From Acidobacteriota bacterium (GTDB lineage: Bacteria; Acidobacteriota; Terriglobia; Terriglobales; Acidobacteriaceae): a stretch of 64,000 nucleotides of DNA. The translations under genes were made by a program, and so were the position numbers. The DNA is taken from positions 62,001-126,000 of the forward strand of contig JAJYSV010000002.1 of assembly GCA_021793405.1 (NCBI GenBank), given 5' to 3'. Positions within the stretch are counted from its first letter, which is position 1. Each line of letters opens with the position of its first letter. Positions 1-64,000 of this stretch are shown here, piece by piece. The notes below the pieces were generated by a model. It saw only the letters and a list, made by a program, of their open reading frames with translations, searched no databases and was not told the DNA's origin.

Positions 1-1
1 C

Positions 2-763
2 CGACGACGCTGGATTGCCGATCGATGGACGGAGACCTCCGCGGTGCTGCTGGATGCACAGGCGGCACATCTGGCGCGTGTTCTTCGCGCGCAGGTGGGT
101 CAGGAATTCGATATTGTTGCGGGAAATACAGTGCGACGAGGGGTTGTCGAACGGGTGGCCGTGGATGTTGTCGCGTTCTCTCTTCATGAGGAAGTGGAGG
201 CGGCGGATTCTCTTCCCCTGGTCGTGGCGTTGAGCATCGTGCGCTTCGAGCGGATGGAGTGGGCCATAGAAAAGTTAACAGAACTTGGCGTCGCGCGAAT
301 CATTCCGCTGGTTGCACAGCGCAGCGAAAAGCATCTGGTACAGGCAGCGGCGAAGCGGAGCGAGCGCTGGAGAAAAATTGCTCGTGAGTCTGCGCAACAG
401 TCGCGTCGCAGTACCATTCCGGAGATCTGCGGTCCGATATCAGTCCCGCAATGCATCGCCGAGATGCCGGATGCGCTACGGCTTCTTTTGTCGGAGCAGG
501 AGCGTACACAATCGCTATGGGAATCTCTGATGACAATAGAGGCTCAGGCGTCTCGGATGGGAACCATCTATGCTGCCATCGGACCCGAAGGCGGATGGAC
601 TCCGACGGAACTTTCAAGCTTCGCGGAATCGGGCTGGCGGTCGGTGAGCCTGGGGCCGCATATCCTGCGCACCGAAACGGCTGCGATCACCATGGCAGGT
701 GTGGTGAGTGCATGGTGGATGAGTGAAGAAGTTCGCATCTGCGGACTGACTGGACGCGGTTGA
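2..763 (+). CDS. rsmE: 16S rRNA m3U1498 methyltransferase RsmE (5' truncated by window)
   Basis: SPOUT-family enzyme that methylates N3 of U1498 of 16S rRNA. The frame is open from base 2, reading RRRWIADRW before the conserved QAAHLARVLRAQVG segment, so the true start lies just outside the window; the internal GTG at 44 is not the start. Family signs are the N-terminal PUA-like part with AAHLARVLR, the central MEWAIEKLTELGV segment, the IGPEGGWTPTE motif and the C-terminal LGPHILRTETAAI knot that binds S-adenosylmethionine. About 253 residues are visible, near full length. It converges on dnaJ with only 6 bp between the stop codons. Confident family call; only the first one or two codons are missing. 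Confidence 0.93.
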   Translation, partial: RRRWIADRWTETSAVLLDAQAAHLARVLRAQVGQEFDIVAGNTVRRGVVERVAVDVVAFSLHEEVEAADSLPLVVALSIVRFERMEWAIEKLTELGVARIIPLVAQRSEKHLVQAAAKRSERWRKIARESAQQSRRSTIPEICGPISVPQCIAEMPDALRLLLSEQERTQSLWESLMTIEAQASRMGTIYAAIGPEGGWTPTELSSFAESGWRSVSLGPHILRTETAAITMAGVVSAWWMSEEVRICGLTGRG

Positions 764-769
764 AAGCTT

Positions 770-1903
770 CTAGCTGAAGATGTCTTTCATCTTGCCAATA
801 AAACTTCGCGAGGAGGGCGTGTTCTCCACTGTCAGCGTTTCAGCCAATTGACGCATCAGTTCCTTCTGCGGCTTGGTCAGCTTTCTGGGAACCTGCGCAA
901 CCACCTGAACGATCAGATCTCCGCGGCCGTGGTCGTTCAAATAGGGAACGCCTTTGTTGCGGAGCCGGAATTCAGTGCCGCTCTGGGTTCCTTCTGGAAT
1001 TTTCAGCTTTGTCTCGCCTTCCAGCGTGGGAATCGTCAGCTCAGTACCCAGCGTTGCCTGGGGAAAAGAAATTGGTAGCACGTAGTGCAGGTTATTGCCT
1101 TCGCGCTCGAGAAATGGATGCGGCTCGACGGAAACCACCACGTATAAATCCCCTGCCGGGCCGCCGTACCGGCCAGCGTCTCCTTCGCCCTGGTAACGAA
1201 TCCGCATGCGATCTTCAATGCCGGCGGGAACCGTAACATTGATAGTGTGTTCGGCGGACTGACGGCCTTCCCCTTTGCATTTCTGACAGGGATGCGTGAC
1301 CAGGCTGCCTGTTCCTCCACAAACAGGGCAGGTGCGAGCGACGGAGAAAAAGCCCTGCTGAAAACGCACCTGGCCTCGGCCTGCGCATTGCTGGCAGACG
1401 GTGGGACCGTGTCCTGGCTCGGCGCCGCTGCCCTGGCACACGGTGCAGTTCTCCATGCGGCGAATGTGGATTTCGCTTTGCTTGCCGAAGACGGCTTCTT
1501 CAAATGTCAGGGTCAACTCATACTGCAGATCGCGTCCCCGTTGCGCGCGGGAGGAGCGGCGGCTACCGCCCATATTGAACATTTCTCCGAATATGTCTCC
1601 GAAGATGTCGCCGAGATCGGGCATGCCGGCAAACCCGCTCGCATCTCCGCCGGCTCCGTTGCTGACGCCAGCATGGCCGAAGCGGTCGTAGGCGGCGCGC
1701 TTGTCCGAATCGGAAAGAACCTGATACGCCTCGCTCGCCAGTTTGAATTTTTCTTCCGCGGCAGGATCGTCCGGGTTTCTGTCGGGATGATGTTGCATGG
1801 CGAGTTTGCGGTAGGCGCTCTTCAACTCCTGATCGGAGGCGGTGCGCTCTACACCCAGAACTTCGTAATAGTCGGCTTTGTTCACGCGGGCAGTTGGACT
1901 CAT
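770..1903 (-). CDS. dnaJ: chaperone DnaJ (Hsp40)
   Basis: Co-chaperone that delivers unfolded protein to DnaK and stimulates its ATPase in the cytoplasm. The 377 residues show the full type I layout: J domain at about 10-75 with HPD at 39-41, a Gly/Phe-rich linker (about 80-125, with GDIFGDIFGEMF), four CxxCxGxG zinc motifs (CTVCQGSG, CQQCAGRG, CPVCGGTG, CQKCKGEG) and the C-terminal substrate-binding domains. The start ATG overlaps the grpE stop as ATGA, so the two are very probably translationally coupled. It is the last gene of the minus-strand heat-shock group hrcA-grpE-dnaJ; dnaK is not in the window. Confidence 0.97.
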   Translation of the reverse strand: MSPTARVNKADYYEVLGVERTASDQELKSAYRKLAMQHHPDRNPDDPAAEEKFKLASEAYQVLSDSDKRAAYDRFGHAGVSNGAGGDASGFAGMPDLGDIFGDIFGEMFNMGGSRRSSRAQRGRDLQYELTLTFEEAVFGKQSEIHIRRMENCTVCQGSGAEPGHGPTVCQQCAGRGQVRFQQGFFSVARTCPVCGGTGSLVTHPCQKCKGEGRQSAEHTINVTVPAGIEDRMRIRYQGEGDAGRYGGPAGDLYVVVSVEPHPFLEREGNNLHYVLPISFPQATLGTELTIPTLEGETKLKIPEGTQSGTEFRLRNKGVPYLNDHGRGDLIVQVVAQVPRKLTKPQKELMRQLAETLTVENTPSSRSFIGKMKDIFS

Positions 1904-2505
1904 GCTGTTTTCTGTTTAGGATTTGTGGCGACTCGAACCAAAGCTGGGCGAAGGAGCCGGTCGCGCAGGGTGTAGCCGCGTCGAACCTCCTCCATCACCT
2001 GATGGTCAGGAAGATCGTCTCGCTCAACCATTTCAATCGCCTCGTGCAGGCGAGGATCAAATTGCGTTTCCACCGTCGGAACGGGCTGCACTCCCAGCGA
2101 GCGAAGGATTTCTCCCATCTGACGGACAATGAGTTCAACGCCGGAGCGAAGCTGCTCGGCCGAACTGTCGGAACGCAGGGCGAGCTGAAAATTATCTAGC
2201 ACCGGCAGGATTTGTTCCACCGTATTGATCAGGGCGTAATCGCGGTACTCGGCTCGCTCGCGGGCTTCCCGTTTGCGGTAATTATCGAATTCCGCCTGCA
2301 ACCGTGCCAGCCGGTCGAAAAGCTGGTCCCGTTCCGTCTGCAGGCGATCGATATCAGCCCGTGCTGCCGCCGCCGCGTCGATGGTTTCAACGAGCGCGGT
2401 GTCGCTCTCGATGGGCTCGACTTCCTGGGTCGCCGCGACCGGTTCCTTGTCGCTCTTCTGGTGGCTGGTTGTCTTGCTTGTCTTCAACGCTTCGTCGTGT
2501 CGCAT
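1900..2505 (-). CDS. grpE: nucleotide exchange factor GrpE
   Basis: Nucleotide exchange factor for DnaK. The protein (201 aa from this ATG) has a charged, low-complexity N-terminus, a long coiled-coil helix (about 55-110, AAAARADIDRLQTERDQL onward), the typical LARLQAEFDNYRKREARER segment and a C-terminal beta domain ending in RGYTLRDRLLRPALVRVA. A TTG six codons upstream (2523) is in frame, but the ATG at 2505 has an AGAAG-like purine stretch ahead of it and is preferred. It overlaps dnaJ by 4 bp. The 254-bp spacer to hrcA is long enough for its own promoter; no CIRCE element was seen there. Confidence 0.93.
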   Translation of the reverse strand: MRHDEALKTSKTTSHQKSDKEPVAATQEVEPIESDTALVETIDAAAAARADIDRLQTERDQLFDRLARLQAEFDNYRKREARERAEYRDYALINTVEQILPVLDNFQLALRSDSSAEQLRSGVELIVRQMGEILRSLGVQPVPTVETQFDPRLHEAIEMVERDDLPDHQVMEEVRRGYTLRDRLLRPALVRVATNPKQKTA

Positions 2506-2759
2506 AATTTTTCTTCTTGCCAATCCATGGTATGTTGCGCGGGCGAAACGTCTTTCAGGATCACTGCAGCTCTTACTATTTGAACAGATGCGGCCGCAGG
2601 GTCAAAAGCGTCAATTTTGCGCAATGCCAATTCGTTGCGTGGATTTCCCACAACCGGCTACTTCTATTGTAACCAGTTGACGGAAGAGAAGTTGGGATGA
2701 TTCTCCAGAGGTATGGCAGCTGACGATGGATTTCCTGAAAAAGCTTTCACTGCAAGCTG
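2506..2759. other. hrcA-grpE intergenic spacer
   Basis: About 250 bases without a convincing gene. I looked for the inverted repeat TTAGCACTC-N9-GAGTGCTAA (CIRCE) bound by HrcA and found no match on either strand. A weak inverted repeat CGCAA...TTGCG lies near 2621-2640. The grpE promoter is probably here but I cannot assign it. Confidence 0.4.
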
Positions 2760-3884
2760 TTACGGCTGTGCTGCCCATCGCCCAAAAAGGTCGGCGATGT
2801 AGGTTACGGTGCCGATGGCGCTGGCATATTGGATGCGGGTGGGACCAATCACCGCAACGGTACCCAGATGCTCCGCCCCGCGCCGGGCAGGAGCGGCAAT
2901 CAGGACCAGGTCTCGCATCTCCGGGATGGCTTCCTCCAGACCGACGACTACGCGAACGGAGGGTTGCTTGCTGTCGACATACGCATTCAACAGATCGATA
3001 ATGCGCTGTTTCTCCTCGAGCGCGAGGAAAATTTCTCGCAGGTGTCGCCGGTCGGCTTCATTCACCATCAGGTTGGCTACGCCATCCATGAAGATGGATT
3101 TTTCCTGGGAATTGCGGTCGGCCATGGGATCCATGGCGCCCTTCGCCCAAAGTTCGAGCGAACAAAGGACCTGATTGTACTCATTGCGCTCGCGGTCCAT
3201 GCGACGCGTCAGTTCCTGGCGAATGCGTTCCAGTGCCCAGCCGTGAAAATTCTGATTGAGGTAATTGGCCGCGGTTTCCAGTTCTCCGGGAGTCAGGTCG
3301 TGTTCCAGCGTCAGCAGCCGATCGCGCACCACCCCTGCGGTTGTCACCAGTACAGTGAGCACGCGGGCAACGCCAAGGCGGGTGAAGTGAACATGTTCCA
3401 AAAGCTCCCAGTCCGCAGTGGCCGCAGTTACGCCCAGGCCCACGCCGACCCCGCCCGAGAGCAGGGCCAGGATATGCGAGGTGCGTGCGAAAAAGTCGGT
3501 CGCGTTGGCCACGCCGGTAAAGCTCTCTTCAATTTGTTCCTGGGTCGGCTGGGGCAGCACCTGACGCGCAGAGGACTTGCGGCGGAGAAGCTGTTCGACA
3601 TAATAACGAAATGCCTGCGCCGTGGGGATTCTTCCGGCGGAGGTGTGCGGCTGCTCCAAAAATCCGGCTTCGGAAAGTTCCGCCATCACGTTGCGGACCG
3701 TGGCAGCACTCATGCCTTCGCGATTGTGTTGCCGCGCGACAGACTGCGATGCCACTGGCTCGCCGTTGGCAATATAGTTTTCGACAATGGCGGTGAGCAC
3801 CAGTTCTTTGCGCGGACCGATGGGAGCGTCCACCGCGGGCCCACGTGGATTGCTCGCCGAATTCGATGAGCCGTTCACTTCCAT
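2760..3884 (-). CDS. hrcA: heat-inducible transcription repressor HrcA
   Basis: DNA-binding repressor of class I heat-shock genes. It has an N-terminal winged helix (RKELVLTAIVENYIANGEPVAS, then SAATVRNVMAELSEAGFLEQPH and TSAGRIPT), the dimerisation segment and a C-terminal GAF-like domain (VVGLEEAIPEMRDL, LGTVAVIGPTRIQYASAIGTV). Taking the ATG at 3884 gives 374 aa, already longer than the usual 340-350. In-frame starts upstream are an ATG at 3911 and a TTG at 3953; none of the three has a clear Shine-Dalgarno. The adjacent methylase gene is divergent and begins only 137 bp away, so an island has settled directly upstream of this repressor. Confidence 0.92.
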   Translation of the reverse strand: MEVNGSSNSASNPRGPAVDAPIGPRKELVLTAIVENYIANGEPVASQSVARQHNREGMSAATVRNVMAELSEAGFLEQPHTSAGRIPTAQAFRYYVEQLLRRKSSARQVLPQPTQEQIEESFTGVANATDFFARTSHILALLSGGVGVGLGVTAATADWELLEHVHFTRLGVARVLTVLVTTAGVVRDRLLTLEHDLTPGELETAANYLNQNFHGWALERIRQELTRRMDRERNEYNQVLCSLELWAKGAMDPMADRNSQEKSIFMDGVANLMVNEADRRHLREIFLALEEKQRIIDLLNAYVDSKQPSVRVVVGLEEAIPEMRDLVLIAAPARRGAEHLGTVAVIGPTRIQYASAIGTVTYIADLFGRWAAQP

Positions 3885-3990
3885 ACTGCGACTGTAGGAA
3901 CTCGCAGGCATGAAGTCAAGCTGCGAATTGCGCGGGATGTTGCTGAGGCTCAAGGCAAATGGCGCATGAGCGCCAACTGAAGGTCCGCGA

Positions 3991-4035
3991 GTTCACCGCA
4001 TTTTGGTGTATAGTAGCGTGAATGTTCACGGTGAA
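3991..4035 (+). promoter_or_regulatory. putative promoter and operator of the DNA methylase gene
   Basis: A TATAGT hexamer (4009-4014) ends 7 nt before the methylase ATG (4022), so transcription would start at or next to the start codon and the message may be leaderless. No good -35 hexamer is visible. Two repeats frame it: CACC-N7-GGTG at 3994-4008 and the perfect 11-bp palindrome TTCACGGTGAA at 4025-4035, just inside the coding region; the half site GTTCACCG at 3991 repeats the left arm. Placement over the promoter and start suggests a repressor site. The promoter and the operator role are both inferences. Confidence 0.45.
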
Positions 4036-5065
4036 GAGATCGATCGATGGAACCGCATTGCAGCGGCAGAATCGGCGTCTTCAGCGCCTGAAAACTCAGG
4101 GTGTGACACGCTCAACCGTATTCGTGCACCGAGAATGCAAACTGGCTCTAGATGATTTACGGCCCCACTTTGTCGATGCCGCTAAAGCCGAAGCTTTATC
4201 AGAATTGGTGCTTGAACTAGGAAAGAAGACAAAGCCGACGAATGTTGCACAGGTGAACCAGCTCAGTCCATTCAGGTATCCGGGAGGTAAGACTTGGCTA
4301 GTACCCGAGATTCGTAGCTGGCTCAGAGCTTCCAAGACTATCCCCGATGTATTCGTAGAGCCATTTGCAGGTGGAGCTATGGCTGGACTTACAGCCGCTG
4401 CGGAGGAACTTGCATATACAGTCGTTCTTTCCGAGTTGGATTCAGATGTAGCCGCTGTTTGGGAAACAATATTTGATGGGACGGACACGGCGGTTGAATG
4501 GCTTTGCAATCAGATCGCCAGCTTCGAGGTGTCTCTGGAAAATGTCCAGAAGGTACTCGCAGGCAATCCGAAAAGCGATGCGGCACGGGCGTTCCGCACC
4601 ATTGTCAAGAATCGTATGCAGCGCGGGGGCATCATGGCCGCTGGAGCAGGTTTAGTAAAGGAAGGAGAGGCGGGAAAGGGTCTCAGATCGCGTTGGTATC
4701 CCAAGACATTAGGAGAACGCATAAGAGGATTGCGAGATTTGCGAGATCGGATCACCTTCCAAAGAGGCGATGCCTTCGACACCATCCAACAATTCATCAC
4801 CAATCCAAACGCATTCTTCTTCATCGACCCGCCATACACCGCTGGCGGAAAGAAAGCCGGCAACCGCCTATACACTCATAACGAAGTCGATCACGAGCGC
4901 CTATTTTCTCTGATGGCGACCGCTCGCGGACCCGTGATGCTCACCTACGACGATGCGCCCGAGGTACGAGAAATGGCGATGCGGCATCAGTTCCGCATTC
5001 AGACCGTTCCCATGAAGAATACCCACCATGCAATCATTCGCGAATTGCTCATTCTGAAACCTTGA
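4022..5065 (+). CDS. D12-class (Dam-like) DNA adenine methyltransferase of an R-M system
   Basis: S-adenosylmethionine-dependent N6-adenine DNA methylase expected to protect the host from the convergent NotI-type nuclease. Alpha-class motif order is clear: FRYPGGK at 84-90, SAM-binding VEPFAGGA at about 112-119, acidic SELDSD at 137-142 and catalytic DPPY at 269-272. The 347 aa include about 80 residues ahead of the FRYPGGK motif, which in many Dam proteins lies near residue 10; within it, STVFVHRECK followed by a helix looks like a strand-helix DNA-binding unit (ribbon-helix-helix-like), a speculative reading. Base composition looks more AT-rich than its neighbours, suggesting transfer. The 3' end overlaps the nuclease gene by 17 bp on the opposite strand. 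Confidence 0.88.
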   Translation: MFTVKRSIDGTALQRQNRRLQRLKTQGVTRSTVFVHRECKLALDDLRPHFVDAAKAEALSELVLELGKKTKPTNVAQVNQLSPFRYPGGKTWLVPEIRSWLRASKTIPDVFVEPFAGGAMAGLTAAAEELAYTVVLSELDSDVAAVWETIFDGTDTAVEWLCNQIASFEVSLENVQKVLAGNPKSDAARAFRTIVKNRMQRGGIMAAGAGLVKEGEAGKGLRSRWYPKTLGERIRGLRDLRDRITFQRGDAFDTIQQFITNPNAFFFIDPPYTAGGKKAGNRLYTHNEVDHERLFSLMATARGPVMLTYDDAPEVREMAMRHQFRIQTVPMKNTHHAIIRELLILKP

Positions 5066-6086
5066 AAACTTTTTTCGTTCGGCTTTCGTCCGCAATCACA
5101 TTCTTCAGGCTCTGAGTAAAGTCAGCTTTGCTCAGAGGTTCCGTGGCGTTTAGTGCAATTCGTGAACCATCCAGGCTTGTAAAGACCACCTCGCCTGCAG
5201 TAAGGTGCAGATGTTCGTCGTAGTCCACGATGAACCACGCCACGTCCGCATTTTCCCGACGCTCCTTATCGCTCCGCGCTCGCGGAGAGGGATCGGCAAG
5301 CCTATTCATGTTGCTGTAGAAAAACCGATCTACGACAACTACAATCTTCTTTCCCCAACTGCGCAGCACAGGCACTTTTACGTCCAACTGGGGCCATAGT
5401 CGCTTGGGCCCACTGCTGCGGTAATCGGGTCGCCGTTTGCCAGTCGGGAATAGTAGGTCAGACGGGGCATGAGCGTAAGCGTCGAATTCAAGACGCATCC
5501 TTGCGCCGGAGAAGTAGAGGGCTTGAGTTTCCACAGCGCACCATTCCAACTCACCCGCAGAAACGGTTTCTGGATTCACTAGTATCCAATCGATACGTCC
5601 TGCCTGCTTTTCTTCCTCTTTGGCTTCGGCTGCCATGTCCTCCGCAATGTCAGTTGGACGCTGAACGTCGGCAATTTTTCTGAGGAACGGGGTTTCCTTG
5701 ACCACCGTGACCTTCGCGGTATCCAACATCTTCTCCGCGATCCAGGAGAATAGGGTCTTTCCTGGTTCCACCGACTGAATAAACCGAGAAGGGCACATTG
5801 TCACTACCTTGTCCCCGGCTACCATGGAACCTTCAGCAGCATATTTTCGGACCGAGCATACTCCGCTTGCCTTGTTGCACCGTGCTCCAGGTATGAGAGT
5901 CGAGAGAAAGGGGCAAACGGGCGCTCCGGTAAGGGAGTTTTCCTGATCCTGCCTCGCTGCGAGACGACCAAAGGTCTGCCGTTCCTCCGGCGTCAACAGT
6001 CCGATATCTTTGCCAAACCACTCGGCGATGCCGTAGCGGGCGGCTGGTATTCGCTCTTTTCGGGCTTCGCGGGCTTTTCTCGCCAT
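5049..6086 (-). CDS. NotI-family type II restriction endonuclease
   Basis: 345-aa protein with the hallmarks of the NotI family. Four cysteines at 58, 70, 77 and 98 (CPF, RC-NKASGVC, MCPSRF) match the iron-binding Cys4 site of NotI. A PD-(D/E)xK-like core follows: IDWIL (Asp166) and VETQ (Glu186, Gln188), comparable to the D...ExQ catalytic set of NotI. The C-terminal third (KRLWPQLDVKVPVL, AWFIVDYD) also fits. The ATG at 6086 has GAGAGGA about 7 nt upstream. It is convergent with the methylase and shares its last 17 bp, so the two messages would be antisense at their 3' ends. The target site cannot be read from sequence; the partner's class implies an adenine in it. Confidence 0.8.
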   Translation of the reverse strand: MARKAREARKERIPAARYGIAEWFGKDIGLLTPEERQTFGRLAARQDQENSLTGAPVCPFLSTLIPGARCNKASGVCSVRKYAAEGSMVAGDKVVTMCPSRFIQSVEPGKTLFSWIAEKMLDTAKVTVVKETPFLRKIADVQRPTDIAEDMAAEAKEEEKQAGRIDWILVNPETVSAGELEWCAVETQALYFSGARMRLEFDAYAHAPSDLLFPTGKRRPDYRSSGPKRLWPQLDVKVPVLRSWGKKIVVVVDRFFYSNMNRLADPSPRARSDKERRENADVAWFIVDYDEHLHLTAGEVVFTSLDGSRIALNATEPLSKADFTQSLKNVIADESRTKKVFKVSE

Positions 6087-6262
6087 TCAAGACGTTCCTC
6101 TCGTTGGATGATCCGACAAAGAATACCAGATAGCGAATTTCTCCAGCCACGTAGCAATTCTTTACGGGCGCGTGGGTTGGCTTCAGCTTAAGTGTGCTCA
6201 TCGGGTTGTGCTGATTGTAAATCGCGCGGTTCGGTTGCAGAAAAGCACTCCCAAACGCAAAA

Positions 6263-6284
6263 GGACCGCGATGGAATGCGGTCC
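6263..6284 (-). terminator. Rho-independent terminator of the LacD-like aldolase gene
   Basis: Perfect 7-bp stem GGACCGC/GCGGTCC with an 8-nt loop. On the minus strand it is followed by TTTTGCGTTTG, and it lies about 35 bp downstream of the aldolase stop codon. Confidence 0.75.
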
Positions 6285-6318
6285 CTCTGGATTAATTATT
6301 CAGCGTGATCGTGCCCTG

Positions 6319-7305
6319 CTACATGCCAAAGCGCTCGTGCCACGGGGTGGCGGCTTTCAGCGCCCGGTTCACGTTCTCAATGTTTTTGACGCCTTCAGTT
6401 TTGAGCCAATCTTCAAACGCCTTGGCGCCCTGCTTGGCATAGACGGGGATGCCGTCTTTCCATGTGGCGCGTCCACAAAGGACGCCGTTGAATTTGGCGC
6501 CGGACTCGGCCGCCAGTTCCAGCGTTTCAATGAAGACGGGATTGGAGACACCCGCCGAAAGATAAATGAAGGGCTTGGTCGAAGCCTCCGCCGCCTTGCG
6601 GAAAAGATGCAGCGCTTCTTCTTTCGAGTATGCGGCTGTGCCTTTGAAGGCCTTGGTGCCGGCGACAAACTCCATTTGGATCGGCACTTCCATCTTGAGG
6701 ACATCGACGCCATAGCGCTCATCGCAGAAGTCCGCGGTCGCGCGCGTGACAATCTCAGGCTTCTTCTTCGCATAGGCAACCGACTTTTCATCGCCGCCCT
6801 CGGCGTCGTAGCCTACGATTTCCAGGAAGAATGCAATGTCGTGGGCGCGGCATTCGTCGCCAACTCGCTCAATGAAGGCATACTTTACGTCGTTGATTTC
6901 CTTTTTCTCAAACGGCGTGTAGTAGAGCAGCAGCTTGACCGCGTCCGCGCCTTCATGCTGGATGCGGCGCACCGACCAGTGATCGAGCAGATCAGGCAGG
7001 CGGCCTGGTGTTGCCGCGTCATAGCCGGTCTTCTCATAGGCCAGCAGCAGGCCCTTTCCGTTGCGAAGCTTGGCGGCGGGCAGCCCGAATTCCGGATCGA
7101 GCAGGATCGCCGATGCGTGGCGGGTCAGGACTTCTGTTACCAACATCTTGAATTCAACCAGGGCATGGTCGTCGACCGCGGAGCCTTTTTCCTTGGCCAG
7201 AGACTTTTTCAGGGAACCGCGTTGATCCATGGCGGCGGCGGCAATCACACCGCGCTCGTCGGAGAGGGCTTTCATGCCGGCCAGTTTGCCGGGGGTCAGC
7301 TTCAT
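6319..7305 (-). CDS. tagatose 1,6-diphosphate aldolase-like protein (LacD family)
   Basis: Class I TIM-barrel aldolase of the LacD family, which cleaves ketohexose 1,6-bisphosphates to dihydroxyacetone phosphate and glyceraldehyde 3-phosphate. Signs: N-terminal MKLTPGKLAGMKALSDERG, the AAAMDQRGSLKK segment, LLDPEFG, the Schiff-base lysine in GVDVLKMEVPIQ, and PFIYLSAGVSN near the phosphate site. The ATG at 7305 is chosen (328 aa) because AAGGAG sits 9 nt upstream; the ATG at 7311 would be only 3 nt away. It is a single gene with its own terminator. No sugar-phosphate operon surrounds it, so the physiological substrate is uncertain; the related DUF2090 aldolases act in inositol breakdown, whose genes lie about 48 kb away. 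Confidence 0.85.
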   Translation of the reverse strand: MKLTPGKLAGMKALSDERGVIAAAAMDQRGSLKKSLAKEKGSAVDDHALVEFKMLVTEVLTRHASAILLDPEFGLPAAKLRNGKGLLLAYEKTGYDAATPGRLPDLLDHWSVRRIQHEGADAVKLLLYYTPFEKKEINDVKYAFIERVGDECRAHDIAFFLEIVGYDAEGGDEKSVAYAKKKPEIVTRATADFCDERYGVDVLKMEVPIQMEFVAGTKAFKGTAAYSKEEALHLFRKAAEASTKPFIYLSAGVSNPVFIETLELAAESGAKFNGVLCGRATWKDGIPVYAKQGAKAFEDWLKTEGVKNIENVNRALKAATPWHERFGM

Positions 7306-7435
7306 CGTCATACACTCCTTAATTTTTTTATCTTGTGGGGTCTGTGGGTTGTCCAGGCCTCGAGAGGCCAAGTCCATCAAATCCAGTCCATCACCCTCAT
7401 TTTACGCTGGGACGAAAATCCTGTTGTGACGCGCA

Positions 7436-8188
7436 TCATGGTCGGACCGGATTCGCGAGCGCCGTCTGCTGGGCCTGGATCAATCCGCGCGTACCGCGCG
7501 CGGCGAGATCGAGCAGCGCGACATGCTGTTCGCGGGAGAAAGTATTATGTTCCGCTGTTGCCTGCACCTCCACAAAATCGCCGGCACTGGTCATTACGAC
7601 ATTCATATCGACATCGGCGCGAGCATCTTCCTCGTAGGCCAGATCGAGCAGCGGCGTACCGTCCACAATACCCACGCTGATGGCAGCGATGAGATGCCGG
7701 ATGGGCGAAGTGGCGAGGACTTTTGCGGCCACCAGTCGATCGACGGCCAGTCCCAGTGCGACAGCGGCACCAGTAATGGCGGCGGTGCGGGTGCCTCCGT
7801 CGGCCTGCAGGACATCGCAATCCAGAATGATGGTGCGCTCGCCGAGTGCCTTCAGGTCCACGGCGGCGCGCAAACTGCGGCCAATCAGCCGCTGAATCTC
7901 ATGCGTGCGACCACCCACTTTGCCGCGTTCACTTTCCCGAGGGGTACGAGTCAGGGTGGCGCGCGGCAGCATTCCATATTCGGCGGTGACCCAACCCTGG
8001 CCGCGATTACGCAGCCAGCCCGGCACGCCAGTTTCGACGGTGGCGTTGCAGAGAACGCGGGTGTGGCCAAGCTCAATGAGAACGGAGCCTTCAGCGGTGG
8101 GCACAAAATCGAGAGTCAGGCGAAGCGGACGAAGCGCGTCAGTGGCACGGCCTTCGGGCCGGAAGCAAGTAGAAACAGGAACAGACAT
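7436..8188 (-). CDS. rph: ribonuclease PH
   Basis: Phosphorolytic 3'-5' exoribonuclease that trims the 3' ends of tRNA precursors. The 250 residues are of normal family length and contain [16 protein letters not shown], the [20 protein letters not shown] block (phosphate and RNA contacts), [20 protein letters not shown] and [19 protein letters not shown] with the metal-binding aspartates. All core residues appear intact. It lies downstream of a small XRE regulator on the same strand with a 138-bp spacer, so it probably has its own promoter. Confidence 0.96.
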
Positions 8189-8326
8189 ATGTGGATTCCA
8201 TTGTAACGACTGCGGTGACTACCGACTTCCTCGGCTCCCATTACTTGGCTATCCAGGAGTGTTTCATAATGACACAAAGCCTGACGATTTGGTCTAAATA
8301 ATGAAAATCCGATCGAGCCTTCACTT

Positions 8327-8560
8327 TTAAAGCAGGCGGAAAAGCTCTCCCAGCGACATTTCAAAGGTATGCGCCAATGTCTGAAGCGATCCAAGGCATG
8401 GCTCTTTCCGCCCATTTTCCAGATCGCATATATAGGTTTTGCTCATTCCCGCGGCTTCTGCGAGATAGAGTTGCGTCCACCCACGTTCTCGGCGAATTTT
8501 CCTAACGCGATCCCCGAGACGTTTCTGGATATTTCCCGTATTCCTCTTGGCGCTTGCCAT
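8327..8560 (-). CDS. small XRE-family transcriptional regulator
   Basis: 77-aa one-domain regulator. Residues about 12-70 form a helix-turn-helix of the Cro/C1 type: LGDRVRKIRRERGWTQLYL, AEAAGMSKTYICDLENGRK, then PCLGSLQTLAHTFEMSLGELF. Size and sequence style resemble controller (C) proteins of R-M systems, but the R-M pair here is 2.2 kb away with unrelated genes between, so a link is only a possibility. The divergent neighbour at 8659 and a perfect 12-bp palindrome between them suggest it controls that gene and itself. Confidence 0.88.
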   Translation of the reverse strand: MASAKRNTGNIQKRLGDRVRKIRRERGWTQLYLAEAAGMSKTYICDLENGRKEPCLGSLQTLAHTFEMSLGELFRLL

Positions 8561-8597
8561 AATGGGAAGAATGCCGGTACTCTATCGGTGAATAATC

Positions 8598-8609
8598 CCT
8601 CTATAGAGG
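8598..8609. promoter_or_regulatory. palindrome CCTCTATAGAGG, candidate XRE operator
   Basis: Perfect 12-bp palindrome in the 98-bp divergent spacer between the XRE regulator and the 88-aa gene. It is flanked by AATAAT (8591-8596) and ATTATT (8614-8619), which form an offset outer inverted repeat. The position fits a shared operator; binding is inferred only. Confidence 0.45.
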
Positions 8610-8658
8610 ATCAATTATTGCAGAGGACAAATCGCGGATTCTAAGGAGCTTATAGGTC

Positions 8659-8925
8659 ATGCCGTCATCGACAAATGATTGGCAACGAAGAAAATCGGCA
8701 GACATCAGGCGACGGCCCTCTCCACAACAGGGCCGCGCTCTTGAAATTCTTGGTCATGCGATTGAGTATCTGTTGGATCGTTATGTGCTTCCGACTTCCG
8801 AGGGTTGCGAGGTGGCGGATGTGGATGCAGCTCAACTTATGATGCGGTTGAACTTGGAGATCTTTAGGGAATGCCCGGAGTTCGTGCCATTGTACCAACG
8901 GATATGCAGGTGGATATCGGGGTGA
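8659..8925 (+). CDS. conserved-looking hypothetical protein, 88 aa
   Basis: Unrecognised small soluble protein. AAGGAG lies about 10 nt before the ATG, supporting translation. The basic N-terminus (QRRKSADIRRRPSPQQG) is followed by two probable amphipathic helices, GRALEILGHAIEYLLDRYVL and AAQLMMRLNLEIFREC. No signal peptide, membrane segment or metal motif. The divergent XRE gene and the palindrome between them suggest a regulator-target pair. No function is proposed. Confidence 0.6.
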   Translation: MPSSTNDWQRRKSADIRRRPSPQQGRALEILGHAIEYLLDRYVLPTSEGCEVADVDAAQLMMRLNLEIFRECPEFVPLYQRICRWISG

Positions 8926-9395
8926 AGGAAGGAATCTACGCCCTTGCGAGGCCTTCCAAATTGGGATCGGGAAAGCGCTTTTTTGGGACGGCCCCAGAGT
9001 GGGAAATGAGTTGGAGAAGGTTCATTTCGGGAATTTGCGCGAAGTGGTTTGATTGCTTGAGGTTGAGGGGGAAGGGTCGGAACATGGAATTTCATTTCGG
9101 CACGCAAAAGTACCTTTGGTAATCGAAGCGACGGTTGGCTGTTCCAGTTAAGTCCCATGAATTCGTAAGGTTAGGGAAGGAGAACCAGTTTGGCACGCGG
9201 CGTGATATAGGAAGAAGGCAGGGAGCGAATGAAAATCGAATTGGTTCAAATTGGCAACCGGGATCGGGACAAGTCCGGGAGCCTCCGACGGCCTGAAGTC
9301 GGTTGCAAGTGGCCGAACGCCAGCGACCCTGTCCAGTGTCAAGCGGGAAGAAATCGCAGGACCCCGCAGCAGGTTCAAGAATTGGAGATTGCCCC
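8926..9395. other. 470-bp region without a supported gene
   Basis: Only short overlapping frames with poor starts are present. A TGGCACG at 9191-9197 recalls the -24 element of sigma-54 promoters, but the base at the second invariant -12 position is wrong (GTGA instead of TTGC), so it is not called. The promoter of the kinase/regulator operon is probably here. Confidence 0.4.
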
Positions 9396-10319
9396 ATGAC
9401 CCCCGCGTTCCAGCAGCAAAAGCCGAACCGTTCCATCCATCCGCCACTTTCCGTAGGCACGCCGGAGGAGCAGAGGGCGACGGCCGCGAGTCATTTCGCG
9501 CACGATGCCCGCAATTGGCTCACAGTGCTGCAGGTGTACTGCGACCTGCTGCGCACCTCCGGCACGGTGGCCGGCAACGCACGCGCGTGGATTGAGGAAT
9601 TAGCGAGTGCGGTAGAGCGCGGACAGGGGCTGGTCACTTCCCTGCTCGATTCCGCGCAGGCATCCGCGCCGCCGCGGCCATCCGCTCCGCAATCGGTCGC
9701 TGCACCGAGGCCGCTGGATCTCGCCGTCGCCATTCGAAGACGGCTGCCATTGTTTCGACGGATGGCGGGAAGCGCGATCCAAGTGCAAGCGAAAACAGTC
9801 GCGCATCCCGGCGCGACGGCATTGAAAGAACTAGAGTTCGAGCGAATTCTATGGAACCTGGTGCGCAACGCGATGGAAGCGATGCCCGATGGCGGCAAGT
9901 TGAAGATCGTCCTCGAGCACGGCAATTCCTCGGAACGGTCGTCGCTGGTGCTGAAAGTGTCCGACACGGGCAACGGCATTGCCGCGGAATTTCTGCCTCA
10001 CATTTTCGATTCTGGATTTTCAAGCAAGCTTACCTTGGCCGATCCTCCCAAGGGACGCGGGTTTGGGCTGGCGATTGTGCGCGAACTGGCGCTGGGCGCC
10101 GGCGGCTCGGTGCGCGTTCGTTCCAGGATCGGACGGGGCACTTGCTTCACGATTGAATTGCCGCTCTTGTCATCGCCATCTCCCACCGAACCGCGCATCT
10201 CTGCATCGCGGCAAGGAAAGCTGGCGGTTGTCTCGGAGATGCCGAAACCGAAGTACGACCGTCACTGCCAACAGAACAATTTTGCCGCAAATCGGAAAGG
10301 AACCCGCGTACCATGCTAA
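9396..10319 (+). CDS. soluble NtrB-like sensor histidine kinase
   Basis: Histidine kinase of 307 aa with no membrane segment or recognisable sensory domain. It contains a DHp helix with HDARN (His36 as phospho-acceptor), an N box (NLVRNAMEAMPDGG), G1 (DTGNGI), an F-like HIFDSGFSSK, G2 (GRGFGLAIV) and a closing GRGTCFTIELPL. The ATG at 9396 has GGAG 8 nt upstream; an ATG at 9303 is in frame but less well supported. It overlaps the downstream response-regulator gene by 7 bp, so the two are a kinase/NtrC-type activator pair. The last 45 or so residues after the ATPase domain are disordered-looking. The signal sensed is unknown. Confidence 0.9.
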   Translation: MTPAFQQQKPNRSIHPPLSVGTPEEQRATAASHFAHDARNWLTVLQVYCDLLRTSGTVAGNARAWIEELASAVERGQGLVTSLLDSAQASAPPRPSAPQSVAAPRPLDLAVAIRRRLPLFRRMAGSAIQVQAKTVAHPGATALKELEFERILWNLVRNAMEAMPDGGKLKIVLEHGNSSERSSLVLKVSDTGNGIAAEFLPHIFDSGFSSKLTLADPPKGRGFGLAIVRELALGAGGSVRVRSRIGRGTCFTIELPLLSSPSPTEPRISASRQGKLAVVSEMPKPKYDRHCQQNNFAANRKGTRVPC

Positions 10320-11764
10320 CTACAACACGCATGTTTACCCCCACGTCTCAAATTCCCCCTTTGGAGCGCGCCAGCATGATGCACGTGCTGGTGGTCGATG
10401 ACGATGCCGCCATCCGCACCGCTGTTTCCGACATCGCGCGCAACCATGGTTTCGCCGTTTCCAGCGTGGAAGACAGCCATGGGGCGCGGGCTGCGCTGAA
10501 GGCCCACATGGCCGACATCGTGCTGCTCGACCTGAAGTTGCCGGGCGGCGGTGGCCTGCCCCTGGTTGAAGAGATCCGCACCCTCTACCCGGAGACTGTA
10601 GTGGTGGTGATGACCGCTTATGCCACCGTGTCCTCCGCTGTCGAGGCGATGCGCACCGGGGCCAGCGAGTACCTGACCAAGCCCTTCACCTTGGACGAAT
10701 TGTCGGATGTGCTGGAGCGCGCCTCCGAGCGCCGACACTTCGATACGGAAAGCCGACGGCTGCGAGAAAAGCTTCGCACATCGGATGGATTCGGCACCTT
10801 GATCGGGCGCAGCCCGGAGATGGAACGGGTGTACCGCATTCTGTCGAAGGTGGCCCATACCACTCATCCGGTGCTGATCCTCGGTGAAAGTGGGACCGGC
10901 AAAGAGATTGTGGCCCGCACGATTCATTACAACGGGCCCAATGCGACCCACCCTTTCATTCCGGTGGACTGCGGATCGCTGGTGCCGACGCTGATCGAAA
11001 GCGAACTGTTCGGCTACGTGAAGGGCGCATTCACCGGAGCGAACCGCTCCAAAGAAGGTTTGCTGGCGACTGCGGAAGGGGGCACGGTTTTCCTGGACGA
11101 GATTGGCGAGTTGCCGCTCGACCTGCAGGCGAAACTGCTGCGGGCGCTGCAGGAGAAAGAGATTCGTCCGATTGGATCGAACCAGCGAATCCCGATCCAC
11201 GTGCGCATCCTGGCGGCCACGAATCGTGACCTGGTGTCCATGGTGGAACAGGGCAAGTTCCGCAAGGATTTGTTTTTCCGCCTCAACGTGGTCAACGTGA
11301 AGGTGCCTTCGCTGCGTGAACGCCGCACGGACATCTCCCTGCTGGCGGCACATTTTTTGGAACGTCGTCGTCGCGAAACCGGAGTCTCCTACACCCTGAG
11401 CGATGATGTGCTGCGCGTGCTGGGCAGTTATGATTGGCCGGGCAACGTACGTGAACTGGAGAACACCATTGAGCGGGCGTGTGCTCTTTCCTCCGGCCCG
11501 ATCCTGCACCTGGGCGATATGCCGACACAGTTGCAGGAATATCGAATGCAGTGGCAGGGCGCGGCGGAAACAGCGCCGGAGGAGGCCATCAAGATCGACG
11601 CGAGCATCCGCACGATTGCGGAGATGGAGAAACAGGCCATTCTGAACACGCTGCGGCAGCTGAATGGAGATAAGCTGACGGCGGCGCGGCTACTGGGCAT
11701 CGGCAAGACGACGCTCTATCGCAAGCTGAAGGAATACGGCATTTCGGACGACCCGGAAGTTTAA
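10313..11764 (+). CDS. sigma-54-dependent response regulator (NtrC family)
   Basis: Enhancer-binding activator of 483 aa. A receiver domain occupies about 22-140 (VLVVDDDAAIR, phospho-acceptor Asp73 in LLDLKLPGG, then MTAYAT and LTKPF). An AAA+ domain spans about 165-400, with Walker A GESGTGKE, the sigma-54-contacting GAFTGA loop, Walker B GTVFLDEIGELP, and PGNVRELENTIERA. A Fis-type helix-turn-helix closes the protein (KLTAARLLGIGKTTLYRKLK). The GAFTGA motif is intact, so real sigma-54 activation is expected. The start at 10313 lies within the last codons of the kinase gene, with AAGGAA about 10 nt upstream. Targets are not identifiable here. Confidence 0.95.
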   Translation: MLTTTRMFTPTSQIPPLERASMMHVLVVDDDAAIRTAVSDIARNHGFAVSSVEDSHGARAALKAHMADIVLLDLKLPGGGGLPLVEEIRTLYPETVVVVMTAYATVSSAVEAMRTGASEYLTKPFTLDELSDVLERASERRHFDTESRRLREKLRTSDGFGTLIGRSPEMERVYRILSKVAHTTHPVLILGESGTGKEIVARTIHYNGPNATHPFIPVDCGSLVPTLIESELFGYVKGAFTGANRSKEGLLATAEGGTVFLDEIGELPLDLQAKLLRALQEKEIRPIGSNQRIPIHVRILAATNRDLVSMVEQGKFRKDLFFRLNVVNVKVPSLRERRTDISLLAAHFLERRRRETGVSYTLSDDVLRVLGSYDWPGNVRELENTIERACALSSGPILHLGDMPTQLQEYRMQWQGAAETAPEEAIKIDASIRTIAEMEKQAILNTLRQLNGDKLTAARLLGIGKTTLYRKLKEYGISDDPEV

Positions 11765-11839
11765 TCCGTTCGGGCGGGGCTTCACGCTCCGCTGCCAGCC
11801 CAGCGAAAACGCAATCGGAAAACCTCAAGGAGAAATCGC

Positions 11840-12343
11840 ATGTCGCAAACTGTGTTGTTGGTGACGACGATGTCGGGAGCGGAAAATTGCGCGGCGGCCA
11901 TTGGGCGGCAACTTGGCCTGTCGGTCGAAGTGGCGGAGAACCGCCGCGTAGCGCTGGCCGCGTTGCGCCGGCGTGAGTACGGCGTGCTGGTGTTGGACGA
12001 AAGCCTGGTGGATGCCGACCCTGCCGGCGCGGAAGTGCTGTGGCAACAGGCAGGCCTGGCGGTCCCCATCCAGGTGAATCTCGGCATCTCGGGATGCAAC
12101 CGGGTGTTGCGCGAGGTGCGAGCCGCGCTGCAACGGCGCGAGCGGGAGCTGTCGCTGGCGATGCGGGCCGCGGCCCAGATCATGGAAGGCGAAATGAACA
12201 CCACCCTCACCGGCATTCTGCTGCAAACCCAGCTGGCGCTGCAGGAGCCGGCACTTCCGCCCGGCACTGCCGTCAAACTGCGTCAAGTGGTGGAACTTGC
12301 CGGCGTGCTGCGCGATCAACTGCGGACACCCCCGGCGGCCTGA
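11840..12343 (+). CDS. receiver-like protein with a DHp-like tail, third gene of the two-component operon
   Basis: 167-aa protein. Residues 1-85 resemble a receiver fold: a strand (TVLLVTTMSG) lacking the usual acidic pair, then LVLDESLVDADP with an aspartate where the phospho-acceptor sits. The C-terminal half is helical, and NTTLTGILLQTQLALQE recalls the DHp segment xNPLTGILxxxQL of histidine kinases but without a phospho-histidine. It follows the NtrC-type gene after 75 bp, with AAGGAG about 7 nt before the ATG. It may be a degenerate adaptor or phosphate sink for the upstream pair. Function is inferred from position and fold likeness only. Confidence 0.6.
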   Translation: MSQTVLLVTTMSGAENCAAAIGRQLGLSVEVAENRRVALAALRRREYGVLVLDESLVDADPAGAEVLWQQAGLAVPIQVNLGISGCNRVLREVRAALQRRERELSLAMRAAAQIMEGEMNTTLTGILLQTQLALQEPALPPGTAVKLRQVVELAGVLRDQLRTPPAA

Positions 12344-12440
12344 GGCATTTTTCAAGGATCCGCGCCTTTCCTGGCATAGGCCAGGAGACGCACACAGCAA
12401 AATCGATGCTCGACTGAAACCGAAGATCAATAAGCGAAGA

Positions 12441-13916
12441 TCAATGCTCGACGATCACTCCATGACTCCCATGCTCATCGGTGCATGGGGTGCCGAGAGG
12501 AGCCCGTTTCGGCGAGAAATCGGCGGTAGTCAGGGCCAGCGGCCCGGAGGTGAAACTGCAAACCGATCCCATCACGGGTGCTGCGGGCGGAACCGGCTTC
12601 GGGGGTGGCGGCTGCGATGTGCCGGCAATAATCACGCCGGTATTGTCTGGACCATAATTGCACGGCGCGCCAATGGCCGCCTGCATGGGAGCGAAGTCGT
12701 AGGTGGTGCCCGCCTTTGGCCCGGAGGTCAATTTGCAGACGGAACCTAAACCAGCCTGCGGCGAGCCTGGCACAGATGCGCCAGCACTCGCCGATGTCGT
12801 GGCGCTCGACGGTACGGTCGTACTTGGCGCCGTCGCATTCGGCGCTTTCGTATTCGGTGCTACTGTACACGCGGATGGCGGAGTGCAAGACGGAGTATCC
12901 GCAATCGGAGCGGCGATGATCACTCCGCTGCTTCCCGCTCCGTCGTCGCAGGCTGTACCCAGCGGCGAATGCATGGGAGCATAGTCATGCGTGCTCCCGG
13001 TCTTCGGCCCGGACGTAAACTTACAGACCGTTCCCATGGGTTGCGCGGCGATGATTACCCCGCTGCTTCCCGCTCCGTCGTCGCAGGCCGTATTCAATGG
13101 CGCATGCATGGGCGCGTAATCGTGCGTGCTTCCGGCCTTCGGCCCGGACGTAAACTTACAGACGGTTCCCATTGGCGGTTTCGGAGTGGCAGCGATGATT
13201 ACTCCACTGCTTCCCGCTCCGTCGTCGCAGGCCGTATTCAATGGCGCATGCATGGGCGCGTAATCGTGCGTGCTCCCCGCCTTCGGCCCGGAGGTGAACT
13301 TACAGACCGTTCCCATTGGCAGCGCGGCGATGATTATCCCGCTGCTTCCCGCCCCGTCGTCGCAGGCCGTATTCAATGGCGCATGCATGGGTGCATAATC
13401 GTGCGTGCTCCCCGCCTTCGGCCCGGACGTAAACTTGCAGACCGATCCCGTCTGCGGACTGCCCGACTCCTGCGTTTCTGGAGGAGTGGCACTAGCAACA
13501 ATAGTGCCGCTGCTTCCCGCCCCATCCGTGCAGGACATATCTACAGGGGCCTGCATAGGCGCGTAATCCTGCGTTGCGCCTGCTCTCGGCCCAGAGGTGA
13601 ATTTACACACAGTTCCCATTTGCTGATTGACCGCTGTTTCGCCGATCGGCGCAGAGGCGACAATTGTCCCGGTGCTTCCAGAGCCATCCTTACATGGCGA
13701 GTTCAACGGCGCCTGCATGGGCGCATAATCCTGCGTTGCGCCTGCTCTCGGCCCGGACGTGAATTTGCAGATAGTCCCCATCTGCCGCATGGCGGCAGGG
13801 GGAGATTCATGGGATGTGTGAGTGGCTGCAGCACAAATCGTCCCCAGAAGAACTGCGGGAACCGCCAGGATCCATGCGTATTTGCTTACGCCTATGTCAC
13901 GCCGCGGGCGAACCAT
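12441..13916 (-). CDS. exported protein of eight tandem two-cysteine repeats
   Basis: 491-aa protein of unknown function. A signal peptide (VSKYAWILAVPAVLLGTICAAA) follows a basic N-terminus, so it is exported. The mature part is eight copies of a 42-48-residue unit with consensus GTVCKFTSGPKAG, then DYAPMxAPL, then a second Cys, DDGAGSSG and VIIA. Each unit has exactly two cysteines about 26 residues apart, compatible with one disulfide. Copies 3-6 are nearly identical; copies 1-2 and 7-8 diverge. A Thr/Ser/Pro/Ala linker separates copies 6 and 7. GGAG lies 6 nt before the ATG. I do not recognise a named domain. It could be a surface or matrix protein. Confidence 0.82.
   Translation of the reverse strand: MVRPRRDIGVSKYAWILAVPAVLLGTICAAATHTSHESPPAAMRQMGTICKFTSGPRAGATQDYAPMQAPLNSPCKDGSGSTGTIVASAPIGETAVNQQMGTVCKFTSGPRAGATQDYAPMQAPVDMSCTDGAGSSGTIVASATPPETQESGSPQTGSVCKFTSGPKAGSTHDYAPMHAPLNTACDDGAGSSGIIIAALPMGTVCKFTSGPKAGSTHDYAPMHAPLNTACDDGAGSSGVIIAATPKPPMGTVCKFTSGPKAGSTHDYAPMHAPLNTACDDGAGSSGVIIAAQPMGTVCKFTSGPKTGSTHDYAPMHSPLGTACDDGAGSSGVIIAAPIADTPSCTPPSACTVAPNTKAPNATAPSTTVPSSATTSASAGASVPGSPQAGLGSVCKLTSGPKAGTTYDFAPMQAAIGAPCNYGPDNTGVIIAGTSQPPPPKPVPPAAPVMGSVCSFTSGPLALTTADFSPKRAPLGTPCTDEHGSHGVIVEH
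12916..13450. repeat. tandem coding repeats of about 135-144 bp
   Basis: Four nearly identical units inside the exported repeat protein. The core ATGATcACTCCgCTGCTTCC recurs near 12916, 13051, 13195 and 13333 (steps of 135, 144 and 138 bp). Step differences are multiples of 3, so the frame is kept. High nucleotide identity suggests recent duplication or gene conversion, and variable copy number between strains is likely. Confidence 0.85.
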
Positions 13917-14098
13917 TTCTCGCTCCTTCTGGCTTTCGTTAAGAAGACTATTCCAAACGCAAAAACGTTATCCACGCTCCAGTGGAATTTTGTATGTGTG
14001 CAATCAACAGGTAATTGGAGGAAAGAGAAAACCAAACTGCTGGGAAGTGCATCGAAAGACATTGCGCAGGCGGAGATGGAACGGCTTAAAGCAGGTCC

Positions 14099-15349
14099 CT
14101 AATGAATTGTCTTCATCTTGCGGGAGAGAAAATCCATCAGCAGATATTGTCCCAGGGTCTCCGGTGTGGTGAAGTAGGCCTTCCCCTTGCACATGGCCGT
14201 GACCCGCTGCACAAACTGCACCAGGCCCGGATCGGAGGCAAGCATGAAGGTATTGATCATGATGCCGGACCGCTTGCAGCGGGCGACTTCTTCCAGGGTT
14301 TCATGGACCACCAGCGGGTCCAGTCCGAAAGCGCTTTTATAAATGCGGCCATCAGGCAGCGTCAGCGCCGAAGGCTTGCCGTCGGTGATCATCACAATCT
14401 GCTTCATGTCCTTGCGCTGGCGGGCCAGAATCCGCTGCGACAGGCGGAGACCTTCGCGAGTGTTGGTGTAGTAGGGACCGACCTGTGCGCGCGCCAGTTG
14501 CGAGAGCGGCAGCTCTTCCGCGGAGTCGTGAAACAGCACCAGCGACAGCGTGTCGCCGGGATACTGCGTGCGCACCAGGTGCGACAGCGCCATGGCCACA
14601 CGTTTGGCCGGCGTAAAACGATCTTCTCCGTACAGGATCATGGAGTGCGAACAGTCGAGCATCACGACGGTGGCGCAGGAGCTTTGATATTCCGATTGAT
14701 GCACGTGCAGGTCGGCATATTCCAAATTCAGAGGAAGAGAAAGACCTTCGCGGGCCAGCGCTGAACTCAATGTCGCCGTCGCATCGAGATTCATCGTGTC
14801 GCCAAACTCGTATAAACGCGACCCGCCGCTGATCTCCACCCCTGTGGCCAGTTCGCGGGTATCGTGGCGACCGAACGAAGCCTTGCCGAGCGATCCCAGC
14901 AAGTCACGCAAAGTTTTGTAGCCGAGAAAGTCCAGGCCCTTGTCCGTTACCTGGAAATGCGCCTGCGTCTCGTGACCTGCCTGTCCGGGCCTGTTCGAGA
15001 TGTGGCCCGGTTGTTGCTCGCCTTGCTGGCTGCGATCGAACGTGACGAAGTTTTCCTGTTCCATGCGCTCGATCAACTGCTCGATCAGCTCTTCTAACTC
15101 GCCGTTTCCGGCCATCTGGCCGATTCGTTGCTGCATCGCGTCATCGAACAGATCGCCATACTCCAGCGCCTGACGCATAGCTTCTCGCAGGTTCTCGATG
15201 GTCTGATCGCTGCCCATCTCCTGAAACCGGCTGAATGGGGAGCGGAAACCGGAATCCAGCAGAAAATCCGACAACGCTTCCAGGAGCGATTCCATCTCCA
15301 ACTCGTCGGTCAGATTGCCCGTGTATTTGCTGTAGCGAATGCGCTTCAT
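14099..15349 (-). CDS. VWA-domain protein partnered with a MoxR-type ATPase
   Basis: 416-aa cytoplasmic protein. The N-terminal half is helical and acidic; the C-terminal half (from about 225) is a von Willebrand A domain with the MIDAS motif DCSHSM, the later ITDGKPSAL loop and a metal-completing threonine region. It lies 33 bp downstream of an AAA+ ATPase gene on the same strand. MoxR-type ATPase plus VWA pairs (for example RavA-ViaA and the BchI/BchD chelatase subunits) act as remodelling or metal-insertion machines, with the VWA partner presenting the substrate. No client is encoded nearby, so the process served is unknown. Confidence 0.85.
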
Positions 15350-15382
15350 GCTCGCCTTGAAAAAAACATTGTCGCCAAGAAA

Positions 15383-16918
15383 TTAGTTATAGACCTTGCG
15401 GCCACGCCGTCCGGTCAAATCGTCCGGATCGCGTTCTTCAACGGAGTGTTCTCCGCCCCGCTCCATGCGTTCTCCGCGATGCGGATATTTCTCCGCGGCC
15501 GCGAAGCCGCGCTCTTCATTGCGGCTGAGGCGGCGATGGGCGACCATGCCTTCCAGAAGAAATTCAGCCGCCGACACGATGCGCTCCGGCGCATCCTTGG
15601 CGCGGATGCCGAGCGGCGCCAGAGTTTCCATCATCCCCTGCACCTGTCCGAGTTCCTCCAGCATGTCCGCGGCCGGTTGATCGTCCTGCATGTTGATGGT
15701 GCCGCCCAGATTGAACCATTGCTCAATCTGGGCGGTGTTGATCCCGGCAAAATACTGATCGAATACCCGGGCGATGGATTGGCGGACAATTTCCCGGACT
15801 ACGATCTCGGGGCCGCGCATCTCGCCCTCGTATTCCAGTTCAATCTTTCCCGTGATGCCGGGCAGTGCGCTGTATAGATCTCCAGCCCGCGGCACGGCCA
15901 GCGATTCTCCGTGCTGGATCGCGCGCCGTTCCGCATTCGAGACCACCAGTTCCATGGTGCTGATTGGCAGGCGCTGACTGACGCCGCTGCGGCGATCGAC
16001 TTTCTTGTCTTCTCGCGCGGTAAAGGCAATCTGTTCGACGATGGAGCGAATGTAGCCGGGGATTTCCGTCTTCATCAATCCGCGCTCGGTCCAGGCTTCC
16101 TGGCAGGTGATGGCAATGCCTTCGACCAGGGTGAGCGGATAGTGGGTGCGAATCTCCGAGCCGATGCGGTCTTTCAGAGGGGTGACAATTTTGCCCCGTG
16201 CCGTGTAGTCCTCGGGATTGGCGCTGAAGATCAAGGCGACATCGAGCGCAAGGCGCACTGGATGGCCTTTGATCTGCACATCTCCTTCCTGCATGATGTT
16301 GAACAGCGCGACTTGAATTTTGCCGGCCAGATCGGGCAGTTCATTGAGCGCGAAGATGCCGCGATTGGCGCGCGGCAACAGTCCGTAGTGAATATTCAAC
16401 TCGCTCGAAAGCTGCTGGCCGCTGCGCGCCGCTTTGATGGGATCAAGGTCGCCGATCAGGTCGGCCACGGTCACGTCAGGCGTGGCCAGCTTTTCGACGT
16501 AGCGCTGGTCGCGCGGCAGCCACGCGATCGCGGTCGAATCGCCATGTTCCGCAATGCGATCTCTGCAGGCACGGCATAGAGGCACGTATGGGTTGTCGCG
16601 AATCTCACAGCCGGCAATGTAGGGAATCGCTTCATCGAGCAGAGACGTCAGCGCCCGCAGGATGCGGCTCTTCGCCTGTCCACGGAGACCCAGCAGGATG
16701 AAGTTGTGCCGAGAAAGAACGGCGTTCACAATCTGCGGAACCACAGTGTCGTCGTAGCCGACGATGCCAGGGAACAGTGCCTCTTTCGCGCGCAGGCGTT
16801 CGATGAGGTGTTCCCGCATTTCGTCTTTCACAGTGCGCCGGGCAAGTCGCGCTTCAGTATAACGAGTGCTGCGTCGCAACTCGCCCAACGTGAGAGGAAG
16901 GTGTGGTGGATTCGACAT
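15383..16918 (-). CDS. MoxR/Mg-chelatase-like AAA+ ATPase
   Basis: 511-aa ATPase. The nucleotide site is GLRGQAKS (Walker A variant), followed by a chelatase-type sequence GIFALNELPDLAGKIQVALFNIMQEGDVQIKG in place of a simple Walker B, then LIFSANPEDYTARGKIVTPLKDRIGSEI (sensor 1 and arginine-finger region). The ATG at 16918 has AAGGGGGA 5 nt upstream; a longer in-frame start at 17014 lacks one. The C-terminus holds a helical lid and a charged tail. It pairs with the downstream VWA gene. A C4-like cluster (CEIRDNPYVPLCRACRD) interrupts the N-terminal AAA region, an uncommon feature that could bind zinc. Confidence 0.86.
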   Translation of the reverse strand: MSNPPHLPLTLGELRRSTRYTEARLARRTVKDEMREHLIERLRAKEALFPGIVGYDDTVVPQIVNAVLSRHNFILLGLRGQAKSRILRALTSLLDEAIPYIAGCEIRDNPYVPLCRACRDRIAEHGDSTAIAWLPRDQRYVEKLATPDVTVADLIGDLDPIKAARSGQQLSSELNIHYGLLPRANRGIFALNELPDLAGKIQVALFNIMQEGDVQIKGHPVRLALDVALIFSANPEDYTARGKIVTPLKDRIGSEIRTHYPLTLVEGIAITCQEAWTERGLMKTEIPGYIRSIVEQIAFTAREDKKVDRRSGVSQRLPISTMELVVSNAERRAIQHGESLAVPRAGDLYSALPGITGKIELEYEGEMRGPEIVVREIVRQSIARVFDQYFAGINTAQIEQWFNLGGTINMQDDQPAADMLEELGQVQGMMETLAPLGIRAKDAPERIVSAAEFLLEGMVAHRRLSRNEERGFAAAEKYPHRGERMERGGEHSVEERDPDDLTGRRGRKVYN

Positions 16919-17066
16919 CGATGTCCCCCTTGGATTTAGACGGTTGCCGCAAGAAATAGCTGTGTATTGGTTCGATGCTGTTACGTCGATGCGTGGAAGC
17001 TCGCGGTGACACAATCCTGGCGGGAAACCGACCTGCCATTCGGCGAGCCGCTTCGTTTCTACGGGC

Positions 17067-17675
17067 CTACATCACATGACCGTTTCGTATGGCGGTCTTG
17101 CAGCCGATGGAGCCGCGTTGCAGTTTGGGCAGGATCGCCTGGTAAAACTCCACGAGGCGAGCAGTACGTTCGCCATCGGAGTGCAGATGCAACAGTTCCT
17201 GTTTGAATTCCAGATCGGCCGGGATCGAAGCGGCCAGCAAGAACGCCACCGGCTGGTTCAGATCCAGCTGGGGAAATGCCGTCCCATCGCCTCCAGACAG
17301 TTCGAGCATTTCCATGTGCAGAGCGGCACACTGCTCGCGATCGCGTCGTGTGGAAGCCGGCTCCCTGTCTGGCAGAAAATCGACCTCCGCCTCGAGAAAA
17401 CTTCGCCCATCGAGCAGCGATTCAATTTCGAAGCGACGTTCGCCGCTGCACAGAATGTCCATGCGGCCATCGGGATAGCGGTGCAGCACGGTCACAATGG
17501 AAGCCGTGCATCCGACGATGGCCAGTCCATCGCGGCGGGCCCGTACCATCCCGAACTCACTGTTATGCCGGATGCATTCCCCGATCATCTCTTTATAGCG
17601 GTCTTCAAAAATATGCAGTTGGAGCGGCGCGCCGGGAAACTGCACCAGATCGAGAGGGAACAACGGAATCTTCAT
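17067..17675 (-). CDS. Lon N-terminal-domain (LON substrate-binding) protein
   Basis: 202-aa protein made only of the LON substrate-recognition domain: it opens with IPLFPLDLVQFPGAPLQLHIFEDRYKEM, continues with GCTASIVTVLHRYPDGRMDILCSGERRFEI and has a helical C-terminus. There is no AAA or protease domain, so it is not a Lon protease. Such stand-alone proteins are common, and their function is poorly known. The ATG at 17675 has GGAG 5 nt upstream. It follows a small TPR gene on the same strand, 28 bp away, so the two are probably co-transcribed. Confidence 0.88.
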   Translation of the reverse strand: MKIPLFPLDLVQFPGAPLQLHIFEDRYKEMIGECIRHNSEFGMVRARRDGLAIVGCTASIVTVLHRYPDGRMDILCSGERRFEIESLLDGRSFLEAEVDFLPDREPASTRRDREQCAALHMEMLELSGGDGTAFPQLDLNQPVAFLLAASIPADLEFKQELLHLHSDGERTARLVEFYQAILPKLQRGSIGCKTAIRNGHVM

Positions 17676-17703
17676 TCTTTCTCCACCACGGTACATTCCT
17701 GCG

Positions 17704-18030
17704 TTATGTGTTTTGCTCCGTCAGTTCGTCCAGCATCCCTTCCATCTCCGCAAGTGCGTGCTGGTTTCCAGTGCGGCGGGCGGATGCCATACCGGCCCGC
17801 AGTCGCTCCGCAGCTTGCCGGGGTAGGCCGCCGGCAAGCAGGGTTTGCGCGGCCATCTGATACCCGGCGGTGTAGTCGGGATGCCGCCTCTCCAATTCGT
17901 CGAATTGCGCCAACGCCAAATCGTTTTCGCCGCGCTGCACGTATTCGACGGCCAGCCCATACCGGGCAAAGGCGTGGTTTGGATCCTGCGCCAGAATTTC
18001 AGTAAATGCCGCCACTTTATCTATGCACAT
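17704..18030 (-). CDS. small TPR-repeat protein
   Basis: 108-aa protein with tetratricopeptide-like helices: AFTEILAQDPNHAFARYGLA (about 8-27), DLALAQFDELERRHPDYTAG (about 37-56) and QAAERLRAGMASARRTGNQH. TPR scaffolds mediate protein contacts. The second unit matches the TPR pattern with the conserved Y/A/P positions. Upstream of and probably co-transcribed with the LON-domain gene. No signal peptide. Confidence 0.78.
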   Translation of the reverse strand: MCIDKVAAFTEILAQDPNHAFARYGLAVEYVQRGENDLALAQFDELERRHPDYTAGYQMAAQTLLAGGLPRQAAERLRAGMASARRTGNQHALAEMEGMLDELTEQNT

Positions 18031-18236
18031 AATCGCCTGAAAAAATACCTCGTTCCGATTTCAGCCCAGTTTCCATACTCCACCTTACGGCGTCACGCGG
18101 CACATCTCAAGCTCCTGACGCAGGACGACTTTCGCAGCGTAAAATAAAGGTTCCAATTGCAGTGGCGTCATCCACATGATCCGGACGCAATCCAAATCAA
18201 AGGCTTAAGCATGACTGTGGACAGGAGCATCACGCG

Positions 18237-18776
18237 ATGAAAGAAAACACGACATCCTCGCTTCCGGCACGCCCCGTGACCGAGTCCCAGTCGGAGATGA
18301 CGGAACTGATATTACCGAACGATACGAATCCCTTGGGGCATCTGCTGGGCGGACGTCTGATGCAGTATATCGATCTGGTCGCCGCCATGGCGGCATATCG
18401 CCACGCGCGCGCGAATGTTGTCACAGCGTCAATGGAACATATCGATTTTATCGCGCCGGTGCATGTGGGCGATCTTGTCATCCTGAAAGCTTCCGTCAAT
18501 CGCGCATTCAAGACTTCGATGGATGTTGGAGTGAAGGCATGGGTGGAAAACGCCATCGCGGGCTCGCGTCATCACATCGCGTCCGCCTATCTGACGTTTG
18601 TCGCGATCGACGCGAACGGCCGCCGGGTCCCGGTGCCGCCACTGATCGTCGAGGGAGGCGAGGAATCGCGACGGTATGAGGATGCTGGATTTCGGCGCCA
18701 GCGGCGGGAGCAGGAGAAGGAGCGGAAGCGGCAGAACCGCGCCGCGTACAGAACGGCTGGCGAAGCTGCCATCTGA
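18237..18776 (+). CDS. acyl-CoA thioesterase, hotdog fold (YciA/BACH type)
   Basis: 179-aa cytoplasmic thioesterase. Core signs are LPNDTNPLGHLLGGRLMQYIDLVAAMAA, with the catalytic Asp/Asn region of the hotdog helix, and VTASMEHIDFIAPVHVGDLV followed by VGVKAWVEN and SAYLTFVAID. It hydrolyses fatty acyl-CoA to free acid and CoA, typical of housekeeping acyl-CoA pool control. The C-terminal 35 residues are a highly charged Arg/Glu/Lys tail (RRQRREQEKERKRQNR), as in some long members. It is a lone gene ahead of the Mrp gene. Confidence 0.88.
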   Translation: MKENTTSSLPARPVTESQSEMTELILPNDTNPLGHLLGGRLMQYIDLVAAMAAYRHARANVVTASMEHIDFIAPVHVGDLVILKASVNRAFKTSMDVGVKAWVENAIAGSRHHIASAYLTFVAIDANGRRVPVPPLIVEGGEESRRYEDAGFRRQRREQEKERKRQNRAAYRTAGEAAI

Positions 18777-18864
18777 TCATGCGCGGGAGCAGCTACATGC
18801 GGAAACGCGTCCCGCACACATCGGCGGCCATTGCGACCGGTTGAAATGACCGCTGCACAAGTTC

Positions 18865-19722
18865 ATGGAAGGAAGTTTGGAGCATATGGGACACATGTCA
18901 GGACAAGGGTCGCAGGGGCCGCAGCCGCTGCCGGGAATTCGCCATATCATCGCCGTGGGCTCGGGCAAAGGTGGCGTTGGCAAAACCACAGTCGCTGTGA
19001 ATCTTGCGATTGCACTCAGCAGGCTAGGAAATCGCGTGGGCCTGCTCGACGCCGATGTTTATGGGCCGAACGTGCCGCTGATGATGGGCAGCCGCGACCA
19101 GCCGCGCGTTCTTGAGGGCAATCAAATCGGACCGCTGGAGGCCCACGGCGTGAAGCTGATCTCGGTGGGCTCGATTTCTCCCGGCGACAAGCCCATGGTC
19201 ATGCGTGGCCCCATGCTGCACCAGATCATCCGCCAGTTTTTGCAGCAGGTGGAGTGGGGCGAACTGGATTATCTGATTGTCGATCTGCCGCCCGGGACGG
19301 GCGATGTGGTCATATCCCTGGTGCAGACCGTGCCGTTGACGGGTGCCGTCATTGTTTCGACGCCCTCGGACGTCGCGCTACAAGATGGTCGCAAGGCGAT
19401 TGAAATGTTTCGCCAGGTGAATGTGGATGTGCTGGGCATCGTCGAAAACATGAGCTTTTTCACCTGTCCGCATTGCCATCATGAGATTGATATCTTTTCC
19501 AAAGGCGGCGTGGAACGCACCGCCCGGGAGTACCAGATTGCATTTCTCGGTTCGGTCGCGCTCGATCCGGAGATCCGCTATGGAGGCGATCGCGGGTTGC
19601 CAGTTTCGCTGGCGGGCGAGCTGTCTGAACGGGCAGCGCCGTTTTACAAAATTGCGGGCCAGTTGGCCGAACGCGCCCAGGAACACGCGTCGAAAGAAAC
19701 AAACATTCTGGAAATTCGCTAG
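18865..19722 (+). CDS. Mrp/ApbC-type P-loop ATPase, iron-sulfur carrier
   Basis: 285-aa MinD-like ATPase that binds and transfers Fe-S clusters. It contains the deviant Walker A (SGKGGVGKTT), LLDADVYGPNVPLMMG, the DYLIVDLPPGTGDV switch region, TPSDVALQD, and the paired cysteines of MSFFTCPHCHHE that hold a bridging cluster at the dimer interface. The N-terminal MIP18/DUF59 domain found in many Mrp proteins is absent, so this is the short form. In-frame ATGs at 18886 and 18895 are alternative starts; the Met/Gly/Gln-rich first 22 residues are unconserved in look. Confidence 0.93.
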   Translation: MEGSLEHMGHMSGQGSQGPQPLPGIRHIIAVGSGKGGVGKTTVAVNLAIALSRLGNRVGLLDADVYGPNVPLMMGSRDQPRVLEGNQIGPLEAHGVKLISVGSISPGDKPMVMRGPMLHQIIRQFLQQVEWGELDYLIVDLPPGTGDVVISLVQTVPLTGAVIVSTPSDVALQDGRKAIEMFRQVNVDVLGIVENMSFFTCPHCHHEIDIFSKGGVERTAREYQIAFLGSVALDPEIRYGGDRGLPVSLAGELSERAAPFYKIAGQLAERAQEHASKETNILEIR

Positions 19723-19842
19723 CGCGGATTTCCTTGAAATGCAACTGAAACCGTCAAGCGTCGCGCGGCCTTTCTTTATGAAAATCCGTATCAGAATGAA
19801 CCGGCAGGGAATCGTAGCCGCATCCCGCTCCAGGCATTGCTC

Positions 19843-22800
19843 ATGATTCTTCCCTTTGTCAGGGAATTTTTTGCGGATCTCGAGAAGTCTCCTTCGATGG
19901 ATCGCGTGCGCCCGTCCCTGGCCAGCGGCGTGGGGCGACGCCGTATTTCTGGATTGACCGCCACCGCGCGCGCCCTCTACCTGCCGCTGCTGACCCGGTT
20001 ATCGAAGGCCCCTGTCTTCGTGGTCGTCTCCGACAATCGCGCGGCGGAAGCATTGCAGCTGACCGTCCAGGCAGCGTGCGATTTGACGGGCCAGTTGGAT
20101 CGATCCGCAGTGGTGCGCCTGCCTGCCCACGATGTGCTGCCATTTGAAAATCTTTCGCCACATCCGGACATCCAGGAACAGCGCGCCGTGACTCTTTGGA
20201 AGATTGCCCGAGGCGCGGCGCGGTTGATCATTCTGCCAATTGAGTCCGCCTGCTATCGCGTCTTCTCGGCGGAACACTACGCCAACCTGGCGTGTACGCT
20301 GCGTCGCGGAGAAGAGGCTGATCCAGAAACGCTCGTCGCCCATCTCGCCAGCGTCGGTTACCAGCCCGTTGACATGGTGGAAATGCGCGGCCAATATGCG
20401 CTGCGCGGCGGCATCCTCGACATCTACCCGCCGGAGATGGACGGTCCGCTACGCATTGAATTTCTTGGCGACGAGATCGAGTCGATGCGAAAGTTCGATC
20501 CGGAGACGCAGCGCTCGTCGGCGCCTGTGGATGAGGCAATACTGCTGCCATTGACGGAAACCCCCATGACAAATGCGTTGCTGGCGCGGGTCCACACGCG
20601 CCTCAGCGGCCAGCGTCTGGAAGGCGAAGCGGTCGGCGAGGCCATCGAGGCCGAGGGTACCAATGTTTTTCCGGGGTGGGAATTTTTTGCGGTGGCTGCT
20701 TCCGGCCAGCACCAAACCGTGTTCGATCTGATTCCGAAGTGCCGCATTTTTGTGGAAGAGCCGGGCATGGTGCAGAATCAGCTGGATCGCTGGTGGAACA
20801 AGGTGACGCAGCGCCACGAACGCAGTGGCATCGACACCCTATTCCCACCCGCCGACTTGTATCTGACGCCGTGGGAATGGCAGACCCGCGTCGCGGAAGC
20901 TCCTGGGCTCGATCTCGATCAACTGGGCACGGTTGACGTGCTCGATACCGATATGACTTCGCTGGGCGAAATTGAAATTCCGACTCGGCCCACGCTTCGA
21001 CTTCACGGATCGATCCCAGCGCTGGTGGAGCAGCTGCGCTCGCTCGCTACGCAGGAGACGCGCACGATTCTGGCAGCCGCCAACCAGGGCGAAGTCGAGC
21101 GGCTGGCAAGCATTCTGCAGGAGTACGGTATTTCCTATCGCATTGGCAGCCGCAGCGCGCACAGCGGCAGCGAGACCATGTACGACGAGACCAGCTATTT
21201 GCGCGGGGACATGCGCGCTCCCGTCATTGTGCGAACGGAGATTTCGAACGGCGTCGTTTTGGAGGAAGCGCGGCTGGTCATTTTCGGCGCGAACGATCTT
21301 TCCGATGAGGCGGACGTCACAGCAAAGCCAGTCCAGCGCAGATCCAAGTCGAGTACCGCAGCCTTTATTTCGGATTTCCGTGATCTTGCCATAGGCGATT
21401 ATGTGGTGCACGTCGACCACGGCATCGCCCGCTATCTTGGTTTGAAAGAGATCTCACAGGACGGTATGCATGTCGAGTTCATGATTCTGGAATTTGCCGA
21501 GGCGGCGCGGTTGTATGTTCCTCTGACGCGGCTGGATCTGATCCAGAAGTACCGCTCGACCGATACAGGACCTGCTCCCATACTGCATCGCCTGGGCAGC
21601 GCGCAGTGGACGCGCACTAAGGCTCGAGTGAAAAAAGCCATGGCGGACATGGCGGACGAACTGCTCAAGCTGTACGCCGTTCGCAAGGCTGCGCAGGGCA
21701 ATGCGTTCTCCGCCGACAATCAGTTCCAGCGCGAATTTGAAGATGCCTTCGACTTCAATGAGACGGACGACCAGATCACTGCGATTGCCGACATCAAGCG
21801 CGACATGGAATCGACCATGCCGATGGATCGGCTGCTGGTTGGCGATGTCGGCTATGGGAAAACCGAAGTGGCGATGCGCGCAGCTTTCAAGGCAGTGCAG
21901 GACAGCAAGCAGGTCGCCGTATTGACGCCGACTACCGTGCTTTGCTTCCAGCATTTCGAGACCTTCAAGCGTCGCTTTGCGGCATTCCCCGTTCACATCG
22001 AAATGATTTCTCGTTTCCGCTCGCCGAAGGAACAGAAGCAGATTTTGGAGAAGGTGGAACAGGGCAGGGTCGACATTCTCATCGGCACGCATCGCCTGCT
22101 GTCGAAGGATTTGAAATTTCAGGATCTCGGCCTGTTGATCGTGGATGAAGAGCAGCGTTTCGGAGTGCGCCACAAAGAGCGGCTGAAACAGATGCGGCGG
22201 GAGATTGATGTGCTGGCCATGTCGGCAACCCCGATTCCGCGCACACTGCACATGTCACTTGTGGGTCTGCGCGATATGAGCGTGATTGAGACGCCGCCGA
22301 AGGATCGCATGGCGATTCAAACCGTGGTGGCGAAGTATGACGAAAAGCTGATTCGCTCCGCGATTGAGGTTGAACTGGAACGCGGGGGCCAAATTTTTTT
22401 CGTCCACAATCGCGTCGAAAATATTTATGAGATCGCCGCGCGGCTGCAGGAACTGGTGCCGCAGGCTCGCATCGGGGTCGGCCACGGACAGATGGGAGAA
22501 GCAGAACTGGAGCGGGTGATGCTGGCCTTTATGCATCACGAATACGATGTGCTGGTCGCCACCACCATCATTGAAAATGGGCTCGATATTCCACTTGCGA
22601 ACACCATCCTGATCAACCGCGCGGATCGTCATGGACTGGCGGAGTTATATCAACTGCGCGGGCGTGTAGGCCGCTCTAATCGCCGGGCGTATTCCTACCT
22701 GCTGATTCCACCGGATAAAGAGTTGACTGATATTGCGCGGCGCAGACTGGCCGCGTTGAAGGAATTTTCCGACCTTGGCGCAGGGTTTAAAATCGCGGCC

Positions 22801-23430
22801 CTCGATCTGGAGTTGCGCGGCGCGGGAAACATGCTCGGCGGCGAACAGAGCGGGCATATCGAGGCCGTCGGCTTTGAGCTGTACACCACGATGCTGGAGC
22901 AAGCGGTGCGCGAATTGAAAGGCGAAGATCAGGCCGCGCGGCCGCCAGTTCAACTGAATCTTGGCATTTCGCTGCGTATCGACTCCAGCTACATTGAGGA
23001 AGAAAATCAACGCCTGCGTATGTACAAACGTATTGCCGGCGCAGAAAATGAGACAGTCATTGAGGACATCGCCGCGGAAATGCAAGATCGCTACGGACCT
23101 ATGCCAGAGCCGGTCCAGCTACTTGTCACCGCCGGTCGTCTGCGTCTGCTCTGCGAGCAAACCGGCGTCGGGCAAATGGATCGCAAAGGTCAGATGGTTA
23201 GCGTGCATTTCACCGAAACCGCCAGCATCGATCCTGAGAAGCTGATGCAACTGGTCGCTCGCAACGCAAAGCGCGGCGCGCAGTTTACGCCGCAAGGAGT
23301 CCTTCGCTTTCCCGTCAAAGCCACGATACCCGCAGATGTTCTGAGCGAACTGCGAGGACTCATCGACGCTCTCGCAGCTCCGTCAACCTCGAAGCTGTCG
23401 ATCGAAGTCGGCAGGCAAGCGGTTCGCTAG
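19843..23430 (+). CDS. mfd: transcription-repair coupling factor Mfd
   Basis: 1195-aa ATP-dependent translocase that removes RNA polymerase stalled at lesions and recruits UvrA. Domains in order: an N-terminal UvrB-like module (about 1-340, with QYALRGGILDIYPP), a RNA-polymerase-interacting domain (about 480-560, GDYVVHVDHGIARYLGL), SF2 helicase motifs (Walker A GDVGYGKTEVA, DEEQRFG, SATPIPRTL, TTIIENGLDIP, QLRGRVGRSNR) and the C-terminal UvrA-masking domain. The ATG at 19843 is preferred over the start two codons upstream. Its stop codon abuts the stop of the convergent DUF2911 gene with zero spacing. Confidence 0.97.
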   Translation: MILPFVREFFADLEKSPSMDRVRPSLASGVGRRRISGLTATARALYLPLLTRLSKAPVFVVVSDNRAAEALQLTVQAACDLTGQLDRSAVVRLPAHDVLPFENLSPHPDIQEQRAVTLWKIARGAARLIILPIESACYRVFSAEHYANLACTLRRGEEADPETLVAHLASVGYQPVDMVEMRGQYALRGGILDIYPPEMDGPLRIEFLGDEIESMRKFDPETQRSSAPVDEAILLPLTETPMTNALLARVHTRLSGQRLEGEAVGEAIEAEGTNVFPGWEFFAVAASGQHQTVFDLIPKCRIFVEEPGMVQNQLDRWWNKVTQRHERSGIDTLFPPADLYLTPWEWQTRVAEAPGLDLDQLGTVDVLDTDMTSLGEIEIPTRPTLRLHGSIPALVEQLRSLATQETRTILAAANQGEVERLASILQEYGISYRIGSRSAHSGSETMYDETSYLRGDMRAPVIVRTEISNGVVLEEARLVIFGANDLSDEADVTAKPVQRRSKSSTAAFISDFRDLAIGDYVVHVDHGIARYLGLKEISQDGMHVEFMILEFAEAARLYVPLTRLDLIQKYRSTDTGPAPILHRLGSAQWTRTKARVKKAMADMADELLKLYAVRKAAQGNAFSADNQFQREFEDAFDFNETDDQITAIADIKRDMESTMPMDRLLVGDVGYGKTEVAMRAAFKAVQDSKQVAVLTPTTVLCFQHFETFKRRFAAFPVHIEMISRFRSPKEQKQILEKVEQGRVDILIGTHRLLSKDLKFQDLGLLIVDEEQRFGVRHKERLKQMRREIDVLAMSATPIPRTLHMSLVGLRDMSVIETPPKDRMAIQTVVAKYDEKLIRSAIEVELERGGQIFFVHNRVENIYEIAARLQELVPQARIGVGHGQMGEAELERVMLAFMHHEYDVLVATTIIENGLDIPLANTILINRADRHGLAELYQLRGRVGRSNRRAYSYLLIPPDKELTDIARRRLAALKEFSDLGAGFKIAALDLELRGAGNMLGGEQSGHIEAVGFELYTTMLEQAVRELKGEDQAARPPVQLNLGISLRIDSSYIEEENQRLRMYKRIAGAENETVIEDIAAEMQDRYGPMPEPVQLLVTAGRLRLLCEQTGVGQMDRKGQMVSVHFTETASIDPEKLMQLVARNAKRGAQFTPQGVLRFPVKATIPADVLSELRGLIDALAAPSTSKLSIEVGRQAVR

Positions 23431-23976
23431 TTATTGGGCAACGACAGGAACCCAGACGTCGGTCGTGTCCCAGCGGACATGCAGCTGCGTAGTGCTGCCG
23501 TGCGTATTCTCGAAGCTGATACTCATCTTCTCTTGCGGCTGCGGCAGTGTGTCCTTGCGCATTTCAACGCGCGCCAGGTCCCGCGCCTCCTCATAATCCA
23601 GGCCCCATTGTCCAGTCTGTTTATTGATAATCAACTTCCAAGTGCTCTCTGACGGAATGGTGAACAGCGTGTACGTGCCGGCGGGAACCGTTGCCGTCCC
23701 GATCTTCAGGTTAATCTCCGTCTTCAGCGTCGTGGCCGCGTTTGCGCCTGTGCGCCACACCTTGTCATAGGGCACCAGGTCGCCGAAAATCTTGCGTCCA
23801 CGCATGGAGGGTGTGTTGTATGTGATGCTGACTTCTTTGCCATTCAACTGAACGGTGGCCTTGGCCGGAGGACTGAGTGGCTGCTTTCTGGCGAGGCTGC
23901 CGGACATCTGCGCCAGGCCGACGGGCATCAATGCCACGCTGGCTGCGATTGTCAAAACGCTTGCAAGAAATTTCAT
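23431..23976 (-). CDS. DUF2911 exported protein
   Basis: 181-aa protein with a signal peptide (MKFLASVLTIAASVALMPVG, cut near GLAQ). The mature domain matches DUF2911: SPPAKATVQLNGKEVSITYN, MRGRKIFGDLVPYDKVWRTG and GTYTLFTIPSESTWKLIIN. Family function is unknown; members are periplasmic or secreted in Bacteroidota and Acidobacteriota. The ATG at 23976 has GGGAG about 8 nt upstream, which rules out the longer frame. Convergent and abutting with mfd; no terminator fits between them. Confidence 0.87.
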   Translation of the reverse strand: MKFLASVLTIAASVALMPVGLAQMSGSLARKQPLSPPAKATVQLNGKEVSITYNTPSMRGRKIFGDLVPYDKVWRTGANAATTLKTEINLKIGTATVPAGTYTLFTIPSESTWKLIINKQTGQWGLDYEEARDLARVEMRKDTLPQPQEKMSISFENTHGSTTQLHVRWDTTDVWVPVVAQ

Positions 23977-24113
23977 TGGAGTTTCTCCCGTAGAGCGCGT
24001 GCTTTCGATCAGTCTCTGACTACGGAGTGGTTCTGTCAAAATACTCTCTTCGGTTTCGTTTGCCCGCGCTTAGGCTATACTTCCGTTTTGCTTTGGAGAT
24101 TGAGGAAGCAGCC

Positions 24114-25892
24114 ATGAATTTTTCTTTTCCGCACCGGCTGACGGCTGCCAGCATCCTGATGGTGAGCACAATTCTTTTTGGGGCCAACTCCACGATGACG
24201 CCGACCAGCGAGCGACACAATCCCCAATGGATGCATCTGGTGGATGCGTACTTTGACACCGTATATCTGGCTTTCAACCCGACAGATGGCACGAGCGCCG
24301 GGCTGCATCAGTATGACGGTAAATTGGAAGACTATTCTCGTGCGGGCGTCGATCGGGAAGCCGCAGCGCTGCACACGTATGAGAAAAAAGTCACCGCTTT
24401 TCCGGCCGCGAATCTGAATGAATGGGACGAAGGAGACCGCGAGTTTCTGCTGGGTACGATCCGGAGCCAATTGCTATCCCTGGAAACGATCCGACTCTGG
24501 CAGAAAGATCCCGACTATTATTCGAGCGGCATCACCAACAGCGCTTTTACGATCATCGAACGCAATTATGCGCCTGCGGAAGTGAGGCTGGCTTCGCTGA
24601 TTGCGCGCGAGAAGCAGATGCCTGCAGCACTGGAGGCTGCGCGCGCCAACCTGGCGGATCCACCCAAGATTTATACGGAGATTGCAATCGAGCAGTTGCC
24701 GGGCATTATTGAATTTTTTCAGAGTGACATTCCCGCCGCGTTCACAACTGTCACAGATCGCGAGCTGTTGGGCGAGTTTCATGCTTCCAACGCCGCTGTC
24801 ATTCAGGCACTCGGCAGATATCAGGAATGGCTCAAGAGTGACATGCTGCCAAAATCCAATGGAGAGTTTCGCATCGGCGAAGCCACATTTCGCGCCAAGC
24901 TGCGGGATGATGAGATGATCGACATTCCCCTGGATCGCCTGCTGGAAATTGCATACGCTGATCTGCACAAGAACCAGGAGCAGTTCCATCAAGTCGCAGC
25001 CGAACTCGATCCCAGCAAAACGCCCATGCAGGTGCTTGCTGAGCTGCAGGCCGACCATCCCGCCCCGGATCAACTGCTCGGGAAATTTCAGAATACCTTC
25101 AACAATCTGATCCAGTTCATCCGGGAGAAACACATCGTGGCCATCCCTTCCGACGTGCAACCGACGCTGGAAGATACACCGCCATTCATGCGCGCGACCA
25201 CCTTCGCGTCGATGGATTCGCCAGGCGCGTATGAGACCGGCTCGCACACGGCATATTTCAATGTCACGGTGCCGGGACGCGATGAAACTCCGCAGCAGCG
25301 TGCCGAAAGCATGGGAGCCTTCAATATTGGCACCATTATCAGCACGTCTGTCCATGAGGCGTATCCCGGCCACTATGTGCAGTTTCTATTTATGCCCCAG
25401 ATTCACTCGCGAGTCAGAAAAATGTTGTATTCCAACACGAACGTGGAAGGCTGGGCGCACTATTGCGAGCAGATGATGCTGGATCAAGGCTATGGCGAGC
25501 GCGGGTGGGGAGCGAAAGATGCGCGAGAAGCGAAACTGATTCGTCTGGGTCAGCTGGACGATGCGTTGCTGCGGGATGCGAGGTTCATTGTTGGCATCAA
25601 ACTGCACACCCAGGGAATGACCATCGATCAGGCTGTCGATTTCTTCCTGAAAGAGGGCTATCAGACTCGCGCGACCGGCCTGGTGGAGACGAAGCGAGGC
25701 GCCAGCGACCCGACGTACCTCTACTACACGCTCGGAAAGTTGATGATCATGAAGCTGCGTGCCGATGTGCAGGAAAAGGAGGGCACGGCCTTCTCTCTGG
25801 AGAAATTCCACGACGATTTTCTTCTCCAGGGCGGGGTTCCTTTACCGATCGTCCGCCGTGCCATGTTGGGAAATTCCTCGCCGGTGTTGTAG
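24114..25892 (+). CDS. DUF885 family exported hydrolase
   Basis: 592-aa protein with an N-terminal signal peptide (NFSFPHRLTAASILMVSTIL). It carries the DUF885 signature HEAYPGH (in TSVHEAYPGHYVQ), a zinc-peptidase-like HExxxxH arrangement, plus NVEGWAHYCEQMMLDQGYG with the likely third ligand and the C-terminal LYYTLGKLMIMKLR. DUF885 proteins are predicted metallopeptidases of unknown substrate and are often multi-copy in acidobacteria. The ATG at 24114 follows GAGGAAG. It is divergent from the DUF2911 gene across 137 bp. Confidence 0.88.
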   Translation: MNFSFPHRLTAASILMVSTILFGANSTMTPTSERHNPQWMHLVDAYFDTVYLAFNPTDGTSAGLHQYDGKLEDYSRAGVDREAAALHTYEKKVTAFPAANLNEWDEGDREFLLGTIRSQLLSLETIRLWQKDPDYYSSGITNSAFTIIERNYAPAEVRLASLIAREKQMPAALEAARANLADPPKIYTEIAIEQLPGIIEFFQSDIPAAFTTVTDRELLGEFHASNAAVIQALGRYQEWLKSDMLPKSNGEFRIGEATFRAKLRDDEMIDIPLDRLLEIAYADLHKNQEQFHQVAAELDPSKTPMQVLAELQADHPAPDQLLGKFQNTFNNLIQFIREKHIVAIPSDVQPTLEDTPPFMRATTFASMDSPGAYETGSHTAYFNVTVPGRDETPQQRAESMGAFNIGTIISTSVHEAYPGHYVQFLFMPQIHSRVRKMLYSNTNVEGWAHYCEQMMLDQGYGERGWGAKDAREAKLIRLGQLDDALLRDARFIVGIKLHTQGMTIDQAVDFFLKEGYQTRATGLVETKRGASDPTYLYYTLGKLMIMKLRADVQEKEGTAFSLEKFHDDFLLQGGVPLPIVRRAMLGNSSPVL

Positions 25893-26057
25893 GATTTCCG
25901 CCGATACAACATGAGAATGGCGGATCTCATCTCATGAGTCGACAAGAAAAAATCGTTCCTAAAAGCCGCAATGCTTATACTGCGATACGGGAAGGGTTTG
26001 TGTGTTTGTAGAGGATGTTCGCTGGCAGTAGAAGGCATGGGGAGAAAGCAATTCAAT

Positions 26058-26945
26058 ATGGCCAAAACCAAGATTCGCAAAGCAGTTTTTCCCGCCGCAG
26101 GATTGGGTACACGTTTTTTGCCCGCCACCAAAGCTATTCCGAAAGAAATGCTCCCGGTCGTCGATAAGCCGATTATTCAGTACGGCGTGGAAGAAGCCAT
26201 CGCGGCGGGCTGCGACCAGATCATTATCGTCACGGGCAGGGGCAAGACCGTGATTGAAGATCATTTCGACATCAGCGTGGAGTTGGAACGCCAATTGGAA
26301 TCGCGCGGGAAGCTCGACCTGCTGGCCATGGCCCGACAGATTTCCAATCTTGGACGAGTCGCCTATATTCGACAGAAGGAAGCAATGGGGTTGGGCCATG
26401 CTGTGCTGATGGCGCGCGATCTGGTGGGCGACGAGCCTTTCGCCGTAATTCTTCCCGACGACGTGATTGATGCTACTCCGCCCTGTCTACAGCAAATGGT
26501 TTCAGTTTTCGACGAGGTCCAGTCCAGCATTCTCGCGACGCAGGTCGTCGAAGGGCCAGCCATTTCATCCTATGGCGTCATCGATGCCAAACCGACGGCA
26601 AGAAACCCGCGCATCATGGAAGTCAAAGCGCTGGTGGAAAAACCCAAGTTGAAGGACGCGCCTTCGAAGAATGCCATCATTGGACGCTATATCCTGACGC
26701 CGCGCATTTTTGAACTGCTGGAAACCACTCCGCTGGGTGCGGGCGGCGAACTGCAACTTACCGACGGAATTCGCGGGTTGCTCGAGCATGAAAAGGTCTA
26801 TGGGTATAGCTTTGAAGGCACACGCTACGATGCTGGAGACAAGCTTGGCTTCTTGAAAGCGACGGTTGAATTCGCCTTGAAGCGGGAAGACCTGGGAGAC
26901 GAGTTCCGCGCGTGGTTGCAAGGATTGTCTCCGCTGAAAAGCTGA
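26058..26945 (+). CDS. galU: UTP-glucose-1-phosphate uridylyltransferase
   Basis: 295-aa nucleotidyltransferase making UDP-glucose for glycan, LPS and trehalose synthesis. Signs: KAVFPAAGLGTRFLPATKAIPKEMLP (nucleotide-binding start), VDKPIIQYGVEEAI, the EAMGLGHAVL loop, FAVILPDDVID with the metal-binding aspartate, and the C-terminal GTRYDAGDKLGFLKATVEFAL. The ATG at 26058 begins right before the conserved segment; a longer frame from 25971 has a cysteine-rich non-homologous start and is rejected. It precedes bcp by 30 bp in the same direction. Confidence 0.94.
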   Translation: MAKTKIRKAVFPAAGLGTRFLPATKAIPKEMLPVVDKPIIQYGVEEAIAAGCDQIIIVTGRGKTVIEDHFDISVELERQLESRGKLDLLAMARQISNLGRVAYIRQKEAMGLGHAVLMARDLVGDEPFAVILPDDVIDATPPCLQQMVSVFDEVQSSILATQVVEGPAISSYGVIDAKPTARNPRIMEVKALVEKPKLKDAPSKNAIIGRYILTPRIFELLETTPLGAGGELQLTDGIRGLLEHEKVYGYSFEGTRYDAGDKLGFLKATVEFALKREDLGDEFRAWLQGLSPLKS

Positions 26946-26975
26946 TGTGGACAGCATGGAGATAAGGACGATCCG

Positions 26976-27452
26976 ATGAATGTGAATGACAAGGTAGCGA
27001 ATTTCAGCCTGAAGAACCAGGATGACGAAACGGTCCATTTGACCGATTTTTCCGGGAAGCCCGTGGTTTTGTTTTTCTATCCCAAGGCCGATACTCCGGG
27101 CTGCACCATTGAGGCCTGCGGCTTTCGCGATACGTTTACGAAACTGCAAAAGGCCGGCGCTGTCGTGCTCGGCATTTCTCGCGATACGCCGAAGGCGCAG
27201 AAAAAATTCCAGGAGAAATACAATCTCCCATACCCGTTGCTGGCTGATGTCGACGAAAAAGTCTGCAATCAATTTGACGTGATGCGGGAAAAGAATATGT
27301 ACGGCAAAAAGGTCTTTGGTATCGAGCGCACTACCTTTCTCATCGGCCCCGATCAGCGTTTGCTGAAAATATTCCCCAAGGTCAAGCCCGAGGGTCATGC
27401 GGAAGAAGTCCTGGAAGCGATTCGCCAACATGCCAAATCCACCGGCGCCTGA
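26976..27452 (+). CDS. bcp: thiol peroxidase, Bcp/PrxQ-type peroxiredoxin
   Basis: 158-aa thioredoxin-fold peroxidase reducing hydrogen and organic peroxides. The active site PGCTIEACGFRD has the peroxidatic cysteine and the resolving cysteine five residues later, the atypical 2-Cys PrxQ arrangement. VLFFYPKADTPGCT and VFGIERTTFLIGP are also typical. AAGGA lies 8-9 nt before the ATG. The 3' end overlaps the glycosylase start by 23 bp, so the two are coupled. Confidence 0.95.
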   Translation: MNVNDKVANFSLKNQDDETVHLTDFSGKPVVLFFYPKADTPGCTIEACGFRDTFTKLQKAGAVVLGISRDTPKAQKKFQEKYNLPYPLLADVDEKVCNQFDVMREKNMYGKKVFGIERTTFLIGPDQRLLKIFPKVKPEGHAEEVLEAIRQHAKSTGA

Positions 27453-28089
27453 ATCCGCAGGAGATGGCTTGCTCGAAGGCTGGGTCGAGGGGCGCCAGTT
27501 GGCCCGTAGCTTTTTCGATGCTCCGCCGGAGCAGGTAGCGCGCGAATTGCTGGGGAAAATTCTGGTGCGCCGCGACACCGAGGAACGACTCATTGGACGT
27601 ATCGTCGAAACTGAAGCCTACCTTGGCGAACACGACCCCGCCGCCCACGCCGCCAGCGGTCGCACCGCGCGCAATGCGGTTCTGTACGGTCCACCCGGTC
27701 ATGCCTACGTGTACAGCATTTATGGCCTGCACTATTGCATCAATGTGAGTTGTCTGCCCGAAGGTATTCCGGGCTGCGTTTTGTTGCGCGCGCTGGAGCC
27801 GCTGAAGGGCTCCCCTGAGATGCGGCGCAACCGCGGGATGAGCGCGTCGACGGACCTCCATCAACTCGCGTCCGGACCGGGTAAACTGTGCCAGGCCTTC
27901 GGCATTACCCGTGCCGCAGATAACGGGCTCGATCTTACCAGCGCCGAGAGTCCGCTGGGTTTGGTTGAAGACGATTTTGAATGCGGAGAAGTTGCGGTGA
28001 CGCCGCGCATTGGCATTCGCAAGGCCGCCGACCTGCCGCTACGATTTTTTCTTGCTGGGCACGCGTGTGTTTCCACTCGCGGGCGATAG
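27430..28089 (+). CDS. 3-methyladenine DNA glycosylase (AAG/MPG family)
   Basis: 219-aa monofunctional base-excision glycosylase that removes alkylated purines. It contains ELLGKILVRRD, the catalytic glutamate in GRIVETEAYLGEHDPAAHA, the intercalating-tyrosine block YGPPGHAYVYSIYGLHYCINV and the late LASGPGKLCQAFGI motif. The ATG at 27430 lies inside the last codons of bcp and starts close to the conserved core. Together with bcp this is a small oxidative/alkylation damage unit. Confidence 0.93.
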   Translation: MPNPPAPESAGDGLLEGWVEGRQLARSFFDAPPEQVARELLGKILVRRDTEERLIGRIVETEAYLGEHDPAAHAASGRTARNAVLYGPPGHAYVYSIYGLHYCINVSCLPEGIPGCVLLRALEPLKGSPEMRRNRGMSASTDLHQLASGPGKLCQAFGITRAADNGLDLTSAESPLGLVEDDFECGEVAVTPRIGIRKAADLPLRFFLAGHACVSTRGR

Positions 28090-28123
28090 GCCTGCTTCGA
28101 CAATTCGGACATCGCTACGTGCA

Positions 28124-29119
28124 TCAGGAACCTTGCACATCAGATGCTGGAATTTTGAGGCAGAGTATAAATGGTCGCAATGCAGCGCCCAACCGTGGTC
28201 CCCAAGTTAGAAGCCACTCGTGTTGGGCATTCCACTCTCGGTGGTCCCTGCTTTTCTCATCGCCTGGCATGTAGAACTCGATCCTAGATGCCTGTTTGTC
28301 GGGTAGTTCCTCCCATGATAATGGCTGCCCAAAGGCTTTCTCTATTTCGTCTTTTTGCTCGTGGAGTATCTTGAAGGCGGTCTTAGCTTGCGACTTGTCG
28401 ATGTAGATTTCCAGCCGAAGGCTCTTGTCCCACGGGAAGGTTGCATTTAGAGCAAAGCTCGGATTTCCGCCTCGAAGTGTTTCAAAAGTCTGCCAGTTCC
28501 CACGGTAAGGCTCACGTTCGGCAAGGGCCGGATAGTGCCCCTTCGCTTTCATAACAAGTGCTCCCCAGTATTCTTTCCAGAGACGCTGAAATTCTTTCTC
28601 ATCTCCCCCGGCTGCTTGTTTTGCTGTCTGGGTACGCTTGCTCCAGTCATTGGGCTTCGCCACGACCAAGAAGTCCGGGGCAAGTGGGCTGTCGCCAATC
28701 TTGTAAAGCTCGACCTGTACGCCGAAGAAAGCGAAGTCCTCTGTCGTCGCACGGTTGAGAAAGTCAATTGCTGCGCGATGCTCCTCGCGAAAATTCTCGG
28801 CAATCCAAACGATGGTGTGGGCATCGAGGCCGGCCGCGTAAGTCAACAACTGACCCAGATGACTGTGGTCTGTCGGCGTAACCTGATTCTCTATCAGGAC
28901 CCATCGCTCTGTGTCCGGCTCCTTGGCGAGAATGTCAGCGTAGAACGTTCCCACCTCCTTCTCTACCGCTTCTAACTGGAGCGGAATCCCTATCTTTTCT
29001 GCGAGTAGGTCCAAATTCCCTTTTTCCGCCAACCACGGAGTGAAATTGGTGGCCTCGTTCGGCCAAGCTGTTCGAAGAGTCACTCGCTCAAGACGAGCAA
29101 GAGGAGTCGTACTGTTCAT
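28124..29119 (-). CDS. DUF4268 protein, predicted PD-(D/E)xK nuclease-like
   Basis: 331-aa protein. The N-terminal half resembles a restriction-nuclease fold: FYADIL (Asp62), VLIENQ (Glu77, Gln79) and a following helix with QLLTYAAGL, the D...ExQ pattern of PD-(D/E)xK enzymes. The C-terminal part (about 185-310) is the DUF4268-type region with LRLEIYIDKSQAKTAF. Such proteins are often found near R-M and phage-defence genes, so a defence role is possible but not shown. Base composition is lower in GC than panC and the glycosylase gene, and a 34-bp tandem duplication lies at its 5' edge, suggesting insertion between housekeeping genes. Confidence 0.75.
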   Translation of the reverse strand: MNSTTPLARLERVTLRTAWPNEATNFTPWLAEKGNLDLLAEKIGIPLQLEAVEKEVGTFYADILAKEPDTERWVLIENQVTPTDHSHLGQLLTYAAGLDAHTIVWIAENFREEHRAAIDFLNRATTEDFAFFGVQVELYKIGDSPLAPDFLVVAKPNDWSKRTQTAKQAAGGDEKEFQRLWKEYWGALVMKAKGHYPALAEREPYRGNWQTFETLRGGNPSFALNATFPWDKSLRLEIYIDKSQAKTAFKILHEQKDEIEKAFGQPLSWEELPDKQASRIEFYMPGDEKSRDHREWNAQHEWLLTWGPRLGAALRPFILCLKIPASDVQGS

Positions 29120-29157
29120 TCATTAGCCTCGATTCCAAAACCAGGGACTACAAGCAT
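29116..29157 (-). CDS. possible 13-codon leader ORF coupled to the DUF4268 gene
   Basis: Within the 34-bp duplication, an ATG at 29157 reads MLVVPGFGIEANE and its TGA overlaps the ATG of the DUF4268 gene (ATGA). GAGG lies 3 nt before this ATG, and a second GAGG lies 7 nt before the downstream gene. The leader exists only because the 34-bp unit is doubled. It could couple translation or be accidental. Confidence 0.35.
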   Translation of the reverse strand: MLVVPGFGIEANE

Positions 29158-29188
29158 TAGCCTCGATTCCAAAACCAGGGACTACAAG
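29121..29188. repeat. perfect 34-bp tandem direct repeat at the 3' end of panC
   Basis: Copies at 29121-29154 and 29155-29188 are identical over all 34 bases. The distal copy includes the panC stop codon (29182-29184); the proximal one ends 1 bp from the DUF4268 start codon. It may be a replication-slippage duplication or the mark of an insertion event. Confidence 0.95.
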
Positions 29189-30054
29189 GAGGTCTTTGAG
29201 CATAGCAGAACATTATCAATCAATCGCGTGCCGCCGACATACGCAGCGATGGCGAGCAGCCCGCCTGCGGCGACATTCTCCAGCGGTAGCAACGTGTCCG
29301 GGTTGATCACGGCCAGGTAATCCACGCGCACCGCGGGCTCTGCTTCCAGAGTCGACCGCATGGTTTTGAGCAGGGCGGCCGCACGATGTTCGCCGTGATC
29401 GGCGAGAGTTTGCGCCGCCTGCAGGGCACGAAAGAGCGAGAGGGCCTGCCGCCGTTCCTCCGCTGATAGATAGCGGTTGCGCGAACTCATCGCCAGGCCA
29501 TCCGGCTCGCGTACGGTGGGGCAAATCACCATCTCGACGGGAAAATCGAGATCGCGCACCATCTTCCGTAGCACGGCTATCTGGGCGGCGTCTTTCTGTC
29601 CAAAGAAGGCAAAATCCGGCTGCACAATATGAAACAGCTTGGCAACCACGGTGGCCACGCCTCGAAAATGCCCCGGACGGGAAGCTCCATCGAGCCGCTC
29701 GCTCACTCCTTCGACATCCACAAAGGTCGAAGCGCCCGCTGGATACATCGCGTCCGCCGTAGGAGTGAAGACTACATCAACGCGCTCATCTTCGAGCATC
29801 TGGCAATCCTGTTCCAGCGTGCGCGGATAGCGGCTGAAATCCTCATTGGGGCCGAACTGGGTCGGGTTCACGAAGATGGACGCGACAACCACGTTGCAAC
29901 CTTGGCGCGCGGCCAGCACCAGCGAACGATGCCCAGCATGGAGCGCGCCCATGGTGGGAACAAAACCGACGCTGCGTGGAAGAGGCGATCCTCCGACGGC
30001 CCGCAGCGTGCGCAGCGCGGCTCGAAGCCCTGAGATATCGGAAATAATTTGCAT
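29182..30054 (-). CDS. panC: pantothenate synthetase
   Basis: 290-aa ligase joining pantoate and beta-alanine with ATP to form pantothenate, the last step before CoA synthesis. Motifs: VPTMGALHAGHRSL (ATP-binding HIGH-like), SIFVNPTQFGPNEDFSRYPR, FGQKDAAQIAVLRKMVRDL and EPDGLAMSSRNRYLS with the KMSKS-like loop. It follows panB by 12 bp, forming a panB-panC operon. Its last codons lie in the duplicated 34-bp block, so the extreme C-terminus (LLCSKTSL) may have been altered. Confidence 0.96.
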   Translation of the reverse strand: MQIISDISGLRAALRTLRAVGGSPLPRSVGFVPTMGALHAGHRSLVLAARQGCNVVVASIFVNPTQFGPNEDFSRYPRTLEQDCQMLEDERVDVVFTPTADAMYPAGASTFVDVEGVSERLDGASRPGHFRGVATVVAKLFHIVQPDFAFFGQKDAAQIAVLRKMVRDLDFPVEMVICPTVREPDGLAMSSRNRYLSAEERRQALSLFRALQAAQTLADHGEHRAAALLKTMRSTLEAEPAVRVDYLAVINPDTLLPLENVAAGGLLAIAAYVGGTRLIDNVLLCSKTSL

Positions 30055-30066
30055 GAACGAGAACGC

Positions 30067-31017
30067 CTACGCCTTGCGAGGTTGCCGGATCGCAGCTGGA
30101 ACGGTCGCGGCGCGAGCGGTAGCGCCTCGAACAAAGTTGCCGCGTGCTTCCGCGGATAGATGATAGCTTTCCGCATCGCTGGGAAAGCTGCGCGTCTCCA
30201 CATCCTTGCGATAGGCTTCCACCGCATTGCGCATCAGCGAAGCCGCGTCCCCGTAACGACGCACAAACTTCGCCGCGGGAGCAAAGCTCAGGTTCAGAAG
30301 ATCGTGCAGCACGAGGATTTGGCCATCGCATTCTGGCCCGGCGCCAATGCCAATGGTAGGAATGTTCAACTCCGCCGTGATGCGCGCGGCGACTTCGCGC
30401 GGCACGCCTTCCAGCACCAGGAGGGCCGCGCCCGCCGCTTCCAGAGCCAATGCATCTCCAACCAACTGCTCGGCAGCGGGCACGGTCTTGCCCTGGACGC
30501 GGTATCCGCCCATGCGATGCAGCGATTGCGGTGTCAACCCAAGATGTCCGATCACGGAGATTTCTGCGTCTGTCAGCCGTGCAATCAAGTCCACGCGATT
30601 GCGGCCGCCTTCCACCTTCACCGCTTCCGCGCCCGCTTCCTTCACAAATCGCAAGGCGTTGCGCACACCCTGACTTACATCCTCGTGATACGAGGCATAT
30701 GGCATGTCCGCAGCCAGGAGTGCCCGGCGAACTCCGCGGCGTACCGCGCGCGTGCAGAGAAGCATTTCCTCCATGGTGACCGGCAGGGTGCTTTCGTACC
30801 CCAGCATCACCATGCCGAGCGAGTCACCCACCAGGACGAGATCGACGCTGGCTTCGTCCACCAGCCGCGCCATGGCGTAGTCGTAGGCCGTCAGCGCCGA
30901 AATGGGCACATGGTGGCGCTTCTTTTCCTGCAATGTTGGGAGGGTGACTTTCAGTGAGGTCGAGGGAGGTACAGAATGCGCGGCACCATCGGTGGTGCGC
31001 GGTTCGGTCAAGCTCAT
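30067..31017 (-). CDS. panB: 3-methyl-2-oxobutanoate hydroxymethyltransferase
   Basis: 316-aa TIM-barrel enzyme that makes ketopantoate from alpha-ketoisovalerate and methylene-tetrahydrofolate. Motifs: ISALTAYDYAMARLVDEA, LVGDSLGMVMLGYESTLPVT, VKVEGGR (metal/substrate lysine region), SVIGHLGLTPQSLHRMGGY and IPTIGIGAGPECDGQILVLHD. The ATG at 31017 has GGAG 6 nt upstream; the longer frame from 31203 is rejected. The C-terminal 30 residues beyond the barrel are Ala/Arg-rich. Confidence 0.95.
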   Translation of the reverse strand: MSLTEPRTTDGAAHSVPPSTSLKVTLPTLQEKKRHHVPISALTAYDYAMARLVDEASVDLVLVGDSLGMVMLGYESTLPVTMEEMLLCTRAVRRGVRRALLAADMPYASYHEDVSQGVRNALRFVKEAGAEAVKVEGGRNRVDLIARLTDAEISVIGHLGLTPQSLHRMGGYRVQGKTVPAAEQLVGDALALEAAGAALLVLEGVPREVAARITAELNIPTIGIGAGPECDGQILVLHDLLNLSFAPAAKFVRRYGDAASLMRNAVEAYRKDVETRSFPSDAESYHLSAEARGNFVRGATARAATVPAAIRQPRKA

Positions 31018-31341
31018 AAAATTCTCCAGTGCAGTTCCCTGATTGCCGAGGTACTGGCAATGCGTGGGATACCGCCCGTAACGAACCTCAGAATACGCCG
31101 ATCGTCGCCTCCGGTACAAATTCGGAAGACTGATCATGGACCAGTTGAAATTGCGTCCAGGCACTTTTTTCTGTCCAGGGCAACCGCCAGCCGATGCTCG
31201 CATCTTAAATCATCGGAAACGTGGTCCAGAAACTAACGATTTTACTGGGTAACCGTCCACCTCTCAGTCAGACGCCATAATCTGGCGCCCGAAATGCACG
31301 CCAACGGGGCAAATCGAGCCCGTCCGTCTAGGAGGCCCAGC

Positions 31342-32232
31342 ATGAAGGGTATTGGGTACGCTCTCTCTTTGGTTCTGCTCTCCGCGCCGATCACCGGATA
31401 TGCCGCAGAACAGCTAATTCCGGCTGGCTCTCTGATCCAATGCACCGTTTCAGGGCCAAAACTGTCTTCAAAGAACGTCGAAGTCGGCGACCCTGTTCTT
31501 TGTCAGATAAGCCACTTTCAGCTCTACGGTCGTTCCGTATTTCCCTATGGCAGCTATCTGGTCGGTCAGTTTCAAGACTACAAGGACCCCGGTCACTTTG
31601 TCGGTAAAGGCTGGATGGACCTGGAGTTTGACCGGGTGGCCATGCCGTCCGACCAGGAAGTACCGATTAAAGCCAAGGTTGTATATGTGCCTGGATATCC
31701 TGTAGATAAAAAGGGCAGAATCGACGGAAAAGGCCATCCCGTGCGGGACACTCTCGCGTGGTCGATTCCCGTTTTGTGGCCGATCGATCTGCTGAACCTC
31801 CCACGGCGCGGGCCGCGTCCCGTGCTGAAGGCGGAAACGCGTCTCACCCTCAAAATCATGGAGGATGTGAGAGTTTCGCCGTCGCAGCAGGCCCCGCTCA
31901 ATTCCGAGGGCTTTGCTCGTCGTGCTCCCATGTCGTATTCACCTCCGGCTACCGCACTGGCCTTGAAGCAACGTCCTATCAGGTATGGATACGCTGCAAC
32001 ATCTGCCGCAACGCAGGTAGGTGAATTGACACCGCCGACCGCGCTCGTGACCCGAGACGGCTATATACGGTGGACGGACCGTTACTGGTTTGAGGGTGGG
32101 GCGCGGGTGGTCTATGTCGCCGCCAACGGGCATGCCTACACTTTCCCCATTAGCCACTTGGACCTGGCAAGGACCATCGCGATCAATCGAGAACATGGGG
32201 TCAATTTTGTCGTTCGTTCCGAGCGATATTGA
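31342..32232 (+). CDS. secreted protein of unknown function
   Basis: 296-aa protein with a signal peptide (MKGIGYALSLVLLSAPITGY, cleavage near AEQ). The mature part starts LIPAGSLIQCTVSGPKLSSK and has ILTVGDPVLC-like and SVFPYGSYLVGQFQDYKDPG segments, resembling the beta-rich TrbI-like IPAGT...QL patterns in which surface or secretion-associated proteins set pore or lipid contacts; this likeness is weak. A strong AGGAGG lies 5-6 nt before the ATG. No neighbour suggests a role. Confidence 0.7.
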   Translation: MKGIGYALSLVLLSAPITGYAAEQLIPAGSLIQCTVSGPKLSSKNVEVGDPVLCQISHFQLYGRSVFPYGSYLVGQFQDYKDPGHFVGKGWMDLEFDRVAMPSDQEVPIKAKVVYVPGYPVDKKGRIDGKGHPVRDTLAWSIPVLWPIDLLNLPRRGPRPVLKAETRLTLKIMEDVRVSPSQQAPLNSEGFARRAPMSYSPPATALALKQRPIRYGYAATSAATQVGELTPPTALVTRDGYIRWTDRYWFEGGARVVYVAANGHAYTFPISHLDLARTIAINREHGVNFVVRSERY

Positions 32233-32783
32233 GGCTCGATACTGCGCATGAAACTCTGCCGGACGCGCCCGCCGCGGCGCGTATCGTGCGTCCGATCTGA
32301 GGCACTGGGCGATGCGGGAGCGAAAGATGGGGATTCTACATTGATCGCTCAATGCGGGTCGATAGGGGCGCGGGCGATCCAATCACGCCGATGGAGTGAC
32401 GCGCGGCGAACCCACTTCATCCTGATTCTGAAATAACATTTTCTACCCTCCCATCCAGAAGCGATTGCTGGCGCGGGTCAATGGTCCAACGCCGCGATTC
32501 TGAAGACGTGCGCACGCCTCGTGATAGGGGCCAACGTGCCGCAGCGAAGTGGGGATTCTGCGGTACATATGCGGCAGCCAGCGAATCGCTCTTGCGGCGG
32601 CGCGCCGTTCCCGTGGCGTGTATGTGTGTTCCATATTCCGATTAGATTCAGAACACGGAGAGATCGGACAACAAAGATCAAACACGCTTAGAGTATCGGG
32701 GGCCCCGTCACCCGCGTCACGCCGCGCTTTCTCTAGATTTTTCATGGAACTGTTTCGTTCGGCTTATCGTAACTCTCAACAGG
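32233..32783. other. 550-bp region without a supported gene
   Basis: The longest candidate is a minus-strand frame at 32443-32745 (best ATG near 32634, about 63 aa, very Arg-rich) without a Shine-Dalgarno or recognisable motif, so it is not called. The promoter of the following plus-strand gene probably lies here. No tRNA or clear repeat was seen. Confidence 0.4.
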
Positions 32784-34106
32784 ATGCAGCGACTCTATAG
32801 CTGGCCATGGGTGGAAGCGCAGGTTGCGCAGACCGTCGAGATTTGGGGCGACTGCGCTGGGCGATCGGCGCTGGGCGGCCCGCAGTACTGCGCGCACGAG
32901 CAGCGGAAGCGCGAGAAGGCGTACGACGAAGCCTTGCGAGTGGTTGAGCGGGAGGTCAGGCGAACTCCTCGGAGTAGGAAAGAACGCTTGGAAACCCAGG
33001 CTCAAATCACCGCCGCATTCGCGCGATTCTCGACGACTGCACTCGGCCTGGAAAAGGAAGCAGTTGATTTGCTTACCGACGAATTTCTGCCGGTAGGGAC
33101 GAAACTTGCACGGTGGGCGCGACGGTTTGATCCAAGCCTGAGCATGGCCGATATTACACAGGCATGCCGCAATGCCTGGACAGCTTGCGGGTTGCAGCCG
33201 CTGCTCGGGGAGCGCGTCGGAATCACACCATCCATCCTGGGCTATAGCCTGCTGTATCCGTACAGCGACAACTATCTGGATGACGCGGATGTATCCGCAG
33301 AGGCGAAACTGCGGTTCAGTCAGCATTTTCGCGACCGGCTGCGCGGCCAGAGGGCTTCCGCGGAGGACGATCGCGAGGCTGCGATATGCACCTTGGTCAG
33401 CTTGATCGAAGAGCAATATCCGCGTGAGGAATATCCGGAGGTCTTCGACTGCTTGCTGGCGATTCATCGCGCCCAGGAGGAAAGCATCGCGCAACTGGGG
33501 AGTTGCAACGACTGCGATGAAGCCGGGGTGCTGACGATGAGTTGCGCCAAAGGCGGCAGCTCTGTGATGGCGGACGCTTGTCTGGCTCGTGGCTGGCTGA
33601 GCGAGCAAGAAAGCCGATTCTCATTTGAATGGGGCGTGCTGCTGCAATTGGGAGATGATTTGCAGGACGTGTGTCAGGATATTGGTCGCGGTTCGGTAAC
33701 TCTGTTCTCACGCAGAGCTGCGAAGGGCAAGCCGCTGGATTCGTTGGTCATGCAGTTGTTGAGTTTCAGCGGGCGAGTGGGAGAGCGGATGGATGACTTG
33801 CCCCACGGAACTCGCATGCTGCGAGATTTGCTGCGGATGAGTTGGCGGTCGCTGATCATCGGAGCCGTCGCAGAATCGCATGAATTCTTTTCGCTGGGGT
33901 TTGTTGACGAGGCGGAACGATGTTCTCCCTTTCGCTTCGGATTTCTGCGGGCCCGGCGTGAAAAACTATCGAGCCGGCAAGGTCTGTATGAGACTCTCTT
34001 CGATGCTTTCCTGGAGGCGTCGAACGATGGCGAAGACGAACTGCCTCGGCAAGAGTATAGAAGGCTTTCGAAGGTTGAGGCGGAAGCAAGCCTGCTAGGA
34101 GCGTGA
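32784..34106 (+). CDS. class I isoprenoid-synthase-like protein
   Basis: 440-aa all-helical-looking protein with paired aspartate-rich motifs of the trans-isoprenyl diphosphate synthase fold: DNYLDD at about 162-167 (DDxxD-like) and LQLGDDLQDVCQD at about 287-299, the counterpart of FQIxDDxxD. Spacing between them (about 125 residues) matches the fold, in which both motifs bind Mg2+ and diphosphate. The N-terminal 150 residues are helical with low similarity to known synthases. Six cysteines lie in the centre (including CNDC at 241-244). No terpene, carotenoid or hopanoid gene is adjacent. Substrate and product are unknown. Confidence 0.65.
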   Translation: MQRLYSWPWVEAQVAQTVEIWGDCAGRSALGGPQYCAHEQRKREKAYDEALRVVEREVRRTPRSRKERLETQAQITAAFARFSTTALGLEKEAVDLLTDEFLPVGTKLARWARRFDPSLSMADITQACRNAWTACGLQPLLGERVGITPSILGYSLLYPYSDNYLDDADVSAEAKLRFSQHFRDRLRGQRASAEDDREAAICTLVSLIEEQYPREEYPEVFDCLLAIHRAQEESIAQLGSCNDCDEAGVLTMSCAKGGSSVMADACLARGWLSEQESRFSFEWGVLLQLGDDLQDVCQDIGRGSVTLFSRRAAKGKPLDSLVMQLLSFSGRVGERMDDLPHGTRMLRDLLRMSWRSLIIGAVAESHEFFSLGFVDEAERCSPFRFGFLRARREKLSSRQGLYETLFDAFLEASNDGEDELPRQEYRRLSKVEAEASLLGA

Positions 34107-34147
34107 GCGTCGAGCGGATCCTTGCGGTGCGGTTGCGTGGCCTGGAC

Positions 34148-35038
34148 CTATTCTGCGGCGCGGGTCCAGTGGTCAGTGGCGATCTCTACCAGCGGACTTT
34201 CGAGCGCGGCAGTGGGAATTTCCGTCGCGGCGAGCGGTGCATTGCGATCGCTGTGCATGGTGGGGACGGCCGCGAGCAGACTACGCGTATATGGATGCTG
34301 TGGATTAGCAAACAACTGCGCGCATGTCGCCATTTCGACGATCTTGCCCTTGCGCATGACGGCGACCCGCTGCGCAATTTGAGCGACCACAGAAAGATCA
34401 TGTGAGATGAATAGCAGCGCAGCATTAGAGCGCTGCTTCAGCTCTCGCAACAGGTCGAGAATCTGCGCCTGCACTGTAACATCGAGAGCCGTCGTCGGCT
34501 CATCAGCAATCAGCAGACTGGGACGGTTGGCCAGCGCCATCGCGATCAGGATGCGTTGCCGCTGGCCACCGGAAAACTGGTGTGGATAATCGTCGAATCG
34601 CCGGCGAGGCTCGGGGATGGAAACCGACTCCAGGGCTTCGATTGCGCGCTGGCGAACTGCGGCCCTGGAAAGATCGCGCTGATGGATGCGAATGCCTTCA
34701 GCGATCTGTTTGCCAATTGACATCACTGGATTCAGCGCCGTCATCGGCTCTTGAAATACCATGGCGGCATCGCGGCCGCGACGCGCGACCATGTCTCGCT
34801 CTGGAAGCTTTAACCAATCTTCCTCGCGAAACCAGATGCTGCCGGTCACGTTGGCGCGCGGATCGAGCAAGCGCAGGATCGCCAGCGCGGTGACGGATTT
34901 TCCCGATCCAGACTCGCCCACCAGGGCCAGAGTCTCGCCGGGAGCAATTGAAAAACTCAGGTCATCGACAGCCGTGTGCCTTCCCGCATCGGAGGAAAAT
35001 GTGATCGAAAGATGGTCGACGCGGAGAAGAGACTGCAC
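34148..35038 (-). CDS. oligopeptide/dipeptide ABC transporter ATP-binding protein
   Basis: 296-aa ATPase of the OppD/DppD type. Walker A is GESGSGKS, the signature is FSGGQRQRILIAMAL, Walker B is LLIADEPTTALD, and the C-terminal HPYTRSLLAAVPT motif is characteristic of peptide and nickel importers. Permease, substrate-binding and second ATPase (OppF) genes are not adjacent, so it is an orphan here, either the end of a broken operon or paired with distant subunits. Confidence 0.9.
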   Translation of the reverse strand: MQSLLRVDHLSITFSSDAGRHTAVDDLSFSIAPGETLALVGESGSGKSVTALAILRLLDPRANVTGSIWFREEDWLKLPERDMVARRGRDAAMVFQEPMTALNPVMSIGKQIAEGIRIHQRDLSRAAVRQRAIEALESVSIPEPRRRFDDYPHQFSGGQRQRILIAMALANRPSLLIADEPTTALDVTVQAQILDLLRELKQRSNAALLFISHDLSVVAQIAQRVAVMRKGKIVEMATCAQLFANPQHPYTRSLLAAVPTMHSDRNAPLAATEIPTAALESPLVEIATDHWTRAAE

Positions 35039-35144
35039 GCGCTTATCTTAGAGCATCGTGTGGTGTAGGCGTGAAAAGGAGGGGTATAGTACAAGGCGAT
35101 TGGGGTTGACCTGGTCGCCGCGGAGCGCAGGAGCGGCATCTCAC

Positions 35145-35240
35145 GTGAAAAATTTAACGTACGAGGTCAATGTCGACGAGCCCGATGTTCGTTTTGGAAA
35201 CATGCTGCTGGAACATTTCGGCGGCACAAACGGCGAACTG
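35145..35240 (+). pseudogene. remnant of a manganese-catalase N-terminus
   Basis: From a GTG at 35145 the frame reads KNLTYEVNVDEPDVRFGNM, then LLEHFGGTNGEL. This closely resembles the start of manganese (non-haem) catalases, in which a helix with LLEQFGGANGEL precedes the first metal-binding helices. After GGTNGEL the sequence loses all likeness and no dimanganese ligands follow, so only about 32 codons remain. I infer deletion of the rest. Confidence 0.5.
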
Positions 35241-35471
35241 TTCCCGCATCTCATGACGGTGGTCGATATGTGCGGGGCGGAGATAGCCGAAAGACAGGCT
35301 CCTCCACGCCACCGCGCCCGGTCGGAGTGACAGGATTTCGCCGGCAACAAATCGTGCACTTTCAACGGAATGAGGGGTTGGAGTGACTCTGCTTGCGGAA
35401 GCAGTCTGGAGCCCGTTCCGCCGGAGTTGGATCCGAGCTACACTCGTGGTTGCGGGATCGCTTTCCTTTCT

Positions 35472-37244
35472 ATGGCCGATGGTTTCGCCCAATCCGTCAA
35501 GCAGCAGGCCGACATCGTCCGCATCATTGGCGAATACATTCGCCTGACCAAGAGCGGCGGGCAAAGCTTCAAGGGATTGTGCCCATTTCATAAAGAGAAG
35601 ACGCCCTCGTTCAATGTTCAGGCGGCACAGCAGTTTTTCCATTGCTTTGGCTGCGGGCAGTCGGGCGATGTGTTCACCTTCGTGCAGAAGATGGAGAATG
35701 TCAGCTTTCCGGAGGCGGTGCGTACTGTTGCCCAGAAGTGCGACATTCCACTGCCGAAGCGTGAATTTTCCACTCCGGAAGAAGCGCGGGCCTCGCGATT
35801 GCGATCGAAACTCCTGGAAATCCACGATCAGGCGTGCCGGTATTTTGAGGAGCAGCTGCAGAGCCCGGAAGCAGCGCGCGCGAGAGAATATTTGACCAAC
35901 CGCGGTCTTACGACGGAAGCAATTACGGCGTTTCGCATCGGCTATGCACCGGATTCCTACTCCGCGATGCGTGACCGCTTTCAGGCTTCGTTCGACGAAG
36001 AAGTCTTGCGCGGGAGCGGGCTATTTTCGGTCAAAGAGCAAGGTGATGGAGCGGTCGGACCGATGTATGCGCGCTTCCGCAAGCGGATTACGTTTCCCAT
36101 TCGCAATGAAGCGGGACGTGTGATTGCGTTCACCGCGCGGGCTCTCGATAACGACGAAAAGGCGGGGCCAAAATATCTGAACTCCCCGGAGACGCCCCTT
36201 TATACGAAGGGCCACGTGCTGTTCAATCTGGACAAAGCGAAGCAGGCGATCCGGCAATTTGAATTTGCCCTGCTGGTGGAAGGGCAGATGGACTGCATTT
36301 CCGTCTATGTGGCGGGCATCACGAATGTGCTGGCCACCAGCGGCACCGCATTCACCGAGGCGCAGGTGCGGTTGCTAGGACGTCATACGCGTCAGGTGGT
36401 GGTGAACTTCGACCCTGACACGGCGGGAGCAAACGCGGCGGAAAAGTCCATTGCTCTGCTGATTGAGGAAGGATTCAGCGTGAAGGTCGTGACGCTGGAG
36501 GGTGGTCTGGACCCAGATCGCTACGTGCGCGAGCGGGGAACACCAGCCTATATTGCAGCACTGCGCGGGGCACGGCGGCATAGCGACTATTTGATTGAAC
36601 GAGCGCGAACGCTGTTTCCGCCGGTCACACCGGACGCCAAAGTGAAGGCGCTGAATTTTCTGTTGCCGCACATGCAGCACATTCCCAGCCGGATCGCGCG
36701 GGATGAATTTGCCGCCGACGCCGCGCAGAAGCTGGCCATCGACTCCGCGCTGCTGCGGCAGGAGCTGAAGCAGGCGGCCTTTGCGCGGCGAACGGATGTG
36801 CGTTCTCAGTCGTCGGGAGCTCCCGGATGGAGTGAGGCGGAAAAACTGCTGTTGCGCGCCCTCACTTTGCCCCCCGGTCAGCCAGCGCGAGAACTGGCAC
36901 GCCAGCGGCTGGCCGAGGAACCCGCGCTCTATGAAGGGCTGGCCGCAGCGTCGTTTCTTGCCGCATTTGTGGCTGCGGAAGAGACAATTTCCAATCCGTT
37001 CGCCCTGGCGCCGGAGGAAGCCAGCCGCCATCTGCTGGCAGCAGTATTGATGAATGGCTCGCAGGATATCTCGCCCGAGCAAGTGGAGAATGCGTGCCAG
37101 TCCCTGCGGCATAGCCGACTGGAACGGCGACAGCGTGAGTTGCGCCGCTCGTTGGGGGAAGCGGAACTGCGCAACGATGCGACTACGGTGCAGGAGTTGA
37201 TGGCGGAAAAAATTGCGTTGGATCGCGTTCTGCGAGAAGGTTGA
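35472..37244 (+). CDS. dnaG: DNA primase
   Basis: 590-aa primase that lays RNA primers at the replication fork. N-terminal CHC2 zinc finger: C37, H40, C58, C61 (LCPFHKEKTPSFN, FHCFGCGQSGDV). A TOPRIM core follows with LLVEGQMDCISVYVAG and the acidic FDPDTAGANA, after the VIAFTARAL segment. The C-terminal helical region is the DnaB helicase-binding part. The ATG at 35472 matches the usual primase start (FAQSVKQQADIV), though no clear Shine-Dalgarno precedes it. The frame is open upstream to 35370, but that part is not conserved in style. Confidence 0.96.
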   Translation: MADGFAQSVKQQADIVRIIGEYIRLTKSGGQSFKGLCPFHKEKTPSFNVQAAQQFFHCFGCGQSGDVFTFVQKMENVSFPEAVRTVAQKCDIPLPKREFSTPEEARASRLRSKLLEIHDQACRYFEEQLQSPEAARAREYLTNRGLTTEAITAFRIGYAPDSYSAMRDRFQASFDEEVLRGSGLFSVKEQGDGAVGPMYARFRKRITFPIRNEAGRVIAFTARALDNDEKAGPKYLNSPETPLYTKGHVLFNLDKAKQAIRQFEFALLVEGQMDCISVYVAGITNVLATSGTAFTEAQVRLLGRHTRQVVVNFDPDTAGANAAEKSIALLIEEGFSVKVVTLEGGLDPDRYVRERGTPAYIAALRGARRHSDYLIERARTLFPPVTPDAKVKALNFLLPHMQHIPSRIARDEFAADAAQKLAIDSALLRQELKQAAFARRTDVRSQSSGAPGWSEAEKLLLRALTLPPGQPARELARQRLAEEPALYEGLAAASFLAAFVAAEETISNPFALAPEEASRHLLAAVLMNGSQDISPEQVENACQSLRHSRLERRQRELRRSLGEAELRNDATTVQELMAEKIALDRVLREG

Positions 37245-37394
37245 GCGGAAGCTTGCGGGAATTCGCAGGTCAACTCGATGCGGTTCCTATTCTTTGACGG
37301 GCGTGAAATGTTTGACCGTGGCTTGGGCGGATGCATAGACTGAAGTTGGTTCCCCGTGGAGAATATCCGTAGAAATTCTCCAAAGAAAGTGCCC

Positions 37395-39236
37395 ATGCAG
37401 TGTATGCGCGCAGTACGGTTTAGCTGTCGGATAATCGGGCTTTGCCTCGGAGTTTCGGCGTTCGCGATCACCGGATGGGCGCAGACCTCGTCGTCTCAAA
37501 CATTGCCGTCCAGTCCGCCGTCGAGTTCGTCATCGCAAGGATTGCAACCTCCAACAGATCAAGGGTCTGCGGGTTCGTCCTGGAGTGCTCCGCCGCCACA
37601 ATCCGGCAATTCTTCAGACGTTCCCCATCCCAGCGCGGGGTATGCACAAGCGATTCCCGCAGCGATTGATCCAACCGGCCCCGCTACGTCGTTGGAAACC
37701 TCAGAATCCCTCTTCGATGTGATGGCGGCGCTGAATGCCTGCGGATACAACCAGGGCCTGGCTGTATCCGATCCTGTTCGTCAGAAAGTGCGGGATGACA
37801 TGGACCAGGCGCTGCAACAGTCGGCGGAGGCACGCAACAGTCGCGACCGGCTCTGCGCCTATATCCGTAGCCATTCCATGAGCAACGTCAACCTGAACGT
37901 GGCGGCGTATATCTCGCTTGCGTTATTTCTAACACCACCGCCGGAGTTGACGACGAATGTCGCCACCTCCGATCTGCCTCCCGATGCGGCGACTCTGGTC
38001 GGTTTTCTTCCGCTGCTGAGGGACTTTTCTCAGTCCGTAAACCTGCATCTGATCTGGGCATTGAACCACGCCGATTATGAAGCAGAGGTGGTGAAGGCCC
38101 ATGTGGCCGTCGGGCAGATGCTGGTGCAGATGGATTTATATCTGAAGCAACCTCCGGCCACCTATGGCACTCGCCGGTTTCTGCTGCTGCTGGAGCCATT
38201 GATTGCGCCCGGGGAGCGCAATGCCCGCGTGTACGGCGGCGACTACATCGTGGTGTCTTCGCCAGTGAACGGAAAGATCGATCTGGATCCGGTGAAGCAC
38301 ACCTATTTGCGCTTTGTGCTCGAGCCATTGATCTATGCGCGCTCTCAATCGATCGATCGACTAATGCCGATACTGGAATTGGTGCAGCCTTCTCCGTTGC
38401 CCTATATATACAAGAGCGATATTCTTACGCTGGTCACGGAGTGCATGATTCGCGCCATGGAAGCGCAAACAATGGACACCGGTGTTCCTGTCTACAAGAT
38501 TCCCGCTCACATCGATCGCAACCAGCTGGCTGCCGTGAACAGGGCGGAGAATGCGTATGAGCATGCGGTTGCGGAAGTACGGCGGCAAACGGTCCAGCAC
38601 GATATGGTTCAGGGCTTCATCCTGACGCAATACTTTTACGATCAACTGCGAAGTTTTCAGAACAGTACCGTGACGCTACAGGAGATGGTTGGCATCATGA
38701 TCTACGGAATGAACGTGGACATTGAAAAGCGCCGGGTGCAGGACATTGTGTTTGCGTCGCATTTAGATCAGGAGATCACCGAGCCGGTGGCGCCGCAGTC
38801 GGCCCTGCTCGACGAAGCGGAAAATAAGTTGGTGGATGGGGACACGGCGGCCGCGGCGCGGCTGGCGCAACAGGCGCTCACCGAGCACACCAACAACCCG
38901 GGACGGGCGCAGTTTATTTTGGCGCGGGCTGACATTATGAGCGGGAAAATGGACGCAGCCGAGCAGGCATTTACGCAGGCGACACAGATTTCCCATGACT
39001 TGCGAACCATCGCGTGGTCGCATATCTATCTCGGTCGTCTGGACGATCTTCAAGGGAATCGCACTGGGGCGATCGCGGAATATCAGGCCGCGATGCAGTC
39101 GCGCGATGGCAAGCCGGATACCCGAGAGGCGGCGGAAGCAGGGTTGAAGGCGCCGTTTGCTCCTCCGCATGCGGCCGCGCAGAATGCGCCCGGGCAGGAC
39201 AGCGGTTCGAACGGCGGAGCGTCCAGCGACCATTAG
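37395..39236 (+). CDS. exported TPR-containing protein
   Basis: 613-aa protein with a signal peptide (VRFSCRIIGLCLGVSAFAIT, cleavage near GWAQ). A Ser/Pro/Gln-rich low-complexity linker (about 35-85) is followed by a helical domain and, in the C-terminal 140 residues, TPR-like units (AAARLAQQALTEHTNNPGRA, AEQAFTQATQISHDLRTIAW, AIAEYQAAMQSRDGKPDT). It ends in a Gly/Ala/Ser-rich tail. It lies after dnaG across 150 bp. Probably a periplasmic scaffold; specific role unknown. Confidence 0.78.
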   Translation: MQCMRAVRFSCRIIGLCLGVSAFAITGWAQTSSSQTLPSSPPSSSSSQGLQPPTDQGSAGSSWSAPPPQSGNSSDVPHPSAGYAQAIPAAIDPTGPATSLETSESLFDVMAALNACGYNQGLAVSDPVRQKVRDDMDQALQQSAEARNSRDRLCAYIRSHSMSNVNLNVAAYISLALFLTPPPELTTNVATSDLPPDAATLVGFLPLLRDFSQSVNLHLIWALNHADYEAEVVKAHVAVGQMLVQMDLYLKQPPATYGTRRFLLLLEPLIAPGERNARVYGGDYIVVSSPVNGKIDLDPVKHTYLRFVLEPLIYARSQSIDRLMPILELVQPSPLPYIYKSDILTLVTECMIRAMEAQTMDTGVPVYKIPAHIDRNQLAAVNRAENAYEHAVAEVRRQTVQHDMVQGFILTQYFYDQLRSFQNSTVTLQEMVGIMIYGMNVDIEKRRVQDIVFASHLDQEITEPVAPQSALLDEAENKLVDGDTAAAARLAQQALTEHTNNPGRAQFILARADIMSGKMDAAEQAFTQATQISHDLRTIAWSHIYLGRLDDLQGNRTGAIAEYQAAMQSRDGKPDTREAAEAGLKAPFAPPHAAAQNAPGQDSGSNGGASSDH

Positions 39237-39283
39237 ACTGCGCAGGTCCTTCGCTATGTTCAGGATGACAGAGCTACATTTGC

Positions 39284-40228
39284 ATGATGGAGCGCTGTAA
39301 AGATCCAGGAGACGAAACGGCATTGTCCCGCAACCGATCCGGCTCCCCGACACAGCACCAAGCGCGTGCCGGCGCTCCCCAACCACGCGCGCAAGAATTG
39401 ACGGTCACAGATTCGGGTCGCGCGGTGCTGTTGGAGCGACTGCAGCAGCTGCTGGGCTATCAGTTTCGTCATCCAGCCACACTTGATCTGGCGCTGACTC
39501 ACAGCTCTGTGGCGTACGAGGAGCAGGCCGAGCATCACCCAAGAGATGACAACGAGCAGCTGGAGTTCCTTGGCGATGCCGTGCTGGGCCTGGTAGTGTC
39601 GGAGCACCTATTTCGCATCTATCCAGAGTTCAGCGAGGGCTCTTGGACTCGTCTGCGCTCACAGTTTGTCAGCCGTCCACATTTGGCGCAAGTAGCGCAG
39701 AGCGTGGGACTGGGAGAATTTCTGCGGCTCGGCAAAGGAGAGGAAAGAAGCGGTGGCCGAAAAAAGTCCGCAATTCTGGCCAATGCCGTGGAAGCGGTAA
39801 TTGCGGCCGTATATCTGGATGGAGGACTTGAGCCAGCCGCCCGGCTAGTGCGAACCCTGCTGCTGGATGAGACGCTGGAAGCCGCTGTGGCCGCCGCGCG
39901 AGTGGGGGAAGTGGGAGATTATAAGTCCATGCTGCAAGAACATTTTCAGGCGCATGGCCTGGGCCAGCCCAGTTATCAGGTCACCTCGGAGACCGGCCCC
40001 GACCACAGAAAGAGTTTTGTGGTTGCAGTGAAGTTCCTTGGACAATCCTCGTCAGAAGAGACGGAGCGGATTCTCGCCTCCGCGACCGGCACGCGAAAGA
40101 AAGACGCCGAGCAGGAAGCTGCGCGGTTGGCATTGCTGCAGCTGCGGACAGCTGCCGCATCGACCCCGGAATCGACTCCGCCGGAGAAGCCGGCATCCGC
40201 GAAAATAGACGCAGGTAAGATGAAATGA
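39284..40228 (+). CDS. rnc: ribonuclease III
   Basis: 314-aa double-strand-specific endoribonuclease for rRNA and mRNA processing. The catalytic domain has the signature NEQLEFLGDAVLGLVVSEHLF, the ALTHSSVAYEE helix and AVEAVIAAVYLDGG with the metal-binding Glu/Asp. A dsRNA-binding domain follows (YKSMLQEHFQAHGLGQPSYQ, then KKDAEQEAARLALLQL). The N-terminus is about 45 residues longer than usual, and a Pro/Ala/Glu-rich tail closes it. The stop overlaps the lepB start as ATGA. Confidence 0.95.
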   Translation: MMERCKDPGDETALSRNRSGSPTQHQARAGAPQPRAQELTVTDSGRAVLLERLQQLLGYQFRHPATLDLALTHSSVAYEEQAEHHPRDDNEQLEFLGDAVLGLVVSEHLFRIYPEFSEGSWTRLRSQFVSRPHLAQVAQSVGLGEFLRLGKGEERSGGRKKSAILANAVEAVIAAVYLDGGLEPAARLVRTLLLDETLEAAVAAARVGEVGDYKSMLQEHFQAHGLGQPSYQVTSETGPDHRKSFVVAVKFLGQSSSEETERILASATGTRKKDAEQEAARLALLQLRTAAASTPESTPPEKPASAKIDAGKMK

Positions 40229-41088
40229 TCGGAGACCCCGGACCACCTGTCGGCGCATCAACTTCACCGGAGGGTGAGCGTGTCGAGATGGATGCCTCCA
40301 GCGCTGCGGCAACCGATCCGACCTTGCCGGGTGCGGCCGGCCATCCGCCCGTACGGACTCCGCATCATCACGAAGTTCTTATCCTGATGCAAACTACGCT
40401 CACCTTTCTGGTGAGCGCGCTTTTTGTTTTGACGTTTATCGCTCAGCCCTATCGGATTCCCTCCGGATCGATGGAGAACACATTGTTGATCGGCGATTTC
40501 CTGCTGGTGAATAAAGTTGTTTTTGCGACTCCGGGCCCGTGGAAACCGCTGCTGGCCTACGAGCCGGTCCGACACGACGATATCGTCGTATTTCATTATC
40601 CGATCAATCCCTCGATGTATCTGGTCAAACGCGTCATTGGAGTGCCGGGAGATGAACTCCATCTGCATCACGGACTGGTTTATGTCGATGGCCACTACCA
40701 GAACGAACCGTATGCCATTTACGTTCCCAGTTACGCGAACGCTTTCCGAGATGAATTTCCAACTTCGATTTATACCGATCCCGGTGTGAGCAGCCGGTGG
40801 TGGATGCAGATGCAGCAAAGCGTCCATGATGGTCAACTGCTGATTCCCGCCGATGAGTATTTTGTTCTGGGCGATAATAGGAATGACAGCCTGGACAGTC
40901 GTTATTGGGGATTGGTTCCGCACCAGGGTATCGTGGGAGAACCGCTTCTCGTCTATTTTTCGGTAGTTACCGCAAGCAGGTCAGAAATCACCGGTCTTAC
41001 CAGTGATAGACTGGCCCACGAACACGGTTGGTGGAACAGTTTGGCTGGCGCAGTTCGCTGGAGCCGGATTTTCCATGTGATTCGTTAG
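40225..41088 (+). CDS. lepB: signal peptidase I (first of two tandem copies)
   Basis: 287-aa membrane protease that removes signal peptides at the outer face of the inner membrane. After a long Pro/Ala-rich N-terminal tail (1-48), one membrane helix (QTTLTFLVSALFVLTFIA) leads to the catalytic serine in PSGSMENTL (Ser82) and the catalytic lysine in MYLVKRVIGVPGDE (Lys135). The box E sequence FVLGDNRNDSLDSRYWG is intact. Start and rnc stop overlap by 4 bp. Insertion NPSMYLV and a 40-residue loop before box E are normal family variation. Confidence 0.94.
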   Translation: MIGDPGPPVGASTSPEGERVEMDASSAAATDPTLPGAAGHPPVRTPHHHEVLILMQTTLTFLVSALFVLTFIAQPYRIPSGSMENTLLIGDFLLVNKVVFATPGPWKPLLAYEPVRHDDIVVFHYPINPSMYLVKRVIGVPGDELHLHHGLVYVDGHYQNEPYAIYVPSYANAFRDEFPTSIYTDPGVSSRWWMQMQQSVHDGQLLIPADEYFVLGDNRNDSLDSRYWGLVPHQGIVGEPLLVYFSVVTASRSEITGLTSDRLAHEHGWWNSLAGAVRWSRIFHVIR

Positions 41089-41110
41089 CATCTCATCAAC
41101 GGAGAAAACA

Positions 41111-41899
41111 TTGGCCGGCCAGCAACTCGCGCAAAACCCTCCGAATTCTCAGCCCGCAGAAACTCCGTATGAGTTTTTCGCCTCCATCTGCTCCGTTCTG
41201 GTGGTAGGCCTCTTCATTATCACGTTTGTCTTTCAGAATTTCGAAATCCCATCTTCTTCGATGGAAAAGACTCTGCTGATTGGCGATCATGTGCTGGTGG
41301 ACCGCATCACGTTCGCGCCGCCGACACGCTGGGCTCCCTTCATCGATTACCGCAACATTCGACGCGGCGATATCATCGTGTTCTACAAACCCGGCGAACC
41401 CAAGTTGTTTCTGGTCAAGCGGGTGGTTGCGATTCCAGGAGATCATCTCCATCTGGAACACGGGATCGTGTATCTGAACGGGAAGGCGCAGAACATGCCC
41501 TTCGCGACATTGCCCTCTGACGACGGCAATCCGAACGATGAATATTATCCCTACCGAGATGATTTCCCGGCTGTTCCACCCCCGCCGGACTCCGATGTCA
41601 CCGCGACCTGGGCGCTCAACCTGCCGAACTATATTCAGAACGGTAATCTGGTGGTCCCCGCAGGCGATTATTTCGCTATGGGCGACAACCGCATGGTGTC
41701 GCTCGACAGCCGCTACTGGGGCTTTGTGCCGCGGCAGAACATAATTGGCAGGCCCTTATTTGTGTACTGGTCCTTCGTGACTCCCGCGGACCAGGTGGAC
41801 AGGACTTCGATCGCCGATCGGGTCGAATTCATGGGACACGTTCTGGTGCACTTCTTCGATCAAACACGCTGGCGCCGAATGTTCCATCGCATAGAGTAG
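41111..41899 (+). CDS. lepB: signal peptidase I (second tandem copy)
   Basis: 262-aa paralogue of the preceding gene, with one membrane helix (EFFASICSVLVVGLFIITF), catalytic Ser50 in IPSSSMEKTLL, catalytic Lys103 in LVKRVVAIPGD and box E FAMGDNRMVSLDSRYWG. The start is a TTG, with GGAG about 6 nt upstream; the next in-frame ATG would remove the membrane helix. It is 22 bp downstream of lepB copy 1. Catalytic residues are complete in both copies, so both should be active. Confidence 0.93.
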   Translation: MAGQQLAQNPPNSQPAETPYEFFASICSVLVVGLFIITFVFQNFEIPSSSMEKTLLIGDHVLVDRITFAPPTRWAPFIDYRNIRRGDIIVFYKPGEPKLFLVKRVVAIPGDHLHLEHGIVYLNGKAQNMPFATLPSDDGNPNDEYYPYRDDFPAVPPPPDSDVTATWALNLPNYIQNGNLVVPAGDYFAMGDNRMVSLDSRYWGFVPRQNIIGRPLFVYWSFVTPADQVDRTSIADRVEFMGHVLVHFFDQTRWRRMFHRIE

Positions 41900-41909
41900 T
41901 TTGGCAAGT

Positions 41910-44771
41910 ATGCAGATGGAAAACCCACCGACACCAAAAGGAAAGATGAGCCGCGCACGGGTTGCAGTCCTGGTTGCGCTCGCATTGCTGGCGCTTGCGA
42001 TTGTGGTGCCGCCATTTGTGAACATTAATCGTTTCCGGCGCAGCATTGTGCAGTCGATCAGCGCGGGCCTGGGGCGTCCTGTGTATGCCAGTTCAGTCGA
42101 ACTCGCGTTGTTCCCACGACCTGCTTTTGTGCTGCATCACCTGACGGTGGCCGCAGAGCCGGCGTTTGGAGCCGAGCCTGTGATCATGGCGGAAACGGTC
42201 ACAGCAAGTCTTCGGGCGAGTACGCTATGGCATCGTAGGGTGGAAATAGCCAGCCTGCATTTCGATGCGCCCAGTCTGAATCTTGTACGCAATGATCAGG
42301 GAAGGTGGAATTTTGCGTCCCTGGTACGCAATTCTCACGTGTTGCGATTGCACGGGGCATCATCTGCAAGCCCCCCTCCATTTCCCTACGTCGAAGCGAC
42401 GAGCGCGCGGATCAATTTCAAAGTTGGGCCGGAGAAGCTTCCCTTTTCGCTGGAAGGAGCAGACCTGGCATTCTGGAAGCAATCGGGCAACGAATGGCAT
42501 GTCCGTATCAAGGCACAGCCGGTTCGCACGGATCTGGTGGCCGCGGATACGGGGCAAATCATCGGGGAAGCGTCGATCACGACTTCTGCTGTATTGATGA
42601 ATGCTCCCATCCATGCAAGCCTGGAATGGCGCCGGGTGGGGTTGGGAGAGGTTAGCCGCCTATTCCTTGGCGAGGACCGCGGCTGGCGAGGCAACGTCGA
42701 CTGGACCGCTGGAGCGCAGGGGACGCTGGCAAAACTCTTGGTGACCTCGGGTATTCAAGTAGAGGAATTTCGCCGAGCCGAGTTCGTTCCACCGTCCGAG
42801 ATGGACCTTGGCGCACGCTGTAAGGCGCAGCTTGTATATAACGATCGACTGCTGGATTCATTGCAATGCGATGCGCCGCTCGGTGGCGGGCATCTGTTGC
42901 TGGTGGGTCATTTCCGAAATCCATCGCGGCCTGCTGATGCCGACAATGGCGGGGGGGCGATGATTCCCCCACTCGCCGGACCGACGTCCCTTCAGATCGC
43001 GTTGCAACATATTTCTGCCGGATTCTTTCTGGAACTGCTGCGTCACGTTCACCCGGGCGTTTCGGCGGATGCGACCACCTCCGGAGACGTGAGCGGCACC
43101 GTCGACTGCGATTGGCGGGGGCTGGCCACGTTGGATGCATGTAGCGGAGAAGCACACTCGACCCCGCTGACGCTGGGTCTGCCGCATCTGCAACATCCTC
43201 TCCATCTGTCATCGCTGGTGCTGGCATCTTCGCTGGCAGCGGGCACGGACGCCGCAAGCATTTCTACCCGTAGGGTGCCAGCCAGCCGGAGGAAGCGGAA
43301 ACTTGTCGAGGCTCCGCCAGTATCTCCGACCGTGACCTGGAACTTAGCATCCGCACACGTTTCCCTGGGAGGTCCGACACCAGCGACCCTGATCGGCACA
43401 TTCACCTCGTCCGGCCCAAGGCTCAACATCACGGGCGCGGCGGATCTGGCCAGATTGAACCGGCTCGCCTACGCGCTGAATATCCCTGCTATCTCCAGCG
43501 GAATTCAATCCATCCGCGGGAGCGCCCAGCTGGCACTGACGCTCGAATCCACATGGCTGCCGGCACTAGCCGATGCGGATGGGATCGGGGGATCTGGCGC
43601 GGCCGTTCAAACAGGCGCGCTGGCCGGACTGATCTCTTCCCATTGGTTTGTTCCTTCTCAGTGGAGCGGCAGGTTGCAGATCCAGAACGCGATCCTGCGA
43701 CTCGTATCGTTTCCCGGCACGATTCAGATTGCCGCCGCGCAGGTCAACCTGACTCCCACGGGCGTGGAGTGGACAGGCCTGACCGGCAGCTATGCCCGAA
43801 TTCCATTGGATGGCAGTGTCGGCTGGCAAACATCCTGCCCGACATTGGGAACGCTATGCGAGCGCACCTTTACGCTGCATACCTCCAACCTGAACGTCGA
43901 GCACCTTCAGGCAGAGTTGCGCAAGACCTATAGTGACACCAGCCTGCTGGAGCGAATCAATCCGTGGGCGGGAGGCGTGCCGGAGATACCGGAGATTTCC
44001 GGCACCTTTAGCGCCGACCTGCTGTCGGCCGGCAAACTCTCCTTGAAAAATGCTTCTTTGCGACTGAGGCTCCAGGGTCACCATGCGGAGCTTCTGGCAT
44101 TTTCGGGAGTACTGTTCGGCGGAACGTTGTCTGGAATCCCCGCAGCGGCGTCTGGCACAGCCTCTACCCCAACCCGACAAGGGAAGTCGAGCGACGGAGC
44201 GCTAGCGATTGAGCCCGAAGTCGGGTCGGCGGAATGGGGTGATGGATCGCCGGTCTACACACTGCAAGCCGGGCTTCGAAACATACAGCCGGATCAGGTG
44301 GCTGCGATCTGGCACCAGCGATGGGGCCGCGGAGCCGCAAATGCGGAGGTTCGCCTCCGTACTCGCGGTTGGTCGGCTGCGGAATTGGCACAAAATGTGT
44401 TGGGCAATTTTTCCATCGATTGGGAAAATGGGACGCTTTCAGTTCCTTCAGGCCCTTCCCCGGCGATTCCATCTTCCTCGGACGCAACGGACGGCATCCG
44501 GTTCCAACGACTGGATGGAGAGGGAACCATTCGAAATCAGACGCTGGCGCTTGATTCCGGCCATATGGTGCTTCCCGACTCGCACCCCAGCCATCGGGCG
44601 TCCGGTTCCATGACACAATCGCTGTCTGGGACGGTTACATTTTCCCGCGTACTCAATCTTCGGCTTGAACCCTCCGGGATAACGATTACGGGGCCGCTCG
44701 ACATGCCCGTCGTGAGCGGTAAATCGGTGAAATCGCCCGCCCGCGCGGTGCACCGGTACGCTCGCTTCTAG
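41910..44771 (+). CDS. AsmA-family inner-membrane/periplasmic protein
   Basis: 953-aa protein with an N-terminal membrane helix (ARVAVLVALALLALAIVV) followed by the AsmA start NINRFRRSIVQSISAGLGRPV and YASSVELALFPRPAFVLHHL. The rest is a long beta-rich repetitive domain, as expected for AsmA-like bridge proteins thought to carry phospholipids across the periplasm. A C-terminal AsmA-type block (LRTRGWSAAELAQNVLGNFS) is present. The ATG at 41910 lies 11 bp after the lepB stop; a TTG at 41901 is also in frame. Family assignment is solid; transport role is by analogy. Confidence 0.85.
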   Translation: MQMENPPTPKGKMSRARVAVLVALALLALAIVVPPFVNINRFRRSIVQSISAGLGRPVYASSVELALFPRPAFVLHHLTVAAEPAFGAEPVIMAETVTASLRASTLWHRRVEIASLHFDAPSLNLVRNDQGRWNFASLVRNSHVLRLHGASSASPPPFPYVEATSARINFKVGPEKLPFSLEGADLAFWKQSGNEWHVRIKAQPVRTDLVAADTGQIIGEASITTSAVLMNAPIHASLEWRRVGLGEVSRLFLGEDRGWRGNVDWTAGAQGTLAKLLVTSGIQVEEFRRAEFVPPSEMDLGARCKAQLVYNDRLLDSLQCDAPLGGGHLLLVGHFRNPSRPADADNGGGAMIPPLAGPTSLQIALQHISAGFFLELLRHVHPGVSADATTSGDVSGTVDCDWRGLATLDACSGEAHSTPLTLGLPHLQHPLHLSSLVLASSLAAGTDAASISTRRVPASRRKRKLVEAPPVSPTVTWNLASAHVSLGGPTPATLIGTFTSSGPRLNITGAADLARLNRLAYALNIPAISSGIQSIRGSAQLALTLESTWLPALADADGIGGSGAAVQTGALAGLISSHWFVPSQWSGRLQIQNAILRLVSFPGTIQIAAAQVNLTPTGVEWTGLTGSYARIPLDGSVGWQTSCPTLGTLCERTFTLHTSNLNVEHLQAELRKTYSDTSLLERINPWAGGVPEIPEISGTFSADLLSAGKLSLKNASLRLRLQGHHAELLAFSGVLFGGTLSGIPAAASGTASTPTRQGKSSDGALAIEPEVGSAEWGDGSPVYTLQAGLRNIQPDQVAAIWHQRWGRGAANAEVRLRTRGWSAAELAQNVLGNFSIDWENGTLSVPSGPSPAIPSSSDATDGIRFQRLDGEGTIRNQTLALDSGHMVLPDSHPSHRASGSMTQSLSGTVTFSRVLNLRLEPSGITITGPLDMPVVSGKSVKSPARAVHRYARF

Positions 44772-44784
44772 GGCAAACAGAAAA

Positions 44785-45414
44785 TTATGATTCAGCTGGT
44801 TGGCGTTGTTTTCGACGACTACGATTGCGCCGGAAAATATCATAGAGGATGAATACGGTTACGAGGATCGCAAATATAGTGAGGAGCAATGGCGAATGCC
44901 GACCGATTAAGGTCATAATCTCCGGGCCAAAGCGGATCACGAGAATGGCGGTTACCAGATAATGGGCAGTCCGCCCTAAAAACACGGCAGCCATATAGGG
45001 AATTACACGCATTTCAAAGACGCCTGCGCCAAACGCGAACAGCTTGAACGGGAAAGGCGGAGGCATGGCGGCCGGTACCAGAACGGCTAACCAGTGATGG
45101 CGGTCAAAACGCGCTCGCATCTGGTCGTATCTCGACCGCTTGACGCGCTTGAGCAGTACCCATTCGCCACCCGTACGTCCGATGTAGAACGGCACCAGCG
45201 CGCCTACCGCGGCACCCAGCGCGCCGATAATCGCGTACAACCAGAAGTGCCTGCGGTCGTTCCACACATACCCTGCAATGATCAGGTCCATGGGGACGGC
45301 GATCGAGCTGGCATCGATTACGGCAAGCACGCCCACACCCCAGAAGCCCAGAGGTTTGAGGAAGAGCAGCAACGCGATTTTCCAGCGAAGGACGAGCTTC
45401 CAGAGTGTTCGCAT
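44785..45414 (-). CDS. VTT-domain (DedA/YqaA-like) membrane protein
   Basis: 209-aa integral membrane protein with about five hydrophobic helices. The VTT/SNARE-associated signature appears as VLAVIDASSIAVPMDLIIAGYVWN, the Gly-rich GALGAAVGALVPFYIGRTGG and the re-entrant Pro-rich PAAMPPPFPFKLFAFGAG. Relatives act in membrane lipid flipping. The C-terminus is basic (RRNRSRRKQRQ), expected cytoplasmic. Convergent with the AsmA gene with a 13-bp gap; both concern envelope lipids, though this may be chance. Confidence 0.86.
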   Translation of the reverse strand: MRTLWKLVLRWKIALLLFLKPLGFWGVGVLAVIDASSIAVPMDLIIAGYVWNDRRHFWLYAIIGALGAAVGALVPFYIGRTGGEWVLLKRVKRSRYDQMRARFDRHHWLAVLVPAAMPPPFPFKLFAFGAGVFEMRVIPYMAAVFLGRTAHYLVTAILVIRFGPEIMTLIGRHSPLLLTIFAILVTVFILYDIFRRNRSRRKQRQPAES

Positions 45415-45531
45415 AGATCAGTTTTCTGCAGGTGCTTCCATGGGTAACTAGGGCAATAGCTTGCTTTAGATTCGAATCTTCAATTCATCGTCCAGTGGTT
45501 GTCTTATCATGCGAACAGTTCGAGCCGTGCC

Positions 45532-46062
45532 TTATTCCTTCTCCGATGCATGGTTGGGTTCAGAATGTTCAGTATCGCCCGACAGTAGGGCCAGCGCGTG
45601 GGGAATTAGATGAAGAACTGCTTCCAGCGATTGGATCGCGGCCTGCGGATTGCCTGGAACATTGACAATCAAGCTGGCGCCCAGAGTGCCGGAAACAGCG
45701 CGGCTCATGGGGGCAAACGGAGTATTTTTCAATCCCTCGCGGCGCATATGTTCTCCGAATCCATCCAGGATGCGCTCGCATATCGCACGCGTCGCCTCAG
45801 GCGTGACGTCGCGGAGGGCGATACCGGTGCCTCCGGTGGTAACCACCAACCGCGCTTGCTCGGCCTGCTCCCGTATTGCGAGCGCAATCCGCGCCACGTC
45901 GTCGGGGACAACCTGACTAGCATCCACATTAAAACCGGCCTGCCGGAGGCGGTCGACGACGGCGGGTCCGGAACGATCGACACGCAGGCCGCTGGCGCAG
46001 GAGTCGCTTACGGTAATGACGGCGGCGTTCACATATGCGATTCTACCTTCTCGGGAAACCAT
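45532..46062 (-). CDS. MogA/MoaB-type molybdopterin biosynthesis protein
   Basis: 176-aa protein of the MoCF-binding fold. Motifs: AAVITVSDSCASGLRVDRSGP (adenylyl-binding start), VVTTGGTGIALRDVTPEAT (signature TGGTG) and LIVNVPGNPQAAIQSLEAVLHLIPHALALL. It adenylylates molybdopterin or acts in molybdate insertion. No other moa/moe gene is near. The ATG at 46062 is the first plausible one; the longer frame to 46134 is not similar to the family. Alternative: competence-damage CinA-like domain, but length favours MogA/MoaB. Confidence 0.88.
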   Translation of the reverse strand: MVSREGRIAYVNAAVITVSDSCASGLRVDRSGPAVVDRLRQAGFNVDASQVVPDDVARIALAIREQAEQARLVVTTGGTGIALRDVTPEATRAICERILDGFGEHMRREGLKNTPFAPMSRAVSGTLGASLIVNVPGNPQAAIQSLEAVLHLIPHALALLSGDTEHSEPNHASEKE

Positions 46063-46174
46063 ACAGATGTAGGGACCCGAGTGTGCAAAGAATGAGACAA
46101 TGGGAACGAGTACGCGATGTGGACGCTGGCCCACCGCGTGGAAATTGTTATAAGGTCAGTGTTGTCGAATTTTG

Positions 46175-47296
46175 ATGGCCGCAACCGAAACGCCTCCGAG
46201 TCCGCCCGAGAAACCTGTAGAGCCGAAGTTCGACCGTTTGCGCGCTCGTTATGATTCTCGTCCACCCCATGAGTTGCTCGATGTTATCGACGCCTTGGAG
46301 GGAGAGCGGCTGTCTGCCCGCGTGCGGGAGGCCATCTGGGTTTCGCTCATCTTCCATCTGCTGGTCTTCTGGTGGATATTTTATGGGCCCAGGATGAAAT
46401 TTCTCCAACCCGCTACGGTTGTCAACCCCATGCCGGTCACGCCGGAGAAGCAAAAGGACATGGTGTACCTGAACATGCCTCCGGATTTAGTGAAGAAGCC
46501 GCCACCGCCGACAAATATCATTTCTGACCAGAATCACATCGCCCAGACCAAGCACCCCACGCTCGATCAAAAAACGATTGAGGAGTTGCAGGCCATGCGG
46601 CGCGCGGGCAGGCCTTCTCCGCCGCCACAGCCACAGCAAAAGGCGCAACAGGCGCAGCAGCCGGCCCCTCAGCCGCAGCAACAGGCCCGCGCCACCCAGC
46701 CTTCTCCACCGGTGCATCGTCCTACCCAAGCGCTTCCTTCCGCGCCTAGCGCAAGCAGGTCCGCCATGGAGCGGGAGCAGGCTGCGCAGTCGCAATCGAA
46801 GTCGCAACAGAACCAGGCTTCCAACCAGCCCAACATGTCGGTTGGCGACATCATCCGTCAAGCGGAACGTAATGCCGCCCGATCCGACGGGCAAGCGGGC
46901 GACAATGGCGAGAATGCTCCTGTCGCGCATCCTGGCGTGCAATCTGGACTGGAAGTCCTCAGCGACACCATGGGTGTGGATTTTGGCCCATATCTTCGCC
47001 AGGTGATCCAGGCGACGCAGGCAAGTTGGGATCTGCTGATTCCTGAGGCGGCCCGTCCTCCCCTGCTGAAACAAGGCAAGGTTGCCATCCAGTTCATCAT
47101 TATGCCGGATGGCAGCATCAAGCAGATGCAGTTGATCCTGCCTTCTGGAGACGTTTCGCTGGATCGAGCTGCCTGGGGTGGCATTACAGGTGCGGGGCCA
47201 TTTCCACCCTTGCCAAAGAAATTCAAAGGGCCCTACCTGGCGTTGCGCTTCTACTTCCTCTACAACGAGGACACAGGTCAATACACCCGGCAATGA
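46175..47296 (+). CDS. TonB-like energy-transducer protein
   Basis: 373-aa protein with a cytoplasmic N-terminus, one membrane helix at about 55-73 (AIWVSLIFHLLVFWWIFYG), a Pro/Gln-rich spanning region (about 100-215, with QPQQKAQQAQQPAPQPQQQA) and a C-terminal globular domain (about 255-373) with TonB-type pattern VAIQFIIMPDGSIKQMQLIL, then SLDRAAWGGI and FPPLPKKF. This fits a TonB-family transducer for outer-membrane receptors. An upstream TTG (46172) is in frame. ExbB/ExbD are not adjacent. Its stop overlaps a 46-codon membrane ORF as ATGA. Confidence 0.8.
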   Translation: MAATETPPSPPEKPVEPKFDRLRARYDSRPPHELLDVIDALEGERLSARVREAIWVSLIFHLLVFWWIFYGPRMKFLQPATVVNPMPVTPEKQKDMVYLNMPPDLVKKPPPPTNIISDQNHIAQTKHPTLDQKTIEELQAMRRAGRPSPPPQPQQKAQQAQQPAPQPQQQARATQPSPPVHRPTQALPSAPSASRSAMEREQAAQSQSKSQQNQASNQPNMSVGDIIRQAERNAARSDGQAGDNGENAPVAHPGVQSGLEVLSDTMGVDFGPYLRQVIQATQASWDLLIPEAARPPLLKQGKVAIQFIIMPDGSIKQMQLILPSGDVSLDRAAWGGITGAGPFPPLPKKFKGPYLALRFYFLYNEDTGQYTRQ

Positions 47297-47433
47297 TCGC
47301 TCCCGCGGAACGTGCCCTACGGAGTCGCCAGGCGGTTGGCCTGGCATGGATTGCGCTTGCGATCATTCTCTTCTGCGCGGCGCGCGCGGGCTGGCATGCC
47401 ATCTTTCTGGCTGGCTGGTGGAGGCTGTGGTAG
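47293..47433 (+). CDS. possible 46-aa single-pass membrane protein
   Basis: Short frame starting MIAPAERALRSRQAVG, with a hydrophobic stretch LAWIALAIILFCAA (about 17-30), then an aromatic WHAIFLAGWWRLW end. Its ATG overlaps the TGA of the TonB-like gene (ATGA), the coupling typical of operon partners. It has no separate Shine-Dalgarno, consistent with re-initiation. Coding status is unproven; a TAG at 47431 ends it well before miaA (85 bp). Confidence 0.4.
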   Translation: MIAPAERALRSRQAVGLAWIALAIILFCAARAGWHAIFLAGWWRLW

Positions 47434-47517
47434 CGACGGGACCGACGCTCATTGGACCACACGGAGTTCAGATGCGGGAACGCGAAGCCTTTTCTGGCGG
47501 AGAGGGTGCCGGGCACC

Positions 47518-48558
47518 ATGGTTGCCGATCCGCAGCATGAGGAGAGCCAGTCCGGCCACCTGCCCGATCCGGAGGCAGGTGGTCCCCAGCCATGGCTGGT
47601 GGTGCTGCATGGTGCGACGGCTAGCGGGAAGACTTCTCTTGCTGTGCGTATGGCGGAGCGTTTTTCAGGCCAGATTGTCAGCTGCGATTCGGTCGCAGTG
47701 TATCGCGAATTGGAGATTGGGACTGCGAAACCTTCTTCGGAGGAACGCGCAAGAATTTCGCATCACATGCTCGATGTGGTGTCACCGGACCAGCCATATA
47801 CGGCTGGGGACTATGCTCGCGAGGCTCGTAGCAGCCTCGGCGCCATCGTCGCAGGGAACAGCCTGCCGATCGTGGCGGGTGGAACAGGTCTCTATCTGCG
47901 CGCGCTGCTGGACGGCTTGTTTCCGGGTCCGCGGCGATTCGAGTCGTTACGGGTGCGGCTGCGTCAACTGGAGAAAGAACGCGGCGGCAGTTACTTGGCG
48001 CGGATATTGCAGCGGATTGATCCGATCTCGGCCGCGCGCATTCATCCCAACGACGTGCCTAAACTCATCCGCGCCATTGAGGTGACGCTGGCCATGCGGC
48101 AGCCCATGTCGACCGCATGGCAAGTGGGACGGGATCCGCTGCGAGGGTTCCGCATCCTGCGCCTGGGATTGAATCCACCGCGAACTGAACTGTATGCTCG
48201 CATCAATCAGCGTGCGGCGGCGATGTTTTCCAATGGGCTGGTCGAGGAGACGGAGCGATTACTGGCTCGCTACGGCGCGAATTGCCGACCACTCGCGTCG
48301 CTCGGGTATAAGCAGGCCGCCCAGCTGTTGCGGGGCGATCTTTCGCTGGCAGGCGCCATAGCGGGGACGCAACAGGGGCATCGTCATTATGCGAAACGGC
48401 AAACAACATGGTTTCGGCGCGAGCCGGACGTTTACTGGCTGAATGGTTTCGGCGATGACGCGGCGATCGTAGAAGAAGCTGTCCTGCAAGTCGAAAAACA
48501 ACTGCGCTGCCGCCACAAAGTCGACGATGGAAGCGATCATTGCCTGCCGGCGGAATGA
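47518..48558 (+). CDS. miaA: tRNA dimethylallyltransferase
   Basis: 346-aa enzyme that isopentenylates A37 of tRNAs reading UNN codons, using dimethylallyl diphosphate. Walker-like GATASGKTSLA, SCDSVAVYRELEIGTAKP (substrate Asp), HHMLDVVSPDQPYTAGDYA, IVAGGTGLYLRALLDG and the tRNA-binding RPLASLGYKQ and GTQQGHRHYAKRQTTWFRRE are all present. The ATG at 47518 is preferred over 47452, since the extra 22 residues lack family character. The C-terminal tail is slightly long. Confidence 0.95.
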   Translation: MVADPQHEESQSGHLPDPEAGGPQPWLVVLHGATASGKTSLAVRMAERFSGQIVSCDSVAVYRELEIGTAKPSSEERARISHHMLDVVSPDQPYTAGDYAREARSSLGAIVAGNSLPIVAGGTGLYLRALLDGLFPGPRRFESLRVRLRQLEKERGGSYLARILQRIDPISAARIHPNDVPKLIRAIEVTLAMRQPMSTAWQVGRDPLRGFRILRLGLNPPRTELYARINQRAAAMFSNGLVEETERLLARYGANCRPLASLGYKQAAQLLRGDLSLAGAIAGTQQGHRHYAKRQTTWFRREPDVYWLNGFGDDAAIVEEAVLQVEKQLRCRHKVDDGSDHCLPAE

Positions 48559-48646
48559 GCTGCGGTGCAGAGTCCGCTGTTGCTGCTGCTGATACACTAG
48601 ATTGTTTTGGCCTTGCCGTCCGGGCCAGTTCTTTTGCGGGGTAAAC

Positions 48647-49693
48647 ATGTCCCAATCCATGCAGGCCATTGTAAAAACAGGAGCACATCCTGGCGTCGAA
48701 ATCCGCGAAGTGCCCGTTCCTTCCTATGGGCCCAGCGAGGTGTTGGTGAAGGTTGAGTCGGCGAGCGTTTGCGGAACCGATGTTCATATCTACGATTGGG
48801 ATCCATGGGCTGAGGGGCGCCTCCGTCCACCGCTGATTCCCGGACACGAGTTCTGCGGTACTGTTGCCAAAGTCGGTGAAGATGTGACAACGGTACGGCC
48901 AGGCGATTTCGTTTCCGCCGAAATGCACGTAGCCTGCGGAAAGTGTCTGCAGTGCCGCATCGGTCAAGCCCATGTGTGCCAGAACGTAAGAATAATCGGC
49001 GTGGATTCGAATGGCGCCTTTGCCAACTATGTTGTCATTCCAGAATCGAACATCTGGAAGCTTGATCCGGCTCTGCCCCGCGAATACGCCTCCATCCTCG
49101 ATCCTCTGGGCAATGCCGTACACTCGGTGCTGGCCGGGGAGATTGCCGCGCGCAGCGTGGCAGTCGTGGGATGCGGACCGATTGGGCTGTTTGCCATTGC
49201 GGTGGCGCGGGCTTGCGGTGCTTCTGCAGTCTACGCGCTGGAAGTCAACGAACATCGCCGCGATCTGGCCCATGCAATGCATGCCGATTTTGTTTTGGAT
49301 CCCGCGCGCGAGGATGTAGCTGCTGAAATTGTAAAAACAACCGGAGGGATCGGTGTCGATGTGATGCTGGAAATGTCCGGTCATCCCGATGGCATGCGGC
49401 TGGGCTTTGAGATATTGCGGACTGGCGGTCGAGTTTCGCTGCTGGGCATTCCTGCTGAGCCGGTAGAGATCGATTTTGCCCGAGACATCATCTTCAAAGG
49501 GGCGACGGTTGTCGGCATCAACGGCCGCAAAATGTATGAGACATGGTTCCAGATGGAAGCGTTGTTGAGGTCGGGCAAGCTCGATTTATTGCCCGTCATC
49601 ACGCATCGGCTTCCGATGGCGGAATTTGCCCATGGGATGGATCTGCTGAAGAGCGGCGAAGCCAGCAAAATCATTCTGACGCCATTGGATTAG
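48647..49693 (+). CDS. tdh: L-threonine 3-dehydrogenase (zinc MDR family)
   Basis: 348-aa medium-chain dehydrogenase oxidising threonine to 2-amino-3-ketobutyrate with NAD+. Catalytic zinc ligands are in ASVCGTDVHIYDW and IPGHEFCG; structural zinc cysteines in HVACGKCLQCRIGQAHVC; NAD-binding GCGPIGLFAIAVARACGA. LDPLGNAVHSVL and the FARDIIFKGATVVGINGRKMYETW end fit threonine dehydrogenase rather than sorbitol or alcohol enzymes. The partner lyase gene kbl is not in this window. It is followed by a very long perfect hairpin. Confidence 0.92.
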   Translation: MSQSMQAIVKTGAHPGVEIREVPVPSYGPSEVLVKVESASVCGTDVHIYDWDPWAEGRLRPPLIPGHEFCGTVAKVGEDVTTVRPGDFVSAEMHVACGKCLQCRIGQAHVCQNVRIIGVDSNGAFANYVVIPESNIWKLDPALPREYASILDPLGNAVHSVLAGEIAARSVAVVGCGPIGLFAIAVARACGASAVYALEVNEHRRDLAHAMHADFVLDPAREDVAAEIVKTTGGIGVDVMLEMSGHPDGMRLGFEILRTGGRVSLLGIPAEPVEIDFARDIIFKGATVVGINGRKMYETWFQMEALLRSGKLDLLPVITHRLPMAEFAHGMDLLKSGEASKIILTPLD

Positions 49694-49714
49694 AGGGATA
49701 AGAAAAACTGTTCC

Positions 49715-49779
49715 AAAAGAACTGCATCAAAGTGAAAGGCCGCTCTTTGAGCGGCCTTTCACTTTGATGCAGTTCTTTT
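49715..49779. terminator. 31-bp perfect hairpin between convergent tdh and rpoD
   Basis: Arms 49715-49745 and 49749-49779 are exact complements over 31 bases around a TTT loop. The core GGCCGCTC/GAGCGGCC is GC-rich and the outer ends are AAAAGAAC/GTTCTTTT, so each strand ends in U-rich sequence. It fits a bidirectional terminator for tdh (+) and rpoD (-), whose stop lies 5 bp away, but the stem is far longer than a usual terminator. Confidence 0.85.
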
Positions 49780-49783
49780 GCGG

Positions 49784-51478
49784 CTATGCTTCGCGAACGC
49801 CATCGAGGAATGCACGCAGTTTACGCGAGCGCGATGGATGCCGCAGCTTGCGCAACGCCTTGGCTTCAATCTGGCGGATGCGCTCTCGCGTCACCTGGAA
49901 GCTTTGTCCCACTTCTTCCAGAGTGTGCTCGGAGCCGTCTTCCAGACCGAAGCGCATTTTGATGACGCGCTCCTCGCGGGGCGTCAGCGTGCGCAGTACC
50001 TGCGCGGTGTAATCCTTCAGGTTCACGCTGATGACGGCATCGGAAGGCGAAACCGCCATATGGTCTTCGATGAAGTCTCCCAGATGGGAATCTTCCTCCT
50101 CGCCGATCGGCGTTTCCAGCGAGATCGGTTCCTGCGCGATCTTCAATACCTTGCGCACCTTGGCCACAGGAATGTCCATGCGCTTGGCAATCTCTTCCGA
50201 GGTTGGCTCGCGTCCCAATTCCTGTACCAGCTGGCGTGAGGTGCGGATCAGCTTGTTGATGGTCTCGATCATGTGCACCGGAATGCGGATGGTGCGTGCC
50301 TGATCCGCAATCGCGCGTGTAATCGCCTGTCGAATCCACCAGGTTGCGTACGTGGAAAATTTGTAACCGCGGCGGTACTCGAATTTGTCCACTGCCTTCA
50401 TCAGGCCTATATTGCCTTCTTGAATCAGATCGAGGAACTGCAATCCACGGTTGGTATATTTCTTGGCAATTGAAACCACCAGCCGCAGGTTGGCCTCAAT
50501 CAGCTCGCGCTTGGCCTGCTCGGCGTCCATGTCGCCCTGGATCATCTCGCGCTGGGTGCGCTTCAACTCCGCCACAGAGACGCCGGCGTCGATTTCCAGC
50601 TTTTCCAGATCGCCCTTGCAGTTGCGCTGCTGGCGGCGATATTCCTTGCGCATTTCCTCGCTCTTGGACTGCTCGTGTTTCTGGTCCAGAGTTTTGATCT
50701 GGCGATCGAGCGCGCGCATCACGTCGACTGTTTTGTTTACCTTGTCAAGCAGCCGCTTCCGTTCCAGATTGGTGTATTTCAGTTCGCGAATGACACGGGA
50801 AACCCGCACCAGTTCCCGTCCGATAGCCCAACGGACACGACGATATTCCCTAGCCTTGCCCTTTTCCTTGACGTGAATGCCGTCCAGTTTTTCGCGTAGT
50901 TGCTGAGCCTTCTTGTAGTGCTTCACCAACGTGTCAATGCTGGTGGTGGTCTGCTTGGTTCGCGCCTGAAGAATTTCTTCAGTGAGCTCTTCCTCGTCGA
51001 ACGTCACCACTTCCTTGATACTGCGAACGCCGCGCTTCAGATCTTCGCCGAGAGCAATGATTTCGCGGGTCACGATCGAGGAACGCGCGATGGCTTTCAT
51101 CACCCGCATTTGCCCCCGCTCGATTCGCTTGGCGATTTCCACCTCACCTTCGCGGGTGAGCAACGGAACGGTTCCCATTTCGCGCAGATACATGCGGACC
51201 GGGTCGTTGGTCTTCTCCATCGCTCCCGGAGTGAGGTCCAGTTCAACGTCTTCGCTGTCTTCGCTGTCCAGGTCATCATGCTCGGCGACCTTGGGTTGGT
51301 CTTCCAGTAGATCGATGCCCTGCGTCCCGATGGTGGTCATCAGGTCGTCCAGATCGTCTGCGGAATTCACTTCACCGGGAATCAGATCGTTGACTTCACC
51401 GAAGGTCAGATAGCCTTTTTCCTTGCCGGTTTCAATCAGCTTTTGAATGTCGTCTTCGAATTTATCGTTGATAGCCAA
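49784..51478 (-). CDS. rpoD: primary sigma factor RpoD (sigma-70)
   Basis: 564 aa from TTG 51478. Region 1.1 begins at once ([26 protein letters not shown]), followed by an acidic stretch, region 1.2 ([16 protein letters not shown]), the non-conserved domain, region 2 ([20 protein letters not shown], then [20 protein letters not shown]), region 3 and region 4 ([19 protein letters not shown], then [20 protein letters not shown]). The TTG has GAGGGG about 5 nt upstream; a GTG at 51604 preceded by GAGGAG is an alternative giving 606 aa with a non-conserved start. It is the housekeeping sigma factor. Confidence 0.94.
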
Positions 51479-51844
51479 AGGTGCCCCTCTTATGGAGATG
51501 CTGATTTGAGAGTTCGTTTGTCCGTGGGCAAGACAATTCTGGATGCGGTTCGAAGCCGCGACGGCAGGCCAACTCTTAGGCGTACTCATGACGCCAGGGC
51601 GCACGTCCCCATTCTCCTCTAGAATATCACAGGTTGGTGGCGATGTTTCTGCCCACGGGAGAACGCCTACCGATTAGATGATATTTCTGATGTCGCGATT
51701 CATCGTGAGCGGCGATCCTATGCGCGTATTCGCGGGATCAGATTGCTTTCAGAGGAGTCAGGAGCCCGGCCAATGGGAGCCAAGCAGGGCCATCAGGGAT
51801 GAATGCTCGCCCCACAGAAGTTACCTCAAGTAGAACTGCGGCCG
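51479..51844. other. rpoD upstream region
   Basis: 366 bp, or 240 bp if rpoD starts at the GTG at 51604. No gene recognised besides that alternative start. It carries a candidate extended -10 promoter for rpoD, annotated separately. Confidence 0.4.
51621..51629 (-). promoter_or_regulatory. candidate extended -10 promoter of rpoD
   Basis: Minus strand reads TGATATTCT: an extended TG directly before the -10 hexamer TATTCT, with no clear -35. Transcription would start near 51614. The motif matches an extended -10 element by pattern only. Confidence 0.4.
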
Positions 51845-52519
51845 TTATCCCCGCATCGCGCTCCCGGAAAAGGAAAGAATCGCTCGCCCCGGCACCGGTA
51901 CGCCGTAAAAAAGCGCCGGCGCGAAGCGGCTCATGAGCAGCATGTTATCCAGCGCGTCGCGGACATCCTTCGACGCAGGTCCGGAGACGACACGATAGTC
52001 ATATACGCGGCCGGTTTTGCTGATCTCCACTTCCACAAGTACCGGACGACGAAATGCAGCCTGGCTGTCAGTGCCGCCGACCGTGTACAGGAATTGCGGC
52101 GTGCTGCTCGTCTCCGCAGTGGCTTCCGTTGCCGCCACAGGCGGAGGCGCCGCCACTGTGCCAACCATCAGGGCGAGTGCACCCAGCAGGATGACGGCCG
52201 TCGCGAGTCCTGCTGCGCCACGCACCAGCACCGGGGCTACCGAGTTCTGCCAATACAGTTGCCAGAGACCCAGGCGTCTGCGCATGGTACGTGCCCTTTC
52301 CTGAGAGATGGCGACTCGAAGGCGCAAGCCGAGGTCGGCTGGAGGCTTGGCTGGGACAGTACTGGAAAGTAGCCTCTGCAGAGTCCGCCATTCTGCGAAC
52401 TCTGCCGTGCATTCCTCGCAGCCCGTAAGATGGCTGGCAATGGAATGCATTGCGGCTCCCGATATCGCTCCGTCCAGGTATTCCGAGAACTGTGATCGTA
52501 TGGAACCACAATCACTCAT
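51845..52519 (-). CDS. zinc-finger anti-sigma factor with periplasmic C-terminal domain
   Basis: 224-aa membrane protein paired with the upstream ECF sigma gene, whose stop overlaps its start by 4 bp (ATGA). The N-terminal zf-HC2 anti-sigma domain has H30-x3-C34-x2-C37 (SHLTGCEECTAEF). A membrane helix (about 85-112, AAGLATAVILLGALALMVG) follows, and the C-terminus (about 150-220, VLVEVEISKTGRVYDYRVVS, DALDNMLLMSRFAPAL) resembles a TonB C-terminal-type fold. The sequence GCGAGGAGGCAGT before the ATG gives a strong Shine-Dalgarno. Typical trans-envelope control of ECF sigma factors. Confidence 0.87.
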   Translation of the reverse strand: MSDCGSIRSQFSEYLDGAISGAAMHSIASHLTGCEECTAEFAEWRTLQRLLSSTVPAKPPADLGLRLRVAISQERARTMRRRLGLWQLYWQNSVAPVLVRGAAGLATAVILLGALALMVGTVAAPPPVAATEATAETSSTPQFLYTVGGTDSQAAFRRPVLVEVEISKTGRVYDYRVVSGPASKDVRDALDNMLLMSRFAPALFYGVPVPGRAILSFSGSAMRG

Positions 52520-53238
52520 ACTGCCTCCTCGCAAATACAGCCCTCGACCGACTGGTTCGATCCGTACGACGAACGGCTGGGGGGTTTCTCCGGTTGTTGG
52601 ACTTGAGCGATCAAAGGCCAAAGCCGCAGCCGCAACATGGCGCGCCCACGTACCAGGCGGGACTTTACAGTCCCTAGGTGAGCTCCCAGAATTTCCGCAA
52701 TCTCGTCATACGACAGCCCTTCCAAATCACGCAAAATTACCACGGTTCGAAACGGTTCCGGAAGCCTCCTCAACTCCGCCTCCACTTTCGCCCGGAGCTC
52801 CTCGTGCGCGGCCAACTCATACGGGGACGCATGTTCGTCGACCAGCATATCCTTCAAGTAGGTGGACGTCGCTTGCTCAGGCCCACTCGTTTTCGTTTCG
52901 ATGGTTACTTCCCGCCCTCTGTGGCGAGACCACCAGCGCCGCTGGTTTGAGGCCTCTCGCAGAGCGATGCGATAGATCCATGTTCGCAGGCTGGAATCCC
53001 CGTGAAAACTGCCGATGCTGCGAAAGACCTTAATAAAAACGTCCTGTGTAATGTCGGCAGCGTCGGACGGATCGTTCAGAACACGCGAAATCAAACTGTA
53101 GACTGGAGCTTGATATTGCCCGATCAAGAGTGAAAAAGCCTCTTCCGAGCCGGCTTGCAGCTCAGCGGTGAGGACGGAATCATCCGCCCGTAGTGCGATT
53201 CCAGCAGCCAGATCTCCCAAGGCAAAAGCCGCGGACAT
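52516..53238 (-). CDS. ECF sigma factor (RpoE-like)
   Basis: 240-aa extracytoplasmic-function sigma factor. Region 2 is AFSLLIGQYQAPVYSLISRV, then AADITQDVFIKVFRSIGSFH and SSLRTWIYRIALREASNQRR; region 4 is LRRLPEPFRTVVILRDLEGL, then SYDEIAEILGAHLGTVKSRL. The ATG at 53238 has GGAGGTG 6 nt upstream; a GTG at 53253 is in frame but overlaps that ribosome site. Coupled to the anti-sigma gene by ATGA, and preceded by an ECF-type promoter. Confidence 0.93.
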   Translation of the reverse strand: MSAAFALGDLAAGIALRADDSVLTAELQAGSEEAFSLLIGQYQAPVYSLISRVLNDPSDAADITQDVFIKVFRSIGSFHGDSSLRTWIYRIALREASNQRRWWSRHRGREVTIETKTSGPEQATSTYLKDMLVDEHASPYELAAHEELRAKVEAELRRLPEPFRTVVILRDLEGLSYDEIAEILGAHLGTVKSRLVRGRAMLRLRLWPLIAQVQQPEKPPSRSSYGSNQSVEGCICEEAV

Positions 53239-53331
53239 GCGGTTCACCTCCACCCTATCAGGCCACGGGGTATATGCTCAAGTGGCTCCGTCAGGTCAAT
53301 TATGGCAACGGCTAAACATCCATCTATTTAG

Positions 53332-53360
53332 TTAGACAAGGGTCTGGCTGGAAAGGTTCC
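53332..53360 (-). promoter_or_regulatory. ECF-type promoter of the sigma/anti-sigma operon
   Basis: On the minus strand GGAACC (53360-53355) and GTCTAA (53337-53332) are separated by exactly 17 nt, the GGAAC/GTC pattern used by RpoE-like sigma factors. It lies about 94 bp before the sigma start codon, so the operon probably activates itself. Confidence 0.65.
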
Positions 53361-53460
53361 TGTTTTCTTTCATCGGAGGATAAATTTGTTGGATGACGCT
53401 GCGTGGATCAGAGATCCTGCTTCCCTTTAGCTCGAGGCTAGAACACTGATTCTAAGCTGG

Positions 53461-54408
53461 TTACCTTGGATCTCGGGTCGTCTCCAGCGAGGTTGCAACC
53501 ACCTCGCGAGATGCTTGTTTAGCTTTCTCTTTTATTGCGGATGTCAGGCTAGCAGCCTTGATGTGACTGGCGAGACCGAATTTTTCAAGGAGACAGATTC
53601 CGTAATAGTTGATGTCCATCTCGTACCAGGCTAACCCGTGACGGGCCGAGACTGGATAGGCATGATGGTTGTTGTGCCATCCCTCACCACCTGTCAGCAG
53701 AGCCACCCATAGGTTGTTCCGCGAGTCGTCACTGGTGGCAAAACGTCGCTGGCCCCACAGATGCGTAATGGAATTGACCATCCACGTGACGTGAAAGCCG
53801 ATGGTGACAGGCAAAGCGGTCCCCCATAGGAGCCATGACCATCCTCCAAAGGAAAATAGGGAAAGGCCAAGCACCGTCAAGGGAACCCAGTGGTATTGAT
53901 TCAACCAGCGATAGTAGCGATCTCGAACCAGGTCCGGAGCATATTGCTTGAGTACCTCGGTTTGGTTGTGCAGCGAACCATTGAGAATCCATCCCATGTG
54001 GGACCACCACTTGCCGTCGCGCGGTGAGTGCGGGTCTCCAGGCTTATCGGTGTATTTATGATGCATGCGATGGACAGCAACCCAGTAGATGGGTCCGCCC
54101 TGGAGCGCCAGGGTACCGCAGGTGGCGATCACATACTCCAGCCACTTCGGAGTCGAATATCCACGGTGAGTCAGCAGGCGATGGTACCCGATGGCGATTC
54201 CGACATTCTCCGCGAAGATCCACGCTACGAAAAATACAAGCAATGCGGACCACCGAAAGTAAAACAACGCGGCCAGCGCGCCTAGATGAAAACTCACCAC
54301 AACAACAGTAAAAATCCAATTGGTTCCGCGTAGCATTGTTTGGGAGTGAAGATCCAGTATCTCGCCCGCGGTCGAGGGCAGGGGTGGTTGCGGTGTTGCG
54401 TTGGCCAT
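53461..54408 (-). CDS. acyl-CoA/acyl-lipid fatty acid desaturase (delta-9 type)
   Basis: 315-aa integral membrane diiron enzyme that introduces a double bond into fatty acyl chains. Three histidine boxes are present: HRLLTHRG, HRMHHKYTD and HNNHHAYP. Four hydrophobic helices (for example FTVVVVSFHLGALAALFYF, SALLVFFVAWIFAENVGIAI) fit the family topology. It lies upstream of the ECF sigma gene on the same strand with a 207-bp gap containing the sigma promoter. Possible role in membrane fluidity; no regulatory site for it was identified. Confidence 0.93.
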   Translation of the reverse strand: MANATPQPPLPSTAGEILDLHSQTMLRGTNWIFTVVVVSFHLGALAALFYFRWSALLVFFVAWIFAENVGIAIGYHRLLTHRGYSTPKWLEYVIATCGTLALQGGPIYWVAVHRMHHKYTDKPGDPHSPRDGKWWSHMGWILNGSLHNQTEVLKQYAPDLVRDRYYRWLNQYHWVPLTVLGLSLFSFGGWSWLLWGTALPVTIGFHVTWMVNSITHLWGQRRFATSDDSRNNLWVALLTGGEGWHNNHHAYPVSARHGLAWYEMDINYYGICLLEKFGLASHIKAASLTSAIKEKAKQASREVVATSLETTRDPR

Positions 54409-54549
54409 AGGTGTTTTCCTTAATCTCTATTTCACGACCGGCTGCGATAGGGGCGAATGGAGCGCGTGGTCAACACAAGATCCTGCGCCTATGGCTCGGC
54501 GGGCGACAAACGGTTCGCCGGGAGCGATGTCAATCGAGTCGACCGCTGT

Positions 54550-55581
54550 TTAGGGATATTCCTCGATAATTTCAGCCAACCGCACTGGACGATTTTCCTC
54601 TACAGAGCGACGCGCGGCAATCCCCATGGTTACGGCCATCAGGCAATCGAACGCGGTCACCGGGACGGGAGTTTTTTTGCGGATGGCATCCACGAAGGCC
54701 TCCATTTCTCGGCGATAGGACTCCGCATATCTGTCCATAAAAAAATTCAAGGGCAGCGCGGAATGCGACCCTTCGCTATCGAGAAAGACGTGGTTGTCAG
54801 GCGTATTGTTGGTGACGGTGATCATTCCTTTGGACCCAAATACTTCAACGCGCTGATCGTATCCATAAACAGCCTTGCGGCTGTTGTCAATGGCGCCCAT
54901 GGCGCCATTGGCAAATTTCAGGGTGATCACGGCTGTATCCCAATCTCCCAGTTCCCTGAAAATTGGATCGACCAGTACATTCGCCGTAGCGTAGAGTTCG
55001 ACAACTTCACTGGCCAGAAGGTAGCGCGCCATGTCAAAGTCGTGAATCGTCATGTCCATGAACATCCCGCCGGAAGAGCGGATGTAATCGGCGGGCGGCG
55101 GCCCGGGGTCTCGGCTTGTGATCCTCAATAATTGAGGATCGCCTACCTTGCCATCTTTAACGGTCTCGCGCACCTTTAAAAAATTGCTATCGTAGCGGCG
55201 ATTAAACCCAACCATGAGCTGGACGCCATGCTTTTCCACGGCCTTGCCGATCGCAGCAATTTTCTCCAGTGATAGTTCAAGCGGCTTCTCGCAAAAGATA
55301 TGTTTCCCCGCAGCGGCGGCATCGAGAATGATTTGATAATGTGTGCTGGTCGGCGTGCAGATGGCAATTGCATCCACCTCCGGCATTTCGAGAACCTGCT
55401 TGTAGTCGGTGAATGTTTTCGTAATGTTGAGCTCCGATGCCAGGGCCAGCAGCGGCTCGGAAAAAGTGTCGGACAGCGCGACGACCTCCGTTCCCGGTAC
55501 TCGATTCACGAGGTTTTCCGCGTGGATTTTACCGATTCGACCCACCCCAAGGACGGCAAACCGCAGTGATTGTGACGACAT
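54550..55581 (-). CDS. iolG: inositol 2-dehydrogenase (Gfo/Idh/MocA family)
   Basis: 343-aa NAD-dependent enzyme oxidising myo-inositol to 2-keto-myo-inositol, the first step of catabolism. Rossmann start RFAVLGVGRIGKIHAENL, active-site lysine in FCEKPLELS, IHDFDMARYLL and the GFNRRYDSNF substrate segment are typical of IolG. In the same strand group as iolE, iolA, iolD and iolB, but separated from them by the LacI regulator and the plus-strand kinase. Confidence 0.9.
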   Translation of the reverse strand: MSSQSLRFAVLGVGRIGKIHAENLVNRVPGTEVVALSDTFSEPLLALASELNITKTFTDYKQVLEMPEVDAIAICTPTSTHYQIILDAAAAGKHIFCEKPLELSLEKIAAIGKAVEKHGVQLMVGFNRRYDSNFLKVRETVKDGKVGDPQLLRITSRDPGPPPADYIRSSGGMFMDMTIHDFDMARYLLASEVVELYATANVLVDPIFRELGDWDTAVITLKFANGAMGAIDNSRKAVYGYDQRVEVFGSKGMITVTNNTPDNHVFLDSEGSHSALPLNFFMDRYAESYRREMEAFVDAIRKKTPVPVTAFDCLMAVTMGIAARRSVEENRPVRLAEIIEEYP

Positions 55582-55624
55582 AATCCAGCCTTTCTATTGG
55601 TACAAAGATCGGTCGCAGAAGTTG

Positions 55625-56674
55625 TTACACTCGAGCGCTCGACTTTTGATAGTTCGTGGAGACTGCATCGGCAGAAGATGTTGGAGGAACGGTCGACTTC
55701 CTGACGATCAATTCACCTCGCATGGAGATAAACCGCTCCGGGCTATTGCCAGAGAGCAATTGAAAAAGTGTTCCTGCCGCCAGGCGACCCATTTCGTGCT
55801 TGGGTTGGCGGATGGTAGTCAGGGCGGGCTCTGTATAGGACGAGAGAAGGAGATCGTCGAGGCCCACGATGGAAAGGTCGGAAGGAATCGCCAATCCATG
55901 TTCCCTGGCGGCACACATGGCGCCGAAGGCGCTCATGTCGTTGAAGCAAAACAGCGCGGTGGGTGGATTGGCGAGAGCCAGCAAACGAGCGGTGGCAGTC
56001 TTGGCATTTTCAGGCCCGCCATTCCCGTGTACGACTAATTCCGGATCGAAACCGATATCGACCTCCTCCAGCGCACTCCGATAGCCGGCGAAGCGTTGAG
56101 TATCCGCCTGCAGACCAAACTGGTTGCCAAGGTACCCGATGCGTTTATGTCCCAACTGAACAAGGTGTCGCGTAGCCTGCAAGCCGGCATTGTGGTTATC
56201 GATGGTGACTGAGAACATGTCCTCGTCCGGGTGATGACTGTTGATAAAAATGATGGGCACTTTCATGTCCGCGAGCATCGGTCGGTATAAGGAGCCCACG
56301 CGAGAGGAACTTACCAAAATGCCGTCCACGCGCCGTTCGTAAAATGACTGCACGGCAAGCATTTCTCGGTTGGGGTCTGAATGGCACGTTGCCAGCAGCA
56401 GGGAGTAGCCGTGTGTGAGTGCAATTTCCTCAATACCGCTGACGACCTCGGCATTGAATGGGTCTGCGATACTGGTGACGACGACGCCGATCGTATCGGT
56501 TCGTCGGTTGACCAAACTTCTTCCAACAGCACTGACCCGGTAGCCTTTTTCCTGAGCAATCGTGCGGATACGCTGGCTGGTTTCAGGATTTACCAGCGGA
56601 CTGTTGCGGAGAGCCCGGGAGACAGTAGAATGCGAAACATCGGCTGCCCGGGCGATGTCTTTAATAGAGATCAT
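55625..56674 (-). CDS. LacI-family transcriptional regulator of the inositol cluster
   Basis: 349-aa regulator with an N-terminal helix-turn-helix (ISIKDIARAADVSHSTVSRAL, then RNSPLVNPETSQRI) and a periplasmic-binding-protein-like effector domain (IGVVVTSIADPFNAEVVSGI, PPTALFCFNDMSAFGAM). The start at 56674 is chosen; a longer in-frame ATG at 56689 lies within a putative operator palindrome, so the shorter start is more likely. It stands between iolG and the kinase and presumably responds to an inositol intermediate. Confidence 0.9.
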   Translation of the reverse strand: MISIKDIARAADVSHSTVSRALRNSPLVNPETSQRIRTIAQEKGYRVSAVGRSLVNRRTDTIGVVVTSIADPFNAEVVSGIEEIALTHGYSLLLATCHSDPNREMLAVQSFYERRVDGILVSSSRVGSLYRPMLADMKVPIIFINSHHPDEDMFSVTIDNHNAGLQATRHLVQLGHKRIGYLGNQFGLQADTQRFAGYRSALEEVDIGFDPELVVHGNGGPENAKTATARLLALANPPTALFCFNDMSAFGAMCAAREHGLAIPSDLSIVGLDDLLLSSYTEPALTTIRQPKHEMGRLAAGTLFQLLSGNSPERFISMRGELIVRKSTVPPTSSADAVSTNYQKSSARV

Positions 56675-56688
56675 TGCACACGTGTTCA
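56675..56688. promoter_or_regulatory. LacI-type operator TGCACACGTGTTCA at the regulator gene
   Basis: Near-palindrome centred on ACGT immediately upstream of the regulator ATG (56674). The same TGnACACGTGTnCA pattern recurs at 62992-63005 and 63113-63126. Position suggests autoregulation; binding is inferred. Confidence 0.55.
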
Positions 56689-56826
56689 TAGTAAAATGAC
56701 AAAGAATGCAAGTCAATGGCTCCTGTTCGATCACGCCGACTGGGCAGTGCGCTAAACCCTAGGGTTCGAGGGTGAATTTGGTAGTTACTGCAAGCCCGGA
56801 TATCATCCATATAAACGATTGACAAG

Positions 56827-57783
56827 ATGAAGGCGGTCCAGATGGATGTTGTCGGTGTTGGATTGAATGCCACGGATACGGTGATTCCTCTCGCGCATTG
56901 CCCGTCGTCCGGTTCCAAAGTTGAGTTTCGCTCGGCCAGCGTATTACTGGGCGGCCAGGTTGCCAGTTCGATCGTGGCATGTCAGCAATGGGGTTTGCGC
57001 ACGCGGTATGTCGGAAAGCTGGGTGACGACAACGCAGCCGACCTGCATCGAGCGGAATTTTCAAGACTGGGAGTCGAGACCAGAATTCTCACTGCTCCCG
57101 GATGCGCCAGCCAGCAGGCCTTTATTCTGGTCGAAGACTCCGGCGAGCGAACCGTTCTGTGGAAGCGCGATGACCGCTTGACGCTTCGACCGGAGGAACT
57201 CCAGCGAGAATGGATTCTCGACGCGAGGGCGCTACACATTGATGGGCATGATACCTCTGCGGCGATCACGGCGGCAGGTTGGGCTCGGCAGGCTGGCATC
57301 CCCGTAATCGCCGACCTGGATAAGCTCTATCCAGGCGTGATGCCATTGCTGGAAGTGATTGACTACCTGATCGTGTGCAGGGATCTTCCGGAGCAACTTA
57401 CTGGGGAACCCGATCTGAGAAAGTCTCTGGTGGAGATGCAGCGGCGATTCGGGTGCAAGCTGGCTGCTGCGACGATGGGAGAAGACGGAGTGCTGGCCTA
57501 TGACGGCACGCGGCTGTATTACGCCCCCGCCTTTTGCATTGAGGCGGTCGATACGACCGGCGCGGGCGACATCTTTCGCGCGGGATTCGTGTTCGCTCTG
57601 TTGCAGGGTTGGCCGCTCGAACGGCAGTTGGACTTTGCCTGCGCTGCCGGGGCGCTGAACTGCACTGCCGTCGGCGCTCGCGGCGGGATTCAGTCGGTCG
57701 AACGCATCGAATCTTTGATGGCTACCGGGAAGCGGTGCGCTCCATTTTTCGATGTTTCCGAGGTAGGCGTGCCCACGCTCTAG
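56827..57783 (+). CDS. PfkB-family sugar kinase, probable 5-dehydro-2-deoxygluconokinase
   Basis: 318-aa ribokinase-like enzyme with PfkB signatures (GGQVASSIVACQQWGLRT near the start, DTTGAGDIFRAGFVFAL near the end, with the catalytic Asp in GAGD). In inositol pathways this step phosphorylates 5-dehydro-2-deoxygluconate (IolC). Only the kinase domain is present, without the C-terminal DUF2090 aldolase fused to IolC in many proteobacteria. AAGGCGG suits the ATG at 56842 better than the one at 56827. Its stop overlaps that of iolE on the opposite strand by 4 bp. The IolC assignment rests on context. Confidence 0.7.
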   Translation: MKAVQMDVVGVGLNATDTVIPLAHCPSSGSKVEFRSASVLLGGQVASSIVACQQWGLRTRYVGKLGDDNAADLHRAEFSRLGVETRILTAPGCASQQAFILVEDSGERTVLWKRDDRLTLRPEELQREWILDARALHIDGHDTSAAITAAGWARQAGIPVIADLDKLYPGVMPLLEVIDYLIVCRDLPEQLTGEPDLRKSLVEMQRRFGCKLAAATMGEDGVLAYDGTRLYYAPAFCIEAVDTTGAGDIFRAGFVFALLQGWPLERQLDFACAAGALNCTAVGARGGIQSVERIESLMATGKRCAPFFDVSEVGVPTL

Positions 57784-58676
57784 AGACTTGCGAATTCGTG
57801 CAAGTAGTTGCGACTGCCAACCGCACTTTTCAGCGGATCAGCGTTCGGCAACGTCGTGTCGATATCCTGCTCAAAAACGGCCCAGCCATCAAAGTTGGCT
57901 TTTTCCAGCTCTCGAATCACGCCTACCAAGTCCACATCGCCTTTTCCAAGTTCACAGAAAACACCCTGACGAATGGCGTCGAGGTAGGGGATCTTGCTGC
58001 GACGCACCTCGTTCAGAACGTTGAGGTGAACATCCTTCAAGTGCAAATGCCAGATGCGGGCTGCGTGTTCACGAGCAAACTGCACGGGATCGCCGCCGCC
58101 GTAGAGATAGTGTCCCGTATCCAGGCATATCCCGAGGAGAGAAGGATCCGTCAGGCTCAGAAGCTGAGCAACTTCGTCCGGCGTTTCAATATATGTGCCC
58201 GCATGATGATGAAATACGCTGCGCAGACCCATGCCTTTCATAACTGTCGCGATTTCTGAAATAAGCGCCGCCGCATCCCGCCATTCAGTCTGGCTAAAAC
58301 CATCCTGCTTGCCGGCAGATCCGGCGACGTTCATGCGGCTGGTATTGAGCTCATCTGCGAGTACGACGAATGGCGCGCTACAGGCCGAAAGCAACTGTGC
58401 AACCTCCAGCGCCGAGCGCATCGCTTCCTGTTGCTTGGCAGGATCCTTGAGCGGCAAGGGAACGAATGCCCCGATGAGTGACAGGTTTCGCTTTTGCAGC
58501 TCTGCGCGAAGCATAGCGGGGTCGGTTGGAAGAAAGCCATAGGGACCGAGCTCGGTGCCAACATAGCCAGCCCGCACCATTTCGTCCAGAACCTCGGCGT
58601 AGGTCTGTTGGCGCACCCAACCTTCCACTTCGAGAATCCCCCAGCTAACCGGGGCAGTAGCGATGTGTATCGACAT
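57780..58676 (-). CDS. iolE: inosose dehydratase (IolE-like TIM-barrel)
   Basis: 298-aa sugar-phosphate isomerase/epimerase-fold enzyme that dehydrates 2-keto-myo-inositol. Signs: IATAPVSWGILEVEGW, YVGTELGPYGFLP, SVFHHHAGTYIETPDE, GICLDTGHYLYGGGDP and RIWHLHLKDVH with the metal-binding His/Asp/Glu residues, then VFEQDID near the end. Same strand as iolA, iolD and iolB; iolA ends 36 bp upstream. Convergent with the kinase gene. Confidence 0.88.
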   Translation of the reverse strand: MSIHIATAPVSWGILEVEGWVRQQTYAEVLDEMVRAGYVGTELGPYGFLPTDPAMLRAELQKRNLSLIGAFVPLPLKDPAKQQEAMRSALEVAQLLSACSAPFVVLADELNTSRMNVAGSAGKQDGFSQTEWRDAAALISEIATVMKGMGLRSVFHHHAGTYIETPDEVAQLLSLTDPSLLGICLDTGHYLYGGGDPVQFAREHAARIWHLHLKDVHLNVLNEVRRSKIPYLDAIRQGVFCELGKGDVDLVGVIRELEKANFDGWAVFEQDIDTTLPNADPLKSAVGSRNYLHEFASL

Positions 58677-58712
58677 ATCTCTCCTTATCGAGTGTTCTCT
58701 CGATTTGTCAGG

Positions 58713-60179
58713 TTAAAACTGCCGGGACCAGTTTTTTGGCCAGCGTTCAATGGTCACCTTTTTATCGGTGTAGAACTCAATTGCATCCCGTCCCTGAGCA
58801 TGCATGACACCGAAAAAGCTGCTCTTCCATCCGCTGAAGGGGAAGTAGGCCATGGGAGCAGCTACGCCGATGTTGATGCCGACATTACCAGTGGAGACGG
58901 ATTTTCTGAACTGTCGCGCAGCTGCGCCACTCGAAGTGAAAATGGACGCCGCATTTCCGTAAGGGCTACGTGCAATCAGTTCGATTGCCTCTTCCACCGT
59001 GTTGAGGTGAACCAGGCTCAATACCGGCCCGAATATCTCTGTGTCAGCCAGCTCGCTGGTGGCTGGCACACCATCGAGTATGCTCGCACCCAAGAAATTG
59101 CCGTGGTCGTGTCCTTTGACTTGCAGTTGCCTGCCATCCACGACAGGCTTGGCGCCATCCTGGACGCCTTTCTCGATGAGCGAGCGTACGCGATCTCGAC
59201 TGGCAGACGTGATGACGGGTCCCATCTGGGTTTCCGGATTCAGACCATCCCCAACTCTTAAAGAGGCAGCCGCAGTGGAAATTGAATCGGTGAACCAGTC
59301 GCGCGCCTTTCCAACTGTGAGCGTTACGGATACAGCCAGACAACGTTGTCCGGCGCAGCCGAAGGCGCTGTCCGCAATGATCCGGGTTGTGGTGTCCACA
59401 TCGGCATCGGGCAGGACAACGACATGATTCTTGGCGCCGCCCTGGCATTGCACGCGCTTTCCATTGGCGCTGCCGCGGGAATAGATGTACTTGGCGACCG
59501 GTGTTGATCCGACAAAGCTGATCGCGCGGATCTGGGGATGGTCCAGCAACGCGTCCACCACCGGCTTACCGCCGTTGACAAGATTGACGACGCCCGCCGG
59601 GAGGCCAGTTTCTTCCAGTAATTTCATTACCCGCATCATGCTGAATGGAACGCGCTCCGACGGCTTGATGACGACGGTGTTGCCGCAGGCAATGGCGTAT
59701 GGCAAGAACCAGAGAGGAATCATCACCGGGAAGTTAAAGGGCGTAATGATGCCGACAACTCCCAATGACTCTCGCGTCATGAATTCGTCGATGCCGCGCG
59801 CAATGTCATCGAGGCTGTAGCCCTGCATCAGGATGGGGATGCCGCAGGCGACCTCAACATTCTCGATACCACGACGCAGTTCACCTTTGGCTTCGCCAAG
59901 AGTTTTTCCATTTTCGATGGTCACCAGGCGGGCGATTTCCTCGAAGTGATCTTCCAGGAGTTGCTTAAATCGGAAAAGAAACTGGATGCGGTCGGGTGCT
60001 GGAGTCGCCGCCCAGCTTGGAAATGCGGCGCTGGCCGCACGCACTGCCTCGGCTACTTCCTCCTCCGTTCCAGCGGCGAGATGTCCTAACAACTCGCCCG
60101 TGGAAGGGTTAGACAATTCTGTGTTGCTCAGGGTGGAGGGTAGCCAGCGTCCCTCGATGTAGTTTTGGATTTCAGTCAT
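58713..60179 (-). CDS. iolA: methylmalonate-semialdehyde dehydrogenase (CoA-acylating)
   Basis: 488-aa aldehyde dehydrogenase converting malonate semialdehyde to acetyl-CoA and CO2, or methylmalonate semialdehyde to propionyl-CoA. Signs: VGIITPFNFPVMIPLWFLPYA, KPSERVPFSMMRV, ISFVGSTPVAKYIY, the QGGAKNHVVVLPDAD block, the catalytic cysteine in FGCAGQRCLAVSV and PFSGWKSSFFGVMHAQGRDA. The ATGA-like 2-bp gap to iolD indicates an operon. Last step of inositol breakdown. Confidence 0.93.
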   Translation of the reverse strand: MTEIQNYIEGRWLPSTLSNTELSNPSTGELLGHLAAGTEEEVAEAVRAASAAFPSWAATPAPDRIQFLFRFKQLLEDHFEEIARLVTIENGKTLGEAKGELRRGIENVEVACGIPILMQGYSLDDIARGIDEFMTRESLGVVGIITPFNFPVMIPLWFLPYAIACGNTVVIKPSERVPFSMMRVMKLLEETGLPAGVVNLVNGGKPVVDALLDHPQIRAISFVGSTPVAKYIYSRGSANGKRVQCQGGAKNHVVVLPDADVDTTTRIIADSAFGCAGQRCLAVSVTLTVGKARDWFTDSISTAAASLRVGDGLNPETQMGPVITSASRDRVRSLIEKGVQDGAKPVVDGRQLQVKGHDHGNFLGASILDGVPATSELADTEIFGPVLSLVHLNTVEEAIELIARSPYGNAASIFTSSGAAARQFRKSVSTGNVGINIGVAAPMAYFPFSGWKSSFFGVMHAQGRDAIEFYTDKKVTIERWPKNWSRQF

Positions 60180-60181
60180 TC

Positions 60182-62068
60182 TTAATCCTTCGAATCCGGT
60201 ATTGAGACTTCATAATGCCGCTCTTTCACGACAGCGGCTTCGTATTTTGCGCGAGCTTCCTGGATGCTTTTGCTCTGCGACACCTGGGAAATCGGCACAT
60301 CCCACCAGGACTCGTATCCGCCCACACTCATGTCTTTGTCTACTTCCACCACAAGGACCGTTGTGCGGCTCTCAGCCTTCATCGTTTTCAGAGCATTCTC
60401 AACATCCTGCAGCGTTGTCGCGCGGATGGCGCGCGCCCCGTAGCCTTCCGCCAGTTTAGTAAAGTCAACCGGGAGGTTATCTCCGTCGAGTTGCCCGGTC
60501 CTTGGATTACGGTAGCGATAGTACGTTCCAAATCCATGCGACCCGACGGACTTGGAAAGATTGCCGATGCTGCCGAAACCATGATTGTCAAAGACGACAA
60601 TGCTGAGTTTGTACCCTTCCTGAATGGAGGTAACGATCTCCGAGGACAACATCAGGAAGGAGGCGTCTCCTACAAGGACGAATACCTCGCGCGCTGGATC
60701 GGCCATTTTGACGCCCAATCCTGCGGCAATCTCATAGCCCATACACGAGTATCCATATTCCATGTGATAGCCCGAAGGACGCTGTGTGCGCCAGAGTTTG
60801 TGAAGATCGCCGGGCAGACTTCCAGCAGCGCAGACAATGACATCTTCCGGCCCTACGGCTTTGCTAATGGCCCCGACGACTTCTCCCTGACTCAACGGAG
60901 GACCGTGGCGAAGCGCGTAAATGCGGTCAGTCTCCGCTTCCCAACCAGCCTTCCAATTTGCGATGGCGGATGCGTACGAAGTTTCGATGTGGAAGCCCGA
61001 TAGCTCCGGTGTCAACCGCTCGAGGGCAGCCCGCGCATCGGCCAGCAGCGGCAGGGCAGCCTGCTTGAATGCATCGATTTCGGCCACGTTGATGCCGATA
61101 AACCGAACATTGGGATTTTGGAAAGCGGTCTTCGATGCGGTGGTGAAATCGGCAAGCCGCGTGCCGATCGCGATGACCAGATCGGCTTCGCGGGCGGCGA
61201 TATTGGCGCCAGGAGTTCCGGTGACGCCGATGGCGCCCAGGTTCTGCGGGTGATCGAAGGGCAGGGACCCTTTGCCAGCCTGCGTTTCGCCCATTGGAAT
61301 TCCCGTCGCTGAACAGAACTTCGCCAGCGCCTCGCTGGCTTCGCTAAATAGAACGCCGCCGCCGGCAATGATAATCGGACGCTTTGCTTTGCGAATCCAA
61401 TTCGCCGCTTTTGTGAGCAACACAGTTTCCGGCTCGGGCCGCGCGATGTGCCAGATCCTTTTTTCAAACATTTCCGCGGGGAAATGAGCGGCCTCTGCCT
61501 GTACGTCCTGTGGCAGTGCGAGCGTAACGGCGCCGGTTTGGGCAGGGGACGTCAGCACGCGCATCACTTCAGGAAGCGACGTGATGAGTTGCTCGGGCCG
61601 GTAGATGCGATCCCAGTATCGCGAAACAGGCTTGAATGCGTCATTGACCGAAATGTCCTGGGAGTGCTCGGACTCAAGCTGCTGTAGAACAGGCGCAACG
61701 TTGCGTCTGGCAAAGATGTCGCCCGCAAGCAATAGCACCGGAATCCGATTCACCGTGGCAGTCGCGGCTCCTGTGATCATGTTGGTTGCGCCGGGTCCGA
61801 TGGAGGATAGACAGACAAATGCGCTTTTGCGAATTCTTGCCTTCGCATACCCGGTCGCGATGTGGACGCCGCCCTGTTCATTGCGGCAGAGATAGTAGGG
61901 GAAATCGGGGCTTTCCTGCAGCGCCTGGCCGACGCCTGCGATGATGCCATGACCAAAGATGCCTATGGCTCCGGCGAAAAAACGATTCTCGTGGCCATCG
62001 CGTTCGACGTACTGATTCTTCAGGAAAGCGACCAGGGCCTGACCCATTGTGATGTAGCGTGTGTGCAT
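60182..62068 (-). CDS. iolD: 3D-(3,5/4)-trihydroxycyclohexane-1,2-dione hydrolase
   Basis: 628-aa thiamine-diphosphate enzyme that opens the inositol ring. N-terminal catalytic glutamate region (YYLCRNEQGGVHIATGYAKA), central Rossmann domain (PIIIAGGGVLFSEASEAL), and C-terminal ThDP-binding GDASFLMLSSEIVTSIQEGY with the following N-H-G-F metal motif (VVFDNHGFGSIGNL). The ATG at 62068 has GGGGAA 6 nt upstream, and the 31-residue longer frame is rejected. It lies 2 bp from iolA and 23 bp from iolB in the operon. Confidence 0.93.
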   Translation of the reverse strand: MHTRYITMGQALVAFLKNQYVERDGHENRFFAGAIGIFGHGIIAGVGQALQESPDFPYYLCRNEQGGVHIATGYAKARIRKSAFVCLSSIGPGATNMITGAATATVNRIPVLLLAGDIFARRNVAPVLQQLESEHSQDISVNDAFKPVSRYWDRIYRPEQLITSLPEVMRVLTSPAQTGAVTLALPQDVQAEAAHFPAEMFEKRIWHIARPEPETVLLTKAANWIRKAKRPIIIAGGGVLFSEASEALAKFCSATGIPMGETQAGKGSLPFDHPQNLGAIGVTGTPGANIAAREADLVIAIGTRLADFTTASKTAFQNPNVRFIGINVAEIDAFKQAALPLLADARAALERLTPELSGFHIETSYASAIANWKAGWEAETDRIYALRHGPPLSQGEVVGAISKAVGPEDVIVCAAGSLPGDLHKLWRTQRPSGYHMEYGYSCMGYEIAAGLGVKMADPAREVFVLVGDASFLMLSSEIVTSIQEGYKLSIVVFDNHGFGSIGNLSKSVGSHGFGTYYRYRNPRTGQLDGDNLPVDFTKLAEGYGARAIRATTLQDVENALKTMKAESRTTVLVVEVDKDMSVGGYESWWDVPISQVSQSKSIQEARAKYEAAVVKERHYEVSIPDSKD

Positions 62069-62091
62069 GCAAGTTTCCCCAGAAAAAGTTT

Positions 62092-62916
62092 TCAGTTCTC
62101 CATTTGCATCGAAACTACAGGAACCCGGGGGTCCTTGTCGCGCCAGTTCTGCCGCACCCAAAGGTGATCGGGGTCTTCCGAGTTGGCGAGCGATCGCGCT
62201 GAGCCGGCCAGCGCGTTCAGGTAGTACACGTTGTATCCATGCGCCGCAACTACGGGATGATAGCCCTCTGGGACCAACACCATTTCGCCGTTGCGAACTG
62301 TCAGCGTCTCATCCAGGTGGTGGTCGGAGGTGTAGACCTTTTGGATCGCAAAACCATCCGGCGGATCGACGCGGTAGAAGTAAATCTCTTCCAGATCGAC
62401 TTCGCCGGGAGGGTTGTGCACATCGTGTTTGTGGGGCGGGTAGCTGGACCAATTGCCGGCCGGCGTATACACCTCCACCACAATGAGGCGATCAGCTGGA
62501 AAATCCGGCGGGAAGATGCTGTTGATCTGCCGCGTGGCATTGCCGGCGCCGCGAATTTCAACGGCGACATCGGGAGGCGTGACAAGTTTGGGCGGATAGC
62601 TCTTTTCCGCTTTCGAATAGCAGAGTGCGATATCGCACTGCGAATCCGCCGTGATGGTGAACGAAGTTTTGATAGGCAGGTAGAGGCCATACGGCATTCC
62701 CGAAAATACATTGGGGCGCCTGCCGATCTTGCTCCAGGTTCCACGCGAAGACTCTACCGAGCACGTTCCACCGAGGAGCACAATGCCGAGCTCGCAATCG
62801 CCGGTGTCAGCCTGGAACTGCTTCCCGGCGCCGAGTTGGAGTGAGTTTAATTTGAGAAATTCGAAGCCCGGACATTCGGTGATGGTCCCATTTTCAGGCT
62901 GGATGAGTAGTTTCAT
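62092..62916 (-). CDS. iolB: 5-deoxy-glucuronate isomerase
   Basis: 274-aa bicupin enzyme converting 5-deoxy-glucuronate to 5-dehydro-2-deoxygluconate. C-terminal cupin: WSSYPPHKHDVH, EEIYFYRVDPPDGFAIQKVY, VPEGYHPVVAAHGYNVYYLN, with histidines and Glu as metal ligands; the family end WVRQNWRDKDPRVP is intact. The ATG at 62916 has GAGGGAA 7 nt upstream; an ATG at 62922 is too close to it. First gene of the iolB-iolD-iolA-iolE operon, facing a divergent transaldolase gene. Confidence 0.93.
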   Translation of the reverse strand: MKLLIQPENGTITECPGFEFLKLNSLQLGAGKQFQADTGDCELGIVLLGGTCSVESSRGTWSKIGRRPNVFSGMPYGLYLPIKTSFTITADSQCDIALCYSKAEKSYPPKLVTPPDVAVEIRGAGNATRQINSIFPPDFPADRLIVVEVYTPAGNWSSYPPHKHDVHNPPGEVDLEEIYFYRVDPPDGFAIQKVYTSDHHLDETLTVRNGEMVLVPEGYHPVVAAHGYNVYYLNALAGSARSLANSEDPDHLWVRQNWRDKDPRVPVVSMQMEN

Positions 62917-62991
62917 ATTCATTTCCCTCTTCGCATTTGCCGGCTCATCCACTTTAGAGCACAGCACACCATGCGATCCAATATCGCGCGT

Positions 62992-63005
62992 TGAACACGT
63001 GTGTA
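62992..63005. promoter_or_regulatory. LacI-type operator TGAACACGTGTGTA in the iolB/transaldolase divergent promoter
   Basis: Copy of the TGnACACGTGTnCA palindrome seen at the regulator, 76 bp before iolB, placed to control both divergent transcripts. Confidence 0.5.
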
Positions 63006-63112
63006 TGGTAACTGAGCGAACGAAGTTTTTGCAAACAGTGGATTACCGGCGAAATAGCGAAACAGTCGTCGGACTTGTTGATCGGAATTATCGGAGAATG
63101 GTAGGATTTTCT

Positions 63113-63126
63113 TGCACACGTTTTCT
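63113..63126. promoter_or_regulatory. LacI-type operator variant TGCACACGTTTTCT before the transaldolase gene
   Basis: Matches the regulator site except for four positions in the right half, 15 bp before the transaldolase ATG. Two operators spaced about 121 bp apart (about 11.5 helical turns) would allow DNA looping, but that is speculation. Confidence 0.4.
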
Positions 63127-63141
63127 ATTTCTGGGGGATCG

Positions 63142-64000
63142 ATGAGTCCAATGGAAGCGCAAGTCCAATACAAGAGTCCACTGTTTCAAATGACGCAGAC
63201 GACGCCGACGTGTCTGTGGAATGATTCGGCCTCTGTGGAAGAGCTTCGCTATTCCATTGAACACGGGGCCGTAGGGGCCACCTGCAATCCCTCGATTGCC
63301 GTCTCCGTGCTCAAGAAGGAAATGCCGGTATGGAAACCCCGTATTCAGGCCCTTGCAGAGACCCATGCGCAGGCAACTGAGGACGAAATTGCATGGATGG
63401 TTGTGGAAGAAATGTCCGCGAACGCGGCGCGGCTGCTCAAGCCGATCTTCGACGAGCAGCACGGGCGGAACGGCCGACTTTCCATCCAGACAGATCCGAG
63501 AACGTATCGCAATTCCGATGCGATTGTGGCCCAGGCGGTCAAATTCAATCAGTTGGCCCCGAACATGATTGTTAAAATCGCGGCCACGCGTGCAGGGATT
63601 GTCGCGATCGAGGAAGCGACGTATCGCGGGATTAGCATTAACGCAACCGTCAGCTTCACGCTGCCGCAAGCCATTGCCGTGGCGGAAGCCGTGGAGCGTG
63701 GTTTGAAACGAAGGGAAGCTGAAGGCCTCGAGATCGCGACGATGGGGCCGGTCTGCACGATTATGGTGGGACGGCTGGATGACTGGCTGAAGGTTGTTAT
63801 GGAGAAGCAGAATCTTTCGGTCGACCCGGGCTATCTGGAGTGGGCCGGAGTCGCGGTGTTCAAGAAAGCCTATGAGATCTACCGCAAGCGCGGATACCGG
63901 ATACGCCTTCTGTCCGCGGCGTTCCGCAATCACATGCATTGGAGCGAGTTCATTGGCGGCGATGTGGTCATCTCTCCGCCGTGCGCCTGGCAGCGCCGAT
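63142..64000 (+). CDS. transaldolase-family protein (3' truncated by window)
   Basis: Open from ATG 63142 to the window end (286 codons visible). Features of the transaldolase/TIM-barrel class I aldolase family: ATCNPSIAVSVLKKEM (start of the barrel), SIQTDPRTYRNSDAIVAQAV, the Schiff-base lysine in MIVKIAATRAGIVAIEEA, and INATVSFTLPQAIAVAEAVE. GGGGGA precedes the ATG. It is divergent from iolB across 225 bp bearing two LacI-type operators, so it is probably part of the inositol regulon. It may be a true transaldolase or a pathway aldolase. Confidence 0.82.
   Translation, partial: MSPMEAQVQYKSPLFQMTQTTPTCLWNDSASVEELRYSIEHGAVGATCNPSIAVSVLKKEMPVWKPRIQALAETHAQATEDEIAWMVVEEMSANAARLLKPIFDEQHGRNGRLSIQTDPRTYRNSDAIVAQAVKFNQLAPNMIVKIAATRAGIVAIEEATYRGISINATVSFTLPQAIAVAEAVERGLKRREAEGLEIATMGPVCTIMVGRLDDWLKVVMEKQNLSVDPGYLEWAGVAVFKKAYEIYRKRGYRIRLLSAAFRNHMHWSEFIGGDVVISPPCAWQRR

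Follow-up and report, generated by a model that had tools for sequence, protein, structure and literature searches.

What base does a DNA methylase modify when its family is named for adenine and its neighbor is a nuclease of the NotI family, and how is such a pair controlled? These questions are raised by two genes in the window, the 64-kb stretch of DNA analyzed here, for which a sequence-only reading had proposed an adenine methylase with a target other than that of NotI and antisense 3' ends that could restrain the nuclease. Our preferred answer, to which we give a probability of roughly two in three, is a Type II restriction-modification system in which a NotI-fold nuclease is accompanied by a D12-class methylase, probably acting on N4 of cytosine, as a self-regulating cassette.

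Table 1 Features of the locus, with positions in the window.
Feature	Position	Strand	Basis or remark
Possible methylase promoter	3992-4014	+	TTCACC, 11-base spacer, TATAGT
Operator-like palindrome GCGTGAATGTTCACGG	4016-4031		Single copy in window; ATG at 4022 inside palindrome
D12-class (alpha) DNA methyltransferase gene	4022-5065	+	347 aa, ORF, PF02086
N-terminal methylase module (~80 residues), putatively ribbon-helix-helix-like	4022-4261	+	Alignment, predicted helices
Methyltransferase domain, residues 86-319	4277-4978	+	PF02086 match
Tail-to-tail coding overlap of methylase and nuclease genes	5049-5065		17 bp
Predicted NotI-fold restriction endonuclease gene	5049-6086	-	345 aa, ORF, PF12183
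Catalytic core D166 / E186-x-Q188	5523-5591	-	Invariant in 55 sequences
Cys4 metal-site segment C58, C70, C77, C98	5793-5915	-	Sequence, alignment, NotI-like pattern

The nuclease and its relation to NotI

The nuclease matches the Pfam family PF12183 (NotI) with an E-value of 4.7e-43 and 147.7 bits, against a curated cut-off of 22, and the methylase matches PF02086 (MethyltransfD12) with an E-value of 2.3e-12, also above the curated cut-off. Together with the fold comparisons below, these matches bear out the pairing of a NotI-fold nuclease with a D12-class methylase that had been read from the sequence. The residues named in that reading hold up as well: an alignment of the window nuclease with 54 relatives shows no variation at C77, C98, D166, E186, and Q188, and at least 90% of the 55 sequences retain C58 and C70. 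A fifth cysteine, C183, is present beside the four of the predicted metal site.

PF12183, though named for NotI, fails to detect it: NotI has no Pfam match at E 0.01, and the link between the two nucleases therefore rests on the comparison of folds and on the common Cys4 pattern. The predicted structure of the window nuclease (pLDDT 92.9) aligns with NotI chain 3c25_B over 270 residues (Z 17.3, rmsd 4.3, 18% identity) and with 3bvq_B at Z 16.4, the next entry reaching only Z 8.1; NotI is absent among the best 50 plain Foldseek matches listed for this model. NotI (PDB 3BVQ / 3C25) shows the same CPF...C.K...GVC...CP.R cysteine pattern and the same E-x-Q core, in which Q is described as standing in place of K (PMC4081073), whereas its sequence is only 16-18% identical to that of the window nuclease. 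Profile searches gave divided results. NotI was not retrieved from the PDB by a profile of 14 nuclease sequences at E 1, nor by the nuclease of locus L107 as sole query at E 10; when NotI was set among 1000 shuffled decoys, it did not pass with the profile built from 55 window-like sequences (E 0.47), and did with the 14-sequence profile (7e-6) and with a broader one (1.1e-10). The closest NotI relative found (L140, 43% identical) also goes unmatched by PF12183 at E 0.01; a C5 methylase gene lies upstream of it, in tandem. On the basis of the model and the conserved residues, we conclude that the protein is a NotI-fold restriction endonuclease, with restriction as its predicted activity.

Gene arrangement and exchange of methylase partners

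Among 114 PF12183 loci, a D12 methylase gene adjoins the nuclease gene in 88, lying convergent with it in 59 and in tandem in the other 29, and the coding ends overlap by 4-120 bp in 51 of the 59 convergent loci. The convergent window genes do have 17 bp in common, with the ORFs as originally claimed; the layout, which had been called unusual, is the commonest among the relatives found.

The partner of the nuclease is exchangeable. The nucleases of four loci with a C5 partner (L014, L063, L068, and L072) are 81-88% identical to those of four loci with a D12 partner (L016, L019, L074, and L077); nucleases this similar pair with either class, and therefore both methylases must protect one C-containing site. 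The D12 enzymes of the latter four loci are 71-72% identical to the window methylase and are joined with it in the tree of methylase domains (SH-aLRT 98), whereas their nucleases are only 43-44% identical to that of the window in local alignment. Named phage records gave no match to the nuclease, and one relative, with hrcA and aldolase genes about 19 kb apart, was uninformative as to an empty insertion site. A search of the window for a CIRCE element, allowing up to 3 mismatches, found none.

Class and probable chemistry of the methylase

The FRYPGGK and DPPY motifs reported earlier are present in the methylase and conserved. A sequence search of the PDB at E 1 retrieves M.CbeI alone (7M6B; 2.8e-9), which is also the best fold match of the methylase model (pLDDT 85). 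Foldseek placed 7m6b first (2.2e-15) and Dam second (3.1e-12), with a small margin in fold (TM by target 0.83 vs 0.79). Methylase profiles scored M.CbeI (residues 6-262) at 50-56 bits and E. coli Dam at 10-19 bits, and the window methylase reached 45.8 bits with the Dam subfamily model TIGR00571, below the cut-off of 114.85. M.CbeI, an alpha-class enzyme with a DPPY motif, makes m4C in GGCC although annotated as a D12 adenine methylase (PMC3425538). It is the closest solved relative, at about 20% identity, which is too low to transfer specificity; the match starts at residue 6 of its 287, and M.CbeI is therefore without an N-terminal module like that of the window enzyme. From these sequence and fold relations, the window methylase most likely N4-methylates cytosine. 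The earlier argument, that an adenine methylase implies a different target, does not follow, given that the nearest solved relative is an N4-cytosine enzyme and that C5 and D12 partners interchange.

We consider it unlikely that the enzyme is a true N6-adenine methylase with an A-containing target, unlike the GC-only sites of the NotI kind, and that the 3' overlap delays the nuclease by antisense transcription. PF02086 is named for N6-adenine, its relatives are annotated "DNA adenine methylase", and the A-containing CGTACG is reduced in Photorhabdus carriers (see below), but the m4C activity of M.CbeI and the substitution of C5 for D12 methylases argue against this chemistry. Antisense control has precedents: it is described as limiting the nuclease in EcoRI and Eco29kI, from reverse promoters within the operon, and a 123-bp 3' overlap as controlling the BsrG toxin (PMC3874152). 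The window, in contrast, has only overlapping coding 3' ends, of 17 bp, and across the relatives the overlap ranges from none to 120 bp. Where it is at least 77 bp, 20-35 methylase residues lie beyond the last conserved motif in 14 of 16 loci (the others being unmeasurable), and only about 6 overlap residues fall inside the conserved methylase end; the long overlaps are thus mostly C-terminal tail codons. Because of these variable lengths, the tail codons, and the tandem relatives without overlap, we rejected antisense control as the main mechanism, and the proposed restraint of the nuclease finds no support here.

Candidate target site

CGGCCG is our leading candidate for the site, and the evidence from avoidance is mixed. 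Two Photorhabdus carriers have 143 and 109 CGGCCG sites, against 357-661 in ten non-carriers, and G321 was counted on the side of avoidance. CGTACG is also reduced in the Photorhabdus carriers (70 and 88 vs 128-228), GGATCC and GGTACC separate the samples about as clearly as CGGCCG, and a Marinobacter carrier has 2945 CGGCCG sites, the sixth highest of 100, showing that avoidance is not general. In CGGCCG/GCCGGC, the genome of the window is 13th from the bottom of 50. In 392 kb of that genome CGGCCG has the lowest z of 64 palindromes, yet the non-carrier G217 is equally low (0.58), and for this reason avoidance in the window's own genome was not counted. The NotI site GCGGCCGC is not avoided in the same 392 kb (32 seen vs 33.4 expected), and 18% identity to NotI cannot carry its specificity over to the window nuclease as an isoschizomer.

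A conserved palindrome accompanies the N-terminal module

Ahead of its catalytic domain, the window methylase carries a module that is conserved in a 16-sequence alignment (window included), with predicted helices at residues 10-25, 37-51, and 53-70. The module has no Pfam or PDB family match, and a ribbon-helix-helix assignment is for this reason only a reading of the pattern and predicted helices; the sole mention found in the literature of ribbon-helix-helix proteins with restriction-modification concerns toxin-antitoxin regulators. In the methylase-domain tree the 29 module-bearing rows form one clade (SH-aLRT 94). Other D12 partners are without the module, and those of L060 and L080 have an HTH_17 domain above the Pfam cut-off at the same position, suggesting a slot for DNA-binding modules.

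As a conserved regulatory feature, the methylase promoter has an operator-like palindrome. Of 30 loci with the module, 27 have the sequence TCCGTGAAyrTTCACGGA at the methylase start; 21 of the 30 are those in which it was discovered, and the association spans several phyla. Of the 59 other D12 loci, 3 have it, always at a distance of 1.7 kb or more from the methylase gene, so that none of the 59 has it near that gene; it occurs in none of the 26 loci without a D12 methylase. Allowing up to 1 mismatch, we found no copy of it in 2.33 Mb of genome DNA sampled elsewhere, nor in 20 additional stretches of the genome that the window comes from. One locus fetched afterwards, represented by four identical contigs of a viral collection and counted once, has one perfect copy. 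Of the 27 positive loci, 16 have two copies and 11 have one; in all 9 two-copy loci examined, a palindrome, TTGACN, 17 or 18 bases, TAnnnT, and a second palindrome follow in this order. The window palindrome has 1 mismatch to CCGTGAANNTTCACGG, and the remaining 3 matches in the 64 kb have 3 mismatches each. Its promoter departs from that of the relatives, having an 11-base spacer, short against their 17-18 bases, and no upstream palindrome, and it was missed by a consensus scan. At the nuclease promoter we saw no such palindrome, and when the window was compared with five close relatives, their nuclease promoters had no element in common. Taken together, the module and palindrome point to a self-regulating methylase cassette with a putative operator.

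The module might instead belong to target recognition by the methylase, with another regulator binding the palindrome, as would fit a module that matches no recognized DNA-binding family and is missing from other D12 partners, and also the module-bearing loci L032, L052 (where the module has diverged), and L102, which have no palindrome, and L274, fetched later, where it is absent at up to 2 mismatches and a different palindrome occupies the same place. We judge this quite improbable, as the palindrome tracks the module across phyla, is near no other D12 methylase and absent from the other DNA sampled, and as HTH_17 takes the place of the module in two other D12 partners. Least probable of all is a system decaying in this genome, with an altered promoter, a possibly silent nuclease, and the methylase left as an orphan: the short spacer, the missing upstream palindrome, a candidate-site avoidance not clearly beyond the range of the family, and the L028 nuclease, split over two frames, would agree with it, but both window ORFs are full length with their conserved residues intact, a single palindrome, being as common as it is among the positive loci, is no sign of decay, and the poor promoter consensus weighs little when the promoter position is predicted only.

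Proposed mechanism

In the self-regulating cassette that we favor, the nuclease, with its NotI fold, Cys4 metal site, and D/E-x-Q core, would cut a short GC-rich palindrome, which the alpha-class D12 methylase would protect, most likely by N4-methylation of cytosine. The N-terminal module would bind TCCGTGAAyrTTCACGGA at the promoter of its own gene, where two copies flank the -35 and -10 elements in many relatives, such that the first methylase made in a newly entered cell would, once sufficient, turn its own gene down; the single window copy would presumably work in the same way. The nuclease would be transcribed separately, from a promoter lying about 2 kb away.

A tentative extension, which we hold at somewhat less than even odds, is that a CGGCCG-specific N4-cytosine methylase, an undescribed small repressor module, and its operators form a mobile antidote cassette that moves between phyla as one unit and has taken the place of a C5 methylase next to a very similar NotI-fold nuclease. 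One site would then be served by two chemistries, with regulation traveling with the antidote and not with the nuclease. If the favored reading is correct, it would explain how a methylase can be swapped safely in a restriction system, since the antidote brings its own control, and would provide a testable operator sequence for a self-regulating methylase. It would also mean that proteins called DNA adenine methylase, e.g. those of pEST4011-like plasmids, are misnamed and make N4-methylcytosine.

Comparison with known systems

The NotI family/DNA adenine methylase pairs of pEST4011 and of Variovorax and Aeromonas plasmids (RefSeq) have the same families, module, and palindromes as the window, with methylases 71-72% identical; their genes are in tandem, whereas those of the window are convergent, and their nucleases are 43-44% identical to the window nuclease (local alignment). 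The papers listed by our literature search on NotI-family partners and their methylation included nothing on these pairs. The candidate site is that of EagI and M.EagI, but the chemistry would differ, M.EagI being described as a C5 methylase acting on the inner C (PMC4722110).

For regulation, the nearest parallels are M.SsoII, M.Ecl18kI, and M.EcoRII, in which, as probably here, a methylase is fused with a DNA-binding regulatory part. M.Ecl18kI and M.EcoRII are C5 enzymes. The same is described for M.SsoII (PMC3978073). In such dual-function repressors the DNA-binding part is described as controlling the genes of the system (PMC12707154). A helix-turn-helix is described at the N-terminus. The window has the corresponding features, an extra N-terminal domain and a conserved palindrome, in one copy, at the promoter of its own gene. 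It differs in the D12 class of the methylase, in a module of no recognized family, and in the lack of a palindrome at the nuclease promoter. The comparison points to a methylase cassette that resembles M.SsoII and M.EcoRII in its probable self-regulation but is built differently.

The methylase and nuclease genes

Coordinates and residues that the sequence-only reading gave for a D12-class methylase gene and a convergent NotI-family nuclease gene were confirmed by the open reading frames, Pfam and an alignment of 55 sequences (the window nuclease and 54 relatives). All nucleases in this alignment have C77, C98, D166, E186 and Q188, and at least 90% retain C58 and C70. The genes face each other with 17 bp in common, no second PF12183 gene occurs in the window's genome, and the two very likely form a restriction pair. 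The pair lies directly upstream of hrcA; an inverted repeat lies between the hrcA and methylase starts, and a search allowing up to 3 mismatches found no CIRCE element in the window.

Positions of features in the window and in related loci (L-numbers, loci with PF12183-type nuclease relatives and their flanks)
Feature	Position	Strand	Remark
D12-class methylase gene, 347 residues	4022-5065	+	Pfam MethyltransfD12, 2.3e-12
Nuclease gene, 345 residues	5049-6086	-	Pfam NotI PF12183, 4.7e-43
Inverted repeat TGGCGCatgaGCGCCA	3960-3975
-35-like TTCACC	3992-3997		methylase promoter region
TATAGT	4009-4014		only 11 bases after TTCACC
Palindrome copy GCGTGAATGTTCACGG	4016-4031		single copy in window
HTH_17	L060:2684-2965, L080:3679-3966		2.1e-6, 1e-7, above cut-off
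Nuclease split over two frames	L028:3864-4885, L103:1333-2203
Different palindrome TCATAAATATTTATCA	L274:5909 and upstream

NotI itself (the sequence compared is identical to PDB 3bvq) had no Pfam match at E 0.01 and is thus unmatched by PF12183, the family bearing its name, as is the L140 nuclease (43% identical to NotI) at the same threshold; nor was NotI found in the PDB at E 1 with a profile of 14 nuclease relatives. The predicted structure of the window nuclease (mean pLDDT 92.9) aligned with DNA-bound NotI over 270 residues (Z 17.3, rmsd 4.3, 18% identity), the next-best structure entry falling far below (Z 8.1), and the two proteins share the pattern CPF..C.K..GVC..CP.R. By this predicted model the window protein is a NotI-fold nuclease; it is too distant for the NotI recognition site to be transferred to it.

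Layouts of nuclease/methylase pairs

At least 559 nuclease relatives were found in a scan of species genomes, and the best 80 of these, a set skewed towards the window's kind, were kept. Samples of three phyla had the nuclease in 13/396 (the window's phylum), 5/396 and 13/398 genomes, the seed genome included in each, and 7 of 10 plasmid records with the nuclease were examined. Neighbours were typed by profiles; after removal of second copies (L001, L020, L101, L106, L108) and of L105 (no hit), 114 loci were left. A D12 partner was convergent in 59, tandem with the nuclease first in 21 and tandem with the methylase first in 8; the corresponding counts for C5 partners were 12, 1 and 7. Neither partner was found in 6/114 loci, four of which (L012, L013, L115, L119) have an N6_N4_Mtase neighbour. 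In the phylum samples, 8 of 28 loci (the window included; seeds L101 and L108 as well as L105 and L106 excluded) were convergent with D12.

The convergent overlapping layout had been called unusual; it is normal for the group, because convergent D12 pairs are frequent and 51 of the 59 overlap, by 4-120 bp. Long overlaps are mostly methylase tail codons, reaching about 6 residues into the conserved end, and this variability argues against a conserved role for the antisense 3' ends that were proposed to restrain the nuclease. In two loci, L028 (Candidatus Glomeribacter) and L103, the nuclease is split over two frames and the methylase domain is open. A gene resembling the Vsr repair endonuclease lies within the fetched flanks of 8/20 C5-paired loci (L011, L014, L033, L035, L045, L055, L068, L072). 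A viral collection yielded 13 contigs (L269-L281; 10 distinct loci) encoding NotI-fold nucleases whose partner is a D12 or a C5 enzyme, and named phage records gave no nuclease match.

Methylase chemistry and candidate target

An adenine target, as read from the D12 label, does not follow, because the nearest solved relative, M.CbeI (PDB 7M6B), is described in PMC3425538 and PMC8616854 as an alpha-class enzyme making N4-methylcytosine in GGCC, earlier annotated as a D12 N6-adenine methylase. 7M6B was the sole PDB sequence match of the window methylase at E 1 (2.8e-9), and a methylase profile retrieved it at 6.9e-13, with the next entry at 0.22. Profile scores were 50-56 bits for M.CbeI and 10-19 bits for E. 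coli Dam; the fold search placed 7m6b first (2.2e-15) and Dam second (3.1e-12), a small structural margin, and the window methylase fell far below the cut-off of the Dam subfamily model. A putative N4-cytosine activity is more likely than an adenine one.

The nucleases of four C5-paired loci (L014, L063, L068, L072) and four D12-paired loci (L016, L019, L074, L077) are 81-88% identical and, given this identity, very probably cut the same site; C5 and D12 enzymes would therefore both protect one C-containing site. The four D12-paired loci resemble the window at 71-72% identity in the methylase and 43-44% (local alignment) or 38-39% (multiple alignment) in the nuclease. A quick methylase-domain tree (85 rows; L050, L051 and L090 omitted) united them and the window in a clade of 21 rows (SH-aLRT 98), nested in a clade of all 29 rows bearing the N-terminal module described below (SH-aLRT 94). 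In a quick nuclease tree (110 rows with long branches; four short rows omitted) they group with the C5-paired set, and the tree requires at least 8 switches of partner type.

CGGCCG was tested because it lies within NotI's site and has M.CbeI's site at its centre; it is the EagI site, and M.EagI is called a C5 enzyme in PMC4722110. PF12183 occurs in 2/12 Photorhabdus genomes, and these carriers have 143 and 109 CGGCCG sites versus 357-661 in the ten non-carriers, the reversed control giving no separation (833 and 680 versus 639-1382). Counting against CGGCCG, CGTACG likewise separates the carriers (70 and 88 versus 128-228), and GGTACC, CGTACG and GGATCC were about as clearly reduced when two carriers were compared with three non-carriers on 200-kb samples. 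CGGCCG occurs 30 times in 2.4 Mb of carrier genome G321, whose CGGCCG/GCCGGC ratio is the lowest by a wide margin among 50 genomes of the family (PF12183 tested in 9/50); this small genome, however, strongly avoids many 6-base palindromes, e.g. CAGCTG (0 versus 30.5 expected in stretches L247-L256). With 2945 sites, the Marinobacter carrier (1/100 genomes with PF12183) stands sixth from the top among the 100, and the window's genome ranks 13th lowest of 50 in the ratio. CGGCCG is a plausible target and, at roughly even odds, the leading candidate for the window's clade.

N-terminal module and operator-like palindrome

The first ~80 residues of the window methylase are missing from many D12 partners; this module is kept in the window, Marinobacter, Photorhabdus, Methylophilaceae, Edaphobacter, Granulicella, Propioniferax and plasmid copies. 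Helices predicted in it at 10-25, 37-51 and 53-70 and the sequence TRSTVFVH are suggestive of a ribbon-helix-helix fold; no family match supporting this was found for the module. Other D12 partners have HTH_17 at the N-terminus (L060 and L080, both Armatimonadota) or a further shared module with TTVIRVP or similar (L066, L069, L087, L094, L099; Verrucomicrobiota and one Pseudomonadota).

The palindrome TCCGTGAAyrTTCACGGA is common to the aligned upstream regions of 21 loci, where it lies at the start of the methylase. With 2 mismatches allowed, 27 of 30 module-bearing loci contain it, each with a copy less than 200 bp from the methylase start used, and L032, L052 and L102 lack it; the 30 include the 21 loci of the initial comparison, the second plasmid gene copy L020 and close plasmid relatives, and 3 of the 4 with a diverged module are positive. 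It occurs in 3/59 other D12 loci, always at a distance of 1.7 kb or more from the methylase, and in 0/26 loci without D12; since the loci are related, the Fisher value for this association overstates the evidence. Another 2.33 Mb of sampled DNA contained no copy at up to 1 mismatch. Two copies are present in 16 positive loci and one in 11, and nine two-copy loci examined have the order palindrome, TTGACN, 17-18 bases, TAnnnT, palindrome. The methylase ATG (4022) of the window lies inside its palindrome; other matches in the 64-kb window have 3 mismatches each, as chance predicts. Given this ATG position and the short TTCACC-TATAGT gap, the window promoter may differ from those of its relatives.

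The 13 viral-collection contigs, added later, include two distinct module-bearing loci. In one, a single sequence shared by four contigs (L269-L272), a copy of the palindrome is perfect; the other, L274, lacks the usual palindrome at 2 mismatches and has a different one at the same place, the methylase start, so operator and module may diverge together. The remaining eight contigs have C5 partners and no palindrome copy.

Proposed regulation

The module would bind the palindromes and shut the methylase promoter, in analogy to M.Ecl18kI, M.SsoII and M.EcoRII, which PMC12707154 presents as methylases with a fused repressor domain. Module-bearing loci showed no palindrome copy less than 1 kb from the nuclease start, so the methylase cassette would regulate only its own gene, and such control fits its occurrence beside different nucleases, tandem or convergent. 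The biological purpose is ordinary; the control part is unusual and testable. Self-regulation of the methylase is likely in this family.
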